Assembly (NCBI RefSeq): GCF_017908595.1
Contig: NZ_JAGKTL010000001.1
Location: 558,001 to 622,000 of the forward strand
DNA: 64,000 bases
DNA from: Rhodothermus bifroesti
GTDB taxonomy: Bacteria; Bacteroidota; Rhodothermia; Rhodothermales; Rhodothermaceae
Direction of reading: 5' to 3'
Shown: piece after piece, positions 1 through 64,000 of the stretch
Numbering within the stretch: position 1 is the stretch's first letter
How the letters are laid out: every line of letters begins with the position of its first letter
Notes under the pieces: model-generated
Databases searched by the model: none
Seen by the model: only the letters and a program-made list of their open reading frames with translations
What the model was told of the DNA's origin: nothing
Made by a program: the position numbers and the translations under genes

Positions 1-136
1 TATCGACCTCGACTTCGAGTCCTGTATTGCGGGAAAAAAGACCTAGCGCAGATCCTACCGCGCTAATACCCAGCAGCAGACCGATTAAGGCCAGCATTAC
101 GATGAGTAAACGTCGGGTTGCTCGCGTAAGCGCCAT
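1..136 (-). CDS. N-terminus of a probable RND/ABC efflux periplasmic adaptor (partial)
   Basis: The reverse strand from an ATG at 134-136 reads an open N-terminus that runs off the left edge of the window: a short basic stretch, one hydrophobic helix (LLIVMLALIGLLLG) and then a polar region. This is the usual start of a membrane-fusion (HlyD/AcrA-type) adaptor anchored in the inner membrane. It lies 15 bases downstream of tolC on the same strand, which is the classic tolC-adaptor-pump order. Only 45 codons are visible, so the family assignment rests mainly on context. Confidence 0.6.
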   Translation of the reverse strand, partial: MALTRATRRLLIVMLALIGLLLGISAVGSALGLFSRNTGLEVEVD

Positions 137-151
137 GGCTTGTTTGGGGTT

Positions 152-1504
152 TTATCGGGCTACGTTTTCTAGGTCCAAGGTGCCTGCGTAGTAGTCGATC
201 AACTTTTGTCGGAATAGCAGCGTGTAGCGGGCGCGCACCAGGTCCGATTCGGCACGGACGAACGTTGCGCGGGCTTGGGAGAGCTCAACCCATGTCGCTG
301 AGCCTACATTGTAACGCTCCTGATAGGCTTCAAGCGCCAGGCGTGCAGCTTGTAGCTGAAGTTGGGCCGTTTGGTATTGTTGCCAGGCTGCCTCGTAGTC
401 TAAAAAAGCTTGCCGCACTTGGGTGGCAATTTCTTGCCGCAGCTGTTGGAGCTGCAAGCGCACGTTTTCCAGTTCTACGCGGGCTTGTTGGATGTTGTGG
501 CGCGTGGTAAACCGGTCGAAAATGGGAAACGTCAGGCTTAGGCCGATCGACCCACGCCGGTTACGGTTGAAGAACTGCTCGTCAAAGCTTAACGGTGCCA
601 GGTCGGTATAGCTTGAACCGTAGCTTAGCCTCAGGGCAATGGTGGGCCAGTAGGTAGACTGGGCAATCCGAACACCATAGTCCGCTGCCCGGAGTTGTGC
701 TTCTAGGGCTTGGAGGTCTGCCCGACGCTCGAAGGCAGCTTGAAGCAGCGTCTGCACCTCGTAGGAAGGCGCGCTTAGGGCCAGCGTGTCTAGCTCAGGA
801 AGGACAAATTCGTAGGTTCCAAACGGATCAAGCTGTAAGAGTTGAATGAGGTTGGCTGTTTGAAGCTGCTGATTTCGACGGGCATTGATGAGCTCTAGTT
901 CAGCCGCGGCAACCTGAGCCTGTTGCTGGTAGAGATCGGCTACGGGTCGGCTTCCTACTTGCACAAAGGCTTCAATTTGCGCCAGCAAGGCCCGTTGTGC
1001 AGCGAGGTTTTCTTCCTGGATGCGAACCTGCTCCTGGGCCTCGATAAGCGACAAGAACGTGGAGGCCACGTTAAACAGCACGGTTTCGCGCTGGCGCGCC
1101 TCGTTGCGTTCACTGGCAGCCACTTGGGCGTGGGCTTGGGTGACGGTATGGATATCGCGAAACCCGTTAAACAGGTTGATGCTGGCTGAAAAGCTGGAGC
1201 TTAGGTAGTGCGTGGTTTGATCTACGACGCGTCCCTCATCGAAAACGAAGTTGCGGCCGTAGTCTCGAGAACCGCTTACCGAGAAATTGAGATCGGGCAG
1301 AAAGTTGCTGCGGGCACTGGCCAGTCCGATTTCGCTGCGTGTCCGCTGGTGAACTGCTTGCAGCACCAAGGGATTGCGCTTCAAGGCCAGTCGAAGCGCT
1401 TCGTCGAATGTGATGCGTTGCACGGGCTGAGCCATCGCAGCGAGAGGCAACAGCAGACCCCACAGGGAAAGCCATATCTGCCGTCGCGTTGGGATTGCGC
1501 TCAT
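152..1504 (-). CDS. TolC-family outer-membrane efflux protein
   Basis: Outer-membrane channel of a tripartite efflux or type I export system. The 450-residue length is typical. A cleavable signal peptide ends near ALAAMAQ, residues about 1-25. It is followed by the TolC-type start ITFDEALRLALKRNP and two long heptad-rich halves rich in Gln, Ala and Arg that form the coiled-coil barrel; the second half includes RQAFLDYEAAWQQY. It begins the efflux operon and is followed after 15 bases by a probable adaptor gene. A perfect palindrome sits 33 bases upstream of the start and could be an operator. The substrate cannot be told from the sequence. Confidence 0.93.
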   Translation of the reverse strand: MSAIPTRRQIWLSLWGLLLPLAAMAQPVQRITFDEALRLALKRNPLVLQAVHQRTRSEIGLASARSNFLPDLNFSVSGSRDYGRNFVFDEGRVVDQTTHYLSSSFSASINLFNGFRDIHTVTQAHAQVAASERNEARQRETVLFNVASTFLSLIEAQEQVRIQEENLAAQRALLAQIEAFVQVGSRPVADLYQQQAQVAAAELELINARRNQQLQTANLIQLLQLDPFGTYEFVLPELDTLALSAPSYEVQTLLQAAFERRADLQALEAQLRAADYGVRIAQSTYWPTIALRLSYGSSYTDLAPLSFDEQFFNRNRRGSIGLSLTFPIFDRFTTRHNIQQARVELENVRLQLQQLRQEIATQVRQAFLDYEAAWQQYQTAQLQLQAARLALEAYQERYNVGSATWVELSQARATFVRAESDLVRARYTLLFRQKLIDYYAGTLDLENVAR

Positions 1505-1536
1505 GAGGACAGCAGGGGTTGTACAAAGCCGTTTGA

Positions 1537-1550
1537 TTTCGACGTCGAAA
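1537..1550. promoter_or_regulatory. 14-bp perfect palindrome upstream of tolC
   Basis: TTTCGACGTCGAAA is a perfect palindrome 33 bases upstream of the tolC start codon, between tolC and the tRNA-Ser terminator. Efflux operons are often controlled by local repressors that bind such short dyads, so it is a candidate operator. No matching regulator gene is visible nearby, and no other copy was noticed. Confidence 0.35.
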
Positions 1551-1595
1551 GTAGACGAGGCAGAGAAGAGATTTGTTACATCTGCTTAAACAAAA

Positions 1596-1619
1596 AGCCG
1601 ATCCCTTGGGAGATCGGCT
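1596..1619 (-). terminator. Rho-independent terminator after tRNA-Ser
   Basis: An 8-bp stem (AGCCGATC / GATCGGCT) with an 8-base loop is followed on the minus strand by a T-rich run (TTTTTGTTT). It lies 37 bases beyond the 3' end of tRNA-Ser and before tolC, so it ends the tRNA transcript and separates it from the efflux operon. Confidence 0.8.
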
Positions 1620-1655
1620 GGTGTCATCGAGGCGCTAGGCGATCAGTTTCAGGGG

Positions 1656-1744
1656 CGGAGGGGGTGGGATTCGAACCCACGGTGCCCGCCAAAGGGCACG
1701 CCGGTTTTCAAGACCGGTGCATTCAACCACTCTGCCACCCCTCC
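1656..1744 (-). tRNA. tRNA-Ser (anticodon UGA)
   Basis: Read on the minus strand this gives an 89-base tRNA. It has a 7-bp acceptor stem (GGAGGGG / CCCCTCC, discriminator G) and an anticodon stem CCGGT/ACCGG enclosing the loop CTTGAAA, hence anticodon TGA. A long class II variable arm (GTGCCC...GGGCAC) and a T arm GTGGG-TTCGAAT-CCCAC follow. The long variable arm and the anticodon both identify serine. CCA is not encoded. Confidence 0.96.
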
Positions 1745-1759
1745 GAAAATGCGGAAAGG

Positions 1760-2419
1760 CTAACGCGCGCGCCTATGCTTGAGATCCAGAGGGCGACGGG
1801 CACACACCACGACAAATCCTCCTTCGCCGTAACCTTCACGCACGGGGTCAGCTTGCTGGAGCACCTCTGGATTTGAAAAGAGCGTCTGTCGCCAGTTCAG
1901 GTTGGTAAAGCCAACGGTCTGCAGCAAGTGTTTCACTTCATCGGCTGCGAGCAAGCGGGCGTCTCGATAGAACGGATGCGTATGTTGAAGGGCGACGTAT
2001 CGCTGCCCCAAGGCACTGGTGCGGTCAATAAAGCCCACCACCAAGTAGCCCCCTGGCTGCAGCACCCGATAGGCCTCTCGCAAAGCTTGTTCAGGGTCTT
2101 CTGTAAAGCAAAGCGTGGTGACCATCAATGCCGCGTCAAACGTTTCGTCAGGAAAAGGCAATGCTTCGGCTACGCCTTCGAGGACCGTTATGCCGCGCTG
2201 CTGGGCTTTTGCCCGCATTGCAGGGGACGGGTCCACGCCATAGCGAATACCAAGCGGAGCAGCAAAGCGCCCTGTGCCCACGCCGATCTCTAGGGTTAGG
2301 TCACCCCCAGGCCATACGGCACGGATGGCGGCCAGCTCTGAGGCATAAGCCGCTGGATGGCGTTCAAACCAGGCGTCGTACCGATCGGCCAGTTGGTCGA
2401 AAGCAGCGGTTCGGGCCAT
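1760..2419 (-). CDS. Class I SAM-dependent methyltransferase (Methyltransf_11 type)
   Basis: A small soluble methyltransferase of unknown substrate. It shows the SAM-binding motif I (LEIGVGTGRF), the acidic end of strand 2 (YGVDPS), motif II with the substrate-side aspartate (LPFPDETFDAALMV) and the post-motif VLQPGGYLVVGFID. That is the standard Rossmann order for this family, and about 219 residues is a normal length. The ATG at 2419 is preferred over the adjacent GTG at 2422. The gene stands alone between tRNA-Ser and the amylase. Confidence 0.88.
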   Translation of the reverse strand: MARTAAFDQLADRYDAWFERHPAAYASELAAIRAVWPGGDLTLEIGVGTGRFAAPLGIRYGVDPSPAMRAKAQQRGITVLEGVAEALPFPDETFDAALMVTTLCFTEDPEQALREAYRVLQPGGYLVVGFIDRTSALGQRYVALQHTHPFYRDARLLAADEVKHLLQTVGFTNLNWRQTLFSNPEVLQQADPVREGYGEGGFVVVCARRPLDLKHRRAR

Positions 2420-2470
2420 CACTCAGGCAAGCTTTCCCCGTTGAACGTCTTTGGGTATTTGGGGTTTGTA

Positions 2471-2505
2471 CATAAAAAACCCCCTAACCCCATGGGGTTA
2501 GGGGG
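2471..2505 (-). terminator. Strong terminator of the amylase gene
   Basis: A perfect 12-bp inverted repeat (CCCCCTAACCCC / GGGGTTAGGGGG) has a 2-base spacer and a poly-T run beyond it on the minus strand. It starts 21 bases after the amylase stop codon, so it ends the amylase transcript. Confidence 0.9.
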
Positions 2506-2526
2506 TAAGACTAAGTGCACGTCACG

Positions 2527-4908
2527 TCATTGACGCAAAAAGACCAAGCGATGCTGCACGTACCGTTGTCCGCTTGTGGTCTCTACGATTAGCCGCGCCA
2601 CATAGGTGCCGCTGGCTAAGCGGTTGGCTTCCCAGTGCACCTGGTGACGCCCTGCAGGGAGTGCGTCGTGCAAAAGTTGCTGGACTTCCCGCCCGAGTAG
2701 GTCATAGATCGTTAGCTGCACCTGTGCAGCCTCAGGCAGTCCCAGTTCGAACCGGGAATGTTTGGCGAAGGGATTGGGTGCTGGACCATTCCAGAAGAAC
2801 TCCGTAGGCAGTGCTTCAAGGAAAAGATCCTTTTCGCCTACCTGGAGTGGGCTATGCTCCATGCTTGCAAATAAGCCAGGGTCATACTCTTCTTGTAAGA
2901 CCCAGATCGCATAGCTGCGAGGCGGTGCCCAAACGTACACGCGGCCATCAGCATAGATTTGCGAAGTCTGGCCGGTTACGGGGTTAACTAGGACTTTGCC
3001 AGCCCAGTTGGGCCATCCGCTTGGGGAGCTGTCCACCCAGAGCCCCTTGGTGCTGGACTCATGGTCGTTAAGTACCAAAATAGCACCTGACCGGGTGCCA
3101 TTGCCCCCGCGGCGTGCTACAAATACATCGGCTACGTCAGCACTGGGCCAAGGATTGCCTACCTCACTAAGCACCACCATGGTCCCCCCGAGATAGTTGC
3201 GGCGCAGTTTGATCAAGCGGATCAGGTCCTGTCGCAGTGAAGCCGGTGCTTGCACGGTGATGCTGGGGTCGCTATGGTCGTGCTGGGTAATGCCGTAAAA
3301 ATGGGGATAGAAGATTTTAGGACGTCCTTCGGCAAAGAGGATGTAGGCATAGGCCATGTCCCAGTCACGCCAGAGCCACTTGTCGTGTTCTTTACCCGTG
3401 TCGTGGTTCTCTACAAAGGTGACCACTTGGGTCCCAGAGAGTGCGTTGCCTGTGTTGTCCCGAACAAGACCGGCATGGTTCAGCCAACTCATGTTCCAAT
3501 CGGCACCGTTCCAGTTGGCCATGTCGGTGAGGGTAAACTTGAGCGGGAAGTCGAAAGCATCAATATCGGCACCTAGGCTTTCAACCGTGGTCACCCAGTT
3601 TTTAATGGCAGGTTTGGAGCCCCAGTATTCAGCTACAGCAAAACGCTGGCGGCCGTCGGCGCGTTTAGGCATGCTTTTAATCCACTGGGCTGCAAATTCT
3701 GGCTGGTAGCCTCGGACGAAATCCAGGCGATAGCCATCAAACCCTACCGTGTTTGTGAGCCACTGGCCCCAGGTGATCAGCCGATCTTGCACTACCGAGT
3801 CAAACGTGTTGAGGTCATTGCCGAAAAACTTTGTATTGGGAATAACCTCATCGGTACCGGGAAAGCCCAGATAGTCTCGGCTATCTACCGGGTGAAAGTG
3901 GGCGTAATTCCAGCTCCAATTGGCCTCTCCTGGACCTGTGTGGTTCACGTAGGTGATACCAGTAGAGGTCCAAGCTTGCAGCGCGGTAGCAGCCAGGTTT
4001 TGTCCATTGTACCAAATCTCAAAGGGGTAATAGCCTCGGGTCTGATCAGTAGGAACAAAATCAAAGGGGTTATAGACCTCTCGGCGCGCTTCGAGGCGGA
4101 TCTCGATGGTACGAGGAGATGTCAAGGTGATTTTGTATTCGTCGATGTCCCCACAGGGGTCGATGTGAGCCCAGATATGTTTCCCAGAACCGGGAAATAC
4201 GTTGTATTGGCCATTGCCGTTGTTGGGTTCGTATTCCCAATTGGCATTACTTGGGGTGTTGGGCTGATCTGGCGAGCCGTCCCAGTTGATATAGAGATCA
4301 TACCCGCGTTCGCCCTTGGGGTCGCTACAAGGCAGAAAATAGCCTTTAATTTTAATGTAATAGTCCCCAGCTTGAGCGTTAGGAATACGCCAGATAATTT
4401 CGTTTGTAGGGTAAGGACTAAACTGGCTGTAGACGCCGTCACCGTCTGGGTCGCGGCGCGCTTCGTCGAAGACGTAACGTTTGACTTCGGGGTTGGGCTC
4501 TAGGTTGTCGGGACCCCCGTAAATGTGGTTCAGGATAATGTCTGCATACACTTCAATGCCAGCAGCATGCATCGCTTGGACCATGTTCAACAGCTCGTTG
4601 CGGCTGCCAAAGCGCGTTTCAATGGTGCCTTTCTGGTTGTAATTCCCCAGGTCGAAGTGGTCGTAGATGGCATAGCCCATATCGTAGATGCCGAAGTTGC
4701 CCTTTGCAGGCGAGGGAACCCAGATGCCGGTAATTCCGGCGTTGGCCAGCTCAGTAGCCTTAGCAGCCAGCGTGTCCCACCAGAAGCCGTTTTTATTGGC
4801 TGCATCGACGGGCACGTCCCAATAGAAGGCTTGCATCATCACGTCGTTTTGGGCCTGCGCGCGAAGCGCCAGCATTGCAACAAGGAGCCAAAGCGTGTAC
4901 CGATACAT
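2527..4908 (-). CDS. Secreted GH13 alpha-amylase with T9SS type A sorting domain
   Basis: Endo-acting alpha-glucan hydrolase, about 793 residues. The ATG at 4908 gives a signal peptide ending at RAQAQ; an upstream TTG would add 12 unlikely residues. The catalytic barrel starts at VMMQAFYWD and resembles the liquefying-amylase branch. It shows the GH13 motifs ADIILNH, GYRLDF (nucleophile Asp), VAEYWG (acid/base Glu) and VENHD. About 130 residues rich in beta strands and cysteines are inserted after ILNHIYGG, where domain B belongs. The C-terminus (YDLLGREV... and LASGTYVARL) is a T9SS type A sorting domain, so the product should be exported through type IX secretion and attached or released at the surface. 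Two cre-like operators lie upstream and a strong terminator downstream. Confidence 0.94.
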   Translation of the reverse strand: MYRYTLWLLVAMLALRAQAQNDVMMQAFYWDVPVDAANKNGFWWDTLAAKATELANAGITGIWVPSPAKGNFGIYDMGYAIYDHFDLGNYNQKGTIETRFGSRNELLNMVQAMHAAGIEVYADIILNHIYGGPDNLEPNPEVKRYVFDEARRDPDGDGVYSQFSPYPTNEIIWRIPNAQAGDYYIKIKGYFLPCSDPKGERGYDLYINWDGSPDQPNTPSNANWEYEPNNGNGQYNVFPGSGKHIWAHIDPCGDIDEYKITLTSPRTIEIRLEARREVYNPFDFVPTDQTRGYYPFEIWYNGQNLAATALQAWTSTGITYVNHTGPGEANWSWNYAHFHPVDSRDYLGFPGTDEVIPNTKFFGNDLNTFDSVVQDRLITWGQWLTNTVGFDGYRLDFVRGYQPEFAAQWIKSMPKRADGRQRFAVAEYWGSKPAIKNWVTTVESLGADIDAFDFPLKFTLTDMANWNGADWNMSWLNHAGLVRDNTGNALSGTQVVTFVENHDTGKEHDKWLWRDWDMAYAYILFAEGRPKIFYPHFYGITQHDHSDPSITVQAPASLRQDLIRLIKLRRNYLGGTMVVLSEVGNPWPSADVADVFVARRGGNGTRSGAILVLNDHESSTKGLWVDSSPSGWPNWAGKVLVNPVTGQTSQIYADGRVYVWAPPRSYAIWVLQEEYDPGLFASMEHSPLQVGEKDLFLEALPTEFFWNGPAPNPFAKHSRFELGLPEAAQVQLTIYDLLGREVQQLLHDALPAGRHQVHWEANRLASGTYVARLIVETTSGQRYVQHRLVFLRQ

Positions 4909-4926
4909 GGCAGGGCAGGATTGGTT

Positions 4927-5007
4927 ATGTAATCGCTTTCTCAAGAAAATTTGCTTTAAATAGCCATTTTAGTCTGTATCTGCTATGTAATAATGTAAAC
5001 GCTTTCT
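4927..5007. promoter_or_regulatory. Two cre-like LacI-family operators upstream of amylase
   Basis: The box TGTAATCGCTTTCT (4928-4941) and the box TGTAAACGCTTTCT (4994-5007) lie in the same orientation 66 bases apart. Each matches the LacI/CcpA-type consensus TGWAANCGNTNWCA at 13 of 14 positions. The nearer box is about 20 bases upstream of the amylase ATG. The AT-rich sequence between them probably holds the promoter. This suggests control by a LacI-family sugar regulator encoded elsewhere. Confidence 0.65.
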
Positions 5008-5049
5008 TGCAAATTTTCATTCAAATATTCATTTTTTCTTGACAATAGG

Positions 5050-5500
5050 CCGCATTCATCAATGATTTCCCCGTTTTCAGGATATGAAGACTGCGCTAGG
5101 GATGAAGCAGATAAACTACAAGGCGGCTGCCATAGCTTGGCTCCGTGACAATAGCAAGAGAAGTCCAGATCTCCTCATTGATCAGAGGCCCGATTTCCCG
5201 GTCAATTGCAGCTAGGTTCTTTTCTGGGGCTACAGTGGACCATTATAGGCTTGGTTTAACTCTTCTCGAATGCTTGAAGTGAGCACTCCGAGGGAGACTT
5301 CAGCCGCTCTTCGATGCTTAGGCTCCACTTGTAGACCAGCTCCAGATAGGAAGATTTAGCTTCAGGCGCTGCTTTTCGGGGGGCAGTTTAAGCGTGTGGG
5401 TTTTGCTTTCTGAATTGCAGACTATAGCGGTTGTACACAATCCCTGCAAAAGCTTTTGACGTGGGCAGTGTCCTTCCCGTAGGGTTGGCTATAGAACAGG
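5050..5500. other. Gene-free gap with possible decayed coding remnant
   Basis: No intact gene is present between the amylase operators and the padR promoter region. On the minus strand, three adjacent short open stretches in different frames read as plausible protein: one containing LELVYKWSLSIEERLK, one with IREELNQAYNGPL, and one with AAIDREIGPLINEEIW running on to VVYLLHP and a stop. Successive frame changes and internal stops would fit a decayed gene of roughly 110 residues. I do not recognise a family, and chance is not excluded. Confidence 0.3.
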
Positions 5501-5508
5501 CACAACAT

Positions 5509-5541
5509 ATATTCAGTCTTTGGATATTCACCTAATGAATA
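5509..5541. promoter_or_regulatory. Repeated ATATTCA operator candidate upstream of padR-modABC
   Basis: ATATTCA occurs at 5509-5515 and 5524-5530, 15 bases apart, and the second copy forms an inverted repeat with TGAATA (TATTCA-CCTAA-TGAATA, 5525-5541). The cluster ends 37 bases before the padR start codon, where a repressor would cover a promoter. Binding by the adjacent PadR protein (autoregulation) is the simplest reading. Confidence 0.45.
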
Positions 5542-5578
5542 AACACGCTGTTCCTTTCGCTTTGGGGTAAAGAGAGCT

Positions 5579-6088
5579 ATGGGTATAGAAGCCGTTTTAT
5601 TGGGTCTGCTGGCGCAGGGTCCGCGCCATGCTTATGCGCTTTACCAGGAGCTTCGGCGGCCGGATGGCCTTTGGCTGGTCTGGCGATTGAAGCCTGCGCG
5701 GCTCTACGCGATGCTGGACCGACTGGAGCAGGCTGGGTTGATTGTCTCGGAGACTGTCCCTCAGGAGCGTCGTCCGGCACGCAGGGTCTTTCGGTTGACG
5801 CCGGCTGGCGAGGCCTGCTATCTGCGTTGGCGCACCGAGCCTGTTCAGCATGGCCGCGATATGCGTCAGCTTTTTTTGGCTAAACTCTACTTAGCTCGCC
5901 GTGATGGGGTGGAGGTGGTTCGCACCCTATTGGAAAATCAGCAGGCCGCTTGTCGCCAATGGCTGGCCGATTTCCGGAGGTCTGTGCCTGCACCGGAGAG
6001 CTTTGGGTATCAGGTGTGGCGCTATCGGGTGCAGTATCTTGAGGCCTTGTTGCATTGGTTGCGTGATGAGGCTACGTCAATACCTTAG
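5579..6088 (+). CDS. PadR-family transcriptional regulator
   Basis: A winged-helix regulator of 169 residues, the usual PadR size. The N-terminal part begins IEAVLLGLLAQGPRHAYALYQEL, the typical PadR first helices. It continues with the recognition helix and wing (RLYAMLDRLEQAGLI ... RRVFRLTPAGEACYLRW). The C-terminal part from about residue 95 is a helical dimerisation domain like the Vir_act_alpha_C module. The ATG follows AAAGAGAG at good spacing. It is the first gene of a modABC operon and its end overlaps modA by 23 bases, so it probably regulates molybdate uptake, in the place where ModE would normally be expected. The effector is not known. Confidence 0.87.
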   Translation: MGIEAVLLGLLAQGPRHAYALYQELRRPDGLWLVWRLKPARLYAMLDRLEQAGLIVSETVPQERRPARRVFRLTPAGEACYLRWRTEPVQHGRDMRQLFLAKLYLARRDGVEVVRTLLENQQAACRQWLADFRRSVPAPESFGYQVWRYRVQYLEALLHWLRDEATSIP

Positions 6089-6896
6089 GGGGCTGCTGGT
6101 GGTCTTGGCAGGGGGGCTGTGGGTGAGCGCTTGTCAGAAGCCGCCAGTTTCGGATCCCCGGCCTAGAGAGCTGCATGTGGCGGCAGCGGCTGATTTGCGC
6201 TATGCGTTTGAGGTGATGCGCGTGCAATTTGAAGCCGTGCACCCAGGGGTTCAGCTAAAGCTCAGCTATGGATCCTCTGGGCAATTTTTTGCGCAGATTC
6301 GTAATGGAGCTCCCTTTGACCTGTACTTTTCGGCCGATGTCGACTATCCCCAACGGCTTATAGCCGAAGGGTTGGCTGTCGATACGTCGTTTTTTCTCTA
6401 TGCCGTTGGCCAGCTCGTTGTGTGGGTGCCCAACGATTCGCCGCTGAAGCTAGAGCGTTGGGAGGAGCTGGCAGGACCTAACGTGCGGCGGTTAGCCATT
6501 GCCAATCCGCAGCATGCGCCCTATGGTCGAGCAGCTATTGCTGCATTGCAGACGCTAGGACTCTACGAGCGGGTACGTGACCGCTTTGTGTTTGGCGAAA
6601 ACGTTGCGCAGACAGCCCAGTTTGTTGCCAGTGGAGCGGCTGAGGCCGGCATTATTGCCTTGTCCTTAGCTTTAGCTCCAGAGATGCAAGCGCGCGGGCG
6701 CTATCGGCTGTTGCCGCATGAACACTATCCCCCAATTGCCCAAGGGGCTGTGATTCTCCTTCCGGCTGCGCAGCGGCCAGAAGCTTGGGCTTTCTGGCGT
6801 TTTGTGCAGACGGTAGAAGGACGTCAGGTGCTTGCTTCGTTTGGTTTTTTAAGTCCGGATGCAGTAGGCCTATGGACTGGATGGCCGCAGGGGTGA
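6066..6896 (+). CDS. modA: Molybdate ABC transporter substrate-binding lipoprotein ModA
   Basis: Periplasmic binding protein for molybdate or tungstate. The ATG at 6066 starts a lipoprotein signal with lipobox LWVSAC, so the mature protein should be tethered by Cys. The ModA hallmarks follow: LHVAAAADLRYAFEVM, YGSSGQFFAQIRNGAPFDLYFSAD, then GENVAQTAQFVASGAAEAGIIALSLA and the C-terminal FWRFVQT. Length is normal at about 276 residues. It overlaps padR upstream and modB downstream (25 bases), indicating translational coupling within one operon. Confidence 0.93.
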   Translation: MRLRQYLRGLLVVLAGGLWVSACQKPPVSDPRPRELHVAAAADLRYAFEVMRVQFEAVHPGVQLKLSYGSSGQFFAQIRNGAPFDLYFSADVDYPQRLIAEGLAVDTSFFLYAVGQLVVWVPNDSPLKLERWEELAGPNVRRLAIANPQHAPYGRAAIAALQTLGLYERVRDRFVFGENVAQTAQFVASGAAEAGIIALSLALAPEMQARGRYRLLPHEHYPPIAQGAVILLPAAQRPEAWAFWRFVQTVEGRQVLASFGFLSPDAVGLWTGWPQG

Positions 6897-7534
6897 CGCT
6901 ACGGCTGGCCGCGTGGACAACGGGGGTGCTCCTGGTTATTGGACTTCCGCTAGCCTATTGGTTAGCGACAACGCGTTTTCCCGGGCGTGGCGTCATTGAA
7001 GCCTTGGTGACGCTTCCATTGGTACTCCCCCCTACCGTGGTTGGTTTTTATTTGCTGGTGGCCACGGGGCCTGAAGGGCTTTTAGGGCGCTTTTTGTCGC
7101 TTATGGGTGTAGATCGGCTGGCGTTTACGTTTCCCGGTATTGTGCTGGGTTCTGTGGTGTTCAACTTACCCTTTGCCGTGCGTCCGTTTACAGCAGCCTT
7201 TGAGAGCGTTGATCGCCGGCTGGTTGAAGCTGCCTGGTGTCTGGGCGTTCCGCGCTGGCGCACCTTTTGGAAGGTCGTATTGCCCCTTTCCTGGCCAGGG
7301 ATTCTGACGGGGATTGTGCTCAGCTTTGCCCATAGCTTAGGGGAGTTTGGCGTGGTACTTATGGTTGGCGGCAACATCCCAGGGGTAACGCGCACGCTCT
7401 CGATTGCCATTTACGACGAAGTGCAGGCGCTCAATTATGCTGCTGCCGATCGGATGGCCTTGGCGCTTGTGGGTTTTGCGTTAGCTGTGCTTAGCCTAAC
7501 CTACCTGCTGCAGCGTAAGGTGGTGCGCCGATGA
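6872..7534 (+). CDS. modB: Molybdate ABC transporter permease ModB
   Basis: Inner-membrane permease with five or six hydrophobic helices. The ModB/CysT signature around EAAWCLGVPRWRTFWKVVLPLSWPGILTGIVLSFAHSLGEFG contains the EAA loop that contacts the ATPase. VTLPLVLPPTVVGFYLLVATG is characteristic of molybdate permeases. The start at 6872 (MDWMAAG) is chosen over an upstream in-frame ATG that would lie far inside modA; ATG 6881 is an alternative. It overlaps modC by four bases (ATGA). Confidence 0.93.
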   Translation: MDWMAAGVTLRLAAWTTGVLLVIGLPLAYWLATTRFPGRGVIEALVTLPLVLPPTVVGFYLLVATGPEGLLGRFLSLMGVDRLAFTFPGIVLGSVVFNLPFAVRPFTAAFESVDRRLVEAAWCLGVPRWRTFWKVVLPLSWPGILTGIVLSFAHSLGEFGVVLMVGGNIPGVTRTLSIAIYDEVQALNYAAADRMALALVGFALAVLSLTYLLQRKVVRR

Positions 7535-8613
7535 CGCGGCTAGAAGTAGACATTGTTCGGCGATACCGCACAGGGTTCGCTGTCGCTGCGGCCTGGTCGC
7601 AGCCAGTAGACCGGTTTTCTGTGACTGTACTGTTTGGTGCTTCAGGGAGCGGAAAAACGACGTTGCTGCGTTGTCTGGCTGGACTAGAGCGTCCAGATGC
7701 CGGCTATATCCGACTGGGTGGAGAAACCTGGTATGATGCTGCAACGGGCTATCACCTGCCCCCACAGCGTCGGGGCATAGGGTTTGTGTTTCAGGATTAC
7801 GCGCTGTTTCCGCATCAGACCGTTGCCCAAAATATTGCTTTTGGGTTAGGTCATCTGTCCAAAGCGGAGCGACAGCGGCGTGTGGAAGAGCTCTTGGCTT
7901 TGCTTGAGCTGGAAGGTCTGGCCGATCGCTATCCGGCGCAGCTTTCCGGAGGACAACAACAACGGGTGGCCTTGGCCCGGGCTTTGGCCCCACGTCCACG
8001 TCTGTTGTTGCTTGACGAGCCCCTTTCAGCGCTCGATGGTCCTACGCGCGAAGTGCTTCGGCGCAAGCTGCGTCGTTGGCTAGCAACTCTGGGCATCCCC
8101 GCAGTGCTAGTTACGCATGACTGGCTAGAGGCCAGTACGTTAGGGGAGCAGGTCATTGTGCTCGAGGCCGGTCACGTGTTGCAGCAAGGGCCGATCGAGG
8201 AGGTCTTTTCACGACCAGCAACTACGCAGGTAGCCAATATTGTGGGGATAGAGACCGTAGTGCCTGGTGAGGTGCTGCATGTGGCCGGTGGCCTGGCGCA
8301 GGTTGCCGTGGGATCGGCAAAGCTGATGGCTCTAGCGCCTGAAGCGGTGAACAGTCGGGTGTACGTGTGCATTCGGGCAGAAGAAGTTACGCTGCTGGCG
8401 GCGCCGCCAGAGGCTACGAGTGCCCGTAATCGTTTACAGGGACATGTGGTAGCTATAGAGTCCGAGGGGGCGCTGGTGCGCGTAGCGCTTGACGTGGGCT
8501 TTCCGCTGGTAGCGCTCGTTACTCCCCATGCTCGTGAGGAGCTTCGCCTGGAGGTTGGATGTACAGTCTGGGCTGTGGTTAAAGCCACGGCTGTCCACCT
8601 TGTGCCGCGCTAA
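7531..8613 (+). CDS. modC: Molybdate ABC transporter ATP-binding protein ModC
   Basis: ATPase subunit of the molybdate importer, 360 residues. It has Walker A GASGSGKTT (36-44), Q-loop FVFQDYALFPHQ, ABC signature LSGGQQQR (138-145), Walker B LLLLDEP (158-164) and H-loop VLVTHD. About 120 C-terminal residues form an oxyanion-binding TOBE/Mop-like domain, as in ModC. The gene is translationally coupled to modB and ends convergently with the YceI gene, sharing four bases. Confidence 0.93.
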   Translation: MTRLEVDIVRRYRTGFAVAAAWSQPVDRFSVTVLFGASGSGKTTLLRCLAGLERPDAGYIRLGGETWYDAATGYHLPPQRRGIGFVFQDYALFPHQTVAQNIAFGLGHLSKAERQRRVEELLALLELEGLADRYPAQLSGGQQQRVALARALAPRPRLLLLDEPLSALDGPTREVLRRKLRRWLATLGIPAVLVTHDWLEASTLGEQVIVLEAGHVLQQGPIEEVFSRPATTQVANIVGIETVVPGEVLHVAGGLAQVAVGSAKLMALAPEAVNSRVYVCIRAEEVTLLAAPPEATSARNRLQGHVVAIESEGALVRVALDVGFPLVALVTPHAREELRLEVGCTVWAVVKATAVHLVPR

Positions 8614-9218
8614 AACGATTGTTCGCCAGCTTTGGCGGCTGGTGGCAATACCGCCCGAATCGTGCCTTCCAGATCGATTCTGTCGCGGATAGCCATCAGC
8701 AGCAATTTAGGTCGGCGGACGCCAAACTGGGAGAGCATGATCGAAAACCGCCCGGTAGCTTCGAAGCGATGGTTATTGATCCGTACAGCTACCGGAATGG
8801 CCACCGCTTGCGTCTGCCCATGAAACGTTAGACGACCGTTCACAACCCAAGCGCCTTCATAGCCCGTGGCGGTTTGCTCCCAACGCTCTACAGCGATAGC
8901 AGACGATTCAAAGATTACTTCCGGGAAGCGATCGGCCTCAACGACCTCAAGCATGTTTGAGTCGCGATTGCTATTGCCGCTGCTAAAACTGGCCACCGGT
9001 ACGTGAAGGCGGACCGTAGAGCGGGCTGGATTGGCTAGATCGAGGTGCAGCTTTCCCTGAACGGATCGGCTGACGCCGGTCCATCCATGGAGCGGATGGT
9101 GTCCGTAGTACTGCAGGAGACTTTGCGTACTGTCGACAGGCAGCGTGACAGGCTGAGCAAGCACGCCGGCGCTTCCTAGGAGTACCCATAGGGCCCATAA
9201 ACACCAAAGACGTCGCAT
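8610..9218 (-). CDS. YceI-family periplasmic lipid-binding protein
   Basis: The signal peptide ends at VLAQ. It is followed by the YceI lipocalin-like barrel: VDSTQSLLQYYGHHPLHGWTG, then DLANPARSTVRLHVPVASF, SNMLEVVEADRFPEVIFES and a C-terminal half with GRFSIMLSQFGVRRP and VRINNHRFE. YceI proteins bind isoprenoid or quinone-like lipids in the periplasm and are often encoded beside a cytochrome b561. Here it follows a His-rich four-helix membrane protein by 19 bases and a Rieske protein, so a role in a small quinol-linked electron-transfer module is a reasonable inference. Confidence 0.85.
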   Translation of the reverse strand: MRRLWCLWALWVLLGSAGVLAQPVTLPVDSTQSLLQYYGHHPLHGWTGVSRSVQGKLHLDLANPARSTVRLHVPVASFSSGNSNRDSNMLEVVEADRFPEVIFESSAIAVERWEQTATGYEGAWVVNGRLTFHGQTQAVAIPVAVRINNHRFEATGRFSIMLSQFGVRRPKLLLMAIRDRIDLEGTIRAVLPPAAKAGEQSF

Positions 9219-9237
9219 AACCGTTTCCCTTTCGTTT

Positions 9238-9966
9238 TTAGTAGGGTAGTGTGATGACCAGAAAGGCTGCAGTATAGGCGCCGAGCGTTAGGCGCCCCAC
9301 CCAACGGTGGGTGTTAAGGCGGCGATCGTAGCTTTCGGCAGAAGGGGCTGCGCGCACGTGACGTCCTAGCCAGGGCTGCAGGGCCATCCCGCTAAAGTGG
9401 ATCAGCGCAAGCCAGCGGTGCAGTTTAATGGAGCTAAAACCCGGATCGTAGCGCCGGGCAGGGGGGGCGCCAAGTGAAAGGCTGGCCGTGCCCATGTAGA
9501 GGCCAAACGTCACATAGCCCAGCGTGCGATGCACAGGCTGCAGGTCCTGGTAGTAGCGTGGGCGGTTGCTGGCCAAAACTTCACCCAGGATCACCTGTGT
9601 GGTCAGTGCAGCAAACGTCACCAGCGCCATGCGCTGATGCCACTGAAGCATGGTTTGGCGGATTTCTAGCTCGCGGCGGCGGCTAGCTGGGGCCAGACCG
9701 ATCAGGCGAAACAGCCCGTGCCGTCCCCAAAGAAGGCGGGTATTCCAGGGCATGCCTTGGGGTAAGCTATCCAAAGGGCTCGTAGCCACCGACAAGCTGG
9801 TCGTCCGCAAGCCCACCCGATTGGTGGAAAGCAGGAGTCTTTGCCCAGAGCCAAGCTGTTCGTATTGGACCTGCTGTGCTAGGACGGTCATAGGAAGCAG
9901 GCAGAGCAGGCCCAGCAATATCATGCCGCTGCGGCTAGCTTTTGGTAATGCGTACCCTGTTTCCAT
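9238..9966 (-). CDS. Four-helix His-rich membrane protein, probable b-type haem protein
   Basis: A putative cytochrome b561-like membrane protein. After a signal-like segment (LLGLLCLLPMTVLAQ) and a soluble stretch, four hydrophobic segments follow. Histidines cap or enter them: WHQRMALVTFAALTTQV, VHRTLGYVTFGLYMG, LHRWLALIHFSGMALQPWLG and THRWVGRLTLGAYTAAFLV. Such paired His positions suit bis-His haem ligation. It lies between a Rieske gene (32-base overlap with the chosen start) and yceI. The start is uncertain: ATG 9966 gives a charged signal-peptide n-region, whereas ATG 9924 avoids the overlap. No exact family name is claimed. Confidence 0.68.
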   Translation of the reverse strand: METGYALPKASRSGMILLGLLCLLPMTVLAQQVQYEQLGSGQRLLLSTNRVGLRTTSLSVATSPLDSLPQGMPWNTRLLWGRHGLFRLIGLAPASRRRELEIRQTMLQWHQRMALVTFAALTTQVILGEVLASNRPRYYQDLQPVHRTLGYVTFGLYMGTASLSLGAPPARRYDPGFSSIKLHRWLALIHFSGMALQPWLGRHVRAAPSAESYDRRLNTHRWVGRLTLGAYTAAFLVITLPY

Positions 9967-10402
9967 CCCGTTCGACCGTATACGCTGTGAGCGCTCGTGT
10001 TGCTGGTCCCTGAAGCACTTGACCATCGGTGCCAAACTGTGACCCGTGGCAGAAGCAGACGAAGCGGTTGTTCTGGAACGAGCTAATTTCACAGCCCTGG
10101 TGGGTGCAGATGCTGCTAAAGGCCCGGATGGTGCCCTCCACGTTGACGACCAGCATATCGGCCGCGTCGATATGCAAGAAGCCGCCAGGATTGGCCACCT
10201 TTCGGGCTTCGCTTCCGGTCAGATCCAAAAAAACCGTGTTTCCTTCAATGGTAATACCGCTGCCTGGAGGGGGAGGGGTATCGTTGTCGTCCTCCATGCT
10301 ACTGTAGCTGTCGCATCCGCTCAGAGACAAAAAGAGGGAAACAAAGGGGAGCGTGCTCCCGGCGGTTTGCAAAAAAACGCGGCGTGAGGTCGGTTTGCTC
10401 AT
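9935..10402 (-). CDS. Rieske [2Fe-2S] protein with Tat/lipoprotein signal
   Basis: A membrane-anchored Rieske iron-sulfur protein, about 155 residues. The N-terminus has a twin-arginine signal (SRRVFLQ) and a possible lipobox (LSLSGC), so it would fold in the cytoplasm and be exported with its cluster. The two cluster motifs are CTHQGC and CFCHGS, giving the two Cys and two His ligands. The extra cysteine in each is the disulfide pair of high-potential bc-type Rieske proteins. It is not next to cytochrome b/c1 genes but to a His-rich membrane protein and YceI. The ATG at 10402 is chosen over an upstream TTG. Confidence 0.92.
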   Translation of the reverse strand: MSKPTSRRVFLQTAGSTLPFVSLFLSLSGCDSYSSMEDDNDTPPPPGSGITIEGNTVFLDLTGSEARKVANPGGFLHIDAADMLVVNVEGTIRAFSSICTHQGCEISSFQNNRFVCFCHGSQFGTDGQVLQGPATRALTAYTVERDGNRVRITKS

Positions 10403-10472
10403 GGCGCGTGGCTTGGGTTGCGGTTTCAATAAAAAGCACCTAAGGGGCTGTCTATGCCTACTGCGTGGTCAC

Positions 10473-13250
10473 TTAATGGGAAAGTTGTACGGTTAGCAGC
10501 CATTGCCGACCGGGAAGCCGTCGATTAAGCACAACCGGTTCGAACGTGCTGATCCAGGCCAGACTCCGGTCGTAAACGTCACGGCGGTTGAGCACATTAT
10601 GTACCATCCATTGGACCTGGAGCTGGGTGGATCCGATCCGGAAGTGCCAGGAAAGCCCAACATCCAGTCGGTGTTTAGCAGGCAGGGTGTGGGTTTGGGG
10701 GGCGTCTAGGTGGTATGGCCCTACAACGGCAGGCCCTGCATAGCGCAGGTAGTCGTAGTAGAGCCGACGGAAGGCCCATCGTTGGCCCCAGCGGGATTCC
10801 CATCGGATCAGGCAAGCCAAATTGGCCGATAGGTTTTGCATCAGTTCCGCATGCACCCGGTAGGGTTCATTCCAAGGCGTAGGAAGCAGCCGAAGCTGGC
10901 CGCTGCGCTCGGGGTAGGCTCGTTGCGTGCGGTCGTAGCTGTAGAGGAAGCGCAGTCGCTGGGTTGGGTTTTGGTATTGCAAACGCAGGGTAAAGCCAGT
11001 TGCTTGCCCGTAGGTATGGCGGAGAAATGCGTTTTGGGCCAAGGGTGTTGCTTGGGGTGCAGGGTAAGTGGCCGGAAGACGGGCCAGCAGGCCAGGATAA
11101 TCTACCTGCAACAAGTGAGGCTGGCGTTTGTGGTACAAGATAAACTCCAGTTGCCAGCGATCGTGCTGGGCTACAAGCGCATCTAGCGTAAGATGGTAGC
11201 TCCAAGGAGGGGTTACGGTGGCGTCAGGTGGAAGCCAAAAGAGGATGGAAGGGATAATAGTAGTAGCGCCAATGCTGGTCAATTCAAAATGGTTTACAAA
11301 CTGGCGGTAAATGCCGCCGGCTACGCGGAAGGCCAGCTCCAGCGGTCCAAGCAGCACGTCTTGCCGCAGGGCGAGGCGGGGCTCGGCGTAGATCTTCCGA
11401 TGTCTAGCCAGGTAGGTTAGGCGCACGCCTGGTTCGATAACGAGCTGCAACGAGGGCGTCCAGGTGGCGGCAACAAAAGCGGCGGGATGCCAAGTCGTGA
11501 TTTGGTGCGTGAAAGGAGCTATCAGTACGTTGCCCAGCAGAAAAGCGGCGTGCACTGTTTCTATTGACAACCCGATTGCGCTTTGCCAGTGGGGTGAGAA
11601 GCTGTAGTGCGCGGTGCTTTCCAGAGCGAGTTCTCGGATGGTGTTGCGTTCGGTCGCAGCTGGGGTCTGGCGCAGCTCACGTTGCAGCTGGGTTTCCAGA
11701 GCTCTCCAGGCTTCGGGGTTTTGGCGTGGTGCCGTGCCTTCGCGGGCGCGGTAATAGTATGTAGACGTATGCCAGCTGCCGCGCAGCTGCAGGCTCCAAA
11801 GCATGCGGGCACTGAGTAGGCGGTCGTAACGGAAGCGTGCGGCCTCGTTCAGCCAGCGGTAGGCACTGTGCGTTACCATGAGATGAGCCGAGTCGGCTGC
11901 TTCAGCGGCATAGCGGGTTTGCTGGCGCGCTTCCAGGCGATTGGTCCCCTGGTAGGCAGAAAGGTGCACGGTCTGAAAGGGATCAGGGCGGAAGCGCATG
12001 GCGGCATGCAGGTCCAAGAAAGCGGCATCGGGGGTCCAGGGATTGGCCTGGAGGCCAGGTGCCGCGATCGGTTCTCCCAGCCAGCGGCTAGCCATGAGGG
12101 GGTCGATCGTGTTCCATTGGCGGAGTAATGCCCGTAACCCTGGTTCCTGGTAGATGTCCCATACACTGTGGCGCACGGCCAGCAGTCCTGCTGTTGTGGT
12201 GGTGCGCATTTGGGCTCGGGCATTCAGCGCTAGCGGATCTAGTCTGGTGGCTAAGCTGAAGGGCGTAGCCCCACCGAGCGCATGCTCCAGTTCGATCAAT
12301 CCTGAAAGCTGGCTGCCCTGTGCTGCGCCGTGCCCGGCACGATGAACAGTGAGGCGTCCAATAGCCAAAGGGCTGAAAGCGCTCAAGTACCGGCCAAGGC
12401 TGACGGGATTGCGTATGGGCATGCCGTCAAGGAGCGTCAGGTGCTCTCCGCTATCGCCCCCTTGAAGGTGCAGTTCTGCTAAGGGATGGGTCACCTGCAC
12501 GCCAGGCAGGTGGCTGGCTGTTTGTAGGAGATCCAGAGCGAGTTGCGGCTGTGCTTCTTCGGTATGCTGGCTGGTGCCCAAGGCAGCAGAAAGAGCGCGT
12601 CGCGTGAGGCCATCAATAATGACTGGAGGCGCTTCCAGTGAAGCAGGTTCTAGAGGAATCTGGACATGGACGGTATGGTTGGGTATGATGCGGACGCTGT
12701 CGAGCTGCGGGTGATAGCCTACATAGGAAATCACCAACCGGTGCGAACCGGCCAGCAGGCCATTAAGGGCAAAGCGGCCGGCTTCGTTGGAGACGGCTCC
12801 TGTGCCAGCATCGACCAGCAGTACGTGAGCATAAGGCAGCGGTGCGCCGGTTACCGCATCGACAACTTCGCCCACTAGACTTCCCCGAAGTGGAGGTTGC
12901 CGTCGGGCTTCAAGGATTACGTAAGCGCCAGACGAAGAGCGCACAAAATCCAACCCTGTACCAGCCAGCAAGCAGGCCAGCAGCCGTTCGATAGGTGCCT
13001 GGTGCAAGGCGCAGTAGACGGTTTTGCCTTGCACTAAGGCTGAAGGGTAAATCAGATTGATGTGGGCTGTACGCGCGAGGGTTTCTAAGGCTTCCTGAAG
13101 CGAAGCGCCCTGGACGACGAGCGTAAAGCGTGGGCTTTGCTGGGCCCAGAGGGGTTGCCATCCACAAAAAAGCCCCACGATAATGATTAGGGTGTAGCAG
13201 CTGAATCGGGCTCGAGCGCAAAACCCTGGCTGATGCGTCGGTAGCGGCAT
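10473..13250 (-). CDS. TonB-dependent receptor with N-terminal STN signalling domain
   Basis: An outer-membrane receptor of about 925 residues. After a signal peptide (LFCGWQPLWAQ) comes an STN domain (SLQEALETLARTAHINLIYPSALV) that contacts FecR. A carboxypeptidase-regulatory-like beta domain follows (LVGEVVDAVTGAPLPYAHVLL), then a plug (LDLLQTASHLPGVQVTH, LTLLDGMPIRNPVSLGRY). The remainder is a divergent barrel with many aromatic strands. No TonB box is obvious. It begins inside the end of fecR (64-base overlap), so the two are coupled. The ligand, whether siderophore, haem or glycan, is unknown; the Rieske/b-type/YceI genes 70 bases downstream hint at a metal or redox theme. Confidence 0.88.
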   Translation of the reverse strand: MPLPTHQPGFCARARFSCYTLIIIVGLFCGWQPLWAQQSPRFTLVVQGASLQEALETLARTAHINLIYPSALVQGKTVYCALHQAPIERLLACLLAGTGLDFVRSSSGAYVILEARRQPPLRGSLVGEVVDAVTGAPLPYAHVLLVDAGTGAVSNEAGRFALNGLLAGSHRLVISYVGYHPQLDSVRIIPNHTVHVQIPLEPASLEAPPVIIDGLTRRALSAALGTSQHTEEAQPQLALDLLQTASHLPGVQVTHPLAELHLQGGDSGEHLTLLDGMPIRNPVSLGRYLSAFSPLAIGRLTVHRAGHGAAQGSQLSGLIELEHALGGATPFSLATRLDPLALNARAQMRTTTTAGLLAVRHSVWDIYQEPGLRALLRQWNTIDPLMASRWLGEPIAAPGLQANPWTPDAAFLDLHAAMRFRPDPFQTVHLSAYQGTNRLEARQQTRYAAEAADSAHLMVTHSAYRWLNEAARFRYDRLLSARMLWSLQLRGSWHTSTYYYRAREGTAPRQNPEAWRALETQLQRELRQTPAATERNTIRELALESTAHYSFSPHWQSAIGLSIETVHAAFLLGNVLIAPFTHQITTWHPAAFVAATWTPSLQLVIEPGVRLTYLARHRKIYAEPRLALRQDVLLGPLELAFRVAGGIYRQFVNHFELTSIGATTIIPSILFWLPPDATVTPPWSYHLTLDALVAQHDRWQLEFILYHKRQPHLLQVDYPGLLARLPATYPAPQATPLAQNAFLRHTYGQATGFTLRLQYQNPTQRLRFLYSYDRTQRAYPERSGQLRLLPTPWNEPYRVHAELMQNLSANLACLIRWESRWGQRWAFRRLYYDYLRYAGPAVVGPYHLDAPQTHTLPAKHRLDVGLSWHFRIGSTQLQVQWMVHNVLNRRDVYDRSLAWISTFEPVVLNRRLPGRQWLLTVQLSH

Positions 13251-14137
13251 GGTAGCGTTAAGCACAGGTCCTGAAGGATCCGTTCCACTTGGGCATCGCG
13301 TTGGTAGAGTATCGTAAGGCGTCGCGTTAGCGGCAAAGATCCTGCGAGTTCGATGCGGAGGCCAAAGCTACGTTCCAGTTCGCGTAGCACGGTTGCTAGA
13401 GGTTCGTCGATCACAACAAAGCCTCCGCGTTGCCAGGCCAGAACGCGTTCAGGGTCAATCTTTTCGGGTTGGGTGGGCAAAGGATGGTGGGCGCTGATGC
13501 GTACATGCTGACCGGGGGTAGTAAGCCAGAGGGTATGCTCGGGCTGTGTGGTAGCGCGAACGCGTACCCGGCCTTCAAGCAGGGTGACCTGGGTTTCTGC
13601 GGCTTCTGGCCAGGCACGTACGCTTAGCCGCGTGCCCAGCACCTCAACATGTGCCCAAGGCGTGTGGATCGTTAGCGGAGGACCTGGAGCAATGGTCAAC
13701 AGCGCTTCGCCCTGCAGGCGTATCCACCGAGGCCGTGGGCTCAAGAGGGATCGGGGATAGACCAGCCGTGAGCCTCCACGGAGGAAGATGGTCGATCCAT
13801 CGCCAAGGGTAACGGTTTGGTTTGTCCCTAAAGGCACGGTAAACGTATGAGGCCGTGCTAGCCAGAGCGTCCCTAATAGGCCTAGTCCTACCAGCAACAT
13901 GGCAACACGTGGCCAGCGGAGCCGTGCACGCCGGTGCGGTGGATGTGCAGCACGGATGGTCTGGGGAAGCCGGCTCAAGAGCTCGGTCCAGGCCTGTTCA
14001 GTATCGGGGATGCCTTCAAGCGGGCGCTCCAGGGCTGCTAACCGGTTCCAGAGCGCCTCCAGTTGGCGGCGTTCGGCTTCGGAGTGCTGTTTGAGTGCCG
14101 CTTCTAGATCAGGGGGCAAAGAAGAACGCTCCTTCAT
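13187..14137 (-). CDS. FecR-family anti-sigma factor
   Basis: A single-pass inner-membrane anti-sigma factor that relays the receptor signal to the ECF sigma factor. The N-terminal cytoplasmic part (about 80 residues) is followed by one helix (RVAMLLVGLGLLGTLWLA). The FecR domain comes next (VTLGDGSTIFLRGGSRLVYP ... GEALLTIA ... VEVLGTRLSVRAW ... TLLEGRVRV). The C-terminal domain contains VIDEPLATVLRELERSFGLRIEL, a secretin/TonB short N-terminal-like fold. It overlaps the sigma gene by four bases upstream and the receptor gene by 64 bases downstream. Confidence 0.93.
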   Translation of the reverse strand: MKERSSLPPDLEAALKQHSEAERRQLEALWNRLAALERPLEGIPDTEQAWTELLSRLPQTIRAAHPPHRRARLRWPRVAMLLVGLGLLGTLWLARPHTFTVPLGTNQTVTLGDGSTIFLRGGSRLVYPRSLLSPRPRWIRLQGEALLTIAPGPPLTIHTPWAHVEVLGTRLSVRAWPEAAETQVTLLEGRVRVRATTQPEHTLWLTTPGQHVRISAHHPLPTQPEKIDPERVLAWQRGGFVVIDEPLATVLRELERSFGLRIELAGSLPLTRRLTILYQRDAQVERILQDLCLTLPCRYRRISQGFALEPDSAATP

Positions 14138-14688
14138 GGCGTTAGGGCGAGCGCTTGCAGCCGTCGTTGTAGCGTCTCCAGCGCCCGTAGCAGATGGTTA
14201 TTGACTGTTCGGGGAGAAATGCCCATCACCTGGGCAATTTCGCGATGGCTCAGTCCATGCCAGCGGCTGAGGACCAGGGCCTCTCGCTGTCGCTCGGGCA
14301 GCTCCTCCAGCCAGCGCGCCAGGAGCGTTTCCAGCTGGTGGGTTTCTGCTAGCGTGTCGGGTAGCAGCGGCTCGGTAGTCGAGTTTGCTGGCAGGTGTTC
14401 AGCGCGCTTGCGTGCACGTCGCCGCTCGTCGCGTAGGTGCCGTAAAGCCCGGTTGCGCGCCATGCGGTACAGGTAGGGGCGCAGAGGTTGGGCAGGATTA
14501 AGCGTGGTGCGCCGCATCCACAGGTCTAAAAACACGTCTTGTATCAAGTCATGGGCTACTCCACTGTCACCCACGATGGCTTGCACATAGCGCAACAGCG
14601 GGATGCGCAGGCACCGAAATAACATGCCTAGCGCAGCCTGGTCTGAGGCACGCAGCCGCTCGCAGAGCGTTTGGAAATCGTCGGTCAC
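14134..14688 (-). CDS. ECF-type RNA polymerase sigma-70 factor
   Basis: An extracytoplasmic-function sigma factor of 184 residues, matching the FecI-like group of Bacteroidota. Region 2 includes HDLIQDVFLDLWMRR and LYRMARNRALRHLRDE. Region 4 includes LEELPERQREALVLSRWHGLSHREIAQVMGIS with the DNA-binding helix SPRTVNNHLLRAL. It heads the sigma-fecR-receptor operon and probably directs its own transcription. A Bacteroidota -7 element lies 24 bases upstream of the start. Confidence 0.95.
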   Translation of the reverse strand: MTDDFQTLCERLRASDQAALGMLFRCLRIPLLRYVQAIVGDSGVAHDLIQDVFLDLWMRRTTLNPAQPLRPYLYRMARNRALRHLRDERRRARKRAEHLPANSTTEPLLPDTLAETHQLETLLARWLEELPERQREALVLSRWHGLSHREIAQVMGISPRTVNNHLLRALETLQRRLQALALTP

Positions 14689-14711
14689 CCAGGCTTTCTA
14701 CGATTTGGTTA

Positions 14712-14719
14712 CAAAAGTA
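14712..14719 (-). promoter_or_regulatory. Bacteroidota -7 promoter element for the ECF sigma operon
   Basis: TACTTTTG on the minus strand fits the Bacteroidota -7 consensus TAnnTTTG exactly and is 24 bases upstream of the sigma ATG. A matching -33 TTG at 19-21 bases is not evident, so the promoter may be weak, activated, or recognised by the ECF sigma itself. Confidence 0.4.
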
Positions 14720-14751
14720 CCTGAGCGCCGCCGTATGCCTACGGCTGAACT

Positions 14752-16863
14752 TTAGGAGAGGGGGGCTTCCAGCTGGCGCTCCAGGCTGAGGATCAGGTCG
14801 CGTAATTCGGCTGCGCGCTCGAACTCTAGCCTTTCGGCGGCTTCGAACATTTCGCGCCGAAGCTGCTCCAGGAGCTCCCGTTTCGCCTCCGGTGAAAGTT
14901 CTTCAAGCACCGGGTCGACCACTCGCGGTGGCAACTCGGGTTCTTCGTGGCGAGACGCAGCGACCAGCGGTCGGTACTTTTCTTCAGCAACAATAGTGCT
15001 TTTGAGGATCTCTTCGCGTGATTTATAGACCGTGCGGGGGGTAATGCCGTGTTTTTGGTTGTAGGCCAGCTGAAGAGCACGGCGACGGTGGGTTTCGTCG
15101 ATCATGCGCTGCATGGCCTCGGTAACCTTGTCGGCATAAAGCAGAATTTTGCCGTTGGCATTGCGGGCAGCACGTCCTGCCGTTTGGATGAGCGAGCGTT
15201 CTGAGCGCAGAAAGCCTTCTTTGTCCGCATCTAGAATGGCTACTAGCGAAACTTCGGGCAGGTCCAAGCCTTCGCGCAGCAAGTTTACGCCTACCAGGAC
15301 GTCGAAGTCCCCCAAGCGCAGCCCTCGAAGCAGGTCTACCCGTTCTAAAGCGTCGATTTCAGCATGTAGGTAGCGTACGCGCACTCCAAAGCGGTCCAGG
15401 TACTCGGCCAGGTCCTCGGCCATGCGTTTGGTCAACGTGGTGACCAAGGCGCGTTCGCCACGTGCAATAACCTGTTGGATTTCTTCCAGTAAATCATCGA
15501 TTTGTCCGGCCGTGGGGCGCACCACAACTTCGGGATCTGGGATGCCCGTGGGGCGAATGATCTGCTCGACGACAATGCCGAGACACTTTTCCAGCTCGTA
15601 ATCGCCCGGGGTAGCGCTCACAAAGATGACTTGGTGATGCAACGCTTCAAATTCTTCGAAGGTCAGGGGCCGATTGTCCAGCGCTGAAGGAAGTCGAAAG
15701 CCGTGTTCGACCAAGGTGAGCTTGCGGGCGCGATCTCCGTTGTACATAGCCCGCACTTGAGGAATGGTAACATGGCTCTCGTCGATAATGAGCAGGTAGT
15801 CTTGCGGAAAGTAGTCGAACAGGCAATAGGGACGTTCTCCTGGAGCGCGGCCAGACAGGTGGCGGCTGTAGTTCTCGATTCCCGCGCAGTAGCCTACCTC
15901 GCGCAGCATTTCGATGTCAAAGCGCGTGCGCTGCTCCAAGCGTTGCGCTTCTAGTAGTTTGCCTTCGGCACGTAGCACCCCCACCCGCCAGCGCAGCTCT
16001 TCTTCGATCGAGGCAAGCGCCCGCTCCAACCGGTCACGTGGGGTGACAAAGATCTTCGCCGGATAGATCGTAATGGCCGTTTCCTCCATGCCCAGTTCAC
16101 CAGTAAGCGGGTTAAGGCGGGCAATCCGATCGATTTCATCGCCCCAAAATTCAACCCGAAAGGCACTTTCTTCGGCATAGGCTGGGAAAATATCCACCAC
16201 ATCCCCGCGTACGCGGAACGTGCCCGGCTTGAATTCGAGGTCGTTACGCACGTAGTAAATGTTGATGAGCTGGCGCAGCAGCTCGTTGCGTTCGATCTGT
16301 TGACCCACATGGAGGGGCACGATCTGCGCTCGGAATTCATCGGGAGAGCCCAATCCATAGATGCAAGAGACCGAAGCGACCACAATCACATCGCGTCGGC
16401 CAGAGACGAGCGCACTGGTAGCGCGCAGCCGCAGCCGGTCGATGCGCTCGTTGATGGCTAAGTCTTTTTCGATGTAGGTGTCGGTAGCTGGGATGTAGGC
16501 TTCAGGCTGATAGTAGTCGTAGTAAGAGATGAAAAATTCTACGGCATTGTCTGGAAAAAACTGCTTGAACTCGCCGTAGAGCTGGGCAGCCAGTGTTTTG
16601 TTAGGACTCATCACCAGCGTAGGCCGCTGCACGTTTTGGATCACATGCGCCAGCGTAAAGGTCTTGCCCGTTCCTGTAGCTCCAAGCAACGTCTGGTACT
16701 TATCGCCACGCAAAATGCCTTCGGTCAATGCAGCTATCGCTTGGGGCTGGTCGCCTGTAGGCGCAAAGGGGGCTTTAAGCACAAAAGGCCGCTTTTCGAT
16801 GACTTCCTCCATGATGCCTTGTGCATCCAAGTTGGACCCGCCTTTTAAAGAACCGGAAGCCAT
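14752..16863 (-). CDS. uvrB: Excinuclease ABC subunit UvrB
   Basis: The helicase-like damage verifier of nucleotide excision repair. The N-terminus [14 protein letters not shown] and Walker A GATGTGKT are followed by the beta-hairpin region ([24 protein letters not shown]), a DESH Walker B and the helicase motifs ([26 protein letters not shown]). The C-terminal UVR domain ([21 protein letters not shown]) contacts UvrC. The reading frame is 703 residues; ATG 16812 would give about 686, closer to the family norm, with AAGG upstream. It is divergent from the EVE-McrB gene, with 37 bases between them. Confidence 0.97.
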
Positions 16864-16900
16864 CGCAGAAGTTGCGCTTTGGCTGTAAGCTAGGGTTTCT

Positions 16901-18625
16901 ATGCGTATATTGCGCCCGATGGCTGAAGCTGCTGCTACATACCGCGCTCGCGACAGCCAGGCCTGGCTCTGGGCTGTGCCCCCGGCGCATTATCCGGCTT
17001 TCCTGCAAACGGGCACGTTCGCCGTGCATCGGGTGGGGCGCAGTGCCTTGACGCAGTTGCGGCCAGGAGATCGCATTTTTGCGTATCTCTCGGGCTCCAA
17101 GGTACTGGTTGGGCTTTTTGAGGTGGTGGATACGCCCTTCGAGGATCACACGCCGCTGGTGCCCGGGGTCGCCTACCCACATCGGGTGCGGGTGCGACCG
17201 CTGATTACGCTGGCTGAAGAAGCCTGGCTGCCTTTTGAGGCGTTTGCGGACAAGCTCGACGTGGTGCAACGCTATCCCGACTTCCGATCGGTCGTTAAGC
17301 AAGTGTTGCATCCGCTGCCGCGCGTTGATGAAAAGGTCTTGGAGTTTTTAATTCGGGCCCGAGCGGCTGACCTAGAGCAGGCCTTGTCGGCGCTAGACGA
17401 GTTGCGCCGTTTGCGGGCTGAGCGACCGACAGCGGCTGTCCGCGAAAAGCCCGTCCGTTACCGCCCCAAGCCGTTTGATCGTGCCGCAGCGCTAGCTGCG
17501 TTGCTTGAGGGGCTCGAGGCCCGAGGGTTTATCTACCCCCCTTGGGTAGTAGCCGCCTACGTAACCGCGCTGCGCACAAAGCCGCTGCTTATTTTGGCAG
17601 GCCCAACAGGCATAGGCAAGTCAAAACTTCCTTTGCTGGTAGCCGAGGCAACAGGAAGCTTTGCACGGCTGATTCCGGTACGCCCTGACTGGGCCGACAG
17701 TGCCGAGGTGCTGGGGTACATTGATCTGCAAGGGCGCTTTCGACCTGGTGCCCTTCTTCGCCTGGCCCGTGAGGCGCAGCAGGCACCTGGACAGTTTTTT
17801 GTTGGCGTGCTCGACGAACTCAACCTGGCACGGCCTGAGCAATACCTGGCTGAAGTGCTGAGTCGCATTGAAGATCGGCATCCACTTCCAGAGGGGGGAT
17901 GGACGACAAGTCCCCTACTCCAACTGGCGCTCCCGCCTGCCGATCAGGCCTGGGAACGCGTGGTCTGGGGCGCTAACCTGGCTTTGGTGGGGACGGTCAA
18001 CGTCGATGAAACCACGCATGGGTTTAGCCGCAAGGTTATCGATCGGGCCTTCACGCTCGAGCTTGCAGAGATTGACTTGATGGCCTTGCCGTTAAAGACG
18101 CACACCGAGACTGCAGCTTGGCCCGTATCGGCTTGGCTGCCACGCGCTTTACGCTGGGCTGAGCTGTCCGAACTTTCGGAAGCAGAGCAGGCCCAACTGC
18201 GTAAGGTACAAGAAGTGCTCCAGACCCTCAATCGTTGGCTCCACCCAGCTGGCCTACCAGTTGCGTACCGAACGCGGGACGAAATCGCGCTTTTTGTGTT
18301 GCATGCTACCGAGGTACAAGAAGCTTTCCGCACACGTTCTGGCACCCCGATCGATCCACTAGATTTGGCCCTGTGGATGAAGGTTTTGCCGCGCCTCGAA
18401 GGCAGCACACCTGCTTTGCGACAAGCACTGCGGGCTATGTTGGGTTGGACCGTTACAGGTGCGCCGACTTTGCATGCCGATACGTTGCGTACGTTGATAC
18501 GTACTTGGGAAGAGGCTGCCTGCCCGAATCTCTGGCCCGAAGCAGCTTTTCCCATGACCGCTGCGCGCCTGGCGCACATGTGGCGTCGCTTGGAAAGCGA
18601 AGGCTACGTGTCGTTTTGGGAGTAA
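16901..18625 (+). CDS. EVE-domain McrB-type GTPase (modification-dependent restriction)
   Basis: A 574-residue fusion. Residues about 20-145 form an EVE/PUA-like domain ([17 protein letters not shown] ... [23 protein letters not shown]), a fold known to read modified cytosine in DNA. A linker follows. Residues about 195-560 are an McrB-type AAA+ motor: Walker A GPTGIGKS (234-241), Walker B VLDELN (303-308) and the McrB-specific NVDE motif (367-370) in [20 protein letters not shown]. This motif distinguishes GTP-using McrB from ordinary AAA ATPases. The gene ends three bases before the McrC-type gene. Together they form a type IV restriction system expected to cut foreign modified DNA. ATG 16919 is a possible alternative start. 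Confidence 0.9.
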
Positions 18626-18628
18626 TCC

Positions 18629-20317
18629 ATGCACTACTTTACGGTCGAAACACCTTACATTCGGCTCAAGTGGGAAGGGCCTTGCGTGAGGTGGGGTGTG
18701 CCCTTGGTGGTCGAAGCGCGGTTGCTTGAGGGTTGCAGTTCGGTGACGGTATATCCTGCACCTGATGCTCCAGGGCTAGCCGAGCAAACCCCCTATCGCC
18801 TGCTGCTTGAAAGCCGAGACGGCCATCCTGTGGCTCTGCGACACGTGAATCCGGCACTGCTGCGCGGTTTAGACGTGCTCTACGCAGGGCGCCTCTGGCA
18901 TGGTACGTTGCAGTTTGGTACGCATGTAGGCCGCACGGACTTTGTTGTGTGGCATAATGAACGGCCGCACTTGTGCCTTGAAGTCGAGGTGTTCCCAACG
19001 CGCATCACCTACCGAGCCGACTATGAGGCAATGCTGGCCGACCTAGAGGCGTTTGCTTCCGAGTTGGCCTTGCGCTATGGGTCTGGATTCTGGAAGCGTG
19101 GCCAGCCCGAGCCGGATCGGACTGTTCTAGGGACCTCCGGATGGGTCGCCTTGCTTCAGGCGCACCTTGAGGCCTTGGCGCAGGCCTTTGCCCATATCCG
19201 GCGTCGCCCACTGACCAGCATGGTGCGCATGCGTACGTGGCAGCCGCTAGAGGTGGTGCGATACCCTGATCCTATGCTGCACCGCAGCCTAGTCGCCCGA
19301 GGGGGCCAAGGAGCTGAAACGCAGCTCTTGGGTTATCGGGTGCGCCGTTGGCACAGCGTCCCGCATTCCACAACGACGACCGACACGCCTGAAAACCGCT
19401 GGCTGACCTGGCAGCTGATCCAAACGCATCACCTGCTTGAGCAGGTGAGGGCACACCTGGCTTTTCGAAGTGCACCTGCACGGCAACAGGCATTGCATGC
19501 CCTAGGTGAACGGCTTGATCAGCTGCGCGCCTATTTACCCCCAGCGAGCATACGTGCTACACCTCCACCGCCTACGCAACGGCTGTTCCGCGCAGAAGGG
19601 TATCGGCAAGCTTATCGGATTTTCCAGCAACTTCGGCGGGGATTATCGTTACTCGAGGGCCTGCTTCAGTTTGAAGTCGGGCAGGTCCATGAGCTTTACG
19701 AGTATTGGTGCTACCTGACGCTGCTTCGGCAGCTAAGCCGACAAACGGGTTGTCCCATTTCTTGGCAGAGCTTGTTGAAAGAAGGGGCAACCGGGCTAGA
19801 CTTGCGCTTGTGGCGAAGGCGAGGGCTCAGCTTCCCCTTACCTGGGGGAGGGCGGATTCGGGTGGTTTACAATCCGCGTTGGAGCGCACGTAAGTTGCTC
19901 GTGCCCCAGCAGCCCGACCTACTGCTGTCGTGCTACCGTCCTGGCCGGTGCACGGTGCACTACGTGCTAGATGCCAAATATCGGGTCGAGACCTCACCCG
20001 GCTACGTGCGCCGTTACGGTGTGCCTGGCCCACCCGCTGAAGCCCTAAATGACCTGCATCGCTACCGCGATGCGCTCTCCGCGTACTTTATGCAGCGGGA
20101 TGGGAGCTATGTAGCACAGGCGCTGGTGCTTTACCCGTATCGAGAGGGCGAGGCAGGCACTTTTGCTGGAAGTCGGCTAGCACGGGCCGCCTTTGAAGAA
20201 GCTGTCGGTGCGCTGCCCCTCTTGCCTGGCTTTACGGTGTACCTCGAGGCTTGGCTTGAGCGCGTACTGCGCCAAGATCAAGGGGTGCACCGAACCGTAT
20301 CTAGCGGGACCAAGTAG
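18629..20317 (+). CDS. McrC-like nuclease with DUF2357 domain (McrBC partner)
   Basis: A 562-residue partner of the EVE-McrB GTPase. The N-terminal half is DUF2357-like, with the family motif TPENRW (253-258). The middle holds a long helical region and LYEYW (356-360). The C-terminal half carries a PD-(D/E)XK nuclease core: PD at 429-430 (QQPDLLL) and DAKY at 448-451 (VLDAKYRVE), the metal-binding and catalytic residues. McrC-family subunits stimulate the McrB GTPase and perform cleavage. The gene overlaps the convergent FG-GAP gene by 40 bases. The order mcrB-mcrC with a 3-base gap shows one operon. Confidence 0.87.
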   Translation: MHYFTVETPYIRLKWEGPCVRWGVPLVVEARLLEGCSSVTVYPAPDAPGLAEQTPYRLLLESRDGHPVALRHVNPALLRGLDVLYAGRLWHGTLQFGTHVGRTDFVVWHNERPHLCLEVEVFPTRITYRADYEAMLADLEAFASELALRYGSGFWKRGQPEPDRTVLGTSGWVALLQAHLEALAQAFAHIRRRPLTSMVRMRTWQPLEVVRYPDPMLHRSLVARGGQGAETQLLGYRVRRWHSVPHSTTTTDTPENRWLTWQLIQTHHLLEQVRAHLAFRSAPARQQALHALGERLDQLRAYLPPASIRATPPPPTQRLFRAEGYRQAYRIFQQLRRGLSLLEGLLQFEVGQVHELYEYWCYLTLLRQLSRQTGCPISWQSLLKEGATGLDLRLWRRRGLSFPLPGGGRIRVVYNPRWSARKLLVPQQPDLLLSCYRPGRCTVHYVLDAKYRVETSPGYVRRYGVPGPPAEALNDLHRYRDALSAYFMQRDGSYVAQALVLYPYREGEAGTFAGSRLARAAFEEAVGALPLLPGFTVYLEAWLERVLRQDQGVHRTVSSGTK

Positions 20318-21513
20318 GCTGCCCCTGGGGAGGCTTCGCGGGGTACCCCAATCAAGGCAAACGCCCCATGCAGGCTTAATGCAGCGCCAAAGGCTTTTTC
20401 TCCTGGATCGATACGTCGCCAAAAGCACCAGCCTTCGGCAGCGCGTGCAAAGACGTATACGACGCGGTCGACGTTGAAGTCCAGTCCCAGCTGTTCGTCA
20501 AAGCCAGAAACGAGCACGCGCTTACCGTCGAAGGCCAACGTGGCGCCGAACCCTCCGCTTGGATAGGGCTGGGGTGGGTCGAGCGTTTCGACCAGCACCC
20601 AATGACCTTCGCCTCGGCGTTGGTAGTGACGGATGCGGCCACCACTGTGCCGTCCGCCTAGGCGTTCTCCGACCAGCAGGTCTTGCCCCTGAAGTGCCAG
20701 GGCTGGGTTAAAGTCGCGAATGCCGCCCAAAGTCGCTTCGTGTCGCCAGTTGCCGTTCACTTGCCGGCTAAAAATCAGCACGGCACTGGAGCGGTCGTAG
20801 CGGTACGAAGGGGCTGCAAGCGCAATGATCCCGTCCGAGAGCGCGACGGCACCGCCCGGCCAAGGGCCCTCGGGCGGTGCCGTCGCTGTCAAGGTGGCGA
20901 CAAGTTGCCAGTTGCTGCTGTTGATGTGTTCAAACACGTAAGCCGCACCGGCAAGCCGACGGCCAGGATCACCCCAAGTACTTACAACGGCCCGTTCGCC
21001 TTCGAGGGCTACAGCCGCCCCAAAGGCTCCAGTCTGCGCCTCTGGTGGGGCCGTCAAACGCGCTGTTTGACGCCAACTGCCATCGGATTGACGGACAAAC
21101 ACATAGGCTGCATCGGTATGTTCGGTCCGGTAGGGCTCACCGGCAGCTGCAACGAGCACGCGCTCGCCATCAAGGGCTACGGCACGTCCAAAAAACCGAC
21201 CTGGTGCGCAGTCGTTGGGTTGTAGCGTAGCTTCTAGCGTCCAAGAGCCATCCGGCAAGCGCCTGTACACATAGGCAGCACCCGAGGCCGGACCGCAACT
21301 TCGAGCGCCTCCGGCCCCAACCACGGCGTACTGGTCCCCAAGGGCTACGGCTGCTCCAAAGGCATTATCCGCTGTGGTGTCGGGGGACGGTAGCGGCCAA
21401 AGCGGTACCAGCTGGGCATAGGCCGGGAGGCTCAGCCAGGCTAAGCCAAGGCCTAGCCATCGAGGTATCCGGTTCACCTTTACTGCGTTTAGCCGTTGCT
21501 GTAGCCCGCGCAT
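20278..21513 (-). CDS. Secreted FG-GAP-repeat (integrin-like beta-propeller) protein
   Basis: A 411-residue exported protein. The signal peptide (LGLAWLSLPAYAQ) is followed by about seven repeats of roughly 50 residues. Each has a core like FGAAVALxGxxAVVxA and then AAYVYxRxxDGSW, the FG-GAP pattern of integrin-type propellers. Clear repeats include AFGAAVALGDQYAVVGA, FFGRAVALDGERVLVAA and AFGAAVALEGERAVVST. The role is unknown; these proteins are usually extracellular adhesion or scaffold modules. There is no T9SS domain. Its 3' end overlaps the McrC-like gene on the other strand. Confidence 0.82.
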   Translation of the reverse strand: MRGLQQRLNAVKVNRIPRWLGLGLAWLSLPAYAQLVPLWPLPSPDTTADNAFGAAVALGDQYAVVGAGGARSCGPASGAAYVYRRLPDGSWTLEATLQPNDCAPGRFFGRAVALDGERVLVAAAGEPYRTEHTDAAYVFVRQSDGSWRQTARLTAPPEAQTGAFGAAVALEGERAVVSTWGDPGRRLAGAAYVFEHINSSNWQLVATLTATAPPEGPWPGGAVALSDGIIALAAPSYRYDRSSAVLIFSRQVNGNWRHEATLGGIRDFNPALALQGQDLLVGERLGGRHSGGRIRHYQRRGEGHWVLVETLDPPQPYPSGGFGATLAFDGKRVLVSGFDEQLGLDFNVDRVVYVFARAAEGWCFWRRIDPGEKAFGAALSLHGAFALIGVPREASPGAAYLVPLDTVRCTP

Positions 21514-21551
21514 GTATCTAGCCGAAGGCGCTGCACCCCAGGATGCAGGGG

Positions 21552-22040
21552 TTATATCCAGCGACGGACGCTGCGGGCGTAAGTTTCATACGCCTCTCCA
21601 AACTTTTGTCTTAACGCTCGCTCTTCGGGCTTGATTTGGAAGCGCGTCAGATAGACGGCAAAAAGCCAGACGTAAACCAAAGCCAGTAGATGCGCTAGCC
21701 AAACCGCCCAGGCGAGCAAGCAGCAGAGCATGCCCAGATAAATCGGATTTCGGCTGTAGCGGTAAACACCGGTTGTAACCAGCCAACGGGTGGTGTGCGG
21801 CGCAAGCGGATTGGGTGTCGTACGGGCTTGGTAAAGTGCAAAGACGCCCGCGCCCATGATCCCTATCCCCACCAAAGCTAGGACGGCAGCCAGCACAAGC
21901 TGCAGCGGTAATGGGGCGCGCTCTATGGCCAGCTTAGGTACGCTTTGGGCCGTCAGGTACATCAATAGCGCGCAGAGGCCCCACACGACCGCGGGAGGGA
22001 GCTTGAGCTCTAGCCAGGAAAGCATGGTTCTTTTCAACAT
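21552..22040 (-). CDS. Isoprenylcysteine carboxyl methyltransferase (ICMT/PEMT)-family membrane protein
   Basis: A 162-residue multi-pass membrane methyltransferase-like protein with four predicted helices. The family signature is in the second half: TTGVYRYSRNPIYLGMLCCL, followed by EERALRQKFGEAYETYARSVRRWI. These are the SAM- and substrate-binding elements of the ICMT/NnrU/PEMT superfamily. Bacterial members act on lipids or unknown small substrates, so no specific reaction is assigned. It lies 17 bases after uvrA on the same strand and is probably cotranscribed with it. Confidence 0.82.
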   Translation of the reverse strand: MLKRTMLSWLELKLPPAVVWGLCALLMYLTAQSVPKLAIERAPLPLQLVLAAVLALVGIGIMGAGVFALYQARTTPNPLAPHTTRWLVTTGVYRYSRNPIYLGMLCCLLAWAVWLAHLLALVYVWLFAVYLTRFQIKPEERALRQKFGEAYETYARSVRRWI

Positions 22041-22057
22041 TTGCCAGAAAGGACGTT

Positions 22058-24991
22058 TTATGCCTCCTCTTCGTCTTCGTCAAGCAGCGCTTCTTCTTCG
22101 TCGGTTGCCAACAGGTCCAAGTCGATGAGCTCTTCCTCGGCCCCATTGGCAAATGCGGTTGTGCGGGCGAGTTCTTTGCGTAAGAAACGTCCCGTTGGGG
22201 TGTCTTGCTGCGCCAGCGCCTCGGGTGTGCCTGCAAACAGGATGTGGCCACCGGCTTCGCCGCCTTCGGGACCCAGGTCGATCACGTGGTCGGCTACCTT
22301 AATCACGTCCAGGTTGTGTTCGATGACCAGCACTGTATTACCCTTATGCACGAGGGCTCGGAGCACAGCCAGTAGATGGCGGATGTCTTCGAAGTGCAGG
22401 CCTGTGGTGGGTTCGTCTAGAATATAGAGCGTGTTGCCTGTGCCGGGACGCGACAGCTCACGTGCCAATTTAATCCGCTGCGCTTCGCCTCCTGAGAGCG
22501 TCGTAGCCGGCTGCCCTAAGCGGATGTAGCCTAGTCCGACGGCCTGGAGCGTGCGTAGCTTTCGAGCAACGTGAGGAAGATGTTCGAAGAACGCTAGGGC
22601 TTCGTCGACGGTTAGCTCCAGCACTTCAGCGATGTTTTTGCCTTTGTAGCGTACCTCAAGCGTTTCAGCATTGTAGCGATGTCCTTTGCAGCTTTCGCAG
22701 GTCACATAGACGTCGGGCAAGAAGTTCATCTCCAGCTTAACAACGCCGGCCCCTTTGCAGGTCTCACAGCGACCTCCCTTAACGTTAAAGGAAAAACGGC
22801 CCGCTTTGTAGCCCCGCAGTTGTGCTTCCGGAAGTTGAGCGAACAGGTCGCGGATATAACCAAAAAGGCCTGTGTAGGTAGCTGGGTTAGAACGTGGAGT
22901 GCGCCCGATAGGGTTTTGATCGATCGCAATCACCTTGTCGAGATGCTCCAGCCCTTCAATGCGCTCATAAGGCAGCGGAATGAGGCGGGCATTGTGGAAA
23001 TGACGCGCCAAGATCGGGTACAGCGTCTGGTTAATGAGGCTTGACTTGCCTGAGCCCGAAACGCCTGTAATGCAAATGAACGTGCCTAGGGGCAACACGA
23101 GTGGATCGCCTTTCAGGTTATGGCCCCGGGCTCCATAGAGCACCAGCTGGCGACCATTCCCTGACCGCCGCTCGCGGGGTACTGGGATGAACCGCTCGCC
23201 GTTCAGGTAGGCAGCTGTCAGGCTATGCCGACCGTTAAGGGGCACCAACCGATGGGGTGGGCCAACCGCTACCACATAGCCTCCCTGCTCACCTGCACCT
23301 GGACCCAAGTCGACCACGTAATCGGCGGCCTCGATCATTTCGCGATCATGCTCGACGACCAGGATCGAGTTGCCTTGATTGCGAAGTTGTTTGAGGGTGT
23401 CGATGAGCCGATGATGATCGCGTGGATGCAGTCCAATTGACGGCTCGTCAAGGACGTAGAGCACGCCTGTGAGCTGCGCCCCAAGCTGAGACGCCAGCCG
23501 GATGCGTTGGCTTTCGCCGCCTGAAAGCGTCCGGGCTGGACGGTCCAGCGTCAGATAACCTACCCCTACGCTAATCAAAAAGTCCAAACGCTCGAGGATT
23601 TCTTTAAGGATAGGTCGGGCAATGAGTGCTTTTTGGCCTTCAAACTGCAGCTGGCCTAAAAACTGGCGCAGCGTGTAAAGGTCCATACGCGCCAGTTCAG
23701 CAATGTTCTTGCCCGCAATGCGAAAGGCAAGACTTTCGGGCTTCAGGCGGGCACCCCCACAGGCACGGCAAGTCGTCTCCCGCATAAAAGCTTCGGCCCA
23801 TTGGCGCTGCGCTGCTGAACCGGCTTGCGCTTGCGCGTGCTGCAAGTACTCAAAAAGCCCTCCAAAGCGATGTTGGTAGCGCAGCTCACGGTCTTTATAG
23901 CGATAGGTAATCTCAAAAAGGCGGTCGCCCGCGCCTTCAAACAGTACTTGACGCTGCTTTTCGGTGAGCGTCCCCAGGGGCGTGTCGAAATCAAAGCCGT
24001 AGGCTTCGGCTACTGCCCGAAGCTGGCTAAAAATCCAGATGTCACGTGGCTTTCCCAGCGGGGCTAAGCCCCCTTCATTGATCGACTTTGAGGGATCCGG
24101 GATTACCAGTTCGGGGTCGATTTCTAGCCGGGTGCCCAGCCCATTACACACGGGGCAGGCACCGTAGGGCGAGTTGAACGAAAAGGTATTCGGCGAAGGA
24201 TCGTTGTACGACACGCCGTCTTCAGGACAGTAAAGGTGGCGGCTAAAGACGTGGTCGGTGCCCGAGCCGTCAGCATGGAGCACGTGGGCAATGAGCACGC
24301 CATGGCCCAGGCTAAGGGCAATTTGAACGGACTCGTGCACCCGAGCACGAATGTCGGGACGCACCACAATGCGGTCAACCACCACCTCAATGTCGTGTGT
24401 TTTGTAGCGGTCGAGCTTCATGCCTGAGGAAATCTCGCACAGCTCGCCATCGACGCGTACGCGCTCGAAGCCCTGACGGGCGATTTGCTCAAACAGTTCT
24501 CGGTAGTGGCCTTTGCGGCCGCGCACGACTGGGGCCAAGATGAGCAGCCGCGTACCCTCAGGAAAGCCTAAAAGGTTGTTAATGATCTCGTCCTCGGTCT
24601 GCCGGCGCATAGGGCGACCCGAGAGGTGTGAGTAGGCGGTGGCCACGCGCGCATAGAGCAGCCGCAAAAAATCGTAAACTTCTGTTACGGTACCTACTGT
24701 CGAACGGGGATTTTGACCTACGGTTTTCTGCTCAATGGCAACCACGGGCGAAAGGCCGTCGATGAAGTCCACATCGGGTCGCTCGAGCATGCCCAGAAAC
24801 TGGCGGGCATAAGCGGAAAGACTTTCCAGGTAGCGCCGTTGCCCTTCAGCGTAAATCGTGTCGAAGACTAGGCTTGATTTGCCTGACCCAGAAAGACCAG
24901 TAATGACCACCAGCCGCTCTCGGGGAATGTCCAAATCGATATTTTTAAGGTTGTGCTCCCGAGCTCCGCGAATCGTGATAACTTCCTGCAT
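22058..24991 (-). CDS. uvrA: Excinuclease ABC subunit UvrA
   Basis: The damage-sensing ATPase of nucleotide excision repair, 977 residues. It has two ABC modules: Walker [10 protein letters not shown] near residue 32 and GVSGSGKSS in the second half. The signatures are LSGGESQRI and LSGGEAQRI, followed by [13 protein letters not shown] and [14 protein letters not shown]. The second zinc finger is intact (CETCKGAG ... CESCKGHR). In the first, CPVCNGLG is present but the preceding pair reads CPED and lacks its second Cys. A short acidic tail ends the protein. The UvrB gene lies 5.2 kb away. Confidence 0.97.
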
Positions 24992-25129
24992 AGGCCCGAC
25001 TTGCCAGGCACCCGTTCAAACATGCTCCAACAGCAGGCGCAACGCTTCGTTCCAGACGTTTTTTGCTTCACGCGAAGGAACGAAGGCTGCTGCCGCGCTT
25101 TGGGTCCAAGACGTAACTCAGGTTTGCAA

Positions 25130-25726
25130 ATGAACGCCTACATTGAAGCCTTTTTGCCGCTTTTTGTCGCGATCAACCTGCCAGGTATTCTGCCCTTTTT
25201 TATCGCGCTTACCGAAAAACTTTCGGCCGCTGATCGGCGACGGCTACTGATGCGGGCTGTGGTGACCGCCTTTGTTGTGGCGGTGCTCATTCTTTTTGCT
25301 GGCCAGTTTATCTTTCAGACGCTGGGCATTACGCTGAACGATCTGCGCGTTGGGGGTGGCTTAATTTTGCTGGTGCTGAGCATTACAGACTTGGTTTTTG
25401 CGGATTACCGGCGTCGCAATCCTTCAGCAGAGCAAGACGCGGCTGATGTGGGCGTGGTACCCCTAGGCATTCCGCTCATTGTAGGCCCCGCAGCGATCAC
25501 GACAATTTTGGTCGCGCAGCAAACCTATGGCTATTTGCCTACCCTGGTGTCGCTTACAGCGAATTTGTTGCTGGTAGCTGTAGTGTTTTCTATTGGTCCT
25601 TGGTTGATTCGTACCCTGCGACCAGTGGCGGTGCGCGCCATTGCCAAAGTGGCTAGCCTCTTTTTGGCAGCGATTGCTGTAGCCATGATCCGAGCCGGCA
25701 TTACCGGCATGCTTGGGGGATCTTAA
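25130..25726 (+). CDS. MarC-family integral membrane protein
   Basis: A 198-residue membrane protein with six helices and the MarC/YhgN layout. It begins [23 protein letters not shown] and continues with a second conserved block, [22 protein letters not shown], at the middle of the family repeat. The function of the family is unsettled despite older links to antibiotic resistance. The ATG at 25130 is chosen because the upstream open frame has no family similarity and runs towards uvrA, which is transcribed divergently. Confidence 0.88.
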
Positions 25727-25785
25727 GCAAAGGAACCTTCCGTAAAGCCTTGCATTTATGTGCTTCCGCACGCCAACCCTACCTA

Positions 25786-26112
25786 ATGGATCGGATTATG
25801 GCGCTGAAGACGCTCGACATTGACGCGCTGGCTGCAAAGACCGGTAACCTTTACGAGACCGTTGCCATTCTCTCAAAGCGGGCCCGCCAGATTGCCACGC
25901 AGCTCAAGCAGGAGCTCGATGAAAAGCTTTCTTACTTTGAAGGTCTAGGACCGGAGTTTGAGGATCCCCGGCACCAGGAAGAGCAAGCCCGCATTTCTAT
26001 TGAGTATGAAATGAAACCGGAGCCCACAGAAATCGCCATTGAAGAGATGCTCCGGGGGGAGATCTATTACCGCGACGCTTCCAAAGAGCGTACAGAAGAA
26101 GAGCTGTCCTGA
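25786..26112 (+). CDS. rpoZ: DNA-directed RNA polymerase omega subunit (Bacteroidota type)
   Basis: A small RNA polymerase assembly subunit, about 108 residues. The diagnostic part is IDALAAKTGNLYETVAILSKRARQIATQLKQELDEKL, matching the Rpb6/omega N-terminal helix bundle in its Bacteroidota form. An acidic tail (EEMLRGEIYYRDASKERTEEELS) follows. Two ATGs, 25786 and 25798, are possible starts and neither has a strong Shine-Dalgarno, as is common in Bacteroidota. It is convergent with the GH95-like gene, with a 5-base gap. Confidence 0.82.
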   Translation: MDRIMALKTLDIDALAAKTGNLYETVAILSKRARQIATQLKQELDEKLSYFEGLGPEFEDPRHQEEQARISIEYEMKPEPTEIAIEEMLRGEIYYRDASKERTEEELS

Positions 26113-26117
26113 AGCTT

Positions 26118-28565
26118 TTAGCGCTTTAGGTAGAGCGTTAGGGTGACCGGGTGATGGGCTTTCAGTTGGAGTTGCGCTTCGGTTGGGGTTTGGAGGGGGA
26201 GGGGTGTCCCATCAGCTAGCGTTAGGGCTTCAAGGCCTCGGCGCACGCGTAACGTAAGCGACTGGTCTTTTCTAGCGTTTAGGGTTACTTCAAGACGCCG
26301 TGCAGGGAGATCCCAGTGCAGTCGGTCTATTTGCAGCTGGGTGCGTGCTTGTGCGCCACGCAACGTGCCACGAGGTAGCCGTTCGTCTATGGCCGGCAAG
26401 AGCTCCAGCAGTCCTGGCCGGCTGTAGATCAGCATCTCAATCACAATGGCTGGGAGGCTGTTGATTAGGTCGGCGTTGTAGACGTTGCCTGGGTAGTGGA
26501 GCGAAAACAAGCTCGGCAGGAGGTATCCGTTGCGTAGCAGGTCGCGCAAGCTGCGGTAGGCTAGCTCTGGGTCTTTAAGGCGAGCGCCGATGAGGGCCAA
26601 GTGCACCAGGCCATGGGCTGAGTCGTTTTCGTGGCCCCGTAGGTAAGCTGCGTTGCGGGCAGCTGCAAACAGCTCGGGCGTTGCTTCAGGGGTGATTTCA
26701 TGTCCGGGCCAGACCGGATAGAGGTGGGATAGATGCCGGTGATTGTAGTGGTCGGTTAGGCCCTCATGAGCCCATTCCTTGAGTGCTCCGTCTTCATTAA
26801 TCAGGTAGGGAGGCAGTTGGCGGAGCAGGGCCTTCCAAGAGGGTAGGTTTTCGGTTTCCAGGCCTCGGGTTTCGCACAAGGCGATGAGTGTTGAAAGCAC
26901 CTCGCGACAAACGGCAATGTCCATGGTCGCGTTGATGCTGCCCGGTGTATCGAGGTTTCCTGGGTGGTTTTCTGGGGAGTAAGAGGGGACAAAGACCACG
27001 TGGCCTGCGGTGTCGGTGACGGTTAGAAAATCTTTATAGAAGTGAGCGATTTCTTTGAGGTAGGGCAGTAAGTGCTGGTGCACGTAGGTTTCGTCGCCGT
27101 AAACGTCCACGTATTCGTGCATCGGATGGGCGAGCCAGCCGGCGCCTGCTGTCCAGAAATGCAGCGGATAGTCTGCATTGAAGTGGGTGTGCCAGCCGCA
27201 GCGACCATCGGTCCGAGACCCCGAAAGCACGCCACCGCAGCCGTAAAGTTGGCGGGCATTGTCGCGCCAGTCGTCCAGCAGCCCTTCAATGAGTCGGGTA
27301 AAACTAGCGACGGCTTCGGGTAGTGCACCGATATTGGCAGCGGCCATCTGCAGGTTTAAGTTGGCGTCGAGCGTGAAGTCGCCTGACCACGGCGGTCGCC
27401 ATTCGCCTGTCCAGAGCGCAACCAGGTTGGGAGGCCAGTGGCCGCAGGAGCTTATCAGCACATAGCGGCCCATGTCGAAGAGCTTTTCCAGCAGCGCGGG
27501 AAGGATGTGGTCTTGGGCCTGCTGTTTGGCTAAGAGTGTTTCGCTGCTTTGTTGGCGATCTTCGCCCCCTTCAAGGTCTAAGGCCATGCGGTGAAACAGG
27601 CTGCCGTGGGCTGCGGCATGTGGGGCAAGCAGGGTTTCGTAGTCTGCAGGTAGGGTCGCCAACGCGGCGCGTTCGGCTTCTCGTCGTGGGGTAGCCGCGT
27701 TATCGAGCGGCCACACGCGAGCCAGCAAGAGCACCCGTTGTGCTCCTTGGATGAGCAGGCGGCCGTTTTGGAGGGTTTGCGTGCCACCTGTAGGCACAAC
27801 GCGCACCAGCCCTTCGTAGCCGCGGTGCGTGTGCACGTAGGCACACCGGTAGTACAGCCAGCCGGGTTCAGCAGTGATTTCGGGGGGATGGTAGCCCTCG
27901 CGTTGCTCTGGGGGTCGCAGGTCCTGCACTTCCAAGTGCATGGAGACCAGCGGAAGCACCCCGGTTTCGGCCGCCAGCTCAAGGACCACCACACCATCGG
28001 TGCGTGAGACGAACGCCCGGCGGGTGTAGACGCCGGTCTCGGTTTGCCAAAAAACGCCGATCTCTCCGGTGTCGAAAGCCGTGCGTCGCAGGTAGTCCAG
28101 TGGTGTTGCTGGCGGCATTTCCATCACAAGCGCAAAGGCAGGATGGTAGGGGTCCGTCCAGAGCATCCCTGGCCAGCCTTCGCGCTGCGCCATTTCTAGG
28201 GAGTAATGCACGGCCTCGCGATAGCGTCCTTCCAGCAAAAGTGCACGGATGTGCGGCAGATAGGGGGCTAAGTGGGGTGGCGGTACGCGCTCATCGCGGA
28301 GCGGCTCGTAGAGCAGTTCATGGTTGAAGATGATGCGTTCTCGGAAAGGATCGCCGTAGACCAGGATGCCCAGCGTGCCGTTGCCAGCCACGAGCGCTTC
28401 TTCCCAGCGTGTGGCTGGACGCAGACTGTACATGCCTCGTTGAGGTATTCGGGCGCTCACAAAAGGCGAACGTGCAACAGCGGCTTCGCCGAACGTCTGC
28501 CGAAACCAGAATGGCCCAGCTGCCAGCGCCAACCCTGTGCATTTTAGAAAATCTCGGCGATCCAT
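26118..28565 (-). CDS. Tat-exported GH95-like glycoside hydrolase
   Basis: An 815-residue periplasmic glycosidase of the GH95 type (alpha-L-fucosidase/galactosidase relatives). The N-terminus RRDFLK plus a hydrophobic stretch is a Tat signal. GH95 landmarks appear in order: WEEALVAGNGTLGILVYGDP, the Asn-x-Asn pair in LDANLNLQM, FVPSYSPEN, MDIAVCREVL, KEW before HRHLSHLYPVWPGHEI, and the C-terminal LLELLPAI beta domain. The region usually reading GDGGTGWS is replaced by ENDSAHGL, so the active site is divergent and the specificity is uncertain. The gene is monocistronic, and no neighbouring fucose genes are seen. Confidence 0.8.
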   Translation of the reverse strand: MDRRDFLKCTGLALAAGPFWFRQTFGEAAVARSPFVSARIPQRGMYSLRPATRWEEALVAGNGTLGILVYGDPFRERIIFNHELLYEPLRDERVPPPHLAPYLPHIRALLLEGRYREAVHYSLEMAQREGWPGMLWTDPYHPAFALVMEMPPATPLDYLRRTAFDTGEIGVFWQTETGVYTRRAFVSRTDGVVVLELAAETGVLPLVSMHLEVQDLRPPEQREGYHPPEITAEPGWLYYRCAYVHTHRGYEGLVRVVPTGGTQTLQNGRLLIQGAQRVLLLARVWPLDNAATPRREAERAALATLPADYETLLAPHAAAHGSLFHRMALDLEGGEDRQQSSETLLAKQQAQDHILPALLEKLFDMGRYVLISSCGHWPPNLVALWTGEWRPPWSGDFTLDANLNLQMAAANIGALPEAVASFTRLIEGLLDDWRDNARQLYGCGGVLSGSRTDGRCGWHTHFNADYPLHFWTAGAGWLAHPMHEYVDVYGDETYVHQHLLPYLKEIAHFYKDFLTVTDTAGHVVFVPSYSPENHPGNLDTPGSINATMDIAVCREVLSTLIALCETRGLETENLPSWKALLRQLPPYLINEDGALKEWAHEGLTDHYNHRHLSHLYPVWPGHEITPEATPELFAAARNAAYLRGHENDSAHGLVHLALIGARLKDPELAYRSLRDLLRNGYLLPSLFSLHYPGNVYNADLINSLPAIVIEMLIYSRPGLLELLPAIDERLPRGTLRGAQARTQLQIDRLHWDLPARRLEVTLNARKDQSLTLRVRRGLEALTLADGTPLPLQTPTEAQLQLKAHHPVTLTLYLKR

Positions 28566-28585
28566 GCGTTTTTAGGACTTAGCAT

Positions 28586-28626
28586 AAAACAAAACCGGAC
28601 CGTCTTTTCGAAAAGACACGGTCCGG
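28586..28626 (-). terminator. Terminator after the aldo/keto reductase gene
   Basis: A long hairpin, CCGGACCGTGTCTTTT paired with AAAAGACGGTCCGG (one bulged base), is followed on the minus strand by TTTTGTTTT. It lies 17 bases downstream of the aldo/keto reductase stop codon and just upstream of the GH95 gene, separating the two minus-strand units. Confidence 0.85.
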
Positions 28627-28642
28627 CTTGCTGCACCCTATT

Positions 28643-29647
28643 TTACCGCTCACGCCAGTTGATTTCAGGTTCGGGTTTATTGGCGAGGATGGTTTCAATG
28701 CGCTCCAGAACGTCTGGGGTCAGGCGGGCAGCTACTTCCAAGGCTTGCATATTTTGCTGCACTTGCTCGGGTCGCGAAGCCCCAGTGATGACGGTGCTTA
28801 CGTTGGGGTTCTTTAGGCACCAAGCAATGGCTAGCTGCGCCATGGTACACCCCAGGGCTTCAGCAATGGGCATAAGCTGCCGCACTTTTTCGCGTTGTTG
28901 CTTCCCCTCCTCGCTTTCCAGCCGTTTGCGCAACCACTCGTAGCCCGGAAGCGCCATACGGCTACCAGCTGGAATGCCGTCGTTGTACTTGCCTGTCAGT
29001 ATACCACTGGCCAGTGGACTCCAGGTTGTTAGCCCTAGGCCATAGTCTCGGTACAAGGGCACATATTCGCGCTCAACGCGCGCCCGGTGAAACATGTTGT
29101 ATTGGGGCTGTTCCATCGTGGGCGGAATGAGGTGTTCACGGCGCGCAAACTCGTAGGCATACCGAAGCTGTTCGGCACTCCACTCACTGGTGCCCCAGTA
29201 AAGGGCCCAGCCCTGATCCAGTACGTAGTTCATTGCCCATACGGTCTCTTCGATTGGCGTCTCGGGATCGGGACGGTGGCAGAAGATTAAGTCGACGTAG
29301 TCGAGCTGTAGCCGTTCAAGGGCTGCCTTGGTGCCTTCAATGATATGTTTGCGCGAAAGACCCACATCATTAGGTCCCTTGCCGCCCCAGAAGATCTTCG
29401 TGGAAATGACCAAGTCCGAACGTTTCCAGCCAGAGCGCTTGAGGATGTTCCCCATCATGATCTCGGCTTTGCCTCCGGCGTAGGCTTCAGCATTGTCAAA
29501 AAAATTCACCCCGGCTTCGTAGGCAGCGTGCATGCAGGCTTCGGCCAGTCCCTCATCGATTTGGTCGCCAAAGGTTACCCAAGCACCGTAGGACAAAGCC
29601 GACACTTTTAGCCCAGAGCGTCCTAGATGTCGATATTCCATAGCCAT
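28643..29647 (-). CDS. Aldo/keto reductase (AKR, voltage-gated K-channel beta-like)
   Basis: An NADP(H)-dependent oxidoreductase of 334 residues. It starts [21 protein letters not shown] and shows the AKR tetrad in context: Asp and Tyr in [11 protein letters not shown], Lys in VISTKIFW, His in LIFCHRPDP. The cofactor-binding region near the C-terminus is [16 protein letters not shown]. It is closest in pattern to the AKR6 (Kv-beta/YghZ) group, which reduces varied carbonyls including methylglyoxal. It is a single gene with a strong terminator; the physiological substrate is unknown. Confidence 0.92.
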
Positions 29648-29712
29648 ACGTACAACGAAAGGTTAAGTGAACCTAGGGAAGATGGTCTTGAAGTTTGCAA
29701 CAGGTAGCGTAT

Positions 29713-30624
29713 TTACGCAACCTGTAGTTTCGGCAAGGGGCTGTTTGTAACGGTAAGTTCAAGAAGCGTACGTAGCGTTTGGAGCAAACGGTAGCGAATA
29801 GGCTGTGCTTCGCGTGCAAACTGGGCTTGGCGCTCGCGGTACTGATGCCGCCCTTGGGGAGTTTCGATGGGGATTGGCTCTAGGCCGTAGGCGCGCAAGT
29901 CGTAAGGGCTGGCCTGCATATCCAGCACCCGGATGCGGTAGGCCAGAAGGAAGGCATCGGCGATCAGGTCGCTACCTACCCAGGGGTAGAATTTGTAGGC
30001 CCAGCGGTAAAGATCCATATTCGCATGCAAGCAGCCCGGTTGTTCCAGTGCAAGCATGGTGTCTCGGGTAGGCTGAAATCGATTGCGCGGGCGGGCGGCC
30101 TCGGTGAAAAAACGAAAAGCCTCGAAGTGGGTACAAGCTATAGGCCTTGATTCCACAAAAGCGTCCAGTGCGTCTGGAGTCATGCGGAGTGGAACGTGTG
30201 CATGGCGTGGGCGGTCGGCTCGGTAAAGCATTGCCCACTCATGCAGGCCATAGCAGCCCAAGTGTGGAGGGCGCGCGGCGGTTTGTTCCAGCAATGCCAC
30301 CACCCATTGTAGGGAAGGCACGCGATGGGCTGGAAAGCGGCTGGGATCTACTGTTACCCCTTTGGTAGTTTCTACAAAGTCCGGATCTGCTAGCCATTTG
30401 CGGGCTTCGCGACCTTGTACGGCTATGCCAAGCCCTGGCCGCCAGCGCAAAAGCCGACTGGGTCGAAATGTGTAGTACTCAAAAAGGAAGTCGACCACCG
30501 GATGCTTGGCGCCGCGCCGCCGCGCTTGCAGATAAGGCTCGAGCAGGGGCCGCAAGCGAGCTGCATGCGCCGCAGCCCGCTGCCGCGCTTCGGCTTCGGT
30601 AAGAATGGTGTGGATGTAGCGCAT
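29713..30624 (-). CDS. Uncharacterised protein of a family often labelled 3-methyladenine DNA glycosylase
   Basis: A 303-residue soluble protein. Features include LTEAEARQRAAAHAARL at the start, then KHPVVDFLFEYYTFRPSRLLRWRPGLG, GCYGLHEWAMLYR, RPIACTHFEAFRFFTEAARPRN, CLHANMDLYRWAYKFYPW and a terminal alpha-helical region. I associate this pattern with a family common in actinobacteria that databases often call 3-methyladenine DNA glycosylase. I see no helix-hairpin-helix or AAG-type catalytic motif, so that label should not be trusted. The ATG at 30624 follows GGGGGACC. Confidence 0.6.
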   Translation of the reverse strand: MRYIHTILTEAEARQRAAAHAARLRPLLEPYLQARRRGAKHPVVDFLFEYYTFRPSRLLRWRPGLGIAVQGREARKWLADPDFVETTKGVTVDPSRFPAHRVPSLQWVVALLEQTAARPPHLGCYGLHEWAMLYRADRPRHAHVPLRMTPDALDAFVESRPIACTHFEAFRFFTEAARPRNRFQPTRDTMLALEQPGCLHANMDLYRWAYKFYPWVGSDLIADAFLLAYRIRVLDMQASPYDLRAYGLEPIPIETPQGRHQYRERQAQFAREAQPIRYRLLQTLRTLLELTVTNSPLPKLQVA

Positions 30625-30743
30625 GGGGTCCCCCAAAATCGCGGTGGTACAATGCACAAGCTTTCCTGCGCGTTCCGCGAATCCGAACGCCTGGCTTTGC
30701 GTTGCTTAAAGCAGCCTTGCCTTGTGCTAAAGGTATGCTCCAG

Positions 30744-30920
30744 ATGCGCCGCTTTGCACGCGCCTTACTGCTTTCGGTGATCACCACCAGCCTGCTGGCC
30801 TGGATAGTGCATTGGCTCCGACGAGGAATACCAGCACGGCGGACTTTCACGGTGGATGCCGATCGGCTTTTGCCCGAGGTGCAACAGCGACTACTAGATG
30901 AACTTGATCGGCTTCTCTAA
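30744..30920 (+). CDS. Small single-pass membrane protein (hypothetical)
   Basis: A 58-residue product starting at ATG 30744, nine bases after AAAGG. The N-terminus is basic (MRRFAR) and is followed by one hydrophobic helix (ALLLSVITTSLLAWIVHWL), a basic turn and an amphipathic acidic/leucine tail (DADRLLPEVQQRLLDELDRLL). The topology is plausible for a small inner-membrane protein. No family is recognised. It ends just upstream of the M16 protease promoter. Confidence 0.5.
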   Translation: MRRFARALLLSVITTSLLAWIVHWLRRGIPARRTFTVDADRLLPEVQQRLLDELDRLL

Positions 30921-30930
30921 TCGGAAGCGC

Positions 30931-30960
30931 TTGCAATTGGTGGGTCAATTATTAACTTTG
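30931..30960 (+). promoter_or_regulatory. Bacteroidota-type promoter of the M16 protease gene
   Basis: TTG at 30931-30933 and TAACTTTG at 30953-30960 are separated by exactly 19 bases, matching the Bacteroidota consensus of a -33 TTG and a -7 TAnnTTTG. Transcription should start near 30967, giving a leader of about 67 bases before the protease ATG. Confidence 0.7.
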
Positions 30961-30981
30961 AGTTGTAGTAGGGCTACAACT
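30961..30981 (+). promoter_or_regulatory. Inverted repeat at the predicted transcription start of the M16 protease gene
   Basis: AGTTGTAG and CTACAACT form a perfect 8-bp inverted repeat with a 5-base spacer, directly abutting the -7 element and spanning the predicted start site. It could be a repressor operator or a stabilising 5' hairpin in the mRNA. Confidence 0.45.
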
Positions 30982-31033
30982 TAGCGGCCTATTGCCACGT
31001 ATGCTGCAACACCCACTTAGCCTGTAAGAAGCT

Positions 31034-33805
31034 ATGCGTCAGCGAAAATCCCTTGTCATTGTGCTGGGGCTGCTGTTTTGCAGCCCATTGCTCGCTTTTG
31101 GGCAGGCGACGTCAGATAACCCTGCACTGCCCGTTGAAATCCCTTACCAGAAGTTTGTGCTCGATAATGGGTTAACGCTCATTGTCAGTGAAGACCATAA
31201 GGCCCCCATTGTAGCTGTTAACATCTGGTATCATGTGGGCTCAAAGAACGAAAAGCCTGGCCGTACAGGTTTTGCCCACCTGTTCGAACACCTGATGTTC
31301 AATGGGTCCGAGCACTTCAATGATGATTGGTTTCAAGCTCTAGAGCGCGTAGGCGCTACTGATCTGAACGGCACGACAAACCGTGACCGGACAAACTACT
31401 TTCAGAATGTACCGGTCAATGCCCTTGACCTGGTACTGTGGCTTGAGTCGGATCGCATGGGGCACTTGCTTGGGGCTATCGACCAAGCCAAGCTCGACGA
31501 ACAACGGGGCGTGGTGCAAAACGAAAAACGCCAGGGAGAAAACCAGCCCTATGGCAAGGTCTGGAGTCTGATTGCACAGCATACCTATCCCGAAGGGCAT
31601 CCTTACTCCTGGCCAGTGATCGGTTACATGGAAGACCTAGACGCGGCCACGCTCGAAGATGTGCATGAATGGTTCAAGACCTACTATGGTCCCAACAACG
31701 CTACTATTGTTATTGCTGGTGCTATTGATGCCCAGACGGCTCTGGAGAAGGTAAAGCAATATTTTGGCGCCATTCCACCGGGGCCACCGCTGGCGAAACC
31801 CAAAGCTTGGGTGGCTAAGCGTACAGGCGAGCAGCGCCTAACCATGGAAGATCGCGTCCCACAAGCTCGCCTCTACAAGGTTTGGAATGTGCCCGAGTGG
31901 GGCAACCCGGAACGGGATTACCTCGAGCTAGCTGCAAATGTGCTTGCGGGTAGCAAAACGTCGCGCCTTTACCGCCGTCTGGTCTACACCGACCAAATAG
32001 CCACAGATGTAAATGCGTTTGTGTCTACTGGCGAAATTGGCAGCCAGTTCATCATTGTTGCCACTGCAAAGCCGAACGTGCCCCTCCCTCAGGTAGAGCA
32101 AGCTGTCGATGAAGAGCTGGCGCGCTTTCTTCAGGAAGGTCCCACACCTGAGGAATTGGATCGGGTGAAAACAGACTACATTGCTAGCTTTGTGCGTGGC
32201 GTAGAACGCATTGGGGGCTTTGGTGGCAAAAGCGACATCCTGGCTCAATATGAGGTCTATGGTGGCGACCCTGGGCTGTACAAAGTGACCTTGCAGCGCA
32301 TGCAGCAGGCCACAACGGCTCAGGTGCTTGCCGCTGCGCAGGCCTGGCTGAGCGATGGCGTCTTTGTGCTGGAAGTGCATCCTTATCCCCAGCTTCGGGC
32401 TACGGGCCAGGATGTTGATCGTTCGCGGCTGCCAGACGTAGGCACGCCTCCAGTAGCCGTTTTTCCTGAAGTGCAGCAGGCTACACTGTCGAACGGTTTG
32501 AGGGTACTTCTTGTCGAGCGCCACGCCATCCCGGTGGTCAACTTTCGGCTTTTGCTGGATGCGGGCTATGCCGCCGACCAGTTTGCACACCCCGGTACGG
32601 CCATGCTGGCCATGAACATGCTCGATGAAGGAACCACGACGCGTTCGGCGCTAGAGATCAGTGATGCACTAGACCGACTGGGTGCCCGTCTAAGTACCGG
32701 CTCGGATCTGGACGTTTCGTACGTCTCTTTCTCTGCATTACGCGATCGGCTAGATCCGTCCCTGGAACTGTTTGCCGATGTGGTGTTGAACCCTGCCTTC
32801 CCCGAAGCCGACTTTCAGCGGCTGAAGCAACAACAACTCATCGCCATCCAGCGGGAAAAAGTTACGCCTATGCAGATGGCCTTACGCGTCTTCCCGCGTT
32901 TGCTCTATGGCGAAGGGCATGCTTATGGGCTGCCGTTGACCGGCTCGGGTACGGAGGCCTCTGTTGCCCAAATCACCCGTGAGGATTTGGTGCGTTTCCA
33001 CCAGACCTGGTTTAAACCCAACCATGCCACGCTGGTGGTTGTGGGTGCTATCTCGATGGAAGAGCTCTTGCCCAGGCTGGAACGCCTGTTTGCGGGTTGG
33101 AAATCTGGAGACATTCCTAGCAAAAACATTCGTGAGGTAACACACAAAGAGGCCTCGGTGGTCTACCTTATTGATCGTCCTGGATCCGAGCAGTCCATTA
33201 TCTTTGCTGGGCACGTAGCCCCTCCCGAAGCCAACCCGCACAAGCTGGCCATCGAGGTAATGAACACGATTTTAGGCGGCACCTTTACCTCACGGATTAA
33301 CATGAACCTGCGGGAGGATAAAGGCTGGTCCTATGGGTCCCGCAGCATGCTGATGAGCGCCCGTGGCCCCAGGCCGTTTATCGTCTATGCACCTGTGCAA
33401 ACCGATAAGACGGCTCCGGCCATGATGGAAATCAAAAAAGAGCTTGAAGGCATCGTAAACGGCCAAAAGCCTATTTCTCTGGAAGAGCTCGACAAGGTGC
33501 AGCGTAACTTAACGCTGCGCTTGCCTGGTCGCTGGGAAACGGCCAATGCGATTTTGAATGACCTGAGCTACGTGGTTCAGTTTGGATTGCCGCTGGACTA
33601 CTGGCGCAGCTATCCAGAAGCCGTGCGTTCCCTTAGCCTGGCTGACGTATCCAGTGCCGCCAGTACTGTGCTGCACCCTGACCGGCTGGTGTGGGTGGTG
33701 GTAGGCGACCGTAGCCGTATTGAAGGCGAAATCCGTCAGCTTGGCTTCGGTCCCGTTCACGTTATTGATACCGAAGGCAACCTGCTGGCTGTACGCCCCG
33801 AATAA
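31034..33805 (+). CDS. Secreted M16-family zinc metalloprotease (fused two-domain)
   Basis: A periplasmic or exported pitrilysin-type protease of 923 residues. The signal peptide ends at LLAFGQA. The inverted zinc motif HLFEH (82-86) with a downstream Glu (NEKRQGENQPYG) marks the active N-terminal half. The C-terminal half (from about 480, LSNGLRVLLVERHAIPVV) lacks the HxxEH motif and is the structural partner, as in pepsin-sized two-half M16 proteins. Conserved GGTFTSRINMNLREDKGWSYG is near the end. It degrades peptides in the cell envelope. It has its own promoter and no nearby partner. Confidence 0.93.
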   Translation: MRQRKSLVIVLGLLFCSPLLAFGQATSDNPALPVEIPYQKFVLDNGLTLIVSEDHKAPIVAVNIWYHVGSKNEKPGRTGFAHLFEHLMFNGSEHFNDDWFQALERVGATDLNGTTNRDRTNYFQNVPVNALDLVLWLESDRMGHLLGAIDQAKLDEQRGVVQNEKRQGENQPYGKVWSLIAQHTYPEGHPYSWPVIGYMEDLDAATLEDVHEWFKTYYGPNNATIVIAGAIDAQTALEKVKQYFGAIPPGPPLAKPKAWVAKRTGEQRLTMEDRVPQARLYKVWNVPEWGNPERDYLELAANVLAGSKTSRLYRRLVYTDQIATDVNAFVSTGEIGSQFIIVATAKPNVPLPQVEQAVDEELARFLQEGPTPEELDRVKTDYIASFVRGVERIGGFGGKSDILAQYEVYGGDPGLYKVTLQRMQQATTAQVLAAAQAWLSDGVFVLEVHPYPQLRATGQDVDRSRLPDVGTPPVAVFPEVQQATLSNGLRVLLVERHAIPVVNFRLLLDAGYAADQFAHPGTAMLAMNMLDEGTTTRSALEISDALDRLGARLSTGSDLDVSYVSFSALRDRLDPSLELFADVVLNPAFPEADFQRLKQQQLIAIQREKVTPMQMALRVFPRLLYGEGHAYGLPLTGSGTEASVAQITREDLVRFHQTWFKPNHATLVVVGAISMEELLPRLERLFAGWKSGDIPSKNIREVTHKEASVVYLIDRPGSEQSIIFAGHVAPPEANPHKLAIEVMNTILGGTFTSRINMNLREDKGWSYGSRSMLMSARGPRPFIVYAPVQTDKTAPAMMEIKKELEGIVNGQKPISLEELDKVQRNLTLRLPGRWETANAILNDLSYVVQFGLPLDYWRSYPEAVRSLSLADVSSAASTVLHPDRLVWVVVGDRSRIEGEIRQLGFGPVHVIDTEGNLLAVRPE

Positions 33806-33875
33806 AACCGGGCACCCGATAGCCGAAGTCGAGTAAAACAAAAAGATAAAAAAATCACTCTAGCCTGCGTGTGCC

Positions 33876-34652
33876 ATGTCGCTTTGGGTTCGATTCAAAC
33901 GCTGGGTGCGTTCGCTCTTTGGTGGCGCTATTGCTGCTTTAGAAGATCCACGCCTGATTTTAGAGCAAAACATTCGGGAGCTGAACGATCAGGTCCCGAA
34001 GATGAATGAAAACATTGCCACGGTGAAAGCAAACGTGCTGCTTTTACAAAAAGAAGTACGGCGCAATGAACAAGAAGTCGGGCAGCTGGTGGCCCGTATC
34101 AAGGCAGCTATTCAAGCCGGCCGCGACGACATTGCCCAGCAGTACGCCGTTCAGCTCGAACGAACCCGAGAAACGCTGGCACGCACCAAAGAGCAGCTTC
34201 AGTATGCCGAAGCGGCTTATGAAAAAGCCCTCCAGGTGAAGCAGGCCTTTTTACGCGAAAAAGAACGCAAAATTCAGGAAGCCAAAGAGGCACTGCGGGC
34301 GCACGAACGGGCCAAATGGCAGGCCAAAGTGGCCGATGCGCTGGAGCAGTTTGAAGTTGGCGGGCTAGACCAGACGCATGAAGAGATGATTCAACGGCTG
34401 CGCGAAGAAACGGCCCGAAGCGAAGCGCGGCTAGAACTGGCACTCGATAGCGTGGACCTGGAAGCCCTGAAGATCGAAAAGGATGCGGAGGCCCTACGAG
34501 CGGCAGAGCTAGTACGGCAGTTTAAGCTTGAAATGGGGCTACTTGAGCCAGAACCCCGGCCGGCACTGGAAGCCCCTGCACCGGAGAAAACAGTAGAACC
34601 TGCTCGCGAAGGCGAGGAAACCAAAACAATAGGTCGGCAGCGAACACGCTGA
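33876..34652 (+). CDS. PspA/IM30-family membrane-stress protein
   Basis: A 258-residue ESCRT-III-like protein that binds and protects membranes. It has the PspA amphipathic start (FKRWVRSLFGGAIAALEDP) and the typical LILEQNIRELNDQVPKMNENIATVKAN. A long charged coiled coil covers residues about 30-210, with EARLELALDS near 190, followed by a low-complexity Pro/Glu tail with APAPEKT. It is the first gene of a three-gene cassette; the next ORF starts five bases later and shares sequence elements with it. No phage-shock pspBC or pspF regulators are seen. Confidence 0.9.
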   Translation: MSLWVRFKRWVRSLFGGAIAALEDPRLILEQNIRELNDQVPKMNENIATVKANVLLLQKEVRRNEQEVGQLVARIKAAIQAGRDDIAQQYAVQLERTRETLARTKEQLQYAEAAYEKALQVKQAFLREKERKIQEAKEALRAHERAKWQAKVADALEQFEVGGLDQTHEEMIQRLREETARSEARLELALDSVDLEALKIEKDAEALRAAELVRQFKLEMGLLEPEPRPALEAPAPEKTVEPAREGEETKTIGRQRTR

Positions 34653-34657
34653 AGGCT

Positions 34658-35050
34658 ATGGATGCGGAATCCTACCAGCGGCTTAAGGAGGCCGAAAAAG
34701 AACACTTGCGCGCGCTGCGTCGCTTAAAGGAAGCCGTTCGGTTACTTAAGCGGCGCAGTGCGCTAGATCAGGCGCTTGAACGCTTGACCACCCAAACGCA
34801 GGCGGCACTGGAGGCCCATGCTGAAGCACTTGAGCGACTAAAGCTGGAGACGGCGTATCAAGAAGCCCGTCTGGAGCTAGCGCTCGAGCATCGTACGCCA
34901 TCGCCCACGGTGCTGTCCGATACGACCCAACCCCCTCTTCGGGTACAGGACGTACGCGAGCCGCGGCCGTGCGACCCTGAGACGGAGACCGCGGCCCAAG
35001 CGCCCGTTCCTGAAAAAACGTTGGGACGGTTTCGCCCAGCCGGAGCCTAA
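34658..35050 (+). CDS. Coiled-coil protein of the PspA cassette (unknown)
   Basis: A 130-residue protein, helical and highly charged (LKEAEKEHLRALRRLKEAVRLLKRR, then LTTQTQAALEAHAEALERLKL). It has no family I can name. Two segments echo the upstream PspA: the motif EARLELAL and a closing Pro-rich tail with APVPEKT. This suggests duplication of part of the pspA C-terminus or co-evolution of partners. It is five bases from pspA and 14 bases from the next gene, so cotranslation is likely. It may modulate PspA assembly. Confidence 0.7.
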   Translation: MDAESYQRLKEAEKEHLRALRRLKEAVRLLKRRSALDQALERLTTQTQAALEAHAEALERLKLETAYQEARLELALEHRTPSPTVLSDTTQPPLRVQDVREPRPCDPETETAAQAPVPEKTLGRFRPAGA

Positions 35051-35064
35051 CAGATACAGCTGGC

Positions 35065-35970
35065 ATGAACGAGCGACCAATTAACTACACGCGCGAAGCC
35101 TTTCTGCACCCTTGGAACCTCACGTTCCTCATTGCTGCGTTGGGCATGGCGTTGGGTGTTAGTTTTGCTGGCAGCCCTTCGTGGCTGTTTGAGACGGTAT
35201 TGTTGTTTACGGCCGCGCTAGAGCTGCTCTACCTAGGCATCATGCCTCGCCAAGAGCGGTTTCGCCGAGCTGTTCGCGCACGCCGCGCAACAGAACATGC
35301 CCGGCCACCTTCCCAAAAAGAACTGTTTCAGCTTCTTAGCCGAACTAGCCAGCGCCGCTACATCCGCCTGCGAAACCTGGAACAGCAAATCCGAACCAAC
35401 TACCATAAACTCAGCTATGCCTCGCAAGGACTGCTCGAAAGCCACTTGCATAAGATCGACAACTTGCTGCGCTCCTACCTAAATCTGCTGTATCAAAAAG
35501 AGCGCTACGAGCAATACTTGAGCAACACCAGCGAGGACCGACTTGCTGAGGCGCTTCAACTGCTCCAACAAGACATGGCCGACGATGCGCCGCGCGTGCG
35601 GGCCATCAAAGAACGGCGCAAGCGCATTCTGGAGCAGCGATTGGAGCGCATCAAGAAAGCCCGCGAAAACCTGGAAATCATCGAGGCGCAGCTCGACACC
35701 ATCGACGACGTCATCCAGTACATCCATGAGCAGTCCCTAACGTTGCGCAACCCCGAAGAAATCACCTTCCAGCTTGACACCCTACTTAGCGAAGTGGAAG
35801 AAACCGAATCAACGGTGGCCCAAATCGAAGACATTTTTACAGCCCCTATGGCCTTGGCCGGTGAGCTGGATGCCTTAGCCCTAGAATCCTCACGCTTGAC
35901 ATCTGAAACCCCCGAGGCACCCGAGCAGCCCCCGCCCGAACCCTTGCGTCGGCAGCGGCTCCGGTCTTGA
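35065..35970 (+). CDS. Two-TM coiled-coil membrane protein of the PspA cassette
   Basis: A 301-residue protein. Two hydrophobic helices lie near the N-terminus: LTFLIAALGMALGVSFAG, and LFETVLLFTAALELLYLGIM after a short turn. A long cytoplasmic helical region (about residues 75-260) follows, with heptad-rich stretches such as ILEQRLERIKKARENLEIIEAQLDTIDDVI. The C-terminus is proline-rich. The family is unknown to me. Its position behind pspA and a small coiled-coil gene suggests a membrane anchor or sensor for PspA, comparable in role, but not in sequence, to PspB/PspC or LiaF-type partners. Confidence 0.72.
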   Translation: MNERPINYTREAFLHPWNLTFLIAALGMALGVSFAGSPSWLFETVLLFTAALELLYLGIMPRQERFRRAVRARRATEHARPPSQKELFQLLSRTSQRRYIRLRNLEQQIRTNYHKLSYASQGLLESHLHKIDNLLRSYLNLLYQKERYEQYLSNTSEDRLAEALQLLQQDMADDAPRVRAIKERRKRILEQRLERIKKARENLEIIEAQLDTIDDVIQYIHEQSLTLRNPEEITFQLDTLLSEVEETESTVAQIEDIFTAPMALAGELDALALESSRLTSETPEAPEQPPPEPLRRQRLRS

Positions 35971-36004
35971 GCTGTATGGTTTCTGAGGAAGCTGCCGCCT
36001 AAAA

Positions 36005-36026
36005 CGTGCTGCAGATGCACGATTTT
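36005..36026 (+). terminator. Possible weak terminator after the PspA cassette
   Basis: CGTGC (36005-36009) and GCACG (36017-36021) form a short stem with a 7-base loop, and TTTT follows one base after the stem. It lies 34 bases after the cassette's stop codon. The stem is short, so it is only a candidate. Confidence 0.3.
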
Positions 36027-36150
36027 CGGGGGCTTCACTACACGCCCTGTTGCCCGGGATCAATGAGGTGACCGTTTATGGCAGGGATTGCTGCAGACGG
36101 TCGGCAGTGTGCTTGTCCGTTAAACCCCTAGCAACTTCCCCCACAGGTTT

Positions 36151-36954
36151 ATGAGTCGTGAACCAGAAGCAAGCTCAGCACAGACCGTTCGCTACGAGGT
36201 GGATAGCGAAGGCATTGCGCTCATCACGATCCACCGGCCAGAAAAACATAACGCACTAAACCGGCAAGTGCTGGCCGAACTGGACCGGTATTTCTGGCAG
36301 GCTCGCCAGGACGAAGACGTGAAGGGAATTATCCTGACGGGTGCGGGCGACAAAAGCTTCTGCGCAGGCGCTGACGTGCAGCAGTTTACGGAGCTGGATG
36401 CTTATAGCGGCCATCGCTTTGCCCTTTACGGTCAGGCGGTCTTCAATCGGGTAGAAGAAATGCCTAAACCGGTCGTTGCCGCGGTAAATGGATATGCCCT
36501 GGGGGGAGGCTTTGAACTGGCGATGGCGTGCCATCTGCGCGTAGCTGCCGACCATGCAGTGTTTGGGCTGCCGGAAGTGAGCCTAGGATTGATCCCTGGT
36601 TTTGGGGGAACGCAACGACTGCCGCGGCTCATTGGACGCGGGTTGGCTACGGAGCTCATCCTAACAGCCGAGCGCATCAGCGCGCGCCGCGCTTTTGAAA
36701 TCGGCCTGGTGAATCGGGTTGTGCCCATTGAGCACCTGCTCGACAGTGCCCGTGAGCTAGTGCATGCGATTGTTAGCAAGGCCCCGGTGGCGGTTGCACT
36801 AGCCCTGGAAGCCCTACGGCAGAGTGATTTACCGTTGCGACAGGGATTGCGCCTGGAAGCGGCGTTGTTTGGTCAAGCCTGCGCAACAGCAGATTTCCGC
36901 GAAGGCGTATCGGCCTTTTTAGAACGGCGTAAAGCTTCATTTAAAGGACGCTAA
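36151..36954 (+). CDS. Enoyl-CoA hydratase/isomerase family protein
   Basis: A crotonase-fold enzyme of 267 residues for acyl-CoA metabolism. Conserved elements: ALITIHRPEKHNALNRQVL, the oxyanion-hole motif SFCAGADVQQF, NGYALGGGFELAMACHLRVAADHAVFGLPEVSLGLIPGFGGTQRLPRL and RRAFEIGLVNRVV. The two Glu positions of the hydratase active site are present in the GGFELAM and GLPEVSL segments. The next gene begins on the last base of the stop codon, so they form an operon. The exact substrate chain length cannot be told. Confidence 0.92.
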   Translation: MSREPEASSAQTVRYEVDSEGIALITIHRPEKHNALNRQVLAELDRYFWQARQDEDVKGIILTGAGDKSFCAGADVQQFTELDAYSGHRFALYGQAVFNRVEEMPKPVVAAVNGYALGGGFELAMACHLRVAADHAVFGLPEVSLGLIPGFGGTQRLPRLIGRGLATELILTAERISARRAFEIGLVNRVVPIEHLLDSARELVHAIVSKAPVAVALALEALRQSDLPLRQGLRLEAALFGQACATADFREGVSAFLERRKASFKGR

Positions 36955-38219
36955 TGTCGCTTTTGTGGCTTATTGGAGCGCTCTTGCTGGCAGCCTTTTT
37001 CACGGCAACGGAGGCTGCGCTCACTGCTGCTAACCGGCTACGCCTGGAGGTGATTGCGCGTCAGGGTAGCCGCAGTGCGCAGATTGCCCGCGCGCTACTG
37101 GAACGGCCCGCACGGGTACTAACCACAACGCTTGCGGGGCTGGTCTTGGCCCAAGTGCTGTTTGCCTTAGGCCTCAGCGAACCCCTGCTCGCTAGAACGA
37201 CGCAAGCCATGACGACCTGGACGCAGGTCGTGGGCACGGTGCTTTTGCTGGGGCTACTGGTGCTCTTGGGGGGTATGGCCTTTTTCTTGGGCGGTATCCT
37301 GCTTCCTATGGCCGTGGCCCGTGAGCAAGCGAATCGACTAGCTCAGCCGATGGCCGGCTTGCTTAATGTAGCCCGCTATGTGCTCGCTCCGCTTATCGGG
37401 CCAGCACGGTGGCTTTCGGAGCGTCTGGCACGTCGACTAAGCGTCAGCGCCGACACCGTAACCCTCCTGATGCAGCGTGACTGGGAGCGGCGCGTGCAGG
37501 AACTCGAGGCAGAAAGCGCTCCAACACGCGATCTTGACGAAACCGAAAGTCGACTGCTCGCCAACGCCCTGGCGTTTGAGTCGCTCCGGGTGCGCGACTG
37601 CATGGTCCCACGCACCGACATCGTGGCCATAGAGGAAAAAACAGACCTTGAAACGCTACGCCAGCAGTTTATCGAAAGCGGCTACTCAAAGCTTCCTGTC
37701 TATCGGGAACACATCGACCAGATCGTCGGCGTCGTGTTTGCCTATGATCTGTTTCTGGAGCCTCGCTCCTTAGCCGAAATGCTCCGTCCAATTCGCTTTG
37801 TGCCTGAATCCAAACCCGCACATCTTTTGCTGAAAGAGTTTTTGCGGACCAACACCTCGATTGCCATTGTTATCGATGAGTACGGCGGTACGGCAGGACT
37901 GGTCACCCGTGAAGATCTGCTTGAGGAACTGTTAGGCGACATCCAAGACGAGTACGACGAAGAAGAGGACGAAGAATATCTGCTGCGCCGCTTAGACGAA
38001 CGAACATTTGTCGTGAGCGGGCGCGTAGAAATCGAAGAACTGCGCGAAGCAGGCATTACGCTTCCCGAAGGCAACTACGATACAGTAGCCGGTTACCTAT
38101 TGGAACACCTGGCTACAATCCCAGCACCTCAGGAAGAATACGAGCTCGACGGATACCGCTTTACCATCCTTAAGGCAACTCCAAACCGCATCGAACTGGT
38201 GCGTATTACCCGTCTTTAA
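36954..38219 (+). CDS. CNNM/HlyC-CorC-type membrane protein with CBS domains
   Basis: A 421-residue protein with the order DUF21 transmembrane domain (about residues 1-180, three to four helices), a CBS pair (LRVRDCMVPRTDIVAIEEK ... SGYSKLPVYREHIDQIVGVV ... SIAIVIDEYGGTAGLVTREDLLEELLGDIQDEYDEE) and a C-terminal CorC_HlyC domain (FVVSGRVEIEELREAGITLPEG). This is the hemolysin-C/CNNM family, implicated in magnesium and cobalt homeostasis. It overlaps the enoyl-CoA hydratase stop by one base. Confidence 0.93.
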   Translation: MSLLWLIGALLLAAFFTATEAALTAANRLRLEVIARQGSRSAQIARALLERPARVLTTTLAGLVLAQVLFALGLSEPLLARTTQAMTTWTQVVGTVLLLGLLVLLGGMAFFLGGILLPMAVAREQANRLAQPMAGLLNVARYVLAPLIGPARWLSERLARRLSVSADTVTLLMQRDWERRVQELEAESAPTRDLDETESRLLANALAFESLRVRDCMVPRTDIVAIEEKTDLETLRQQFIESGYSKLPVYREHIDQIVGVVFAYDLFLEPRSLAEMLRPIRFVPESKPAHLLLKEFLRTNTSIAIVIDEYGGTAGLVTREDLLEELLGDIQDEYDEEEDEEYLLRRLDERTFVVSGRVEIEELREAGITLPEGNYDTVAGYLLEHLATIPAPQEEYELDGYRFTILKATPNRIELVRITRL

Positions 38220-38227
38220 AAGTAGCC

Positions 38228-39361
38228 TTATCTCCGTGCTTCAAGGGGGAGTACCGAACGCTCAGCTGGACCCACGTAACGGCTGAGCGGCCGAATAATT
38301 CGGTTATGGGCAAGTTGTTCAATAACATGCGCCGACCAACCTGCAACGCGGCTCATCACGAAAATCGGCGTGTAGGTTTCGATGTCAAAACCCATCATGT
38401 AGTAAGCTGGACCGGTCGGATAGTCCAGGTTGGGATAAATGCCTTTTTGTTGCACGACGACTTCCTGAAGGGCATCGTAAATCGCCATAAGCTCTCGATG
38501 GCCTAAGCGTTCGGCTAACTGGCGCGTGTAGCGCTCCATAATAGGCACACGGGAGTCGCCATAGCGATAGACGCGGTGTCCAAAACCCATGATTTTCTCC
38601 TTGCGGGCTAGGGCATCCTCTGCCCATCGCCGGGCCTCTTCAGCCGAGCGAAACCGCTGCAGCATGCGCATTACCGCTTCGTTTGCACCCCCGTGCAGCG
38701 GCCCTTTAAGCGCACCAATAGCACCCGTGATGGCGCTGTAGTAGTCCGAAAGCGTTGAAACAATCACCCGGGCTGCAAATGTGGAAGCATTGAAGCTGTG
38801 CTCGGCATAGAGAATGAGCGATACGTCAAAAGCTTTGATGACTTCGGCACTGGGTACTTCGCCAAAGTACATGTGAAAAAAGTTTTCGGCAAAGGTCAGG
38901 TCTTCGCGGGGTGGGATAATGTTGAGTCCTTGCCGTCGTCGTCGATCGGCGGCTACAATCGTGGGCAGCTTGGCCAGGAGCCCGATGCTTTTGCGCCGAA
39001 TAGCTTCCAGGTCGGTACTAGAAGCATCGGGATCATTCGCTCCAATTAGGCTAACAGCCGTGCGCAACACGTCCATTGGGGCTGCATCGGACCGAATTAA
39101 CGCAAGCAGATGCCTTACCGAGGCATCGAGATTGCGCTGGCGTCGCTCTTCCTGCGCGAAAGCTTCAAGCTGCGCTTGGGTAGGCAGCTCGCCGTAGAGT
39201 AGGAGGTAGGCCACTTCTTCAAAGCGACACTGCTCGGCCAACGCATGGACTGGGTAGCCTCGATAGTAAAGCGCACGCTTTTCGGGAATAACGTTCGAAA
39301 TGGCCGACTCATCGGCTATGACGCCTTCCAGTCCTTTTCTAACTTCGGGGGTTTCAGCCAT
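38228..39361 (-). CDS. prpC: 2-methylcitrate synthase / citrate synthase
   Basis: A citrate-synthase-family enzyme of 377 residues. Active-site histidines are in GPLHGGANEAVMRML and GFGHRVYRYGDSRVP, and the typical N-terminus KGLEGVIADESAISNVIPEKRALYYRGYPV is seen in short citrate/methylcitrate synthases. The assignment to 2-methylcitrate synthase comes from the methylisocitrate lyase gene three bases upstream in the same operon. The pair would condense propionyl-CoA with oxaloacetate. A citrate synthase with side activity remains possible. Confidence 0.86.
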   Translation of the reverse strand: MAETPEVRKGLEGVIADESAISNVIPEKRALYYRGYPVHALAEQCRFEEVAYLLLYGELPTQAQLEAFAQEERRQRNLDASVRHLLALIRSDAAPMDVLRTAVSLIGANDPDASSTDLEAIRRKSIGLLAKLPTIVAADRRRRQGLNIIPPREDLTFAENFFHMYFGEVPSAEVIKAFDVSLILYAEHSFNASTFAARVIVSTLSDYYSAITGAIGALKGPLHGGANEAVMRMLQRFRSAEEARRWAEDALARKEKIMGFGHRVYRYGDSRVPIMERYTRQLAERLGHRELMAIYDALQEVVVQQKGIYPNLDYPTGPAYYMMGFDIETYTPIFVMSRVAGWSAHVIEQLAHNRIIRPLSRYVGPAERSVLPLEARR

Positions 39362-39364
39362 GGC

Positions 39365-40282
39365 TTAGCCGTTTTCAGATTCGGTTTCGATACGGAAGTT
39401 ATACAGATCTTGGTCAAAAATCGTATAGCGTTCGTATTGAAGTAGTTCATAGAGCGCTTTACGGGTCTGCATGCGGTCGAGCAGGGCTTCTTGGGATCCG
39501 GTCTGAAGGAGCTGCCGGAAGCCTTCTTCGACAGCCTTCATGGCCAGGCGTAGGCCCGTAACGGGGTAAATCACCAGGTTATAGCCTAAGGCCTCAAGGC
39601 GCTCGGCCGAAAGCAAGGGTGACTTGCCAAACTCTGTCATGTTGGCTAGCAGTGGCACACCGGGTAAAGCCGCCCGGAAGGCAGCAAACTCGGCTTCGGA
39701 TTGCAATGCCTCGGGGAAAATCATATCAGCACCCGCGGCTACGTAAGCGCGTGCCCGAGCAATAGCCGCTTCGAGGCCTTCGACTCCCCGAGCATCGGTA
39801 CGGGCAATGATCAAAAAGTTTGGATCCCTGCGGGCCTGCACCGCCGCCTGCACTTTGCGTTCCATAGCTGCGACAGGCACAAGCATCTTGTGGTCCAGAT
39901 GGCCGCAGCGTTTGGGATTCACCTGATCCTCCAGGTGGCAGCCGGCTAGGCCTAGTTCTTCGAGCTCTTGAATGGTGCGGGCTACGTTCAGCACCTCACC
40001 AAAGCCAGTGTCGATGTCTACAATGGCCGGCAGATTGGTAACACGGGCGATTTGGCGGCTGCGCCAGGCTACTTCGCTCAGTGTGGTGAGCCCAACATCG
40101 GGCAGACCCAGGTCGGCCGAAAGTACTGCCCCCGAGATGTACACGCCGTCAAAACCCAAACGCTCGATGAGCATTGCCACCAGCGGCGAAAAGGCGCCTG
40201 GAAAACGCAGTAGCCTGCCGTGCTGCAACGCTTTGCGCAGCGCTCGACGCTTTTCTTCCGGAGAGGTTGTGGCAAATAGCAT
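39365..40282 (-). CDS. prpB: Methylisocitrate lyase
   Basis: An isocitrate-lyase-superfamily enzyme of 305 residues that splits 2-methylisocitrate into pyruvate and succinate. It starts with a PrpB-like LRKALQHGRLLRFPGAFSPLVA and shows SGAVLSADLGLPDVGLTTLSE, VDIDTGFGEVLNVARTI, the catalytic loop PKRCGHLDHK (the Cys-Gly-His signature) and ARTDARGVEGLEAAI. It precedes prpC by three bases. No 2-methylcitrate dehydratase gene (prpD or acnD/prpF) is nearby, so the dehydration step must be encoded elsewhere. Confidence 0.93.
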   Translation of the reverse strand: MLFATTSPEEKRRALRKALQHGRLLRFPGAFSPLVAMLIERLGFDGVYISGAVLSADLGLPDVGLTTLSEVAWRSRQIARVTNLPAIVDIDTGFGEVLNVARTIQELEELGLAGCHLEDQVNPKRCGHLDHKMLVPVAAMERKVQAAVQARRDPNFLIIARTDARGVEGLEAAIARARAYVAAGADMIFPEALQSEAEFAAFRAALPGVPLLANMTEFGKSPLLSAERLEALGYNLVIYPVTGLRLAMKAVEEGFRQLLQTGSQEALLDRMQTRKALYELLQYERYTIFDQDLYNFRIETESENG

Positions 40283-40428
40283 GGCCTGCTCTATGCTGTG
40301 TGCCTTTAAGCTAAACGAATCCCTGGAGAAATGCTTCCTGGAAAAACAATTTCACGTAATGCGATAACGCTGAGGTTTTTTATAGATTGCGCATAGGTAT
40401 GCCAAGCCTTTTGTAAGAAGCTAAGCGG

Positions 40429-41154
40429 TCAGCTGCACATGGCCTGGGGTAGCAGTTCCTGATAGCGAGCCAGGAATGTCTTTAAGTGTAGTCCTTGGGC
40501 TACGGCAGCGGCAGCTTCTTCGGCCGACGTGATCGTTGGGCGTTGCGGTACGCAACCCAGAACAGGAGTGCGGCACATTTCTTCAATCATGGCTGGGTTG
40601 GTTTGTGCGGCTAGGTCGGGTTGTGCGGGATAGCCACAGATCACCACACCGATAACGGTGAGACCGCAGCTCCGTGCGTAGTGGATGGTCAAAAAGGTGT
40701 GGTTGAGGGTTCCCAGGCCAGGGCGTGCTACCACGAGCACGGGCAGCTTCCAACGAGCAGCCAGTCCGGCATAGTCGAGCGTGTCCGTCAGCGGTACCGA
40801 GAGGCCGCCGGCGGTTTCAACCAGCACCCAGTCGCGATCTTGAAGGCGCTCCCAGGCGGCTTCGATGCGGTCGAGCGCTACAGGCTGGCCCGCCCGGCGC
40901 GCAGCTACCAATGGCGCCAGGGGCTCTGCGTAGACGCACGGGGCCACATGCTCGGGCAGATCTTCCACGCGCGCAGCTTGGGCCAGCATCTGTGCATCTG
41001 GAGGCCAGCTTCCTCGAGGCCCATCCCAGCCGGTCTCAACCGGTTTGAGCACACCTACCCGGTAGCCTGCTTCCCAAAGCAGGCGGGCCAGTCCAGCAGC
41101 TACAACGGTTTTCCCTACACCCGTATCGGTGCCGGTAACAAGCAGTGCATTCAT
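40429..41154 (-). CDS. bioD: ATP-dependent dethiobiotin synthetase BioD
   Basis: Forms the ureido ring of dethiobiotin from DAPA, CO2 and ATP. It is 241 residues long, with P-loop VTGTDTGVGKTVVAAGLA, PVETGWDGPRGSWPPDA (substrate loop) and VETAGGLSVPLTDTLDY (Mg/ATP aspartate region). It is the last gene of the operon; its ATG overlaps the bioA stop by four bases. No clear terminator was found in the 146 bases before prpB. Confidence 0.95.
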   Translation of the reverse strand: MNALLVTGTDTGVGKTVVAAGLARLLWEAGYRVGVLKPVETGWDGPRGSWPPDAQMLAQAARVEDLPEHVAPCVYAEPLAPLVAARRAGQPVALDRIEAAWERLQDRDWVLVETAGGLSVPLTDTLDYAGLAARWKLPVLVVARPGLGTLNHTFLTIHYARSCGLTVIGVVICGYPAQPDLAAQTNPAMIEEMCRTPVLGCVPQRPTITSAEEAAAAVAQGLHLKTFLARYQELLPQAMCS

Positions 41155-42539
41155 ACGTTTGGTTGCAGATTTTGCGCCAGCCTTTCCAGTTCTGGCAGTG
41201 CGTCTTCAAACGCTGCCTTGAGAATGGTGGTCATCTCTTCAAGCTCGGCCTCGGTGGCTGCCAGCGGCGGCATGAAGATGAGTACCGAACCGATCGGCCG
41301 TACGAGCATTCCCCGCCGGCGGGCATGCCGAGCCACGATAAACCCAACCTGAGCTCCATAAGGAAAGGGCGTGCGCCTAGCGCGATCGGCCACAATCTCG
41401 ATGCCTACCATGAAGCCGGCTTGCCGGAGTTCGGCCACAAAAGGGTGTTCGCTTAGGGGCGCAAGATGCGCGCGTAAGCGTTCGACCTTGGCCGGAAGGG
41501 AAGGAAGCCGTTGCAGGAGCAATTCCAAGCTTGCTAGGGCTACAGCACAGCCCAGGGGATTGCCCGTGTAAGAGTGGCCGTGGAAAAACGTCTTGCGTTC
41601 TTCCACTTCTCCCAAAAAAGCCTCAAAGACGCGCTCGGTAGTTAATGTAGCGGCCAGCGGCAGATATCCTCCCGTAAGTCCTTTTCCCAAGCAGAGCAAG
41701 TCCGGTGAAATGCCTTCTGCTTCACAAGCAAACAGTCGACCTGTGCGCCCAAAACCGGTAGCGACTTCATCGATGATCAGGAGTACCTGGTAACGATCAC
41801 ATAACGTGCGCAGCGCGCGCAGAAAGCCGGCTGGTGCAGGCAATATGCCTCCAGCGCCCTCAACAGGTTCTACAATCAGGGCTGCCAGTTCATGGTGGCG
41901 CGTACGTAGCACGTGCTCGACGGCCTCAAGACTTTCCGCCAGCCGGTCGTGTGGGTAAGGATAGGGTGCGCGGGGATGCCCGGGCAATAAGTCCAGAAAG
42001 GGCCAGTGAAACAGGGGGTCTGGTGCTACCCCAACAGCCCCGAGCGTGTCGCCATGGTAGTTGTTCGTAAAGCCTAAAATGTAGCGTTTGCTGCGCCAAC
42101 CTTGGTTGGCCCAAAACTGAATGGCCATCTTGAGCGCGATTTCGACAGCAGTTGCCCCGCTGTCGGAGTAAAACACGCGCTGCAACCCGGGCGGCGCTAC
42201 CTCAATCAGACGTTTGGCCAATGCAACAGCAGGAACGTTTGCCTGGCCGAGCATGGTCGCATGTGCTATGCGCCGAAGCTGCGCCTCTAGGGCTGCGTTC
42301 AGCTCAGGTACGTTGTGGCCGTGCACGTTGAGCCAAATAGACGAAGTGCCATCGTAGTACCAGTTGCCATGAATGTCTTCTAGCTTTACCCCCTGTCCGC
42401 GGCGGATGATGACTGGCTCGCTAGCCAGATACTGCTTCATGGGGGTAAAGGGGTGCCAGACGTACGTTTTGTCCCACGCAATGAGGGTTTCAGGGGATAG
42501 CGTATCGAGGGCATCAATCAAGTTGGGTTGTGGGTGCAT
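41151..42539 (-). CDS. bioA: Adenosylmethionine-8-amino-7-oxononanoate aminotransferase BioA
   Basis: A PLP enzyme converting KAPA to DAPA using SAM as amino donor. It shows the BioA start WDKTYVWHPFTPMKQYL, then DGTSSIWLNVHGHN, YSDSGATAVEIALKMA, FTNNYHGDTLGAVGV, the aspartate motif LLIIDEVATGFGRTG and the PLP-lysine motif LGKGLTGGYLPLAATLTT. The ATG at 42539, about 10 bases after GGATCG, is preferred over two upstream starts that would overlap the KAS III gene. The mature length of about 462 residues is normal. Confidence 0.95.
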   Translation of the reverse strand: MHPQPNLIDALDTLSPETLIAWDKTYVWHPFTPMKQYLASEPVIIRRGQGVKLEDIHGNWYYDGTSSIWLNVHGHNVPELNAALEAQLRRIAHATMLGQANVPAVALAKRLIEVAPPGLQRVFYSDSGATAVEIALKMAIQFWANQGWRSKRYILGFTNNYHGDTLGAVGVAPDPLFHWPFLDLLPGHPRAPYPYPHDRLAESLEAVEHVLRTRHHELAALIVEPVEGAGGILPAPAGFLRALRTLCDRYQVLLIIDEVATGFGRTGRLFACEAEGISPDLLCLGKGLTGGYLPLAATLTTERVFEAFLGEVEERKTFFHGHSYTGNPLGCAVALASLELLLQRLPSLPAKVERLRAHLAPLSEHPFVAELRQAGFMVGIEIVADRARRTPFPYGAQVGFIVARHARRRGMLVRPIGSVLIFMPPLAATEAELEEMTTILKAAFEDALPELERLAQNLQPNV

Positions 42540-42556
42540 AGCAAGGCGCGATCCAT

Positions 42557-43579
42557 TTACCATCGAAGTAACACAGCGGCAGCCAGGAGTCCTGCCCCTA
42601 CGGCTGTGCAAAGCAACAGGTCACCTGGTTGGAAGCGGTGGGCTTCAAGCGCCAGTACTAGCGGAATCGTGGCTGCTGAGCTGTTACCCAAACGATCGAC
42701 CAGGTTGAGTGTGCGGGCTTGAGGGAAGCCCAGCTGGCGGCGTGCTTCTTCAATCAAACGATGGTTGGCTTGATGTGGAATCCACCAGGAGACGGCATCC
42801 ATAGGCACATTGGCTTGTGCAAGCACGCGGCGCGCGGCTTCGGCCATGCCTAGGGCAGCTCGGCGAAAGAGCGCCTGTCCGTTGCGCATTTCCATCAGGT
42901 GTTCCCCCCGGGCTACGCGTTCCGGGGTAAGTGGCAGGCGACTTCCACCGGCGGGGATGTAGAGAGCATCCCAGCAGGAACCATCGGCGCCAAGCCAATA
43001 GGCAACGATGCCGCTTGGGCCTTCCGAGGGGCCAAGCACGACAGCCCCGGCGCCGTCGGCAAAGAGCGCTGAAGTTTTGGGATCATTGGGATTGATGCGG
43101 CGGCTGAGCACGTTGGCTGCCACGACGAGCGCATACGTGTGGTGCAGGCGCACGTAGCTATCAGCCAACGCTAGCGCATACAAAAAGCCACTGCAAGCAC
43201 CGGCCAGGTCGATTGCCCCGGCTCGGGAGAGTCCCAGCCGATGGGCGACGACAGGGGCCGTTGGGGGCAGCAAGTGATCGGGTGTGCTTGTAGCCAGGAG
43301 CAGCAAACCGATGGCTTCAGCGGGCAGACCCGCTTGGGCTAAGGCAGCCGCGCTGGCCCTGGTGGCCAAGTCGCTTGTCGCTTCGTCGGGTGCTGCCAGC
43401 GGGCGTTCTCGGATGCCCGTGCGCTCGAGAATCCACCCTGGAGGCAAGCCCAGTCGGCGCTCGGCCTCTGCGCTGGGTTCACGCTGCGCAGGTAGCGCAG
43501 CGCCCAGGCCCAACACGACGCTCCGTTGCACGGGAACGACGCGGCCCACGTGTTTTTCAACAAGCGGTTTAGTCGGCAT
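42557..43579 (-). CDS. BioZ-like beta-ketoacyl-ACP synthase III
   Basis: A FabH-type thiolase-fold enzyme of about 340 residues. The Cys-His-Asn triad is in GACSGFLYALALA, WIPHQANHRLI and LGNSSAATIPLVL. The N-terminal GLGAALPAQREPS and LERTGIRERP are typical of KAS III. It sits inside the biotin operon between bioF and bioA and overlaps bioF by 11 bases. Neither bioC nor a bioH-like esterase occurs here. In some alphaproteobacteria BioZ, a KAS III, condenses glutaryl-CoA with malonyl-ACP to enter biotin synthesis; this gene probably plays that role. A general fatty-acid FabH is the alternative. Confidence 0.8.
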   Translation of the reverse strand: MPTKPLVEKHVGRVVPVQRSVVLGLGAALPAQREPSAEAERRLGLPPGWILERTGIRERPLAAPDEATSDLATRASAAALAQAGLPAEAIGLLLLATSTPDHLLPPTAPVVAHRLGLSRAGAIDLAGACSGFLYALALADSYVRLHHTYALVVAANVLSRRINPNDPKTSALFADGAGAVVLGPSEGPSGIVAYWLGADGSCWDALYIPAGGSRLPLTPERVARGEHLMEMRNGQALFRRAALGMAEAARRVLAQANVPMDAVSWWIPHQANHRLIEEARRQLGFPQARTLNLVDRLGNSSAATIPLVLALEAHRFQPGDLLLCTAVGAGLLAAAVLLRW

Positions 43580-44750
43580 GATGTGCCCACACTTCAGCTC
43601 TGGGAAAAGCGGCCAGTGCAGCCTCGATATCCTCATCGGTATGCGTGGCCATAGGCGCCAGCCGGATACGGCTCGTACCGGGCGGTACCGTAGGTGGACG
43701 AATTGCTCCGACCAGCACCCCTTGGGCTTCTAGATAGGTGGCGAGCTGCATGGCCGCTTCTGGGGTTCCAACCAGCACAGCTAGCATGGGCGCTGGCGCT
43801 TCGTGCCGAACGATATAGCCTTGGGCCTCAAGGCCGGCTTTAAGTCGGGCAACAAGCCGCTGTTGCTGCCTGCGCCGACGCTCGCCTTCTTCTGTGCGGA
43901 TAATCCGAACAGCTTCCAAAGCTGCTGCAGCCAGCACGGGCGCCAGCCCGGTACTATAAATAAACGCCCGTGCGCGATGAAGGAGGTAATCGATCAGCAG
44001 CGCGGAGCCAATCGCTGCACCCCCCTGCACGCCTAAAGCCTTAGAGAGGGTGGCAATCTGCAGCGGAATACGGGAGGCGACGCCCAAATAGTGGGCCGTG
44101 CCGCGACCCTCGGGTCCAACAATGCCTGTGCCGTGTGCGTCGTCGACAACAAGCAGCGCATCGTAACGCTCGGCCAGCACGACCAGCTCGTTTAGGGGCG
44201 CTAGGGTGCCGTCCATGCTGAAGATCGCGTCTGTCACGATAAAGCGCCGCCCTCCTGGCCGGGGCCCCGGGCCTTCTAGCAGGCGTTGAAGTTGCTCCAG
44301 GTCGCGGTGACGATAGTACCGAAAGCTGGCACGGCTTAGGCGAGCGCCATCGTTTAGGCTGGCGTGGTTAAGCGCATCCGCAAAGATCTGATCGCGAGGG
44401 CCAGCTAGCGCCGAAAGTACGCCTACGTTGGTTGCATAGCCGCTTGGAAAAACCAGCGCAGCTTCGGCTTCTTTGAGGTCGGCCAGAGCCGCTTCCAGCG
44501 CTTCATGTACAGGACGGTTGCCAACCACCAGCCGCGCTGCACCGGTGCCCACCCCCCAGCGCTCCAGCGCTTCCCGAGCCGCAGTAACCAACCGGGGATC
44601 GGTACTCAAGCCAAGGTAATCGTTTGAGGCCAGATTCAACAAGCGACGGCCCTTGTAGGTCACATGTGGACCACTACAGGGCAATGGCCGGAGTTGCCGG
44701 CGCAGGCCTTTAGACGCAAGCTGCTGAAGCTGTTGGGCAAGCCACCTCAT
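43569..44750 (-). CDS. bioF: 8-amino-7-oxononanoate synthase BioF
   Basis: A PLP alpha-oxoamine synthase that condenses pimeloyl-ACP with alanine. It shows LLNLASNDYLGLSTDPR, FPSGYATNVGVLSALAGPRD, NHASLNDGARLSRASFRYYRH, VTDAIFSMDGTLAPL, VDDAHGTGIVGPEGRG and the PLP-lysine region IATLSKALGVQGGA. The ATG at 44750 (MRWLAQQLQQL) gives the usual start; it overlaps bioB by 41 bases. Length is about 393 residues. Confidence 0.95.
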   Translation of the reverse strand: MRWLAQQLQQLASKGLRRQLRPLPCSGPHVTYKGRRLLNLASNDYLGLSTDPRLVTAAREALERWGVGTGAARLVVGNRPVHEALEAALADLKEAEAALVFPSGYATNVGVLSALAGPRDQIFADALNHASLNDGARLSRASFRYYRHRDLEQLQRLLEGPGPRPGGRRFIVTDAIFSMDGTLAPLNELVVLAERYDALLVVDDAHGTGIVGPEGRGTAHYLGVASRIPLQIATLSKALGVQGGAAIGSALLIDYLLHRARAFIYSTGLAPVLAAAALEAVRIIRTEEGERRRRQQQRLVARLKAGLEAQGYIVRHEAPAPMLAVLVGTPEAAMQLATYLEAQGVLVGAIRPPTVPPGTSRIRLAPMATHTDEDIEAALAAFPRAEVWAHHAD

Positions 44751-45750
44751 GGGGTCGGCGGGGTTGGGGAGTTTCTGGGACAAAGCCCAAGTCCTCAATC
44801 ATCTGCCAGTCGGCTTCAGCTGCCTGTCCTTTTTCGGTCAAATAGTCCCCTAAAAACAGGCTATTGGCCACCATAAGCGCCAGTGGTTGCAGGCTGCGCA
44901 GATGCAACTCACGTCCAGCCGAAGCCCGAAGCTCAGCTTTAGGATGCACGAACCGGAACAGAGACAGGTAGCGCAAGCAGGCCCAGGGGGTAAGATGCCG
45001 CACAGTCTGCCCATCCCCTAGCGGCGTGCCTTTGATCGGAATAAGAAAATTGACGGGAATGGAGTTGGCCCCAGCCTCACGCAGCGCGTAGGCCATGTCG
45101 AGTACGTCTTCATCGGTTTCGCCCATGCCAAGAATAACGCCCGTGCAGGTCTGAAGTCCTGCTTTCAGTGCCGTCTGCACGGTTCGGACCCGGTCTTCGA
45201 AGGTGTGCGTGGTGCAGATCTGCTCATAGTGACCTGGGCTGGTATTCAGGTTGTGGTTGTAGGCGTCTACGCCGGCTTCCTTAAGCAGGCGGGCCTGCGC
45301 TTCGTCTAGGATGCCCATGCAGGCGCAGATTTCTAAGGGCAGCTCTGCCTTGATGCGGCGCGTGGCCTCTACCACCGTTTCTAGCTCCCGTCGGTGCGGA
45401 CCGCGACCTGAGGTCACGATGCAAAAGCGTTGTGCACCCGCTGCATGGGCCTTGCGAGCACGGTCAAGGATTTCGTCGACCGAGAGCATGCGGTAACGCG
45501 GGATGGGAGCTTTCGAGATGCGAGACTGTGCGCAATAGTGGCAGTCTTCTGGGCAGAGGCCACTTTGCGCATTGAGCAGCACGTTTACCTTAACCCGGTT
45601 ACCAAAAAAGTGGCGTCGCACGCGCCAGGCGGCCTCCACAAGGCGTAGGGTCTCCGCATCTGGAAGCTGAAGCAATGTGCGGGCTACGCTGCGCGCAGGC
45701 GGCCGATCTTCGAGCGCATCGGCCACAAGTCGATCCCAGTCTAAATGCAT
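44710..45750 (-). CDS. bioB: Biotin synthase BioB
   Basis: A radical-SAM enzyme inserting sulfur into dethiobiotin. The cluster motif CPEDCHYC (CxxxCxxC) holds the [4Fe-4S] cluster. Also present are VLLNAQSGLCPEDC, RFCIVTSGRGPHR, CACMGIL, YNHNLNTSPGHY and NSIPVNFLIPIKGTPL, with the second-cluster Cys/Arg residues in these segments. The ATG at 45750 (MHLDWDRLV) is chosen; the longer open frame would run into birA, whose stop lies four bases upstream. Length is about 346 residues. Confidence 0.96.
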   Translation of the reverse strand: MHLDWDRLVADALEDRPPARSVARTLLQLPDAETLRLVEAAWRVRRHFFGNRVKVNVLLNAQSGLCPEDCHYCAQSRISKAPIPRYRMLSVDEILDRARKAHAAGAQRFCIVTSGRGPHRRELETVVEATRRIKAELPLEICACMGILDEAQARLLKEAGVDAYNHNLNTSPGHYEQICTTHTFEDRVRTVQTALKAGLQTCTGVILGMGETDEDVLDMAYALREAGANSIPVNFLIPIKGTPLGDGQTVRHLTPWACLRYLSLFRFVHPKAELRASAGRELHLRSLQPLALMVANSLFLGDYLTEKGQAAEADWQMIEDLGFVPETPQPRRPHEVACPTASAACV

Positions 45751-45754
45751 AGCA

Positions 45755-46702
45755 TTATCCAACAGGTGGAAAGTTTTCGGAAACAGCTTGTAGCAGGGCA
45801 ACATCGCCAGCCGAGACAGTGCGCCGCGTGCCATCCGGCAAACGAACGCGCAGAGCACCACTGGCCTCTACGTCCTCGGCAATGCCTTCGATGGGTCCAC
45901 TAGGCGTTTCAATGCGGACCCTACGCCCCAGCGTACCGCTGTGCTGACGCCAGGCGGCAAGGACAGTCTCGGCCTCAGCCAATCGGTCGTACCAGAATTC
46001 CAACCGCTCCAGCAACGTGGCCAGTAAAGTCGCGCGCCGCACCCCCGGACGGTAGGCTTCCAGGTAGGCGGCTTCTGGCGGCAGCTCAGCCCGATGCACG
46101 TTGAGCCCAATGCCAAGGAGCACGTAGCGCACTTCTTCGCCCCGTAGGTCAGCTTCTAGCAAAACGCCAGCTAGCTTGCGGCCGTTGGGAGCCAAGAGGT
46201 CGTTAGGCCATTTGAGCTGACCGACTTCGGTCGCTTCGGCCAAGGCAATCCCCGCCGTTAGCGATAGACGAAGCAGCTCGGTTAGCGGCAATCGTGGACG
46301 TAAAAGCACCGAAAAATACAGACCAGTCCCCGCAGGACTTACCCAAACGCGCCCTCTGCGGCCTCTTCCATGCGTCTGCTGCTCGGCAAGCACCACAGCA
46401 CCTTCAGGCGCGCCGGCTTCAGCCCAGGTGCGCAACGCGTCTTGCGTGCTTGTCGTGCAACCCAAGTAACGGTAGCTCTGCCCGAAACGACCCTTTAAGA
46501 GGGGTTGCAGCAGATGAGGCGCTGGCGTACCTGGCTGCAGCCGGTAGCCTTGGCCATGCACGATCTCAATCGGGTAGCCAGCTTGCTGAAGCCGATGCGC
46601 ATGCTTCCAAACGGCTACGCGACTTAACCGCAGCCGCCGCGCCAATACGGACCCGCTCGTGAACGTCTCGTCCAGCACAAAAAGCAGCGCTGTATCTTTC
46701 AT
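45755..46702 (-). CDS. birA: Bifunctional biotin-protein ligase / biotin operon repressor BirA
   Basis: It attaches biotin to acceptor proteins and represses the operon. It has an N-terminal winged helix (FTSGSVLARRLRLSRVAVWKHAHRLQQAGYPIE), then the ligase domain with the biotinyl-AMP loop QTHGRGRRGRVWVSP, LKWPNDLLAPNGRKLAGVLLE, LGIGLNVH and the C-terminal SH3-like domain. The DNA-binding domain makes it a class II BirA, and a matching operator overlaps its start codon. ATG 46702 is used rather than the upstream TTG. It is the first gene of the biotin operon. Confidence 0.95.
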   Translation of the reverse strand: MKDTALLFVLDETFTSGSVLARRLRLSRVAVWKHAHRLQQAGYPIEIVHGQGYRLQPGTPAPHLLQPLLKGRFGQSYRYLGCTTSTQDALRTWAEAGAPEGAVVLAEQQTHGRGRRGRVWVSPAGTGLYFSVLLRPRLPLTELLRLSLTAGIALAEATEVGQLKWPNDLLAPNGRKLAGVLLEADLRGEEVRYVLLGIGLNVHRAELPPEAAYLEAYRPGVRRATLLATLLERLEFWYDRLAEAETVLAAWRQHSGTLGRRVRIETPSGPIEGIAEDVEASGALRVRLPDGTRRTVSAGDVALLQAVSENFPPVG

Positions 46703-46733
46703 GTTAACCAAAATAGGCCATAGCAGTTAACAT
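46701..46733. promoter_or_regulatory. BirA operator (bio box)
   Basis: ATGTTAAC (46701-46708) and GTTAACAT (46726-46733) form a perfect 8-bp inverted repeat with a 17-base spacer. On the minus strand it reads ATGTTAACT-N15-GGTTAACAT, matching the known BirA box layout of TTGTTAACC-N14/15-GGTTAACAA. The right arm contains the birA ATG, so bound repressor would block initiation of the whole operon. Confidence 0.85.
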
Positions 46734-46818
46734 CGCAATAGCCCTAGGACGCTAAAAGGGCTTGACGGACGATGGGCCATAATGTAAGCTTCCTGTTGCA
46801 AAACCTTATAAAGGAACC

Positions 46819-47673
46819 ATGCGACTCCTGCATTTAGGCTTTCTCGGTTTTTTGGTAGCCTGCTCGTTGTTTGAAAGCAAAGAGAAGTCTGAAGCTGCTG
46901 CGTGCGTTGTGCCCAATTGGGAGTTGGTCTGGTCTGACGAGTTTGACTACAGCGGCCTTCCTGATCCTCAAAAATGGGACTACGACGTAGGTGGACATGG
47001 GTGGGGGAATCGGGAAGCTCAGTACTATACGCGCGCGCGGCTTGAGAATGCCCGTGTAGAAAACGGCCTTCTGGTGATCGAAGCGCGCCGGGAGGCTGAG
47101 CCGTATCAAGGGCATAGCTTTACGTCAGCACGGCTGGTGACGCGGGGGAAAGCTTCTTGGACCTATGCCCGGGTTGAAGTGCGGGCCCAGCTGCCTTCGG
47201 GTCGGGGAACCTGGCCGGCCATTTGGATGCTCCCCGATCGCCAGACTTATGGCAGTGCCTACTGGCCAGATAATGGCGAGATCGATATTATGGAGCACGT
47301 CGGCTTTGATCCCGACGTGGTGCACGCCTCAATCCATACCCAGGCCTATAACCACATTCAGGGGACGCAAAAGACTGCGCGCATTCATGTGCCCACGGCG
47401 CGCACCGCGTTTCACGTCTATGCTGTAGAATGGACGCCGGAGGCGATTCGGGCTTTTGTGGATGATTCGCTCTACTTTACCTTCCCCAATGAACGCTTAA
47501 CCCGTTCTGGAGCCGATTGGCGACAGTGGCCTTTTGATCAGCCTTTTCATCTCATCTTAAACATCGCTGTAGGCGGTAACTGGGGAGGTATGCAGGGGAT
47601 TGACTCAACCGCTTTCCCTGCCCGGATGCTGGTGGATTACGTGCGTGTCTACCGCTGCGTGGAAGGTCAGTAA
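46819..47673 (+). CDS. bglA: GH16 endo-beta-1,3-glucanase (laminarinase) lipoprotein
   Basis: A 284-residue lipoprotein. The signal has lipobox LVAC, so the enzyme should be anchored in the membrane. The GH16 sandwich begins [31 protein letters not shown], and the catalytic motif is [10 protein letters not shown] (nucleophile and acid/base Glu around the Asp). [12 protein letters not shown] and [15 protein letters not shown] complete the fold. This closely resembles the laminarinase known from Rhodothermus marinus, which cuts beta-1,3 and mixed beta-1,3-1,4 glucans. The ATG follows AAAGGA. A promoter-like TTG-N20-TAAGCTTC (46762-46792) is upstream. The 3' end overlaps the kinase gene by seven bases. 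Confidence 0.94.
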
Positions 47674-48560
47674 CCTTTGATAAAGCGTTCTTCGGCCAGT
47701 GCCAAGGCACCCAAGACGCCAGCCCGATCGCCAAGCATAGGCGGTACAATGAGGGTGTCGGGGTTTGGCAGCGATACGTACCCGTTAAGGTAGTGGACTA
47801 CGTATTGTCGAATGCGGGGAAAAAGGTGCATTTGTTGCATTACACCACCGCCCAGAATAAGTCGCTGGGGAGAGAGCGTTAGAATTAGGTTGACTAAGCC
47901 CATGGCCAGATAGCGGGCTTCTTGCTCCCAGGCCACATGATCTGGGGGAAGTTCGGGAGCAGGCCGTCCCCAACGTGCCTGCAGGGCAGGTCCAGAAGCC
48001 AGGCCTTCCAGGCAGTCGCCGTGAAAAGGGCAGCAGCCGGGGCGATCGTCCCCGGGAAGGCGTGGGACAAGCAAATGGCCGATTTCAGGGTGCTGGTGCC
48101 CATGATGCCGGCGGCCGCCTGCAATGATGCCACCACCGATGCCGGTTCCAATCGTCAGGTAAACGAACGTGTGCAGGCCGCGTCCGGCTCCCCAGCGGTG
48201 TTCGCCCAGCGCAGCGGCATTGACGTCGGTATCGAAGGCTACAGGCACGTTGAGCGCACGGTGTAGCGTCCCCGCTACATCGATATGCGCCCAGCCGGGT
48301 TTAGGGGTAGTGGTGATGTAGCCATAGGTAGGAGAGCTAGGGTTGGGATCTACAGGGCCAAACGAGCCCACACCCAAGGCCGCAATTGGTTCAGGATGGC
48401 GTTGAAAAAAGTCGATAACGCGGCCGAGCGTTTCTTCAGGTGTGGTGGTCGGGAAACGTTCCAGGACGCGCACGTCGTCTGGTCCGGTCCCGATGGCGCA
48501 GACGAATTTGGTCCCGCCCGCTTCTATGGCGCCAAAAAGCAGGGGCTTGCTGCTAGGCAT
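47667..48560 (-). CDS. ROK-family sugar kinase (fructokinase-like)
   Basis: A 297-residue cytoplasmic hexose kinase. It shows the ATP motif [36 protein letters not shown] (catalytic Asp), [12 protein letters not shown] and the ROK zinc-binding region [12 protein letters not shown] ... [18 protein letters not shown]. The pattern with GGTKF and [10 protein letters not shown] is that of the fructokinase/mannokinase branch of ROK. It overlaps the laminarinase gene convergently by seven bases. Sugar specificity is inferred, not proven. Confidence 0.88.
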
Positions 48561-48572
48561 AGTCGGTTAGGG

Positions 48573-49826
48573 TTAATACCAGTAATAGCTGATGCGGTCC
48601 ATTAAGCGCTGGGCGGTTTGTACGTTTTGCTGTGCGATCTGTTGGCGACGCGCTGAAGAAACCGATAGCGGCAGCGCAGCATCGTGCAGGGTGGGCGTTA
48701 GGGAGCAACCCAGCCGTTGTTCCCAATCGATGCGCCAGTCAATGGGCAGGCGATCTGGGAGCGGCAGGTCCTGCAAGATCAGATAGAGCAAGGTCCAAAC
48801 GCGTACCGTGGCATCGAAGTCGTAGCCCCCGCCCAGCGTAAAGAGAGCACGGCCCCCAGTATGTTCGGCAGCCAGCGCTTTGAGTCGGCGGAAGATGTGT
48901 TCATAGGCATGGGTTGTAAGGAGCAGATCGCCCAGCGGGTCTTGAAAGTGGGCATCGGCGCCACACTGGACCACAAGCACATCGGGCCGAAACATCACAA
49001 GTGCATGCGGCAAAACCCGCTCGAACGTTTCAAGGTAACTCTGATCATCGGTGAAGGGCTGGAGCGGTACGTTGAGCGAAAACCCTTGCCCGCGGCCCTC
49101 GCCGATTTCATCGATAAAGCCGGTGCCTGGAAAGAGGTAATGGCCGCTTTCATGTAAACTGAGGGTCAGCACCGAGTCTTCGTCGTAGTGTATGGCTTGC
49201 ACGCCGTCGCCATGATGCACATCGATGTCGATGTAGGCTACACGCAGCCCAGCGTCTGTAAGGGCCCGAATGGCGATCGACAGGTCGTTATAAATACAAA
49301 AGCCTGATGCGCGGCTGGGATGGGCATGGTGAAAACCGCCGCCAAGCTGAAGCACGCTTAAAGCTTGGCCGCTTGCGATGAGGCGGGCAGCATGCAGCGT
49401 GCCGCCGACAAGCGTTCGGGCAGCCGGGTCCATACCCAAAAAAATAGGGACATCGGGGGTGTCGAGCCCAAAGGCTTCGGCATCGGGTAGAGGTTCGCCC
49501 CGCGAAGTGGCTTCAACGTGGGCGACGTACGCTTCGGTATGCACGCGCAGCACGTCTGCACGGGTAGCCATAGGAGGGCGCAAAGGATCCGGAGCGTAGC
49601 CCAGGGCTTCCAGCAGCGTCCAGAGCATTTCAAGGCGGAGCGGGCTAAACGGGTGCGCTGGGCCAAAGTTATAGCTTAAATAGTCGGGGTGGTAGACGAC
49701 AGGGACCACGGCTTTGGGGGGCCAGATCACATCAAAATCTTCGCGGCGCAAGAGCGGATGCGCACCGTTGTGGTGGGCAGCAATCGCTATGGTAGTTCGG
49801 TGGCTGGGCAAGGGAGCCCATTGCAC
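48573..49826 (-). CDS. Histone deacetylase-like (AcuC-type) amidohydrolase
   Basis: A class I HDAC-fold Zn enzyme. The recognisable part begins at VVYHPDYLSYNFGPAHPFSPLRLEM. It includes LQLGGGFHHAHPSRASGFCIYND (His pair), YIDIDVHHGDGVQ (Zn ligands), SLHESGHYLFPGTG, VLVVQCGADAH and LGGGYD. Family members deacetylate acetyl-CoA synthetase or small molecules. The listed start (GTG 49826) follows the open frame; a GTG at 49709 would give the usual AcuC N-terminus. Upstream coding sequence appears to continue in another frame, as described in the next entry. Confidence 0.87.
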   Translation of the reverse strand: MQWAPLPSHRTTIAIAAHHNGAHPLLRREDFDVIWPPKAVVPVVYHPDYLSYNFGPAHPFSPLRLEMLWTLLEALGYAPDPLRPPMATRADVLRVHTEAYVAHVEATSRGEPLPDAEAFGLDTPDVPIFLGMDPAARTLVGGTLHAARLIASGQALSVLQLGGGFHHAHPSRASGFCIYNDLSIAIRALTDAGLRVAYIDIDVHHGDGVQAIHYDEDSVLTLSLHESGHYLFPGTGFIDEIGEGRGQGFSLNVPLQPFTDDQSYLETFERVLPHALVMFRPDVLVVQCGADAHFQDPLGDLLLTTHAYEHIFRRLKALAAEHTGGRALFTLGGGYDFDATVRVWTLLYLILQDLPLPDRLPIDWRIDWEQRLGCSLTPTLHDAALPLSVSSARRQQIAQQNVQTAQRLMDRISYYWY

Positions 49827-49971
49827 TTCGATCCATTCGCTGAGTTGATCGGCTCCAGTCAGATGCAGCCGTGACGATACCGATCAACACTCGGCCTTTA
49901 CGCAGTAGCTGCCTCACGTGGATAGCTTCTTCCTTGGGAGCAAAGCGTGTGGTTTCGCCTGGATGAGGCAT
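49710..49971 (-). pseudogene. Frameshifted N-terminal extension or broken small gene upstream of the HDAC-like gene
   Basis: An ATG at 49971 opens a plausible coding stretch (APKEEAIHVRQLLRKGRVLIG). The following 46 residues in that frame look unlike protein. The +1 frame, shared with the HDAC-like gene, instead reads well (SSRLHLTGADQLSEWIEVQW, then TTIAIAAHHNG) until the HDAC domain. A one-base shift near 49875-49885 would join them into about 85 residues fused to the HDAC protein. It is either a sequencing slip, a decayed domain, or two overlapping genes. The family is not recognised. Confidence 0.4.
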
Positions 49972-50090
49972 GACGTCTTGAATCTACATCGCTAAGCGGC
50001 AAGTTTACGTTAACCGCATGCAGTTGCGCAACGTGAACCTCTGCCTCGAAAAAACGTAGCAGTTGCAACTCCTGCACTGATGCTACGCTT

Positions 50091-50516
50091 ATGAAAAAAG
50101 GTGCTGGACTCTGGGTGCTCTGGGTGGGTCTAACCGCACTCGTTGCTGCACGAAGCCCACTTCCCGGTGCTCCTGAAGTGAGCCCCCCAGATACAACGCA
50201 GGCGACACCACGCATCGTCGAGGGTCGAGCCAGTTATTACGGCTGGGAGCGTGCGGGATGGATGACAGCCAGTGGCGAGCGTTTTGATCCCGAGGCGTTT
50301 ACGGCAGCACATCCGACGCTTCCTTTTGGGGCTTACGTGCGAATCACCAATTTGCGCAACGGTCGCTCGGTCGTGGTACGGGTTAATGACCGAGGACCCC
50401 ATGTGCCCGGCCGCGTGATCGATGTGTCGTATGCTGCAGCGCGTGCGTTGGGCATGATTCGTAGTGGTACAGCGCCCGTGCGGATTGAGTGGCTGCCCGA
50501 GGCCGTGCAGGATTAA
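50091..50516 (+). CDS. RlpA-like double-psi beta-barrel protein
   Basis: A 141-residue exported protein. After a signal segment (GLWVLWVGLTALVAARS) and a Pro-rich linker comes a single RlpA-type barrel: GRASYYGWERAGWMTASGERFDPEAFTAAHPTLPFGAYVRITN, then VVRVNDRGPHVPGRVIDVSYAAARALGM. The conserved Asp of the RlpA active site is in NDRGP. RlpA proteins act on peptidoglycan (septal lytic transglycosylase). The SPOR domain is absent, so it is a minimal form. Its stop overlaps the convergent gene by four bases. Confidence 0.9.
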   Translation: MKKGAGLWVLWVGLTALVAARSPLPGAPEVSPPDTTQATPRIVEGRASYYGWERAGWMTASGERFDPEAFTAAHPTLPFGAYVRITNLRNGRSVVVRVNDRGPHVPGRVIDVSYAAARALGMIRSGTAPVRIEWLPEAVQD

Positions 50517-50890
50517 CGGATGACCAATCGATCCGGCAAATCATTGCGTTGTGGCGCTGGGTTGAGTAGGGGGCCTGTCAGCGGGGTTTCTAAGGCCGTT
50601 ACGAAAGGGGCCAGCGTGGCAAAAAGAAAGTCTTGTTGGAATTCAAAAAAGTCATCATCAAACCCTGCCCGATCGCCTTCGTGGCCAAGGATGTCGACAA
50701 ACAGAAGCCGCGGCCAATCCGGGAAGCGCTCCTGGGCTTGGCGTAGCAGGGAAAACAGCATCTGGGCGGCGTCCTCAAACGTATCTTCAGGTTTCACAAT
50801 GTGATAGATGGAGACAGTGTTGTCAAAGTTCATCCAAATGCCCGGGCGCTCGGGACGGTTGTAGGCAGGCACAAAGACGGGTTCTTCCAT
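50513..50890 (-). CDS. Uncharacterised 125-residue protein
   Basis: I do not recognise the family. The protein is acidic, with a compact pattern suggesting an alpha/beta fold: an N-terminal IWMNFDNTVSIYHIV strand pair, a helix (EDTFEDAAQMLFSLLRQAQERFPDW), the strand RLLFVDILGHEG, then DDDFFEFQQDFLFATLAPFVTALETPL and a Pro/Asn tail. It has no signal peptide, so it is probably cytoplasmic. It is convergent with the RlpA-like gene (4-base overlap) and follows the DJ-1-like gene by 66 bases on the same strand. Confidence 0.72.
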   Translation of the reverse strand: MEEPVFVPAYNRPERPGIWMNFDNTVSIYHIVKPEDTFEDAAQMLFSLLRQAQERFPDWPRLLFVDILGHEGDRAGFDDDFFEFQQDFLFATLAPFVTALETPLTGPLLNPAPQRNDLPDRLVIR

Positions 50891-50956
50891 AGCAACGCCT
50901 CATAGGGCATACAGACGAGGCACAAACGCTTACCAGGCGCCAGGGGTTCTTAAAAG

Positions 50957-51643
50957 TTAGGTAAGCACGCTCAGGCGGCTTAGCACCTCCACCAGCGCGC
51001 GCCCTACACTTTCGGCAGAAGCAGGATTTTGGCCCGTTACGATGCGGTCATCCACCTCTACGTGTGCGGTAAAGTTCTTCACAGAAACGTGAATGGCGCC
51101 CAGCTCCTTAAGGCGCGTCTCTAGCAGGAACGGTACTACCTTGTCTAGCTGTACCGCCTGTTCTTCCTCGTTGGTAAACGAGTTAATGCGCCGGCCTGCA
51201 ACCAAAGGACGTCCGTTGGAAAGTCGAATGGGAAGGAGCCCCGCTGGGCCGTGACAAACAGCGCCGATCGCCCCACCCCGTTCATAGATGCTGGCCGCAA
51301 GACGCGCGAGCGCTTGGTTTTCGGGAAAATCCCACATGGTGCCGTGGCCTCCAGCGTAAAACATCGCTACGTAGCGTGAAGGATCGACCTGCTCAGGAGA
51401 TAGCGTTTCTTGAAGGCGCCGGCCATGGGTTTCCCAGAAAGCCTTGTTGCGTGGATCTTCAAGTTTATAGCTCTTAGGATCCATGGGGGCAAGCCCGCCT
51501 TTGGGACTCACAAAGTCGATCTCGTAGCCAGCCTCATGCAATACCTGAAAGGGATGCGCAACCTCCGAGAGGTAATAGCCCGTTTGCTGACCAGTACTGC
51601 CCAATACGCCATGGCTGGTAACTACGAACAATACGCGTCCCAT
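50957..51643 (-). CDS. DJ-1/PfpI-superfamily protein (class I glutamine amidotransferase-like)
   Basis: A 228-residue protein, starting at ATG 51643 (MGRVLFVVTSHGVLG). It has the nucleophile-elbow Cys in GAVCHGPAGLLP and the DJ-1 core YVAMFYAGGHGTMWDFPEN. A C-terminal FTNEEEQAV and FLLETRLKELGA pattern is shared with Hsp31-like glyoxalase/deglycase members. Such proteins detoxify methylglyoxal-type carbonyls or serve as stress chaperones. A much longer open frame exists upstream but shows no family signal, so it was trimmed. Confidence 0.9.
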   Translation of the reverse strand: MGRVLFVVTSHGVLGSTGQQTGYYLSEVAHPFQVLHEAGYEIDFVSPKGGLAPMDPKSYKLEDPRNKAFWETHGRRLQETLSPEQVDPSRYVAMFYAGGHGTMWDFPENQALARLAASIYERGGAIGAVCHGPAGLLPIRLSNGRPLVAGRRINSFTNEEEQAVQLDKVVPFLLETRLKELGAIHVSVKNFTAHVEVDDRIVTGQNPASAESVGRALVEVLSRLSVLT

Positions 51644-51755
51644 AGTTTTTCCCAAAGGGTTAGACCAGATCACGTTCTGGATAGGTAATGGACCAGAGGC
51701 GAAGAGGTTTGGCCCGCTTTTTAACAAATTCGCAACAGATCGATCTGAATAAACA

Positions 51756-51786
51756 AAAGCGCCCGACCTTGTGAGCCGGGCGCTTT
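51756..51786 (-). terminator. Terminator of the cold-shock gene
   Basis: AAAGCGCCCG / CGGGCGCTTT forms a 10-bp perfect stem with an 11-base loop. On the minus strand it is followed by TTTTGTTTA. It begins 24 bases after the csp stop codon. Confidence 0.88.
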
Positions 51787-51809
51787 GGCGTTGTCGCGTC
51801 GCGGTATGC

Positions 51810-52040
51810 TTAAAACAACTTGGCCGACCGCGAAAGGCGTTCGACGTTTGTTGCGCTAAGCCCCTTTGGGGTGCGCTCGACTTCGTAGGAAACCTCTTCG
51901 CCTTCGCGCAGGCCTTCGTCCCAACCCAGGCCGGGCACGTTGTTGCGATGCACGAATACGTCCTTGCTGCCGTCGTTGGGTTCAATAAAGCCGTAGCCTT
52001 TGTCCACGTTGAACCACTTGACGCGTCCTCGTTGAGCCAT
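51810..52040 (-). CDS. Cold-shock domain protein (CspA family)
   Basis: A 76-residue single-strand nucleic-acid chaperone. RNP1 is KGYGFIEP and RNP2 is KDVFVHRNNV; GRVKWFNVDKGYGF is the canonical start. The ATG at 52040 is chosen because upstream residues are not conserved. A strong terminator follows. The upstream intergenic region of over 300 bases is long, as is usual for cold-regulated leader sequences, but no specific element was identified. Confidence 0.95.
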   Translation of the reverse strand: MAQRGRVKWFNVDKGYGFIEPNDGSKDVFVHRNNVPGLGWDEGLREGEEVSYEVERTPKGLSATNVERLSRSAKLF

Positions 52041-52150
52041 GATACCTTGTGTGTTGTGTCGCCTCACACGGGCTTAACCCTAAGCGGAGCACCGAAAAGC
52101 GCAACCCCAAAAGCAGCTAAAACCGTCAGAGGTGACGTCGTGTAAAGTAA

Positions 52151-52164
52151 CGTTAACGCTTTCT
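52151..52164. promoter_or_regulatory. Third cre-like box between the csp gene and the peptidase-trehalase operon
   Basis: CGTTAACGCTTTCT resembles the two amylase boxes (12 of 14 positions, including the CGCTTTCT half) in a 322-base intergenic region that otherwise shows nothing clear. It lies about 200 bases upstream of the S10 peptidase, whose operon includes a GH37 trehalase. The match could link this operon to the same LacI-type regulator, or it may be chance. Confidence 0.35.
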
Positions 52165-52362
52165 CTAACAGCACCCGCTTTTTAGGGTTCCGTTGATCCT
52201 GAAAAAAATTTTTCGCCTGTCGCTTGAAGGGCTGTAAAGCGGCGTCAAAAAGTAAGGTATGCCGAGGCAAGAGGGTTTTTTCGCAGGGAATCGGGCATAT
52301 TGCATGAAAATGATATGGGCAGCATATTGGAAGGGTATTCTTCATGAAAATCAAGCTGGGCT

Positions 52363-53844
52363 ATGCTACGTGGCACAACGCTTTGTTTGCTATGGATACT
52401 GCTGGGGAGTGTATCGACTCAAGCCCAGCAGCGGCGTCTTCCCGTTGATACCGCAGTGGTCACGCATCATACCGTGACCATCAAAGGGGTGCCCATTCCG
52501 TACCGGGCAGTTGCTGGTACGCAGCCGGTCTGGGATGCACATGGACGCCCGATTGCTGCGCTGTTTTATGTGTACTATGAGCGGGAGGATGTGCAGGATC
52601 GATCGCAGCGGCCGTTAGTGTTTTCGTTTAACGGCGGTCCGGGTTCATCTTCGGTCTGGATGCATATTGGCTATACTGGACCGCGTCGGGTTCGGGTTGA
52701 TGCTGAAGGCTTCCCTATGCAACCGTACGGGATCGAGGAAAATCCGTATTCCCTCTTAGACGTGGCCGATCTGGTGTATGTGGACCCCCTCAACACGGGT
52801 TTTTCTCGGACGCTAAGCGATACGGTAAAAGTGCAGCGGTTTTTTGGGGTGAATGAAGACGTGGCGTATCTGGCCGACTGGATTGCCACCTGGGTGAGTC
52901 GCCATGGGCGTTGGCACTCCCCGAAGTTTCTAATTGGAGAAAGCTATGGCACAACCCGCGTGGCGGGATTGGCTGGGGCATTGCAGGAACGGCATTGGAT
53001 GTATATCAATGGGGTGATTTTGGTCTCGCCAACTGGGCTTGGCATCAAGCGGGATGGACCTGTAGCTCAGGCCCTATTGCTACCGTACTATACTGCGGCC
53101 GCTTGGTATCACCAACGACTGGCCCCAGAGCTGCAGCAACGCGACCTGGAGGTATTGCTTGCAGAAGTAGAGAACTACGCTATTGACGTATACCTGCCAG
53201 CACTGGTGCGCGGCAATGCATTAACCCCGGAGCAACGCCAGGAGATCGCGCATCGCGTGGCCCTGTATGCTGGCCTATCCACAACCGAAGTGTTGCAATA
53301 CAACCTTTCGGTACCCCGAAACGTGTTTTGGAAGGCGCTGCTGCGCGACGAAGGGTTTACGATCGGCCGGTTGGACTCGCGCTACCGCGGCATCGACCGT
53401 CAGGCTGCTGGAGAGCAGTTTGACCATGACCCCGCCCTCAGTGCCTGGAATCATGCCTTCAGTCCAGCGATCAATGACTACCTGCGCAAGGTGCTGGGCT
53501 TTCAGACCGACCTCGAATACTGGGTGTTACGGGCGATCCGTCCATGGAATTTTGAGAATGACCAAACCGGCGAGCAGCTTCGGCGGGCCATGGCGCAAAA
53601 CCCCTATTTGCATGTGTTTGTTCAGGCTGGGTACTTTGATGGCGGGACTGATTATTTTTCGGCTAAGTATACGCTCTGGCAACTGGACCCCAGTGGGAAG
53701 CTGAGCGACCGCCTCTTTTTCAAGGGGTACCGTAGCGGCCACATGATGTATCTCCGATTGGAAGACCTAGCGGTGGCCAACGATGATCTGCGCAGGTTCA
53801 TTCAACAAGCCTTAGAAGCTGCACAGCAGCCTGCCCGATACTAA
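52363..53844 (+). CDS. Secreted S10-family serine carboxypeptidase
   Basis: A 493-residue alpha/beta-hydrolase peptidase. The signal peptide ends at VSTQAQ. It shows PLVFSFNGGPGSSSVW (oxyanion motif), VDPLNTGFSR and the nucleophile motif IGESYGTTR, with the C-terminal His near FKGYRSGHMMYLR. S10 enzymes remove C-terminal residues, and bacterial members are usually exported. The gene is followed after 16 bases by a GH37 trehalase. Confidence 0.92.
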   Translation: MLRGTTLCLLWILLGSVSTQAQQRRLPVDTAVVTHHTVTIKGVPIPYRAVAGTQPVWDAHGRPIAALFYVYYEREDVQDRSQRPLVFSFNGGPGSSSVWMHIGYTGPRRVRVDAEGFPMQPYGIEENPYSLLDVADLVYVDPLNTGFSRTLSDTVKVQRFFGVNEDVAYLADWIATWVSRHGRWHSPKFLIGESYGTTRVAGLAGALQERHWMYINGVILVSPTGLGIKRDGPVAQALLLPYYTAAAWYHQRLAPELQQRDLEVLLAEVENYAIDVYLPALVRGNALTPEQRQEIAHRVALYAGLSTTEVLQYNLSVPRNVFWKALLRDEGFTIGRLDSRYRGIDRQAAGEQFDHDPALSAWNHAFSPAINDYLRKVLGFQTDLEYWVLRAIRPWNFENDQTGEQLRRAMAQNPYLHVFVQAGYFDGGTDYFSAKYTLWQLDPSGKLSDRLFFKGYRSGHMMYLRLEDLAVANDDLRRFIQQALEAAQQPARY

Positions 53845-53860
53845 AATCCTAACCTGACAA

Positions 53861-55459
53861 ATGAAAACAATGCGGCGAAAGCTCTTTTGGTTTTTCTGGC
53901 TGCTTATGGGTTGGACGCCAGCGCTTCGGGCCCAAGACCAAGCGGCCTGTCGCGTGACGCTGCCCGCAGCCGAGCGTATTGCGGCCGTAGAGGCCTACAT
54001 TCACAAAAGCTGGGATAGCCTGACGCGCTCGCATCGCGACCTGCTTCAGGCCGTGCAAGATCCTAAGCTCGAGCACGCACCGGGCACGCCTTGGGTGCTT
54101 TACATTGCGGCTACAGAAGACAGCCTGGCCGTGTGGAACCAGCTCCAGCAAGCATTGCCCGATACCGGGCTTCGGCAAATCACGCTTCGTGTGCTTCCGA
54201 AAGATCCGATAGCCCAGCTAGACGTCATCAGGCCGCATGGGTTACTCTATTTGCCTGAGCCATACGTTGTGCCCGGAGGGCGTTTCAATGAAATGTACGG
54301 CTGGGATAGCTATTTCATCGTGATAGGATTACTTCACTCAGGACGCGTCGACTTGGCCAAAGCGATGACCGATAACCACCTCTATCAGGTGCGCCACTAC
54401 GGTAAAGTGCTCAATGCCAACCGAACTTATTACTTGACGCGTTCCCAGCCGCCTTTTTTGAGCGCAATGGTGCTGGCCGTCTACGAGCACACACGCGACC
54501 GCGACTGGCTGGCTGCAGCCGTTCCGCTTGTGGAACGCTACTATGCCTATTGGACCCAACCGCCCCACTTGGCCGGAGAGACCGGTCTTTCGCGCTATTA
54601 CGACTTAGGCGAAGGCCCAGCCCCTGAAGTGGTCTCCGGCGAGCGCGACGTGCAGGGCCGCACACACTACGACCGGGTCCGCGAATACTTCCGCACACAT
54701 GAGGTAACTGCCTATGAGGTATCGCTGTACTATGTGGCCGAGACTGATTCGCTGACACCCCTTTTCTACAAAGGGGACCGGTCAATGCGCGAGTCGGGCT
54801 TCGATCCGTCAAACCGCTACGGCCCCTTTAGCGTGGACATCATTCACTACGCTCCGGTGGATCTCAACGCGCTGCTGTACCGCATGGAGCAGGACGTTGC
54901 GCGTATGCATGCGCTGTTGGGCGATAGTGCCGCAGCTCGCCAGTGGCACAACCGGGCCGAGGTGCGGCGTGCACGGGTAGATCGTTACCTCTGGGATCCA
55001 GAAAAAGGCCTGTATTTTGATTACAACTTCCGCACCGGTCGCCGCAGCGATTATGTGTTTGCGACCACGTTTTATCCGCTTTGGGTAGGCATGGCTTCGC
55101 CAGAGCAAGCTGCCCGCGTAGCCGCTAACCTTTACCTTCTGGAAGCCCCTGGCGGGTTGCTTACCAGCACCCACATCAGTGGGAGTCAGTGGGACGCGCC
55201 CTACGGCTGGGCACCGCTTTATCTCATCGCGGTCGAAGGGCTGCGTCGCTATGGTTACCACGAAGCCGCCGATCGTCTGACGGCCAAGTTTGTGTCGATG
55301 GTCACAGAAGATTTTGAGCGCACGGGAGTGCTCTTGGAGAAGTACGACGTAGTACAGCGTCGTTCGGATGTAGCCCTGCGCTTTGGCTATACATCAAATG
55401 AAATTGGCTTTGGCTGGACAAATGCGGTCTTTTTAGCATTACTAGCCCAAATGGATTAA
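53861..55459 (+). CDS. GH37 trehalase
   Basis: A 532-residue exported alpha,alpha-trehalase. The signal ends at PALRAQDQ. Both GH37 signatures are clear: PGGRFNEMYGWDSYF and QWDAPYGWAP. The catalytic acid Asp lies in MRESGFDPSNRYG, and the base Glu near the C-terminal VLLEKYDV. It releases two glucoses from trehalose in the periplasm. Neighbours on both sides are cotranscribed (16 bases before, 9 bases after). Confidence 0.93.
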   Translation: MKTMRRKLFWFFWLLMGWTPALRAQDQAACRVTLPAAERIAAVEAYIHKSWDSLTRSHRDLLQAVQDPKLEHAPGTPWVLYIAATEDSLAVWNQLQQALPDTGLRQITLRVLPKDPIAQLDVIRPHGLLYLPEPYVVPGGRFNEMYGWDSYFIVIGLLHSGRVDLAKAMTDNHLYQVRHYGKVLNANRTYYLTRSQPPFLSAMVLAVYEHTRDRDWLAAAVPLVERYYAYWTQPPHLAGETGLSRYYDLGEGPAPEVVSGERDVQGRTHYDRVREYFRTHEVTAYEVSLYYVAETDSLTPLFYKGDRSMRESGFDPSNRYGPFSVDIIHYAPVDLNALLYRMEQDVARMHALLGDSAAARQWHNRAEVRRARVDRYLWDPEKGLYFDYNFRTGRRSDYVFATTFYPLWVGMASPEQAARVAANLYLLEAPGGLLTSTHISGSQWDAPYGWAPLYLIAVEGLRRYGYHEAADRLTAKFVSMVTEDFERTGVLLEKYDVVQRRSDVALRFGYTSNEIGFGWTNAVFLALLAQMD

Positions 55460-55468
55460 GCGGCAGCA

Positions 55469-56086
55469 ATGGACGCAAAAGCGCACTGGGAGCGGGTTTA
55501 CGCAACTACACCCCTAGAACAGGTAGGTTGGTACCGACCGCATTTGGATACTTCTCTGGCGTGGATTCAAGCGCTTTCGCTACCCCCATCGGCCCGCATT
55601 TTAGATGTAGGCGGTGGCGCTTCGACGCTAGTGGACGATTTACTTGCGTTGGGCTTTACAAACCTCACAGTACTGGACCTCTCGGCTGTGGCGTTGACCC
55701 ATGCGCAGCAGCGGTTAGGAAAGCAGGCCGCTGCGGTTAGCTGGATCGAGGCGGATATTACGGAAGCTTCGCTACCTAAAGCCTTCTATGACCTGTGGCA
55801 CGACCGAGCGGTATTTCACTTTCTGACGACAGCCAAGGCTCAGAGGCGCTATGTCGAGCAAATGCAACAGGCCCTGCGCCCCGGCGGATATGCGATTTTA
55901 GCTACCTTTTCGCTTGAGGCACCACCACGTTGCAGCGGTCTGCCGGTGGTGCGCTACGACCTGGAAGCGCTGGTGCATACGTTAGGCCCAAAGTTTCGAC
56001 TGCTGCGCCAAGGCAGAGAACACCACGTCACGCCCAGCGGCGTGGCACAGCCATATCTGTACGCCTGCTTTCAATACATCCCTTAA
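55469..56086 (+). CDS. Class I SAM-dependent methyltransferase
   Basis: A 205-residue soluble methyltransferase. N-terminal HWERVYATTPLEQVGWYRPHLDTSL is typical of a subgroup of class I enzymes often found beside stress or metal genes. Motif I is ARILDVGGGASTLVDDLL, strand 2 reads LTVLDLSA, and the post-motif is ALRPGGYAILATFSLEAPP. The GLPVVRYDLEAL motif agrees with that subgroup. The acceptor is unknown. It follows the trehalase by nine bases. Confidence 0.87.
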   Translation: MDAKAHWERVYATTPLEQVGWYRPHLDTSLAWIQALSLPPSARILDVGGGASTLVDDLLALGFTNLTVLDLSAVALTHAQQRLGKQAAAVSWIEADITEASLPKAFYDLWHDRAVFHFLTTAKAQRRYVEQMQQALRPGGYAILATFSLEAPPRCSGLPVVRYDLEALVHTLGPKFRLLRQGREHHVTPSGVAQPYLYACFQYIP

Positions 56087-56090
56087 CGCT

Positions 56091-57113
56091 ATGGCCGTTT
56101 CAATCCCGACCACGATGCGGGCTATGGTGCTTGAAGCCCCAGGTCAGCCGCTTGTTTTGCGTGAGCTCCCGGTGCCTGAGCCCAAAAGAGGCGAAGTGCT
56201 TTTGCAGGTAGAAGCTTGCGGGGTGTGCCGCACCGATTTGCACATTGTCGATGGCGAGCTACCTGAACCTAAGCTACCGCTTATTCTGGGGCATCAGATC
56301 GTTGGACGGGTGGTGCGACTTGGTGAAGGGGTGCAGCGTTTCCAGGAAGGGGACCGGGTGGGTGTGCCCTGGCTAGCTGAAACGTGCGGTAGGTGTCGTT
56401 ACTGCCGTCGTGGACAAGAAAACCTATGCCCTCAGGCCCAATTTACGGGCTATACGCGCGATGGCGGCTTTGCCGAATTCACAACAGCCCGTGCGGATTA
56501 TTGCTATCCATTGCCCGATGAAGTGTACGACGCGCCCCACGCTGCGCCGCTGCTCTGTGCAGGGTTGATTGGCTACCGTACCTATCGGCTAGCTGGAGCA
56601 CACGTCGAACGTCTGGGGCTTTACGGTTTTGGGGCGGCGGCCCACCTGATTATCCAGCTTGCTGTGGCCCGTGGGCAGCAGGTGTATGCGTTTACGCGGC
56701 CAGGCGATACCGCAGCCCAGGAATTTGCCCGAAAACTAGGGGCGGTTTGGGCTGGGGCCTCAAACGAACGCCCCCCCGAGCCGCTCGACGCTGCGCTGAT
56801 CTTCGCGCCTGTGGGATCCCTGGTCGTTGAAGCGCTGCGCGTGGTGGATCGGGGAGGAATTGTGGTGTGTGGGGGCATCCACATGAGCGACATTCCCACG
56901 TTCCCTTATCGTCTGCTTTGGGAGGAGCGCGTCATCCGCTCGGTGGCTAACCTAACGCGGCAAGATGGGGAAGAATTTCTTCGGCTAGCTCCTACGATTC
57001 CGATACGTACGGAGGTGACGTGTTTCCCGCTAGAAAAAGCGAACGAAGCGCTTCGGCGCCTTCGGGAAGGACAGCTTCAGGGAGCGGCTGTACTGGTGAT
57101 GACCACCAGTTAG
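56091..57113 (+). CDS. Zinc-dependent alcohol dehydrogenase (MDR superfamily)
   Basis: A 340-residue NAD(P)-dependent dehydrogenase. The catalytic zinc ligand Cys is in EACGVCRTDLH, with LILGHQIVGRVV. The structural zinc site is CGRCRYCRRGQENLC (four Cys). The nucleotide-binding fold is reduced in signature (GLYGFGAAAHLIIQ). A conserved C-terminal block reads VVCGGIHMSDIPTFPYRLLWEERVIRSVANLT. It is the last gene of the S10-trehalase run, starting five bases after the methyltransferase. The substrate is unknown. Confidence 0.9.
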   Translation: MAVSIPTTMRAMVLEAPGQPLVLRELPVPEPKRGEVLLQVEACGVCRTDLHIVDGELPEPKLPLILGHQIVGRVVRLGEGVQRFQEGDRVGVPWLAETCGRCRYCRRGQENLCPQAQFTGYTRDGGFAEFTTARADYCYPLPDEVYDAPHAAPLLCAGLIGYRTYRLAGAHVERLGLYGFGAAAHLIIQLAVARGQQVYAFTRPGDTAAQEFARKLGAVWAGASNERPPEPLDAALIFAPVGSLVVEALRVVDRGGIVVCGGIHMSDIPTFPYRLLWEERVIRSVANLTRQDGEEFLRLAPTIPIRTEVTCFPLEKANEALRRLREGQLQGAAVLVMTTS

Positions 57114-58768
57114 GGTGTTAGGAGGGCCATGTAAGCTTGGCGGTCGTGTAGGAGTGCTGCTGCCCGAGCGATAAGCGGATCTTCTTGCAGGCGATACCGC
57201 ATCTGCTCGCTAGCCGGCAGATAGCGTGCCAGCAGCTCCAAGCGCAACTGTCGCTTTAGAGCATCGGCTTCGCGCTCAAAGGCTGCCTGCTTCGCTTGCG
57301 CTAGCGCGGTTTGCAAAGGCTGCAAGGCCTTGAGTGCTTCCTGGTGGTTAGCAGCCTCCAACTGGCTTTGTAGGGTACTCAAGGTATATTCGGCTGGGAG
57401 ACGATAGGTAAACGACTGTTTTTCGAGCCATTGCTCGAACGCTTTGAGCACAGCCGGTGAAATGTCGACGTTAGGGGTAGGAGGCTGAGGATGCTGAGCC
57501 ACATAGTAGTTGGCGAAAAAGAAGAAAGCCGCTTGGCGACGCAGGGCTGCTTCAAGGGGACCGGGCTCTGGAGGTGATAGGCGCACGTCGGGTTCGATCC
57601 CGTGCCCGTCGTGTACCGTGCGTCCGCGTTGCGTGTAAAACGTGCGGCGTAGGGAATCAGGAATCAGGGTACCATTACCATCATGCCGGCTGTAGTCAAT
57701 CGCTTGGATGCTGCGTCCACTGGGCGTATAGTAGGCAGCTGTGGTGATTTTGAGCGCGGTATTGTAGGGAAGTGGACGAATGACTTGGACGAGCCCTTTG
57801 CCGTAGGTATTGGTCCCCACCACTACACCACGGTCTAGGTCCTGAATGGCGCCGGCCACAATTTCGCTGGCCGAAGCGCTAAGCTCGTTAACCAGCACAA
57901 CCAGCGGCACGTCGGGGGCTAAGGGCACTGTGGTGTTGCGATAGGTGCGGTTGCGGTCGGGCGTACGTCCACGGGTAGAAACAATCGGAGCGCCTTGGGG
58001 CAGAAACAACCCGGCAACATCAACCGCTGCTTCTAAAAGACCGCCTGGATTATCGCGCAGGTCCAAAATTAGCCCTTGAAGCTTGCCAGAGGCCATCAGC
58101 CGTTCTAGTGCTTGGCGCACCTCATCGCCGGCGCCTAGCGCAAAACGCTCCAAACGGATGTAGGCTATTCCTGCGGTGGTATCGTCGTTAAGAAATCCAG
58201 CATACGTAACGTTTTTCAACTGCACTTCTTCGCGCGTCAGTACAAACTTCAAGGGAGCTGGTTCGCCTTCCCGCACCACAGTTAGAGAAACTGTCGTGCC
58301 AGGTTGACCACGCAGCAGGTGTTGCACGGTTTCTAGCGATAGCCCCTCAGTCGGCTGGCCATCAATGTGGGTGATGATGTCGCCTGTGCGCAGTCCTTGT
58401 CGATAGCCCGCTGTTCCCTCAATAGGAGCCAAAACCGTGAGCTTGCCGTTGCGCAGGCCAACGTTGAGGCCCACGCCCCCATAGCGTCCCCGTGTCAGTA
58501 GTTCAATTTCGCTCCGATCGGCTTCGTCAAAAAACGTGGTATAAGGATCGAGTTCGGCCAGCATGGCCTCGATCCCTTTGCGCATCAGGCGACCAGGGTC
58601 AACTGGGTCAATATAGTCGGTAACGAGCGTTTCGTAGAGGGCACCGAAGATGCGAAAATGCTTCTGCAGGGCAAAAAACGTATTGTCCTGAACAGCAAAA
58701 AACCCCACCCCGACGCCTAGCGTCAGAATAAGCAGCAAAACAAGTCCGCTACGGCGCAGCAAATACAT
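57110..58768 (-). CDS. S41-family C-terminal processing protease
   Basis: A 552-residue periplasmic protease. One N-terminal membrane helix (GLVLLLILTLGVGVGFFAV) is followed by a PDZ domain (GYRQGLRTGDIITHIDGQPTEGL) and the S41 core: GLILDLRDNPGGLLEAAVDVA, the catalytic Ser in NELSASASEIVAG and the general-base Lys in GTNTYGKGLVQ. A helical C-terminal extension of about 130 residues is rich in Gln and Ala. It cleaves proteins at C-termini, as Prc/CtpA does. It follows tatC by five bases. Confidence 0.93.
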   Translation of the reverse strand: MYLLRRSGLVLLLILTLGVGVGFFAVQDNTFFALQKHFRIFGALYETLVTDYIDPVDPGRLMRKGIEAMLAELDPYTTFFDEADRSEIELLTRGRYGGVGLNVGLRNGKLTVLAPIEGTAGYRQGLRTGDIITHIDGQPTEGLSLETVQHLLRGQPGTTVSLTVVREGEPAPLKFVLTREEVQLKNVTYAGFLNDDTTAGIAYIRLERFALGAGDEVRQALERLMASGKLQGLILDLRDNPGGLLEAAVDVAGLFLPQGAPIVSTRGRTPDRNRTYRNTTVPLAPDVPLVVLVNELSASASEIVAGAIQDLDRGVVVGTNTYGKGLVQVIRPLPYNTALKITTAAYYTPSGRSIQAIDYSRHDGNGTLIPDSLRRTFYTQRGRTVHDGHGIEPDVRLSPPEPGPLEAALRRQAAFFFFANYYVAQHPQPPTPNVDISPAVLKAFEQWLEKQSFTYRLPAEYTLSTLQSQLEAANHQEALKALQPLQTALAQAKQAAFEREADALKRQLRLELLARYLPASEQMRYRLQEDPLIARAAALLHDRQAYMALLTP

Positions 58769-58773
58769 GATAC

Positions 58774-59649
58774 CTACGAGTAAAGCGCCTGGCGCAGTTG
58801 TTCTTCCCGGCGGCGATCTACAAAGCTTGCTATATGTATCGACAATTCATAAAGCAGAAAAAGCGGAACGGCCACAAGCACTTGGGATATTGGATCAGGG
58901 GGCGTAAAGATGGCTCCCAGAATAAGCACAACAATCAGTGCATAGCGACGTCCTTTCCGCAGTATTTGACCCGAGAGTATGCCTAGTTTGGCCAAAAAGT
59001 ACACAATAACCGGCAGTTCAAACAAAATCCCCACCCCTAAGGCCCAGGTGGTGATCATGCTAAAATACTTCGTAATGTCGAACTGGTTGATAATCTGTTC
59101 GGAGATCGTATAGTTGGCAAAAAACTGCAAGGCCAGGGGAGTAATGATGAGATAGCCGAACATCACGCCCAAGATAAAAAAGCCGGTTGCAAAAGCAGCT
59201 GCAAAGCGCATGCCTTGTTTTTCATGAGGATACAAGCCTGGCTCGACAAACTTCCACAGTTGATAAATGAAAACAGGAGCGCCAATGATAACGCCAACAA
59301 ATAAAATGGTCCCCAAATGGGCAAAAAATTGTCCAGTGATCGTCCGATTGAGAAGCTCTAAGGGTTTAGCTTCAACCCCAAAGAGCCGGTACATAAAGAA
59401 GTCTGGTTTCGCTGGTCCAAGCAGAATGTGGTCGATAATCCACTTGCTGAAGAAGCTGCAAAGGATAGTGGAGACTAAAATTCCCGATAGGCCCTTAATC
59501 AGCCTCCAGCGTAATTCCTCAAGGTGATCCAGGAAGGACATTTCGGCCATGTCGGCCGAAGGGACAGCTTCTTGCACTGCCCCGTCGCCTTGTGGGGATG
59601 GGGCAGGAAGTGAAGGAGGTGCGGGGTTACGCGTTCCAAACAACTTCAT
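58774..59649 (-). CDS. tatC: Sec-independent protein translocase TatC
   Basis: Core receptor of the Tat pathway, 291 residues with six helices. It shows SFLDHLEELRWRLIKGL, the conserved periplasmic motif LWKFVEPGLYPHEKQ, LGVMFGYLIITPLALQFF and the C-terminal block RKGRRYALIVVLILGAIFTPPDPISQ. A Pro/Ser-rich N-terminal extension (about 35 residues) precedes the domain and is a lineage feature. The tatA/B genes are not in the window. It would export the Tat substrates seen here, including the Rieske and GH95-like proteins. Confidence 0.95.
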   Translation of the reverse strand: MKLFGTRNPAPPSLPAPSPQGDGAVQEAVPSADMAEMSFLDHLEELRWRLIKGLSGILVSTILCSFFSKWIIDHILLGPAKPDFFMYRLFGVEAKPLELLNRTITGQFFAHLGTILFVGVIIGAPVFIYQLWKFVEPGLYPHEKQGMRFAAAFATGFFILGVMFGYLIITPLALQFFANYTISEQIINQFDITKYFSMITTWALGVGILFELPVIVYFLAKLGILSGQILRKGRRYALIVVLILGAIFTPPDPISQVLVAVPLFLLYELSIHIASFVDRRREEQLRQALYS

Positions 59650-59670
59650 TGCTGCTTCTGCACCGCGTTG

Positions 59671-60279
59671 TCATAGGGAATCCGAAGTACTGTGGGGACC
59701 ATCCCGCAAGTTTAGATCCAGCAGAGCATCTACCCAGAGCCCTTCGGCTTCCAGGCGGGCACGTCCGTTACTCCAAGTAAAATTAAACAAGGTGAGCACG
59801 CCGCAAACGTGAAAGCCATCGCTGCGCAGCAGTGCAAGCGCCCGGGCTGCACTTCGACCGCTGTTAAGGATATCGTCGAGCAGCACAACAGGCTGCTGGC
59901 GGTCTAAGGGGCCTTCGACTAGGCGACGCCGACCGTACGGCTTGCGCTGCTCTCGAATAAAGCCACCACGCAGCTCGGGAGCACCTGGGGGAGGGGGAGC
60001 GGCCAAAGCGGCACATACCAGTGCGTAAGCCCCAAAGCCAAACCCGGCCAACTGCACTACGCCACGGGCACGCACCCGCTCAGCCAATAGTCGGCCTACT
60101 TCGCGAAACGTGTCCCCTTCGAGCATGGGGATGCGGGTGTCTAGTAGCCACCCGATCGGCTGTCCGCGGGGGTCGGTAATAGGTTCTTGCTCGCGGCGTA
60201 CCAAAGCTCGGGCGTAGAGCTTACGCCCCAGAGCCACCAGGTCGGCATACGCAGAAGGGCTTAGCGCATGGGCTGCCAT
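59671..60279 (-). CDS. Phosphoribosyltransferase, orotate PRTase-like
   Basis: A 202-residue type I phosphoribosyltransferase. The PRPP-binding loop is VVLLDDILNSGRSA (acidic pair then SG). Another OPRT-like feature is GFGFGAYALVCAAL (strand and turn). The flexible catalytic loop reads EQRKPYGRRRLVEGPL, with a Lys and the basic EG motif as in PyrE. It is probably orotate phosphoribosyltransferase or a close relative, but no pyr genes are nearby, so the symbol is left open. It lies 21 bases upstream of tatC. Confidence 0.72.
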   Translation of the reverse strand: MAAHALSPSAYADLVALGRKLYARALVRREQEPITDPRGQPIGWLLDTRIPMLEGDTFREVGRLLAERVRARGVVQLAGFGFGAYALVCAALAAPPPPGAPELRGGFIREQRKPYGRRRLVEGPLDRQQPVVLLDDILNSGRSAARALALLRSDGFHVCGVLTLFNFTWSNGRARLEAEGLWVDALLDLNLRDGPHSTSDSL

Positions 60280-60350
60280 GGCATAAGTAACCGGCCAGCA
60301 CGAAGCATGTCGTGGGGTGTTATTCGACGTAAACCCCTAAACGTTCCTGA

Positions 60351-61658
60351 CTATGCAACAACAAAATCGTACAGCGGATATTGTTGGCAGAGCGCTTCTA
60401 CCTCCTGGCGAATGCGGTGGCGCAGCTGCTCATCACCCGGATGACTGAGCACTTGGTCAATCCATGCGACCACTTGTCGAAACTCCTCTTCCTTGAAGCC
60501 TCGCGTGGTCATGGCTGGTGTACCGATGCGGATGCCACTGGTCACCAACGGGCTCTGCTCGTCGTAAGGTACCATATTCTTGTTTACCGTGATGCCGGCC
60601 TCTCCCAACAAGGTTTCAGCCTCCTTCCCGGTAAGTCCCTTATTGCGCAGATCAATCAGGATCAAGTGGTTGTCGGTGCCCCCAGAAACCAAGTGATAGC
60701 CCCGTTCCAGAAAGGCCTGCGCCATGGCCTTGGCGTTGCGTACGATCTGCTGAGCGTAGGTCTTAAACTCGGGTTTAAGGGCTTCTCCGAAGGCTACGGC
60801 TTTGGCAGCAATAACGTGCATGAGTGGCCCACCCTGCGTTCCCGGAAAGACGGCCGCATCGAGCAGCTCACTCATTTTTTTAAGTCGTCCGCTTTTGGGC
60901 GCTGTGATCCCAAAGGGGTTATCAAAGTCACGACCAATTAAGATCATCCCACCGCGCGGCCCTCGCAGCGTCTTATGGGTGGTGGTGGTTACAATATGGG
61001 CATAAGGCATAGGATCGTTCAGCACCCCCGCAGCAATAAGGCCTGCCGTGTGGGCCATGTCCATCCACAGCAGTGCGCCTACTTCGTCAGCAATCTCACG
61101 AAACGTTTTGTAGTCAAAATCCCGGGGATATGCACTGGCGCCAATAGAAATTAGCTTGGGCCGAATTTTTCGGGCTTTGTCCCGCACCTTGTCCATATCA
61201 ATGCGACCGGCCAGGGGCCCCTCCTTTTCGACACCGTAGTACTCCGCGTGGTACAAGATGCCTGAAAAGTTGACCGGACTGCCATGGGTCAAATGGCCGC
61301 CATGGGCCAAGTTTAATCCTAAAAAGGTATCCCCTGGCTTAAGCGTAGCCAGGTAGACGGCCGCGTTGGCTTGGGCTCCCGAGTGGGGCTGGACGTTGAC
61401 CCATTCACACCGAAACAGCTTGCGGGCACGTTCGCGGGCCAGTTCTTCGACCAGATCGACATATTCACATCCGCCGTAGTAGCGCCGGCCAGGTAGCCCT
61501 TCGGCGTATTTGTTGGTGAGCGGCGATCCCATTGCCTCCAAAACCGCCCGCGAAACGAAATTCTCTGAAGCAATCAGTTCCAAGCCATTGTTTTGGCGTG
61601 CTACCTCAAGCTGAATGGCTTGAAAAACTTCCGGGTCTTGAATTTCTAGGACCGACAT
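60351..61658 (-). CDS. glyA: Serine hydroxymethyltransferase
   Basis: A PLP enzyme making glycine and methylene-THF from serine, about 435 residues. It starts [22 protein letters not shown] (ATG 61658, eight bases after GAGATGG). It shows [38 protein letters not shown], the aspartate [12 protein letters not shown] and the PLP-lysine motif [14 protein letters not shown]. Two alternative upstream starts exist. A 6-bp inverted repeat sits just before the start. Confidence 0.97.
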
Positions 61659-61673
61659 GCGCAAAACCATCTC

Positions 61674-61690
61674 GATTGCAGAAAGCAATC
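61674..61690 (-). promoter_or_regulatory. Small inverted repeat in the glyA leader
   Basis: GATTGC (61674-61679) and GCAATC (61685-61690) form a perfect 6-bp inverted repeat with a 5-base spacer, 16 bases upstream of the glyA start. It could be a leader hairpin or a small operator; no riboswitch fold is evident. Confidence 0.3.
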
Positions 61691-61733
61691 CTTAAGATAC
61701 GAAAAGCGAAGCGGGGTTTGTACGAAAAGTCGT

Positions 61734-62060
61734 TTATCGGATAGGCTGGGCAATCATGAAAAATCGACCTCCAATGCCCAGGAAACGCCAGTAATCCCGC
61801 TCGCCATCGGGCCCATCCGGATCCACCGTGTAAATGCTCCACAAGTAGTAATTGTCGCGATGGGTAACCTTGCGGGCAAGTGCTGCGGTCAAGGTTCCAC
61901 CACTTTCGGCAAAAGCCCGACCAACAGGTGAAGTGCCTAATTCTCGATGCAGGTGTTCGCTCACCCGGTTTTCTAAATAGGCTTCAAAAGCGCCAGGGTC
62001 TGGATTGTATCCATACAAGACCCCTGCCACAGCCAACAGCAGCATCCATCCTACACGCAT
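61734..62060 (-). CDS. Small exported DUF4359-like protein
   Basis: A 108-residue protein with an N-terminal hydrophobic segment (MLLLAVAGVLYGYNPDP). The DUF4359-like pattern follows: NPDPGAFEAYLENRV, then THRDNYYLWSIYTVD and a closing YWRFLGIGGRFFMI. Function is unknown; family members are small membrane or secreted proteins. It follows the DUF4159 gene by 10 bases and precedes glyA. Confidence 0.6.
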   Translation of the reverse strand: MRVGWMLLLAVAGVLYGYNPDPGAFEAYLENRVSEHLHRELGTSPVGRAFAESGGTLTAALARKVTHRDNYYLWSIYTVDPDGPDGERDYWRFLGIGGRFFMIAQPIR

Positions 62061-62070
62061 GGCAACCTCC

Positions 62071-62742
62071 TTATGTTGGGGGTTTAAGACGCGTTAGCGC
62101 ATACACCAAGATGTTCGTGCCCATTTGCAAGGCAGCTTCCCGTTTTTCCGGTGGATCGCCGTGCACAGAAGGCGATTCCCATCCGTCACTAATGTTGGTC
62201 TCGTAGGTATAAAACACCACAAGTTGGCCGTTATGAAACAGCCCAAAGCCTTGCGGCGGCTTCCCGTCGTGTTCGTGGATTTTGGGCAAGCCGTTGGGGA
62301 ACTCAAAATGAACGTGATAAATGGGGTGGTTGAAAGGCAGCTCTACAAATTCCTGTTCTGGAAAGACCTTTTTCATCTCCCGGCGGATGTAGCGGTCCAG
62401 TCCATAATCGTCGTCGATGTAGAGGAACCCGCCATTTTCAAGATAGCGCCGCAGCCGGCGGGCTTCTTCGTCGGTAAGCACAATGTTCCCATGGCCGCTA
62501 AGGAATAAAAACGGGTAGGTAAATAGGCGATCGCTGCTGAGTTCAACCACATCCGCCTGGGGCGCTACGTCAATGTTGGTGTGCTCACGTACGTAGCGTA
62601 GTAGGTTGGGCAACGGGGTTACTGCCTGATACCAGTCGCCGCCCCCTCCGTACTTTACGGCCGCGATCCGAAACGTGTAGGTCTCTTGGGCCCAAAGTGG
62701 CCAAGCCAGCAGGAGGCCCCCGATCATCCATAGCGTGCGCAT
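62071..62742 (-). CDS. DUF4159-domain exported protein
   Basis: A 223-residue protein with signal peptide ending at PLWAQ. The domain has TFRIAAVKYGGGGDWYQ, then PFLFLSGHGNIVLTDEEARRLRRYLENGGFLYIDDDYGLD and FNHPIYHVHFEFPNGLPKIHEHDG. This is the DUF4159 pattern, common in Bacteroidota, with a glutamine-amidotransferase-like flavodoxin fold; its function is unknown. It heads the DUF4159-DUF4359 pair. Confidence 0.88.
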   Translation of the reverse strand: MRTLWMIGGLLLAWPLWAQETYTFRIAAVKYGGGGDWYQAVTPLPNLLRYVREHTNIDVAPQADVVELSSDRLFTYPFLFLSGHGNIVLTDEEARRLRRYLENGGFLYIDDDYGLDRYIRREMKKVFPEQEFVELPFNHPIYHVHFEFPNGLPKIHEHDGKPPQGFGLFHNGQLVVFYTYETNISDGWESPSVHGDPPEKREAALQMGTNILVYALTRLKPPT

Positions 62743-62875
62743 TGTGCTTATGCTGCGTTTGCTGGTTGTACGAAAACGTTCGGGGTACGCAAAGGTTTAG
62801 CTGGATTTTTTAGGCCCAGATCCCGATCTTGCTATAACGTCGTGAGCCTTATTTAGCAAAAACAGGACCATAACG

Positions 62876-63937
62876 ATGAAAGGCTGGTGCATTTCTTGGC
62901 CCTTGCTGCTGCGCATGAGCTGTTTAGGGCTTGGATTGGTTTTGCTGCCTGGGCGGCCTGCGGGCGAGCATGCCCCTTTAGTGGCGACTTTTTCCATCGT
63001 AGGGTACGATTCGGAAACCGGTGAGCTAGGGGTAGCGGTCCAGTCTAAGTTTCCCAACGTGCGGCCTATTGTCCCATGGGCGCAAGCTGGCGTTGGCGCG
63101 GTAGCTACGCAGAGCTATGCCGAGCTGGATTATGCACTCAAAGGGTTGGCGCTTATGGCTAACGGGGCCACAGCCGAAGAGGCGCTGCGCATTGTCCTGC
63201 GTGAAGATGCTGGGCGAGAGCTTCGCCAGGTGGGTATCGTGGATGCTCAAGGTAACGCTGCAAGTTGGACCGGCACGGCGTGTTTTCCCTGGGCCGGGGG
63301 TCGCGTAGGTCAGCAGGAAGGAAACGCTAAGGCGGCCACACCAGGCATGGTAGTAACGGGCTATGGCTATACCGCCCAGGGTAATATCCTGGTTTCAGAA
63401 GAGACGGTTGTGGCCATGGCACGGGCCTTTGAAGCAACCCAGGGCCCGCTGGCCGAGCGCCTGCTGGCTGCGCTAAAAGCAGGCCAAGAAGCAGGTGGCG
63501 ATCGACGCGGGCAGCAAAGCGCTGCCTTGCTGGTCGTGCGCAAAGGCGCTGGCTACGACGGGCTTGACAACTATATCGACCTTTCCGTTTATGATCACCC
63601 TCGGCCTATTGAGGAGCTCATGCGTCTTTATGAGCTAAACAAACTCTACTTTTCTCCTGGTCGGCCTGAAGACCTAATCCCAGTTACCCCAGAAATTGCC
63701 CGTGAACTTCAGCAAATATGGAAAGAGCGTGGCTTTTACGACGGCCCTGTCAACGGCGTGGTCGACGCGACCTTCCAGCGCATCTTGATTGACTTTATGG
63801 GGTGGGAAAACTACGACATGCGCATCCCGGCTGTTGAAGCGGTGAATCTTGCCGCAGGCGACACGCTCAAAATCGACCGCGTGATGCTAGAACACATCCG
63901 CCAAGTGCATCGTGAAGGACGCTGGATACCGCGTTAA
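62876..63937 (+). CDS. DUF1028-family Ntn-hydrolase-like protein
   Basis: A 353-residue exported protein. After a signal region (LGLGLVLLPGRPAG) the DUF1028 domain begins ATFSIVGYDSETGELGVAVQSKFPNV and continues GVGAVATQSYAELDYALKGL, then QVGIVDAQGNAASWTGT and ALLVVRKGAGYDGLDNYIDLSVYDHPRPIEEL. The last 90 residues (about from 265) resemble a peptidoglycan-binding-type helical domain (ITPEIARELQQIWKERGFYDGPVNGV). Ntn-hydrolase members are proposed amidases; the substrate is unknown. Confidence 0.87.
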   Translation: MKGWCISWPLLLRMSCLGLGLVLLPGRPAGEHAPLVATFSIVGYDSETGELGVAVQSKFPNVRPIVPWAQAGVGAVATQSYAELDYALKGLALMANGATAEEALRIVLREDAGRELRQVGIVDAQGNAASWTGTACFPWAGGRVGQQEGNAKAATPGMVVTGYGYTAQGNILVSEETVVAMARAFEATQGPLAERLLAALKAGQEAGGDRRGQQSAALLVVRKGAGYDGLDNYIDLSVYDHPRPIEELMRLYELNKLYFSPGRPEDLIPVTPEIARELQQIWKERGFYDGPVNGVVDATFQRILIDFMGWENYDMRIPAVEAVNLAAGDTLKIDRVMLEHIRQVHREGRWIPR

Positions 63938-63956
63938 AGGGAAAGCTCCTGGAGCG

Positions 63957-64000
63957 ATGCTCGAAGCACAGCGGCTGAGCGATGAAGGCCCTCTTGTTCC
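63957..64000 (+). CDS. Possible start of a further plus-strand gene (partial)
   Basis: An ATG at 63957 follows GGAG by two bases and opens a frame running off the window edge (MLEAQRLSDEGPLV). A second ATG at 63982 is also possible. It follows the DUF1028 gene by 19 bases. Too short to identify. Confidence 0.3.
   Translation, partial: MLEAQRLSDEGPLV

Follow-up and report, generated by a model that had tools for sequence, protein, structure and literature searches.

A vertically inherited EVE-McrB/McrC gene pair with an NxD signature in several families of Rhodothermales

The window analysed here is a stretch of 64,000 nucleotides of Rhodothermus bifroesti (contig NZ_JAGKTL010000001.1), and positions are counted from its first letter. 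Two open reading frames lie on its + strand, at 16901-18625 and 18629-20317, separated by a gap of 3 nt, exactly where a first-pass annotation made from the sequence had placed them. That annotation started the first gene at 16901. We moved the start to the conserved ATG at 16919, because the ATG at 16901, next to a promoter-like block, is missing from the genus's other species. The resulting mcrB-like gene (16919..18625, +) encodes 568 aa with an EVE domain and an NxD-type AAA+ domain, as identified from the ORF, Pfam, a profile and a structural model. The mcrC-like gene (18629..20317, +, 562 aa) follows 3 nt past the mcrB stop. On the other side lies uvrB, the conserved divergent neighbour of mcrB (14752..16863, - strand, conserved start at 16812). 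In an alignment of 7 species, the divergent intergenic region between the two (16813..16918, unstranded) shows three blocks conserved in the genus, GAACCGGAAG, CAGAAGTTGCG and GTATATTGCGC, the last one immediately 5' of the conserved ATG. These blocks may constitute a promoter; a sigma-70 scan of the region gave no match. The TTG...TATATTG spacing in the blocks at 16847-16915 resembles a promoter type of Bacteroidota and leaves mcrB nearly without leader, such that its transcript may be leaderless. The uvrA gene is also in the window (22058-24991), about 5 kb past uvrB, with mcrBC between the two. The GC3 of mcrB and mcrC equals that of uvrB, uvrA and the other neighbours.

The first gene had been described as a fusion of an EVE reader to an McrB-type ATPase. 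Its Pfam matches are AAA_5 (3.6e-7) and EVE (6e-5), the latter barely past the EVE cut-off, and 9 of 14 relatives match Pfam EVE singly. In the profile built from these 14 relatives, positions 1-133, i.e., the whole domain, matched PH1033 (1wmm), a UPF0310/EVE protein of solved structure, at 7e-7, and the AAA+ part matched McrB of E. coli at 1.7e-4. The 14-member profile makes the EVE identity of the N-terminus (residues 15-148; 16961..17362, +) secure as a sequence-based prediction, and the fusion stands on the Pfam hits and the two profile matches. In the model, the McrB-type AAA+ core (residues 206-385; 17534..18073, +) aligns over 177 residues with 6ut6_D, McrB of E. coli, at Z 16.9. Other AAA+ proteins score alike in this comparison, and thus the value shows the fold class; the assignment to McrB draws on the motifs, the sequence profile and the partner gene. 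On the + strand, the motifs are Walker A GPTGIGKS (17600..17623; GxTGxGK invariant in 23 genomes), Walker B VLDELN (17807..17824; DExN invariant), and NVDE, the NxD-type McrB signature (17999..18010; N-x-D-E invariant in 23 genomes). They are followed by a near-invariant stretch of 10 residues that is a candidate arginine-finger region (18023..18052, +). The protein also matches a candidate defence family in PADLOC. AlphaFold models of both proteins drew on six sequences apiece, taken solely from the window proteins and related loci, and reached a mean pLDDT of 63 and 68 for genes 1 and 2. The EVE part of the model has a pLDDT of about 50, too poor for an analysis of the pocket, which in the EVE-HNH enzyme VcaM4I is an aromatic base-flipping one formed by P24, W82 and Y130 (PMC7897488). 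The same low-confidence model shows a linker helix of 30 residues (138-167) and no visible long coiled coil.

The second gene matches DUF2357 (1.6e-32) and PDDEXK_7 (5.6e-29) in Pfam. The DUF2357 finger/stalk region spans 18902..19624 and the PD-(D/E)XK nuclease domain 19691..20146 (both +). All the motifs quoted for this protein are present, including the nuclease motifs PD (19913..19918, +; invariant in 24 genomes) and DAKY (19970..19981, +; LDAKYR invariant in 24 genomes). Over residues 126-548 the model matches McrC of E. coli (6hz4_M, Z 8.2) and of T. gammatolerans (6ut7_G, Z 8.0); these Z values are modest and come with a large rmsd, but McrC chains are among the top rows and cover both domains. 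The annotation had seen two differences from E. coli McrBC. The first one stands, since an EVE domain takes the place of the E. coli reader. The second one, an "extra" DUF2357 in McrC, does not: both the match to McrC chains and the literature, which assigns DUF2357 to the N-terminus of McrC proteins in general (PMC11090510), identify it as the standard N-terminal stalk. Gene 2 is an ordinary McrC made of DUF2357 and PD-(D/E)XK. The pair shares the folds of the AAA+ McrB and DUF2357-nuclease McrC of E. coli K-12, which has a DUF3578-type reader and an NxxD motif where the window's pair has EVE and NxD.

The signature reads N-(V/M)-D-E in 23 of 23 genomes, which rules out reading NVDE as a classical NxxD. 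This NxD followed by E would place mcrB in the NxD branch as described in PMC11090510, a placement made by motif rather than on a tree containing the published set. The variant, usually with E or D next, marks out a major McrB branch that takes in CoCoNuTs, CoCoPALMs and methyltransferase-associated systems and had no characterised member by 2024 (PMC11090510). Our full-text search of papers from 2022 onward revealed no characterised NxD McrB since that study. The description of the pair as little characterised overstates the case: EVE-McrB proteins are the commonest EVE fusion in defence and occur in nearly 300 genera (PMC7641849).

Among 114 genomes of the order, 23 encode mcrB and 24 encode mcrC, always in single copy (G020 and G050, with weak matches to a short AAA+ stretch, were left out of the mcrB count). 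The two sets of genomes match save for a 77%-complete assembly with mcrC alone. In a sample of 99 genomes, carriers make up 7/7 of f1 (the window's genus), 2/2 of f6, 1/1 of f7, 3/3 of f9, 1/1 of f10, 2/2 of f11 and 7/9 of f12, with mcrC in the one genome of f5; there are none in f2, f3, f4, f8, f13, f14 and f15. The pair is thus all-or-none by family, one genus excepted. Only 2 genomes go against the majority of their own family, when 22 are expected by chance, to be compared with 18 observed and 31 expected for cytosine-5 methylases. The exceptional genus, g32 (G059), lacks both genes and has a serA-like gene (named on inspection of its sequence) between uvrB and the TonB gene that elsewhere bounds the mcrB/mcrC cluster. 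This absence is a loss.

The genes also keep their place in the chromosome. In 18 of 23 genomes mcrB is divergent from uvrB (7/7 in the genus, 3/3 in f9, 7/7 in f12, and one genome of f11). In f7 and in one genome of f6 the two genes are likewise oriented and 8-9 kb apart, bringing to 20 of 23 the genomes with mcrB within 10 kb of uvrB. The neighbours of the pair are uvrB, an FG-GAP protein, GNAT, GDPD, SufE and rhodanese (the last four named from sequence reading). In f12 the order is, with small variations, uvrB, pectinacetylesterase-like, mcrB, GNAT, mcrC, GDPD, SufE and rhodanese, where family names were also assigned by reading sequences. In f5, f6 and f11, mcrC retains GDPD and/or FG-GAP neighbours, and in f6 and f11 mcrB retains uvrB in the genomes where this is visible. 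Most simply, a single ancestral cluster would have broken up later. Six genomes have mcrB and mcrC unlinked (G016, G012, G011, G015, G024 and G027); G071, in which both genes are at contig ends, was not counted. The genes are 423 kb apart in the complete, single-contig genome of G016 and 11.5 kb apart in G012. In the remaining four they are on separate contigs, and mcrB is followed by at least 1.8-9 kb of other DNA. All six genomes retained both genes with intact catalytic motifs. The DNA between mcrB and mcrC in G012 includes cyclase, 2TM effector, TGT and OGG genes, as in CBASS of the TGT/OGG kind (L059:5984-9218).

The phylogenies tell a similar story. The trees of mcrB and mcrC share with the rpoB tree 13 and 14 of 17 splits, respectively (random labels: mean 0.3, maximum 4). 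They share 17 of 20 splits between them, and their distances correlate at 0.93. The deep branches of the rpoB tree are weak, and both one gain with losses and several events across families fit it. The pair is vertically inherited and fixed in the chromosome of several families. This bears on whether it could be a mobile Type IV defence of the ordinary kind that the strain picked up recently, a scenario that the existence of related systems on plasmids would favour. The nearest relative found outside the order is on a mobilizable plasmid of Mycobacteroides abscessus (pJCM30620_2, L110) and belongs with the methyltransferase-associated systems of the NxD branch. It is an NxD ATPase without EVE, 44% identical over the AAA+ part, and is accompanied by a DUF2357-PDDEXK_7 protein (29%), an N4/N6 methylase and a PDDEXK_13 nuclease; no EVE was found in the small ORF that precedes this ATPase. 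Matches in the same phylum outside the order are scattered, at about 27-43% identity and mostly in the AAA+ part only. Viral contigs provided NxD relatives at 26-33% identity only and no McrC relative at the search threshold. In one IMG/VR contig (L112:4317-8760), we observed an NxD McrB/McrC pair whose upstream gene looks, by eye, like a DUF1998-type helicase partner. Among plasmid and phage records, none reaches 80% coverage of the query. Together with presence in 7/7 genomes of the genus, the conserved site, the tree congruence and the native GC3, this rules out a recently acquired mobile island and makes recent acquisition by the strain highly improbable.

Selection acts unevenly on the pair. 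Within the genus, dN/dS is 0.05-0.08 for EVE, 0.09-0.16 for AAA+, 0.17-0.25 for McrC and 0.025-0.04 for UvrB, with the weight on close pairs as dS is saturated in the deepest one. A pair of f9, outside the genus, gave 0.12 for EVE and 0.15 for AAA+. The whole pair is under purifying selection and EVE has its lowest values, and Walker A, Walker B, NxD, PD and DAKYR are invariant across all 23-24 genomes. Such conservation raises the question of whether the pair is a former restriction system domesticated into a housekeeping complex, which would check host DNA for damage and for misincorporated or oxidised bases, or competence DNA as it comes in, much as an EVE-McrB of S. aureus became the cell division protein PcdA. 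The single copies, the all-or-none presence by family and the trees that match rpoB are in line with this. So are uvrB within 10 kb and divergent in 20 of 23 genomes, the subunits kept when unlinked, and an EVE dN/dS of around 0.05 that approaches the values of UvrB. However, PcdA, which has likewise become a fixed EVE-McrB of its lineage, carries two EVE domains and degraded Walker motifs, is not accompanied by McrC and acts in cell division (PMC10602043), whereas here the motifs are intact and McrC is present. Seven families also lack the pair and one genus has lost it, so the order can do without it. McrC is fast-evolving (dN/dS 0.17-0.29), and CBASS genes lie between the subunits in G012. 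Linkage to uvrB by itself reflects descent, not shared function. Domestication for housekeeping is a possibility we take seriously but consider unlikely.

Known EVE-McrB fusions (Bell et al. 2020, PMC7641849) also use EVE as the N-terminal specificity domain of McrB, but EVE domains in defence were described there as fast-evolving, and the one in this pair is slow. The methyltransferase-associated NxD systems (Bell et al. 2024, PMC11090510) are alike in having NxD then E and an McrC with DUF2357 and PD-(D/E)XK. The window's pair differs from them in that it has no methyltransferase or two-component genes, is fused to EVE, is chromosomally fixed, and has subunits that are sometimes unlinked. 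CoCoNuTs also have the NxD motif and an McrC homologue. This common motif, and the fact that EVE/YTH-type domains bind modified RNA elsewhere (PMC11090510), would accommodate an RNA-targeting or abortive CoCoNuT-like system in which EVE reads modified RNA. Yet none of the CoCoNuT partners searched for near the pair (HEPN, CARF, Hsp70, tandem nuclease or RNA-binding genes) was found, there is no second nuclease gene nearby, the PD-(D/E)XK is intact, and the long coiled-coil fusion is not seen in the models. We deem this RNA-based alternative improbable.

What the reader recognises can be constrained by the methylases of the same genomes. Cytosine-5 methylases occur in 8/24 carriers and 27/75 non-carriers (Fisher p = 1), hence no avoidance between them and McrBC in the 99 genomes. 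They occur in 0/7 genomes of the window's genus, and the N4/N6 methylases PF01555 and PF02384 were gained and lost within it. A reader that generally cut DNA with these common marks would poison many carriers, and the ligand may therefore be something like a phage hypermodification, a narrow-context mark or a lesion. These data suggest a ligand other than ordinary 5mC, 4mC or 6mA in common contexts. The slow EVE and its free coexistence with cytosine-5 and other methylases further suggest that this ligand is one and fixed.

The domains, motifs and folds agree with the earlier proposal of an EVE-McrB and McrC pair of a predicted modification-dependent type. That proposal did not touch on the vertical inheritance, the uvrB linkage, the unlinked subunits or the slow reader. 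Restriction is favoured by the intact catalysis, the absence or loss elsewhere, the defence-type relatives, the fast McrC and the presence of mcrC in every mcrB genome. Against it are the family-wide fixation, the retention of unlinked subunits, the housekeeping neighbours and a slow reader, unlike typical mobile Type IV systems. Core-like inheritance is nevertheless compatible with defence. We thus conclude, with moderate confidence, that the pair is probably a resident, vertically inherited complex of McrBC type and of the NxD branch, which would carry out modification-dependent restriction with one fixed ligand. By analogy with solved McrBC (PMC7680126) and with VcaM4I (PMC7897488), EVE would capture a flipped modified base in DNA not of the host's own making, and the McrB AAA+ would form a hexamer around or beside the DNA. 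The DUF2357 stalk of McrC would enter this ring and stimulate NTP hydrolysis, possibly with translocation, and the PD-(D/E)XK domain would cut the DNA. That the nucleotide is GTP is our assumption, as the NxD branch still lacked a characterised enzyme in 2024.

A different role for the same core-genome McrBC would have EVE read a base in own or taken-up DNA, in surveillance of nucleotide quality or DNA entry alongside UvrB, with subunits jointly active from distant loci in some families; we hold this to be rather unlikely. As an architecture, EVE-McrB/McrC is already known and common. The new finding is an NxD pair with a conserved reader and with loci that may lie apart, chromosomally fixed in several families; we found no prior description of such a pair in the literature searched. 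As a compact NxD pair from kin of thermophiles (thermophily of the host being drawn solely from its kinship with Rhodothermus), it would be tractable for a first characterisation. Its pattern of inheritance makes testable whether a Type IV system can persist for one constant ligand for as long as an order has existed, and whether domestication of McrBC can leave its catalysis intact, two questions that depart from the usual view of mobile, fast-changing defence.

A gene for a Sipho_Gp157-like phage protein is found just upstream of mcrB in two genomes, each of a different family (L059:1126-1656, by Pfam; L058:8597-9118, by clustering). The UvrB encoded next to mcrB in G016 (L062:10756-14487) has 1243 aa and contains an intein with a LAGLIDADG domain, and an UvrB ORF of similar length in G035 (L067) suggests an intein there too.
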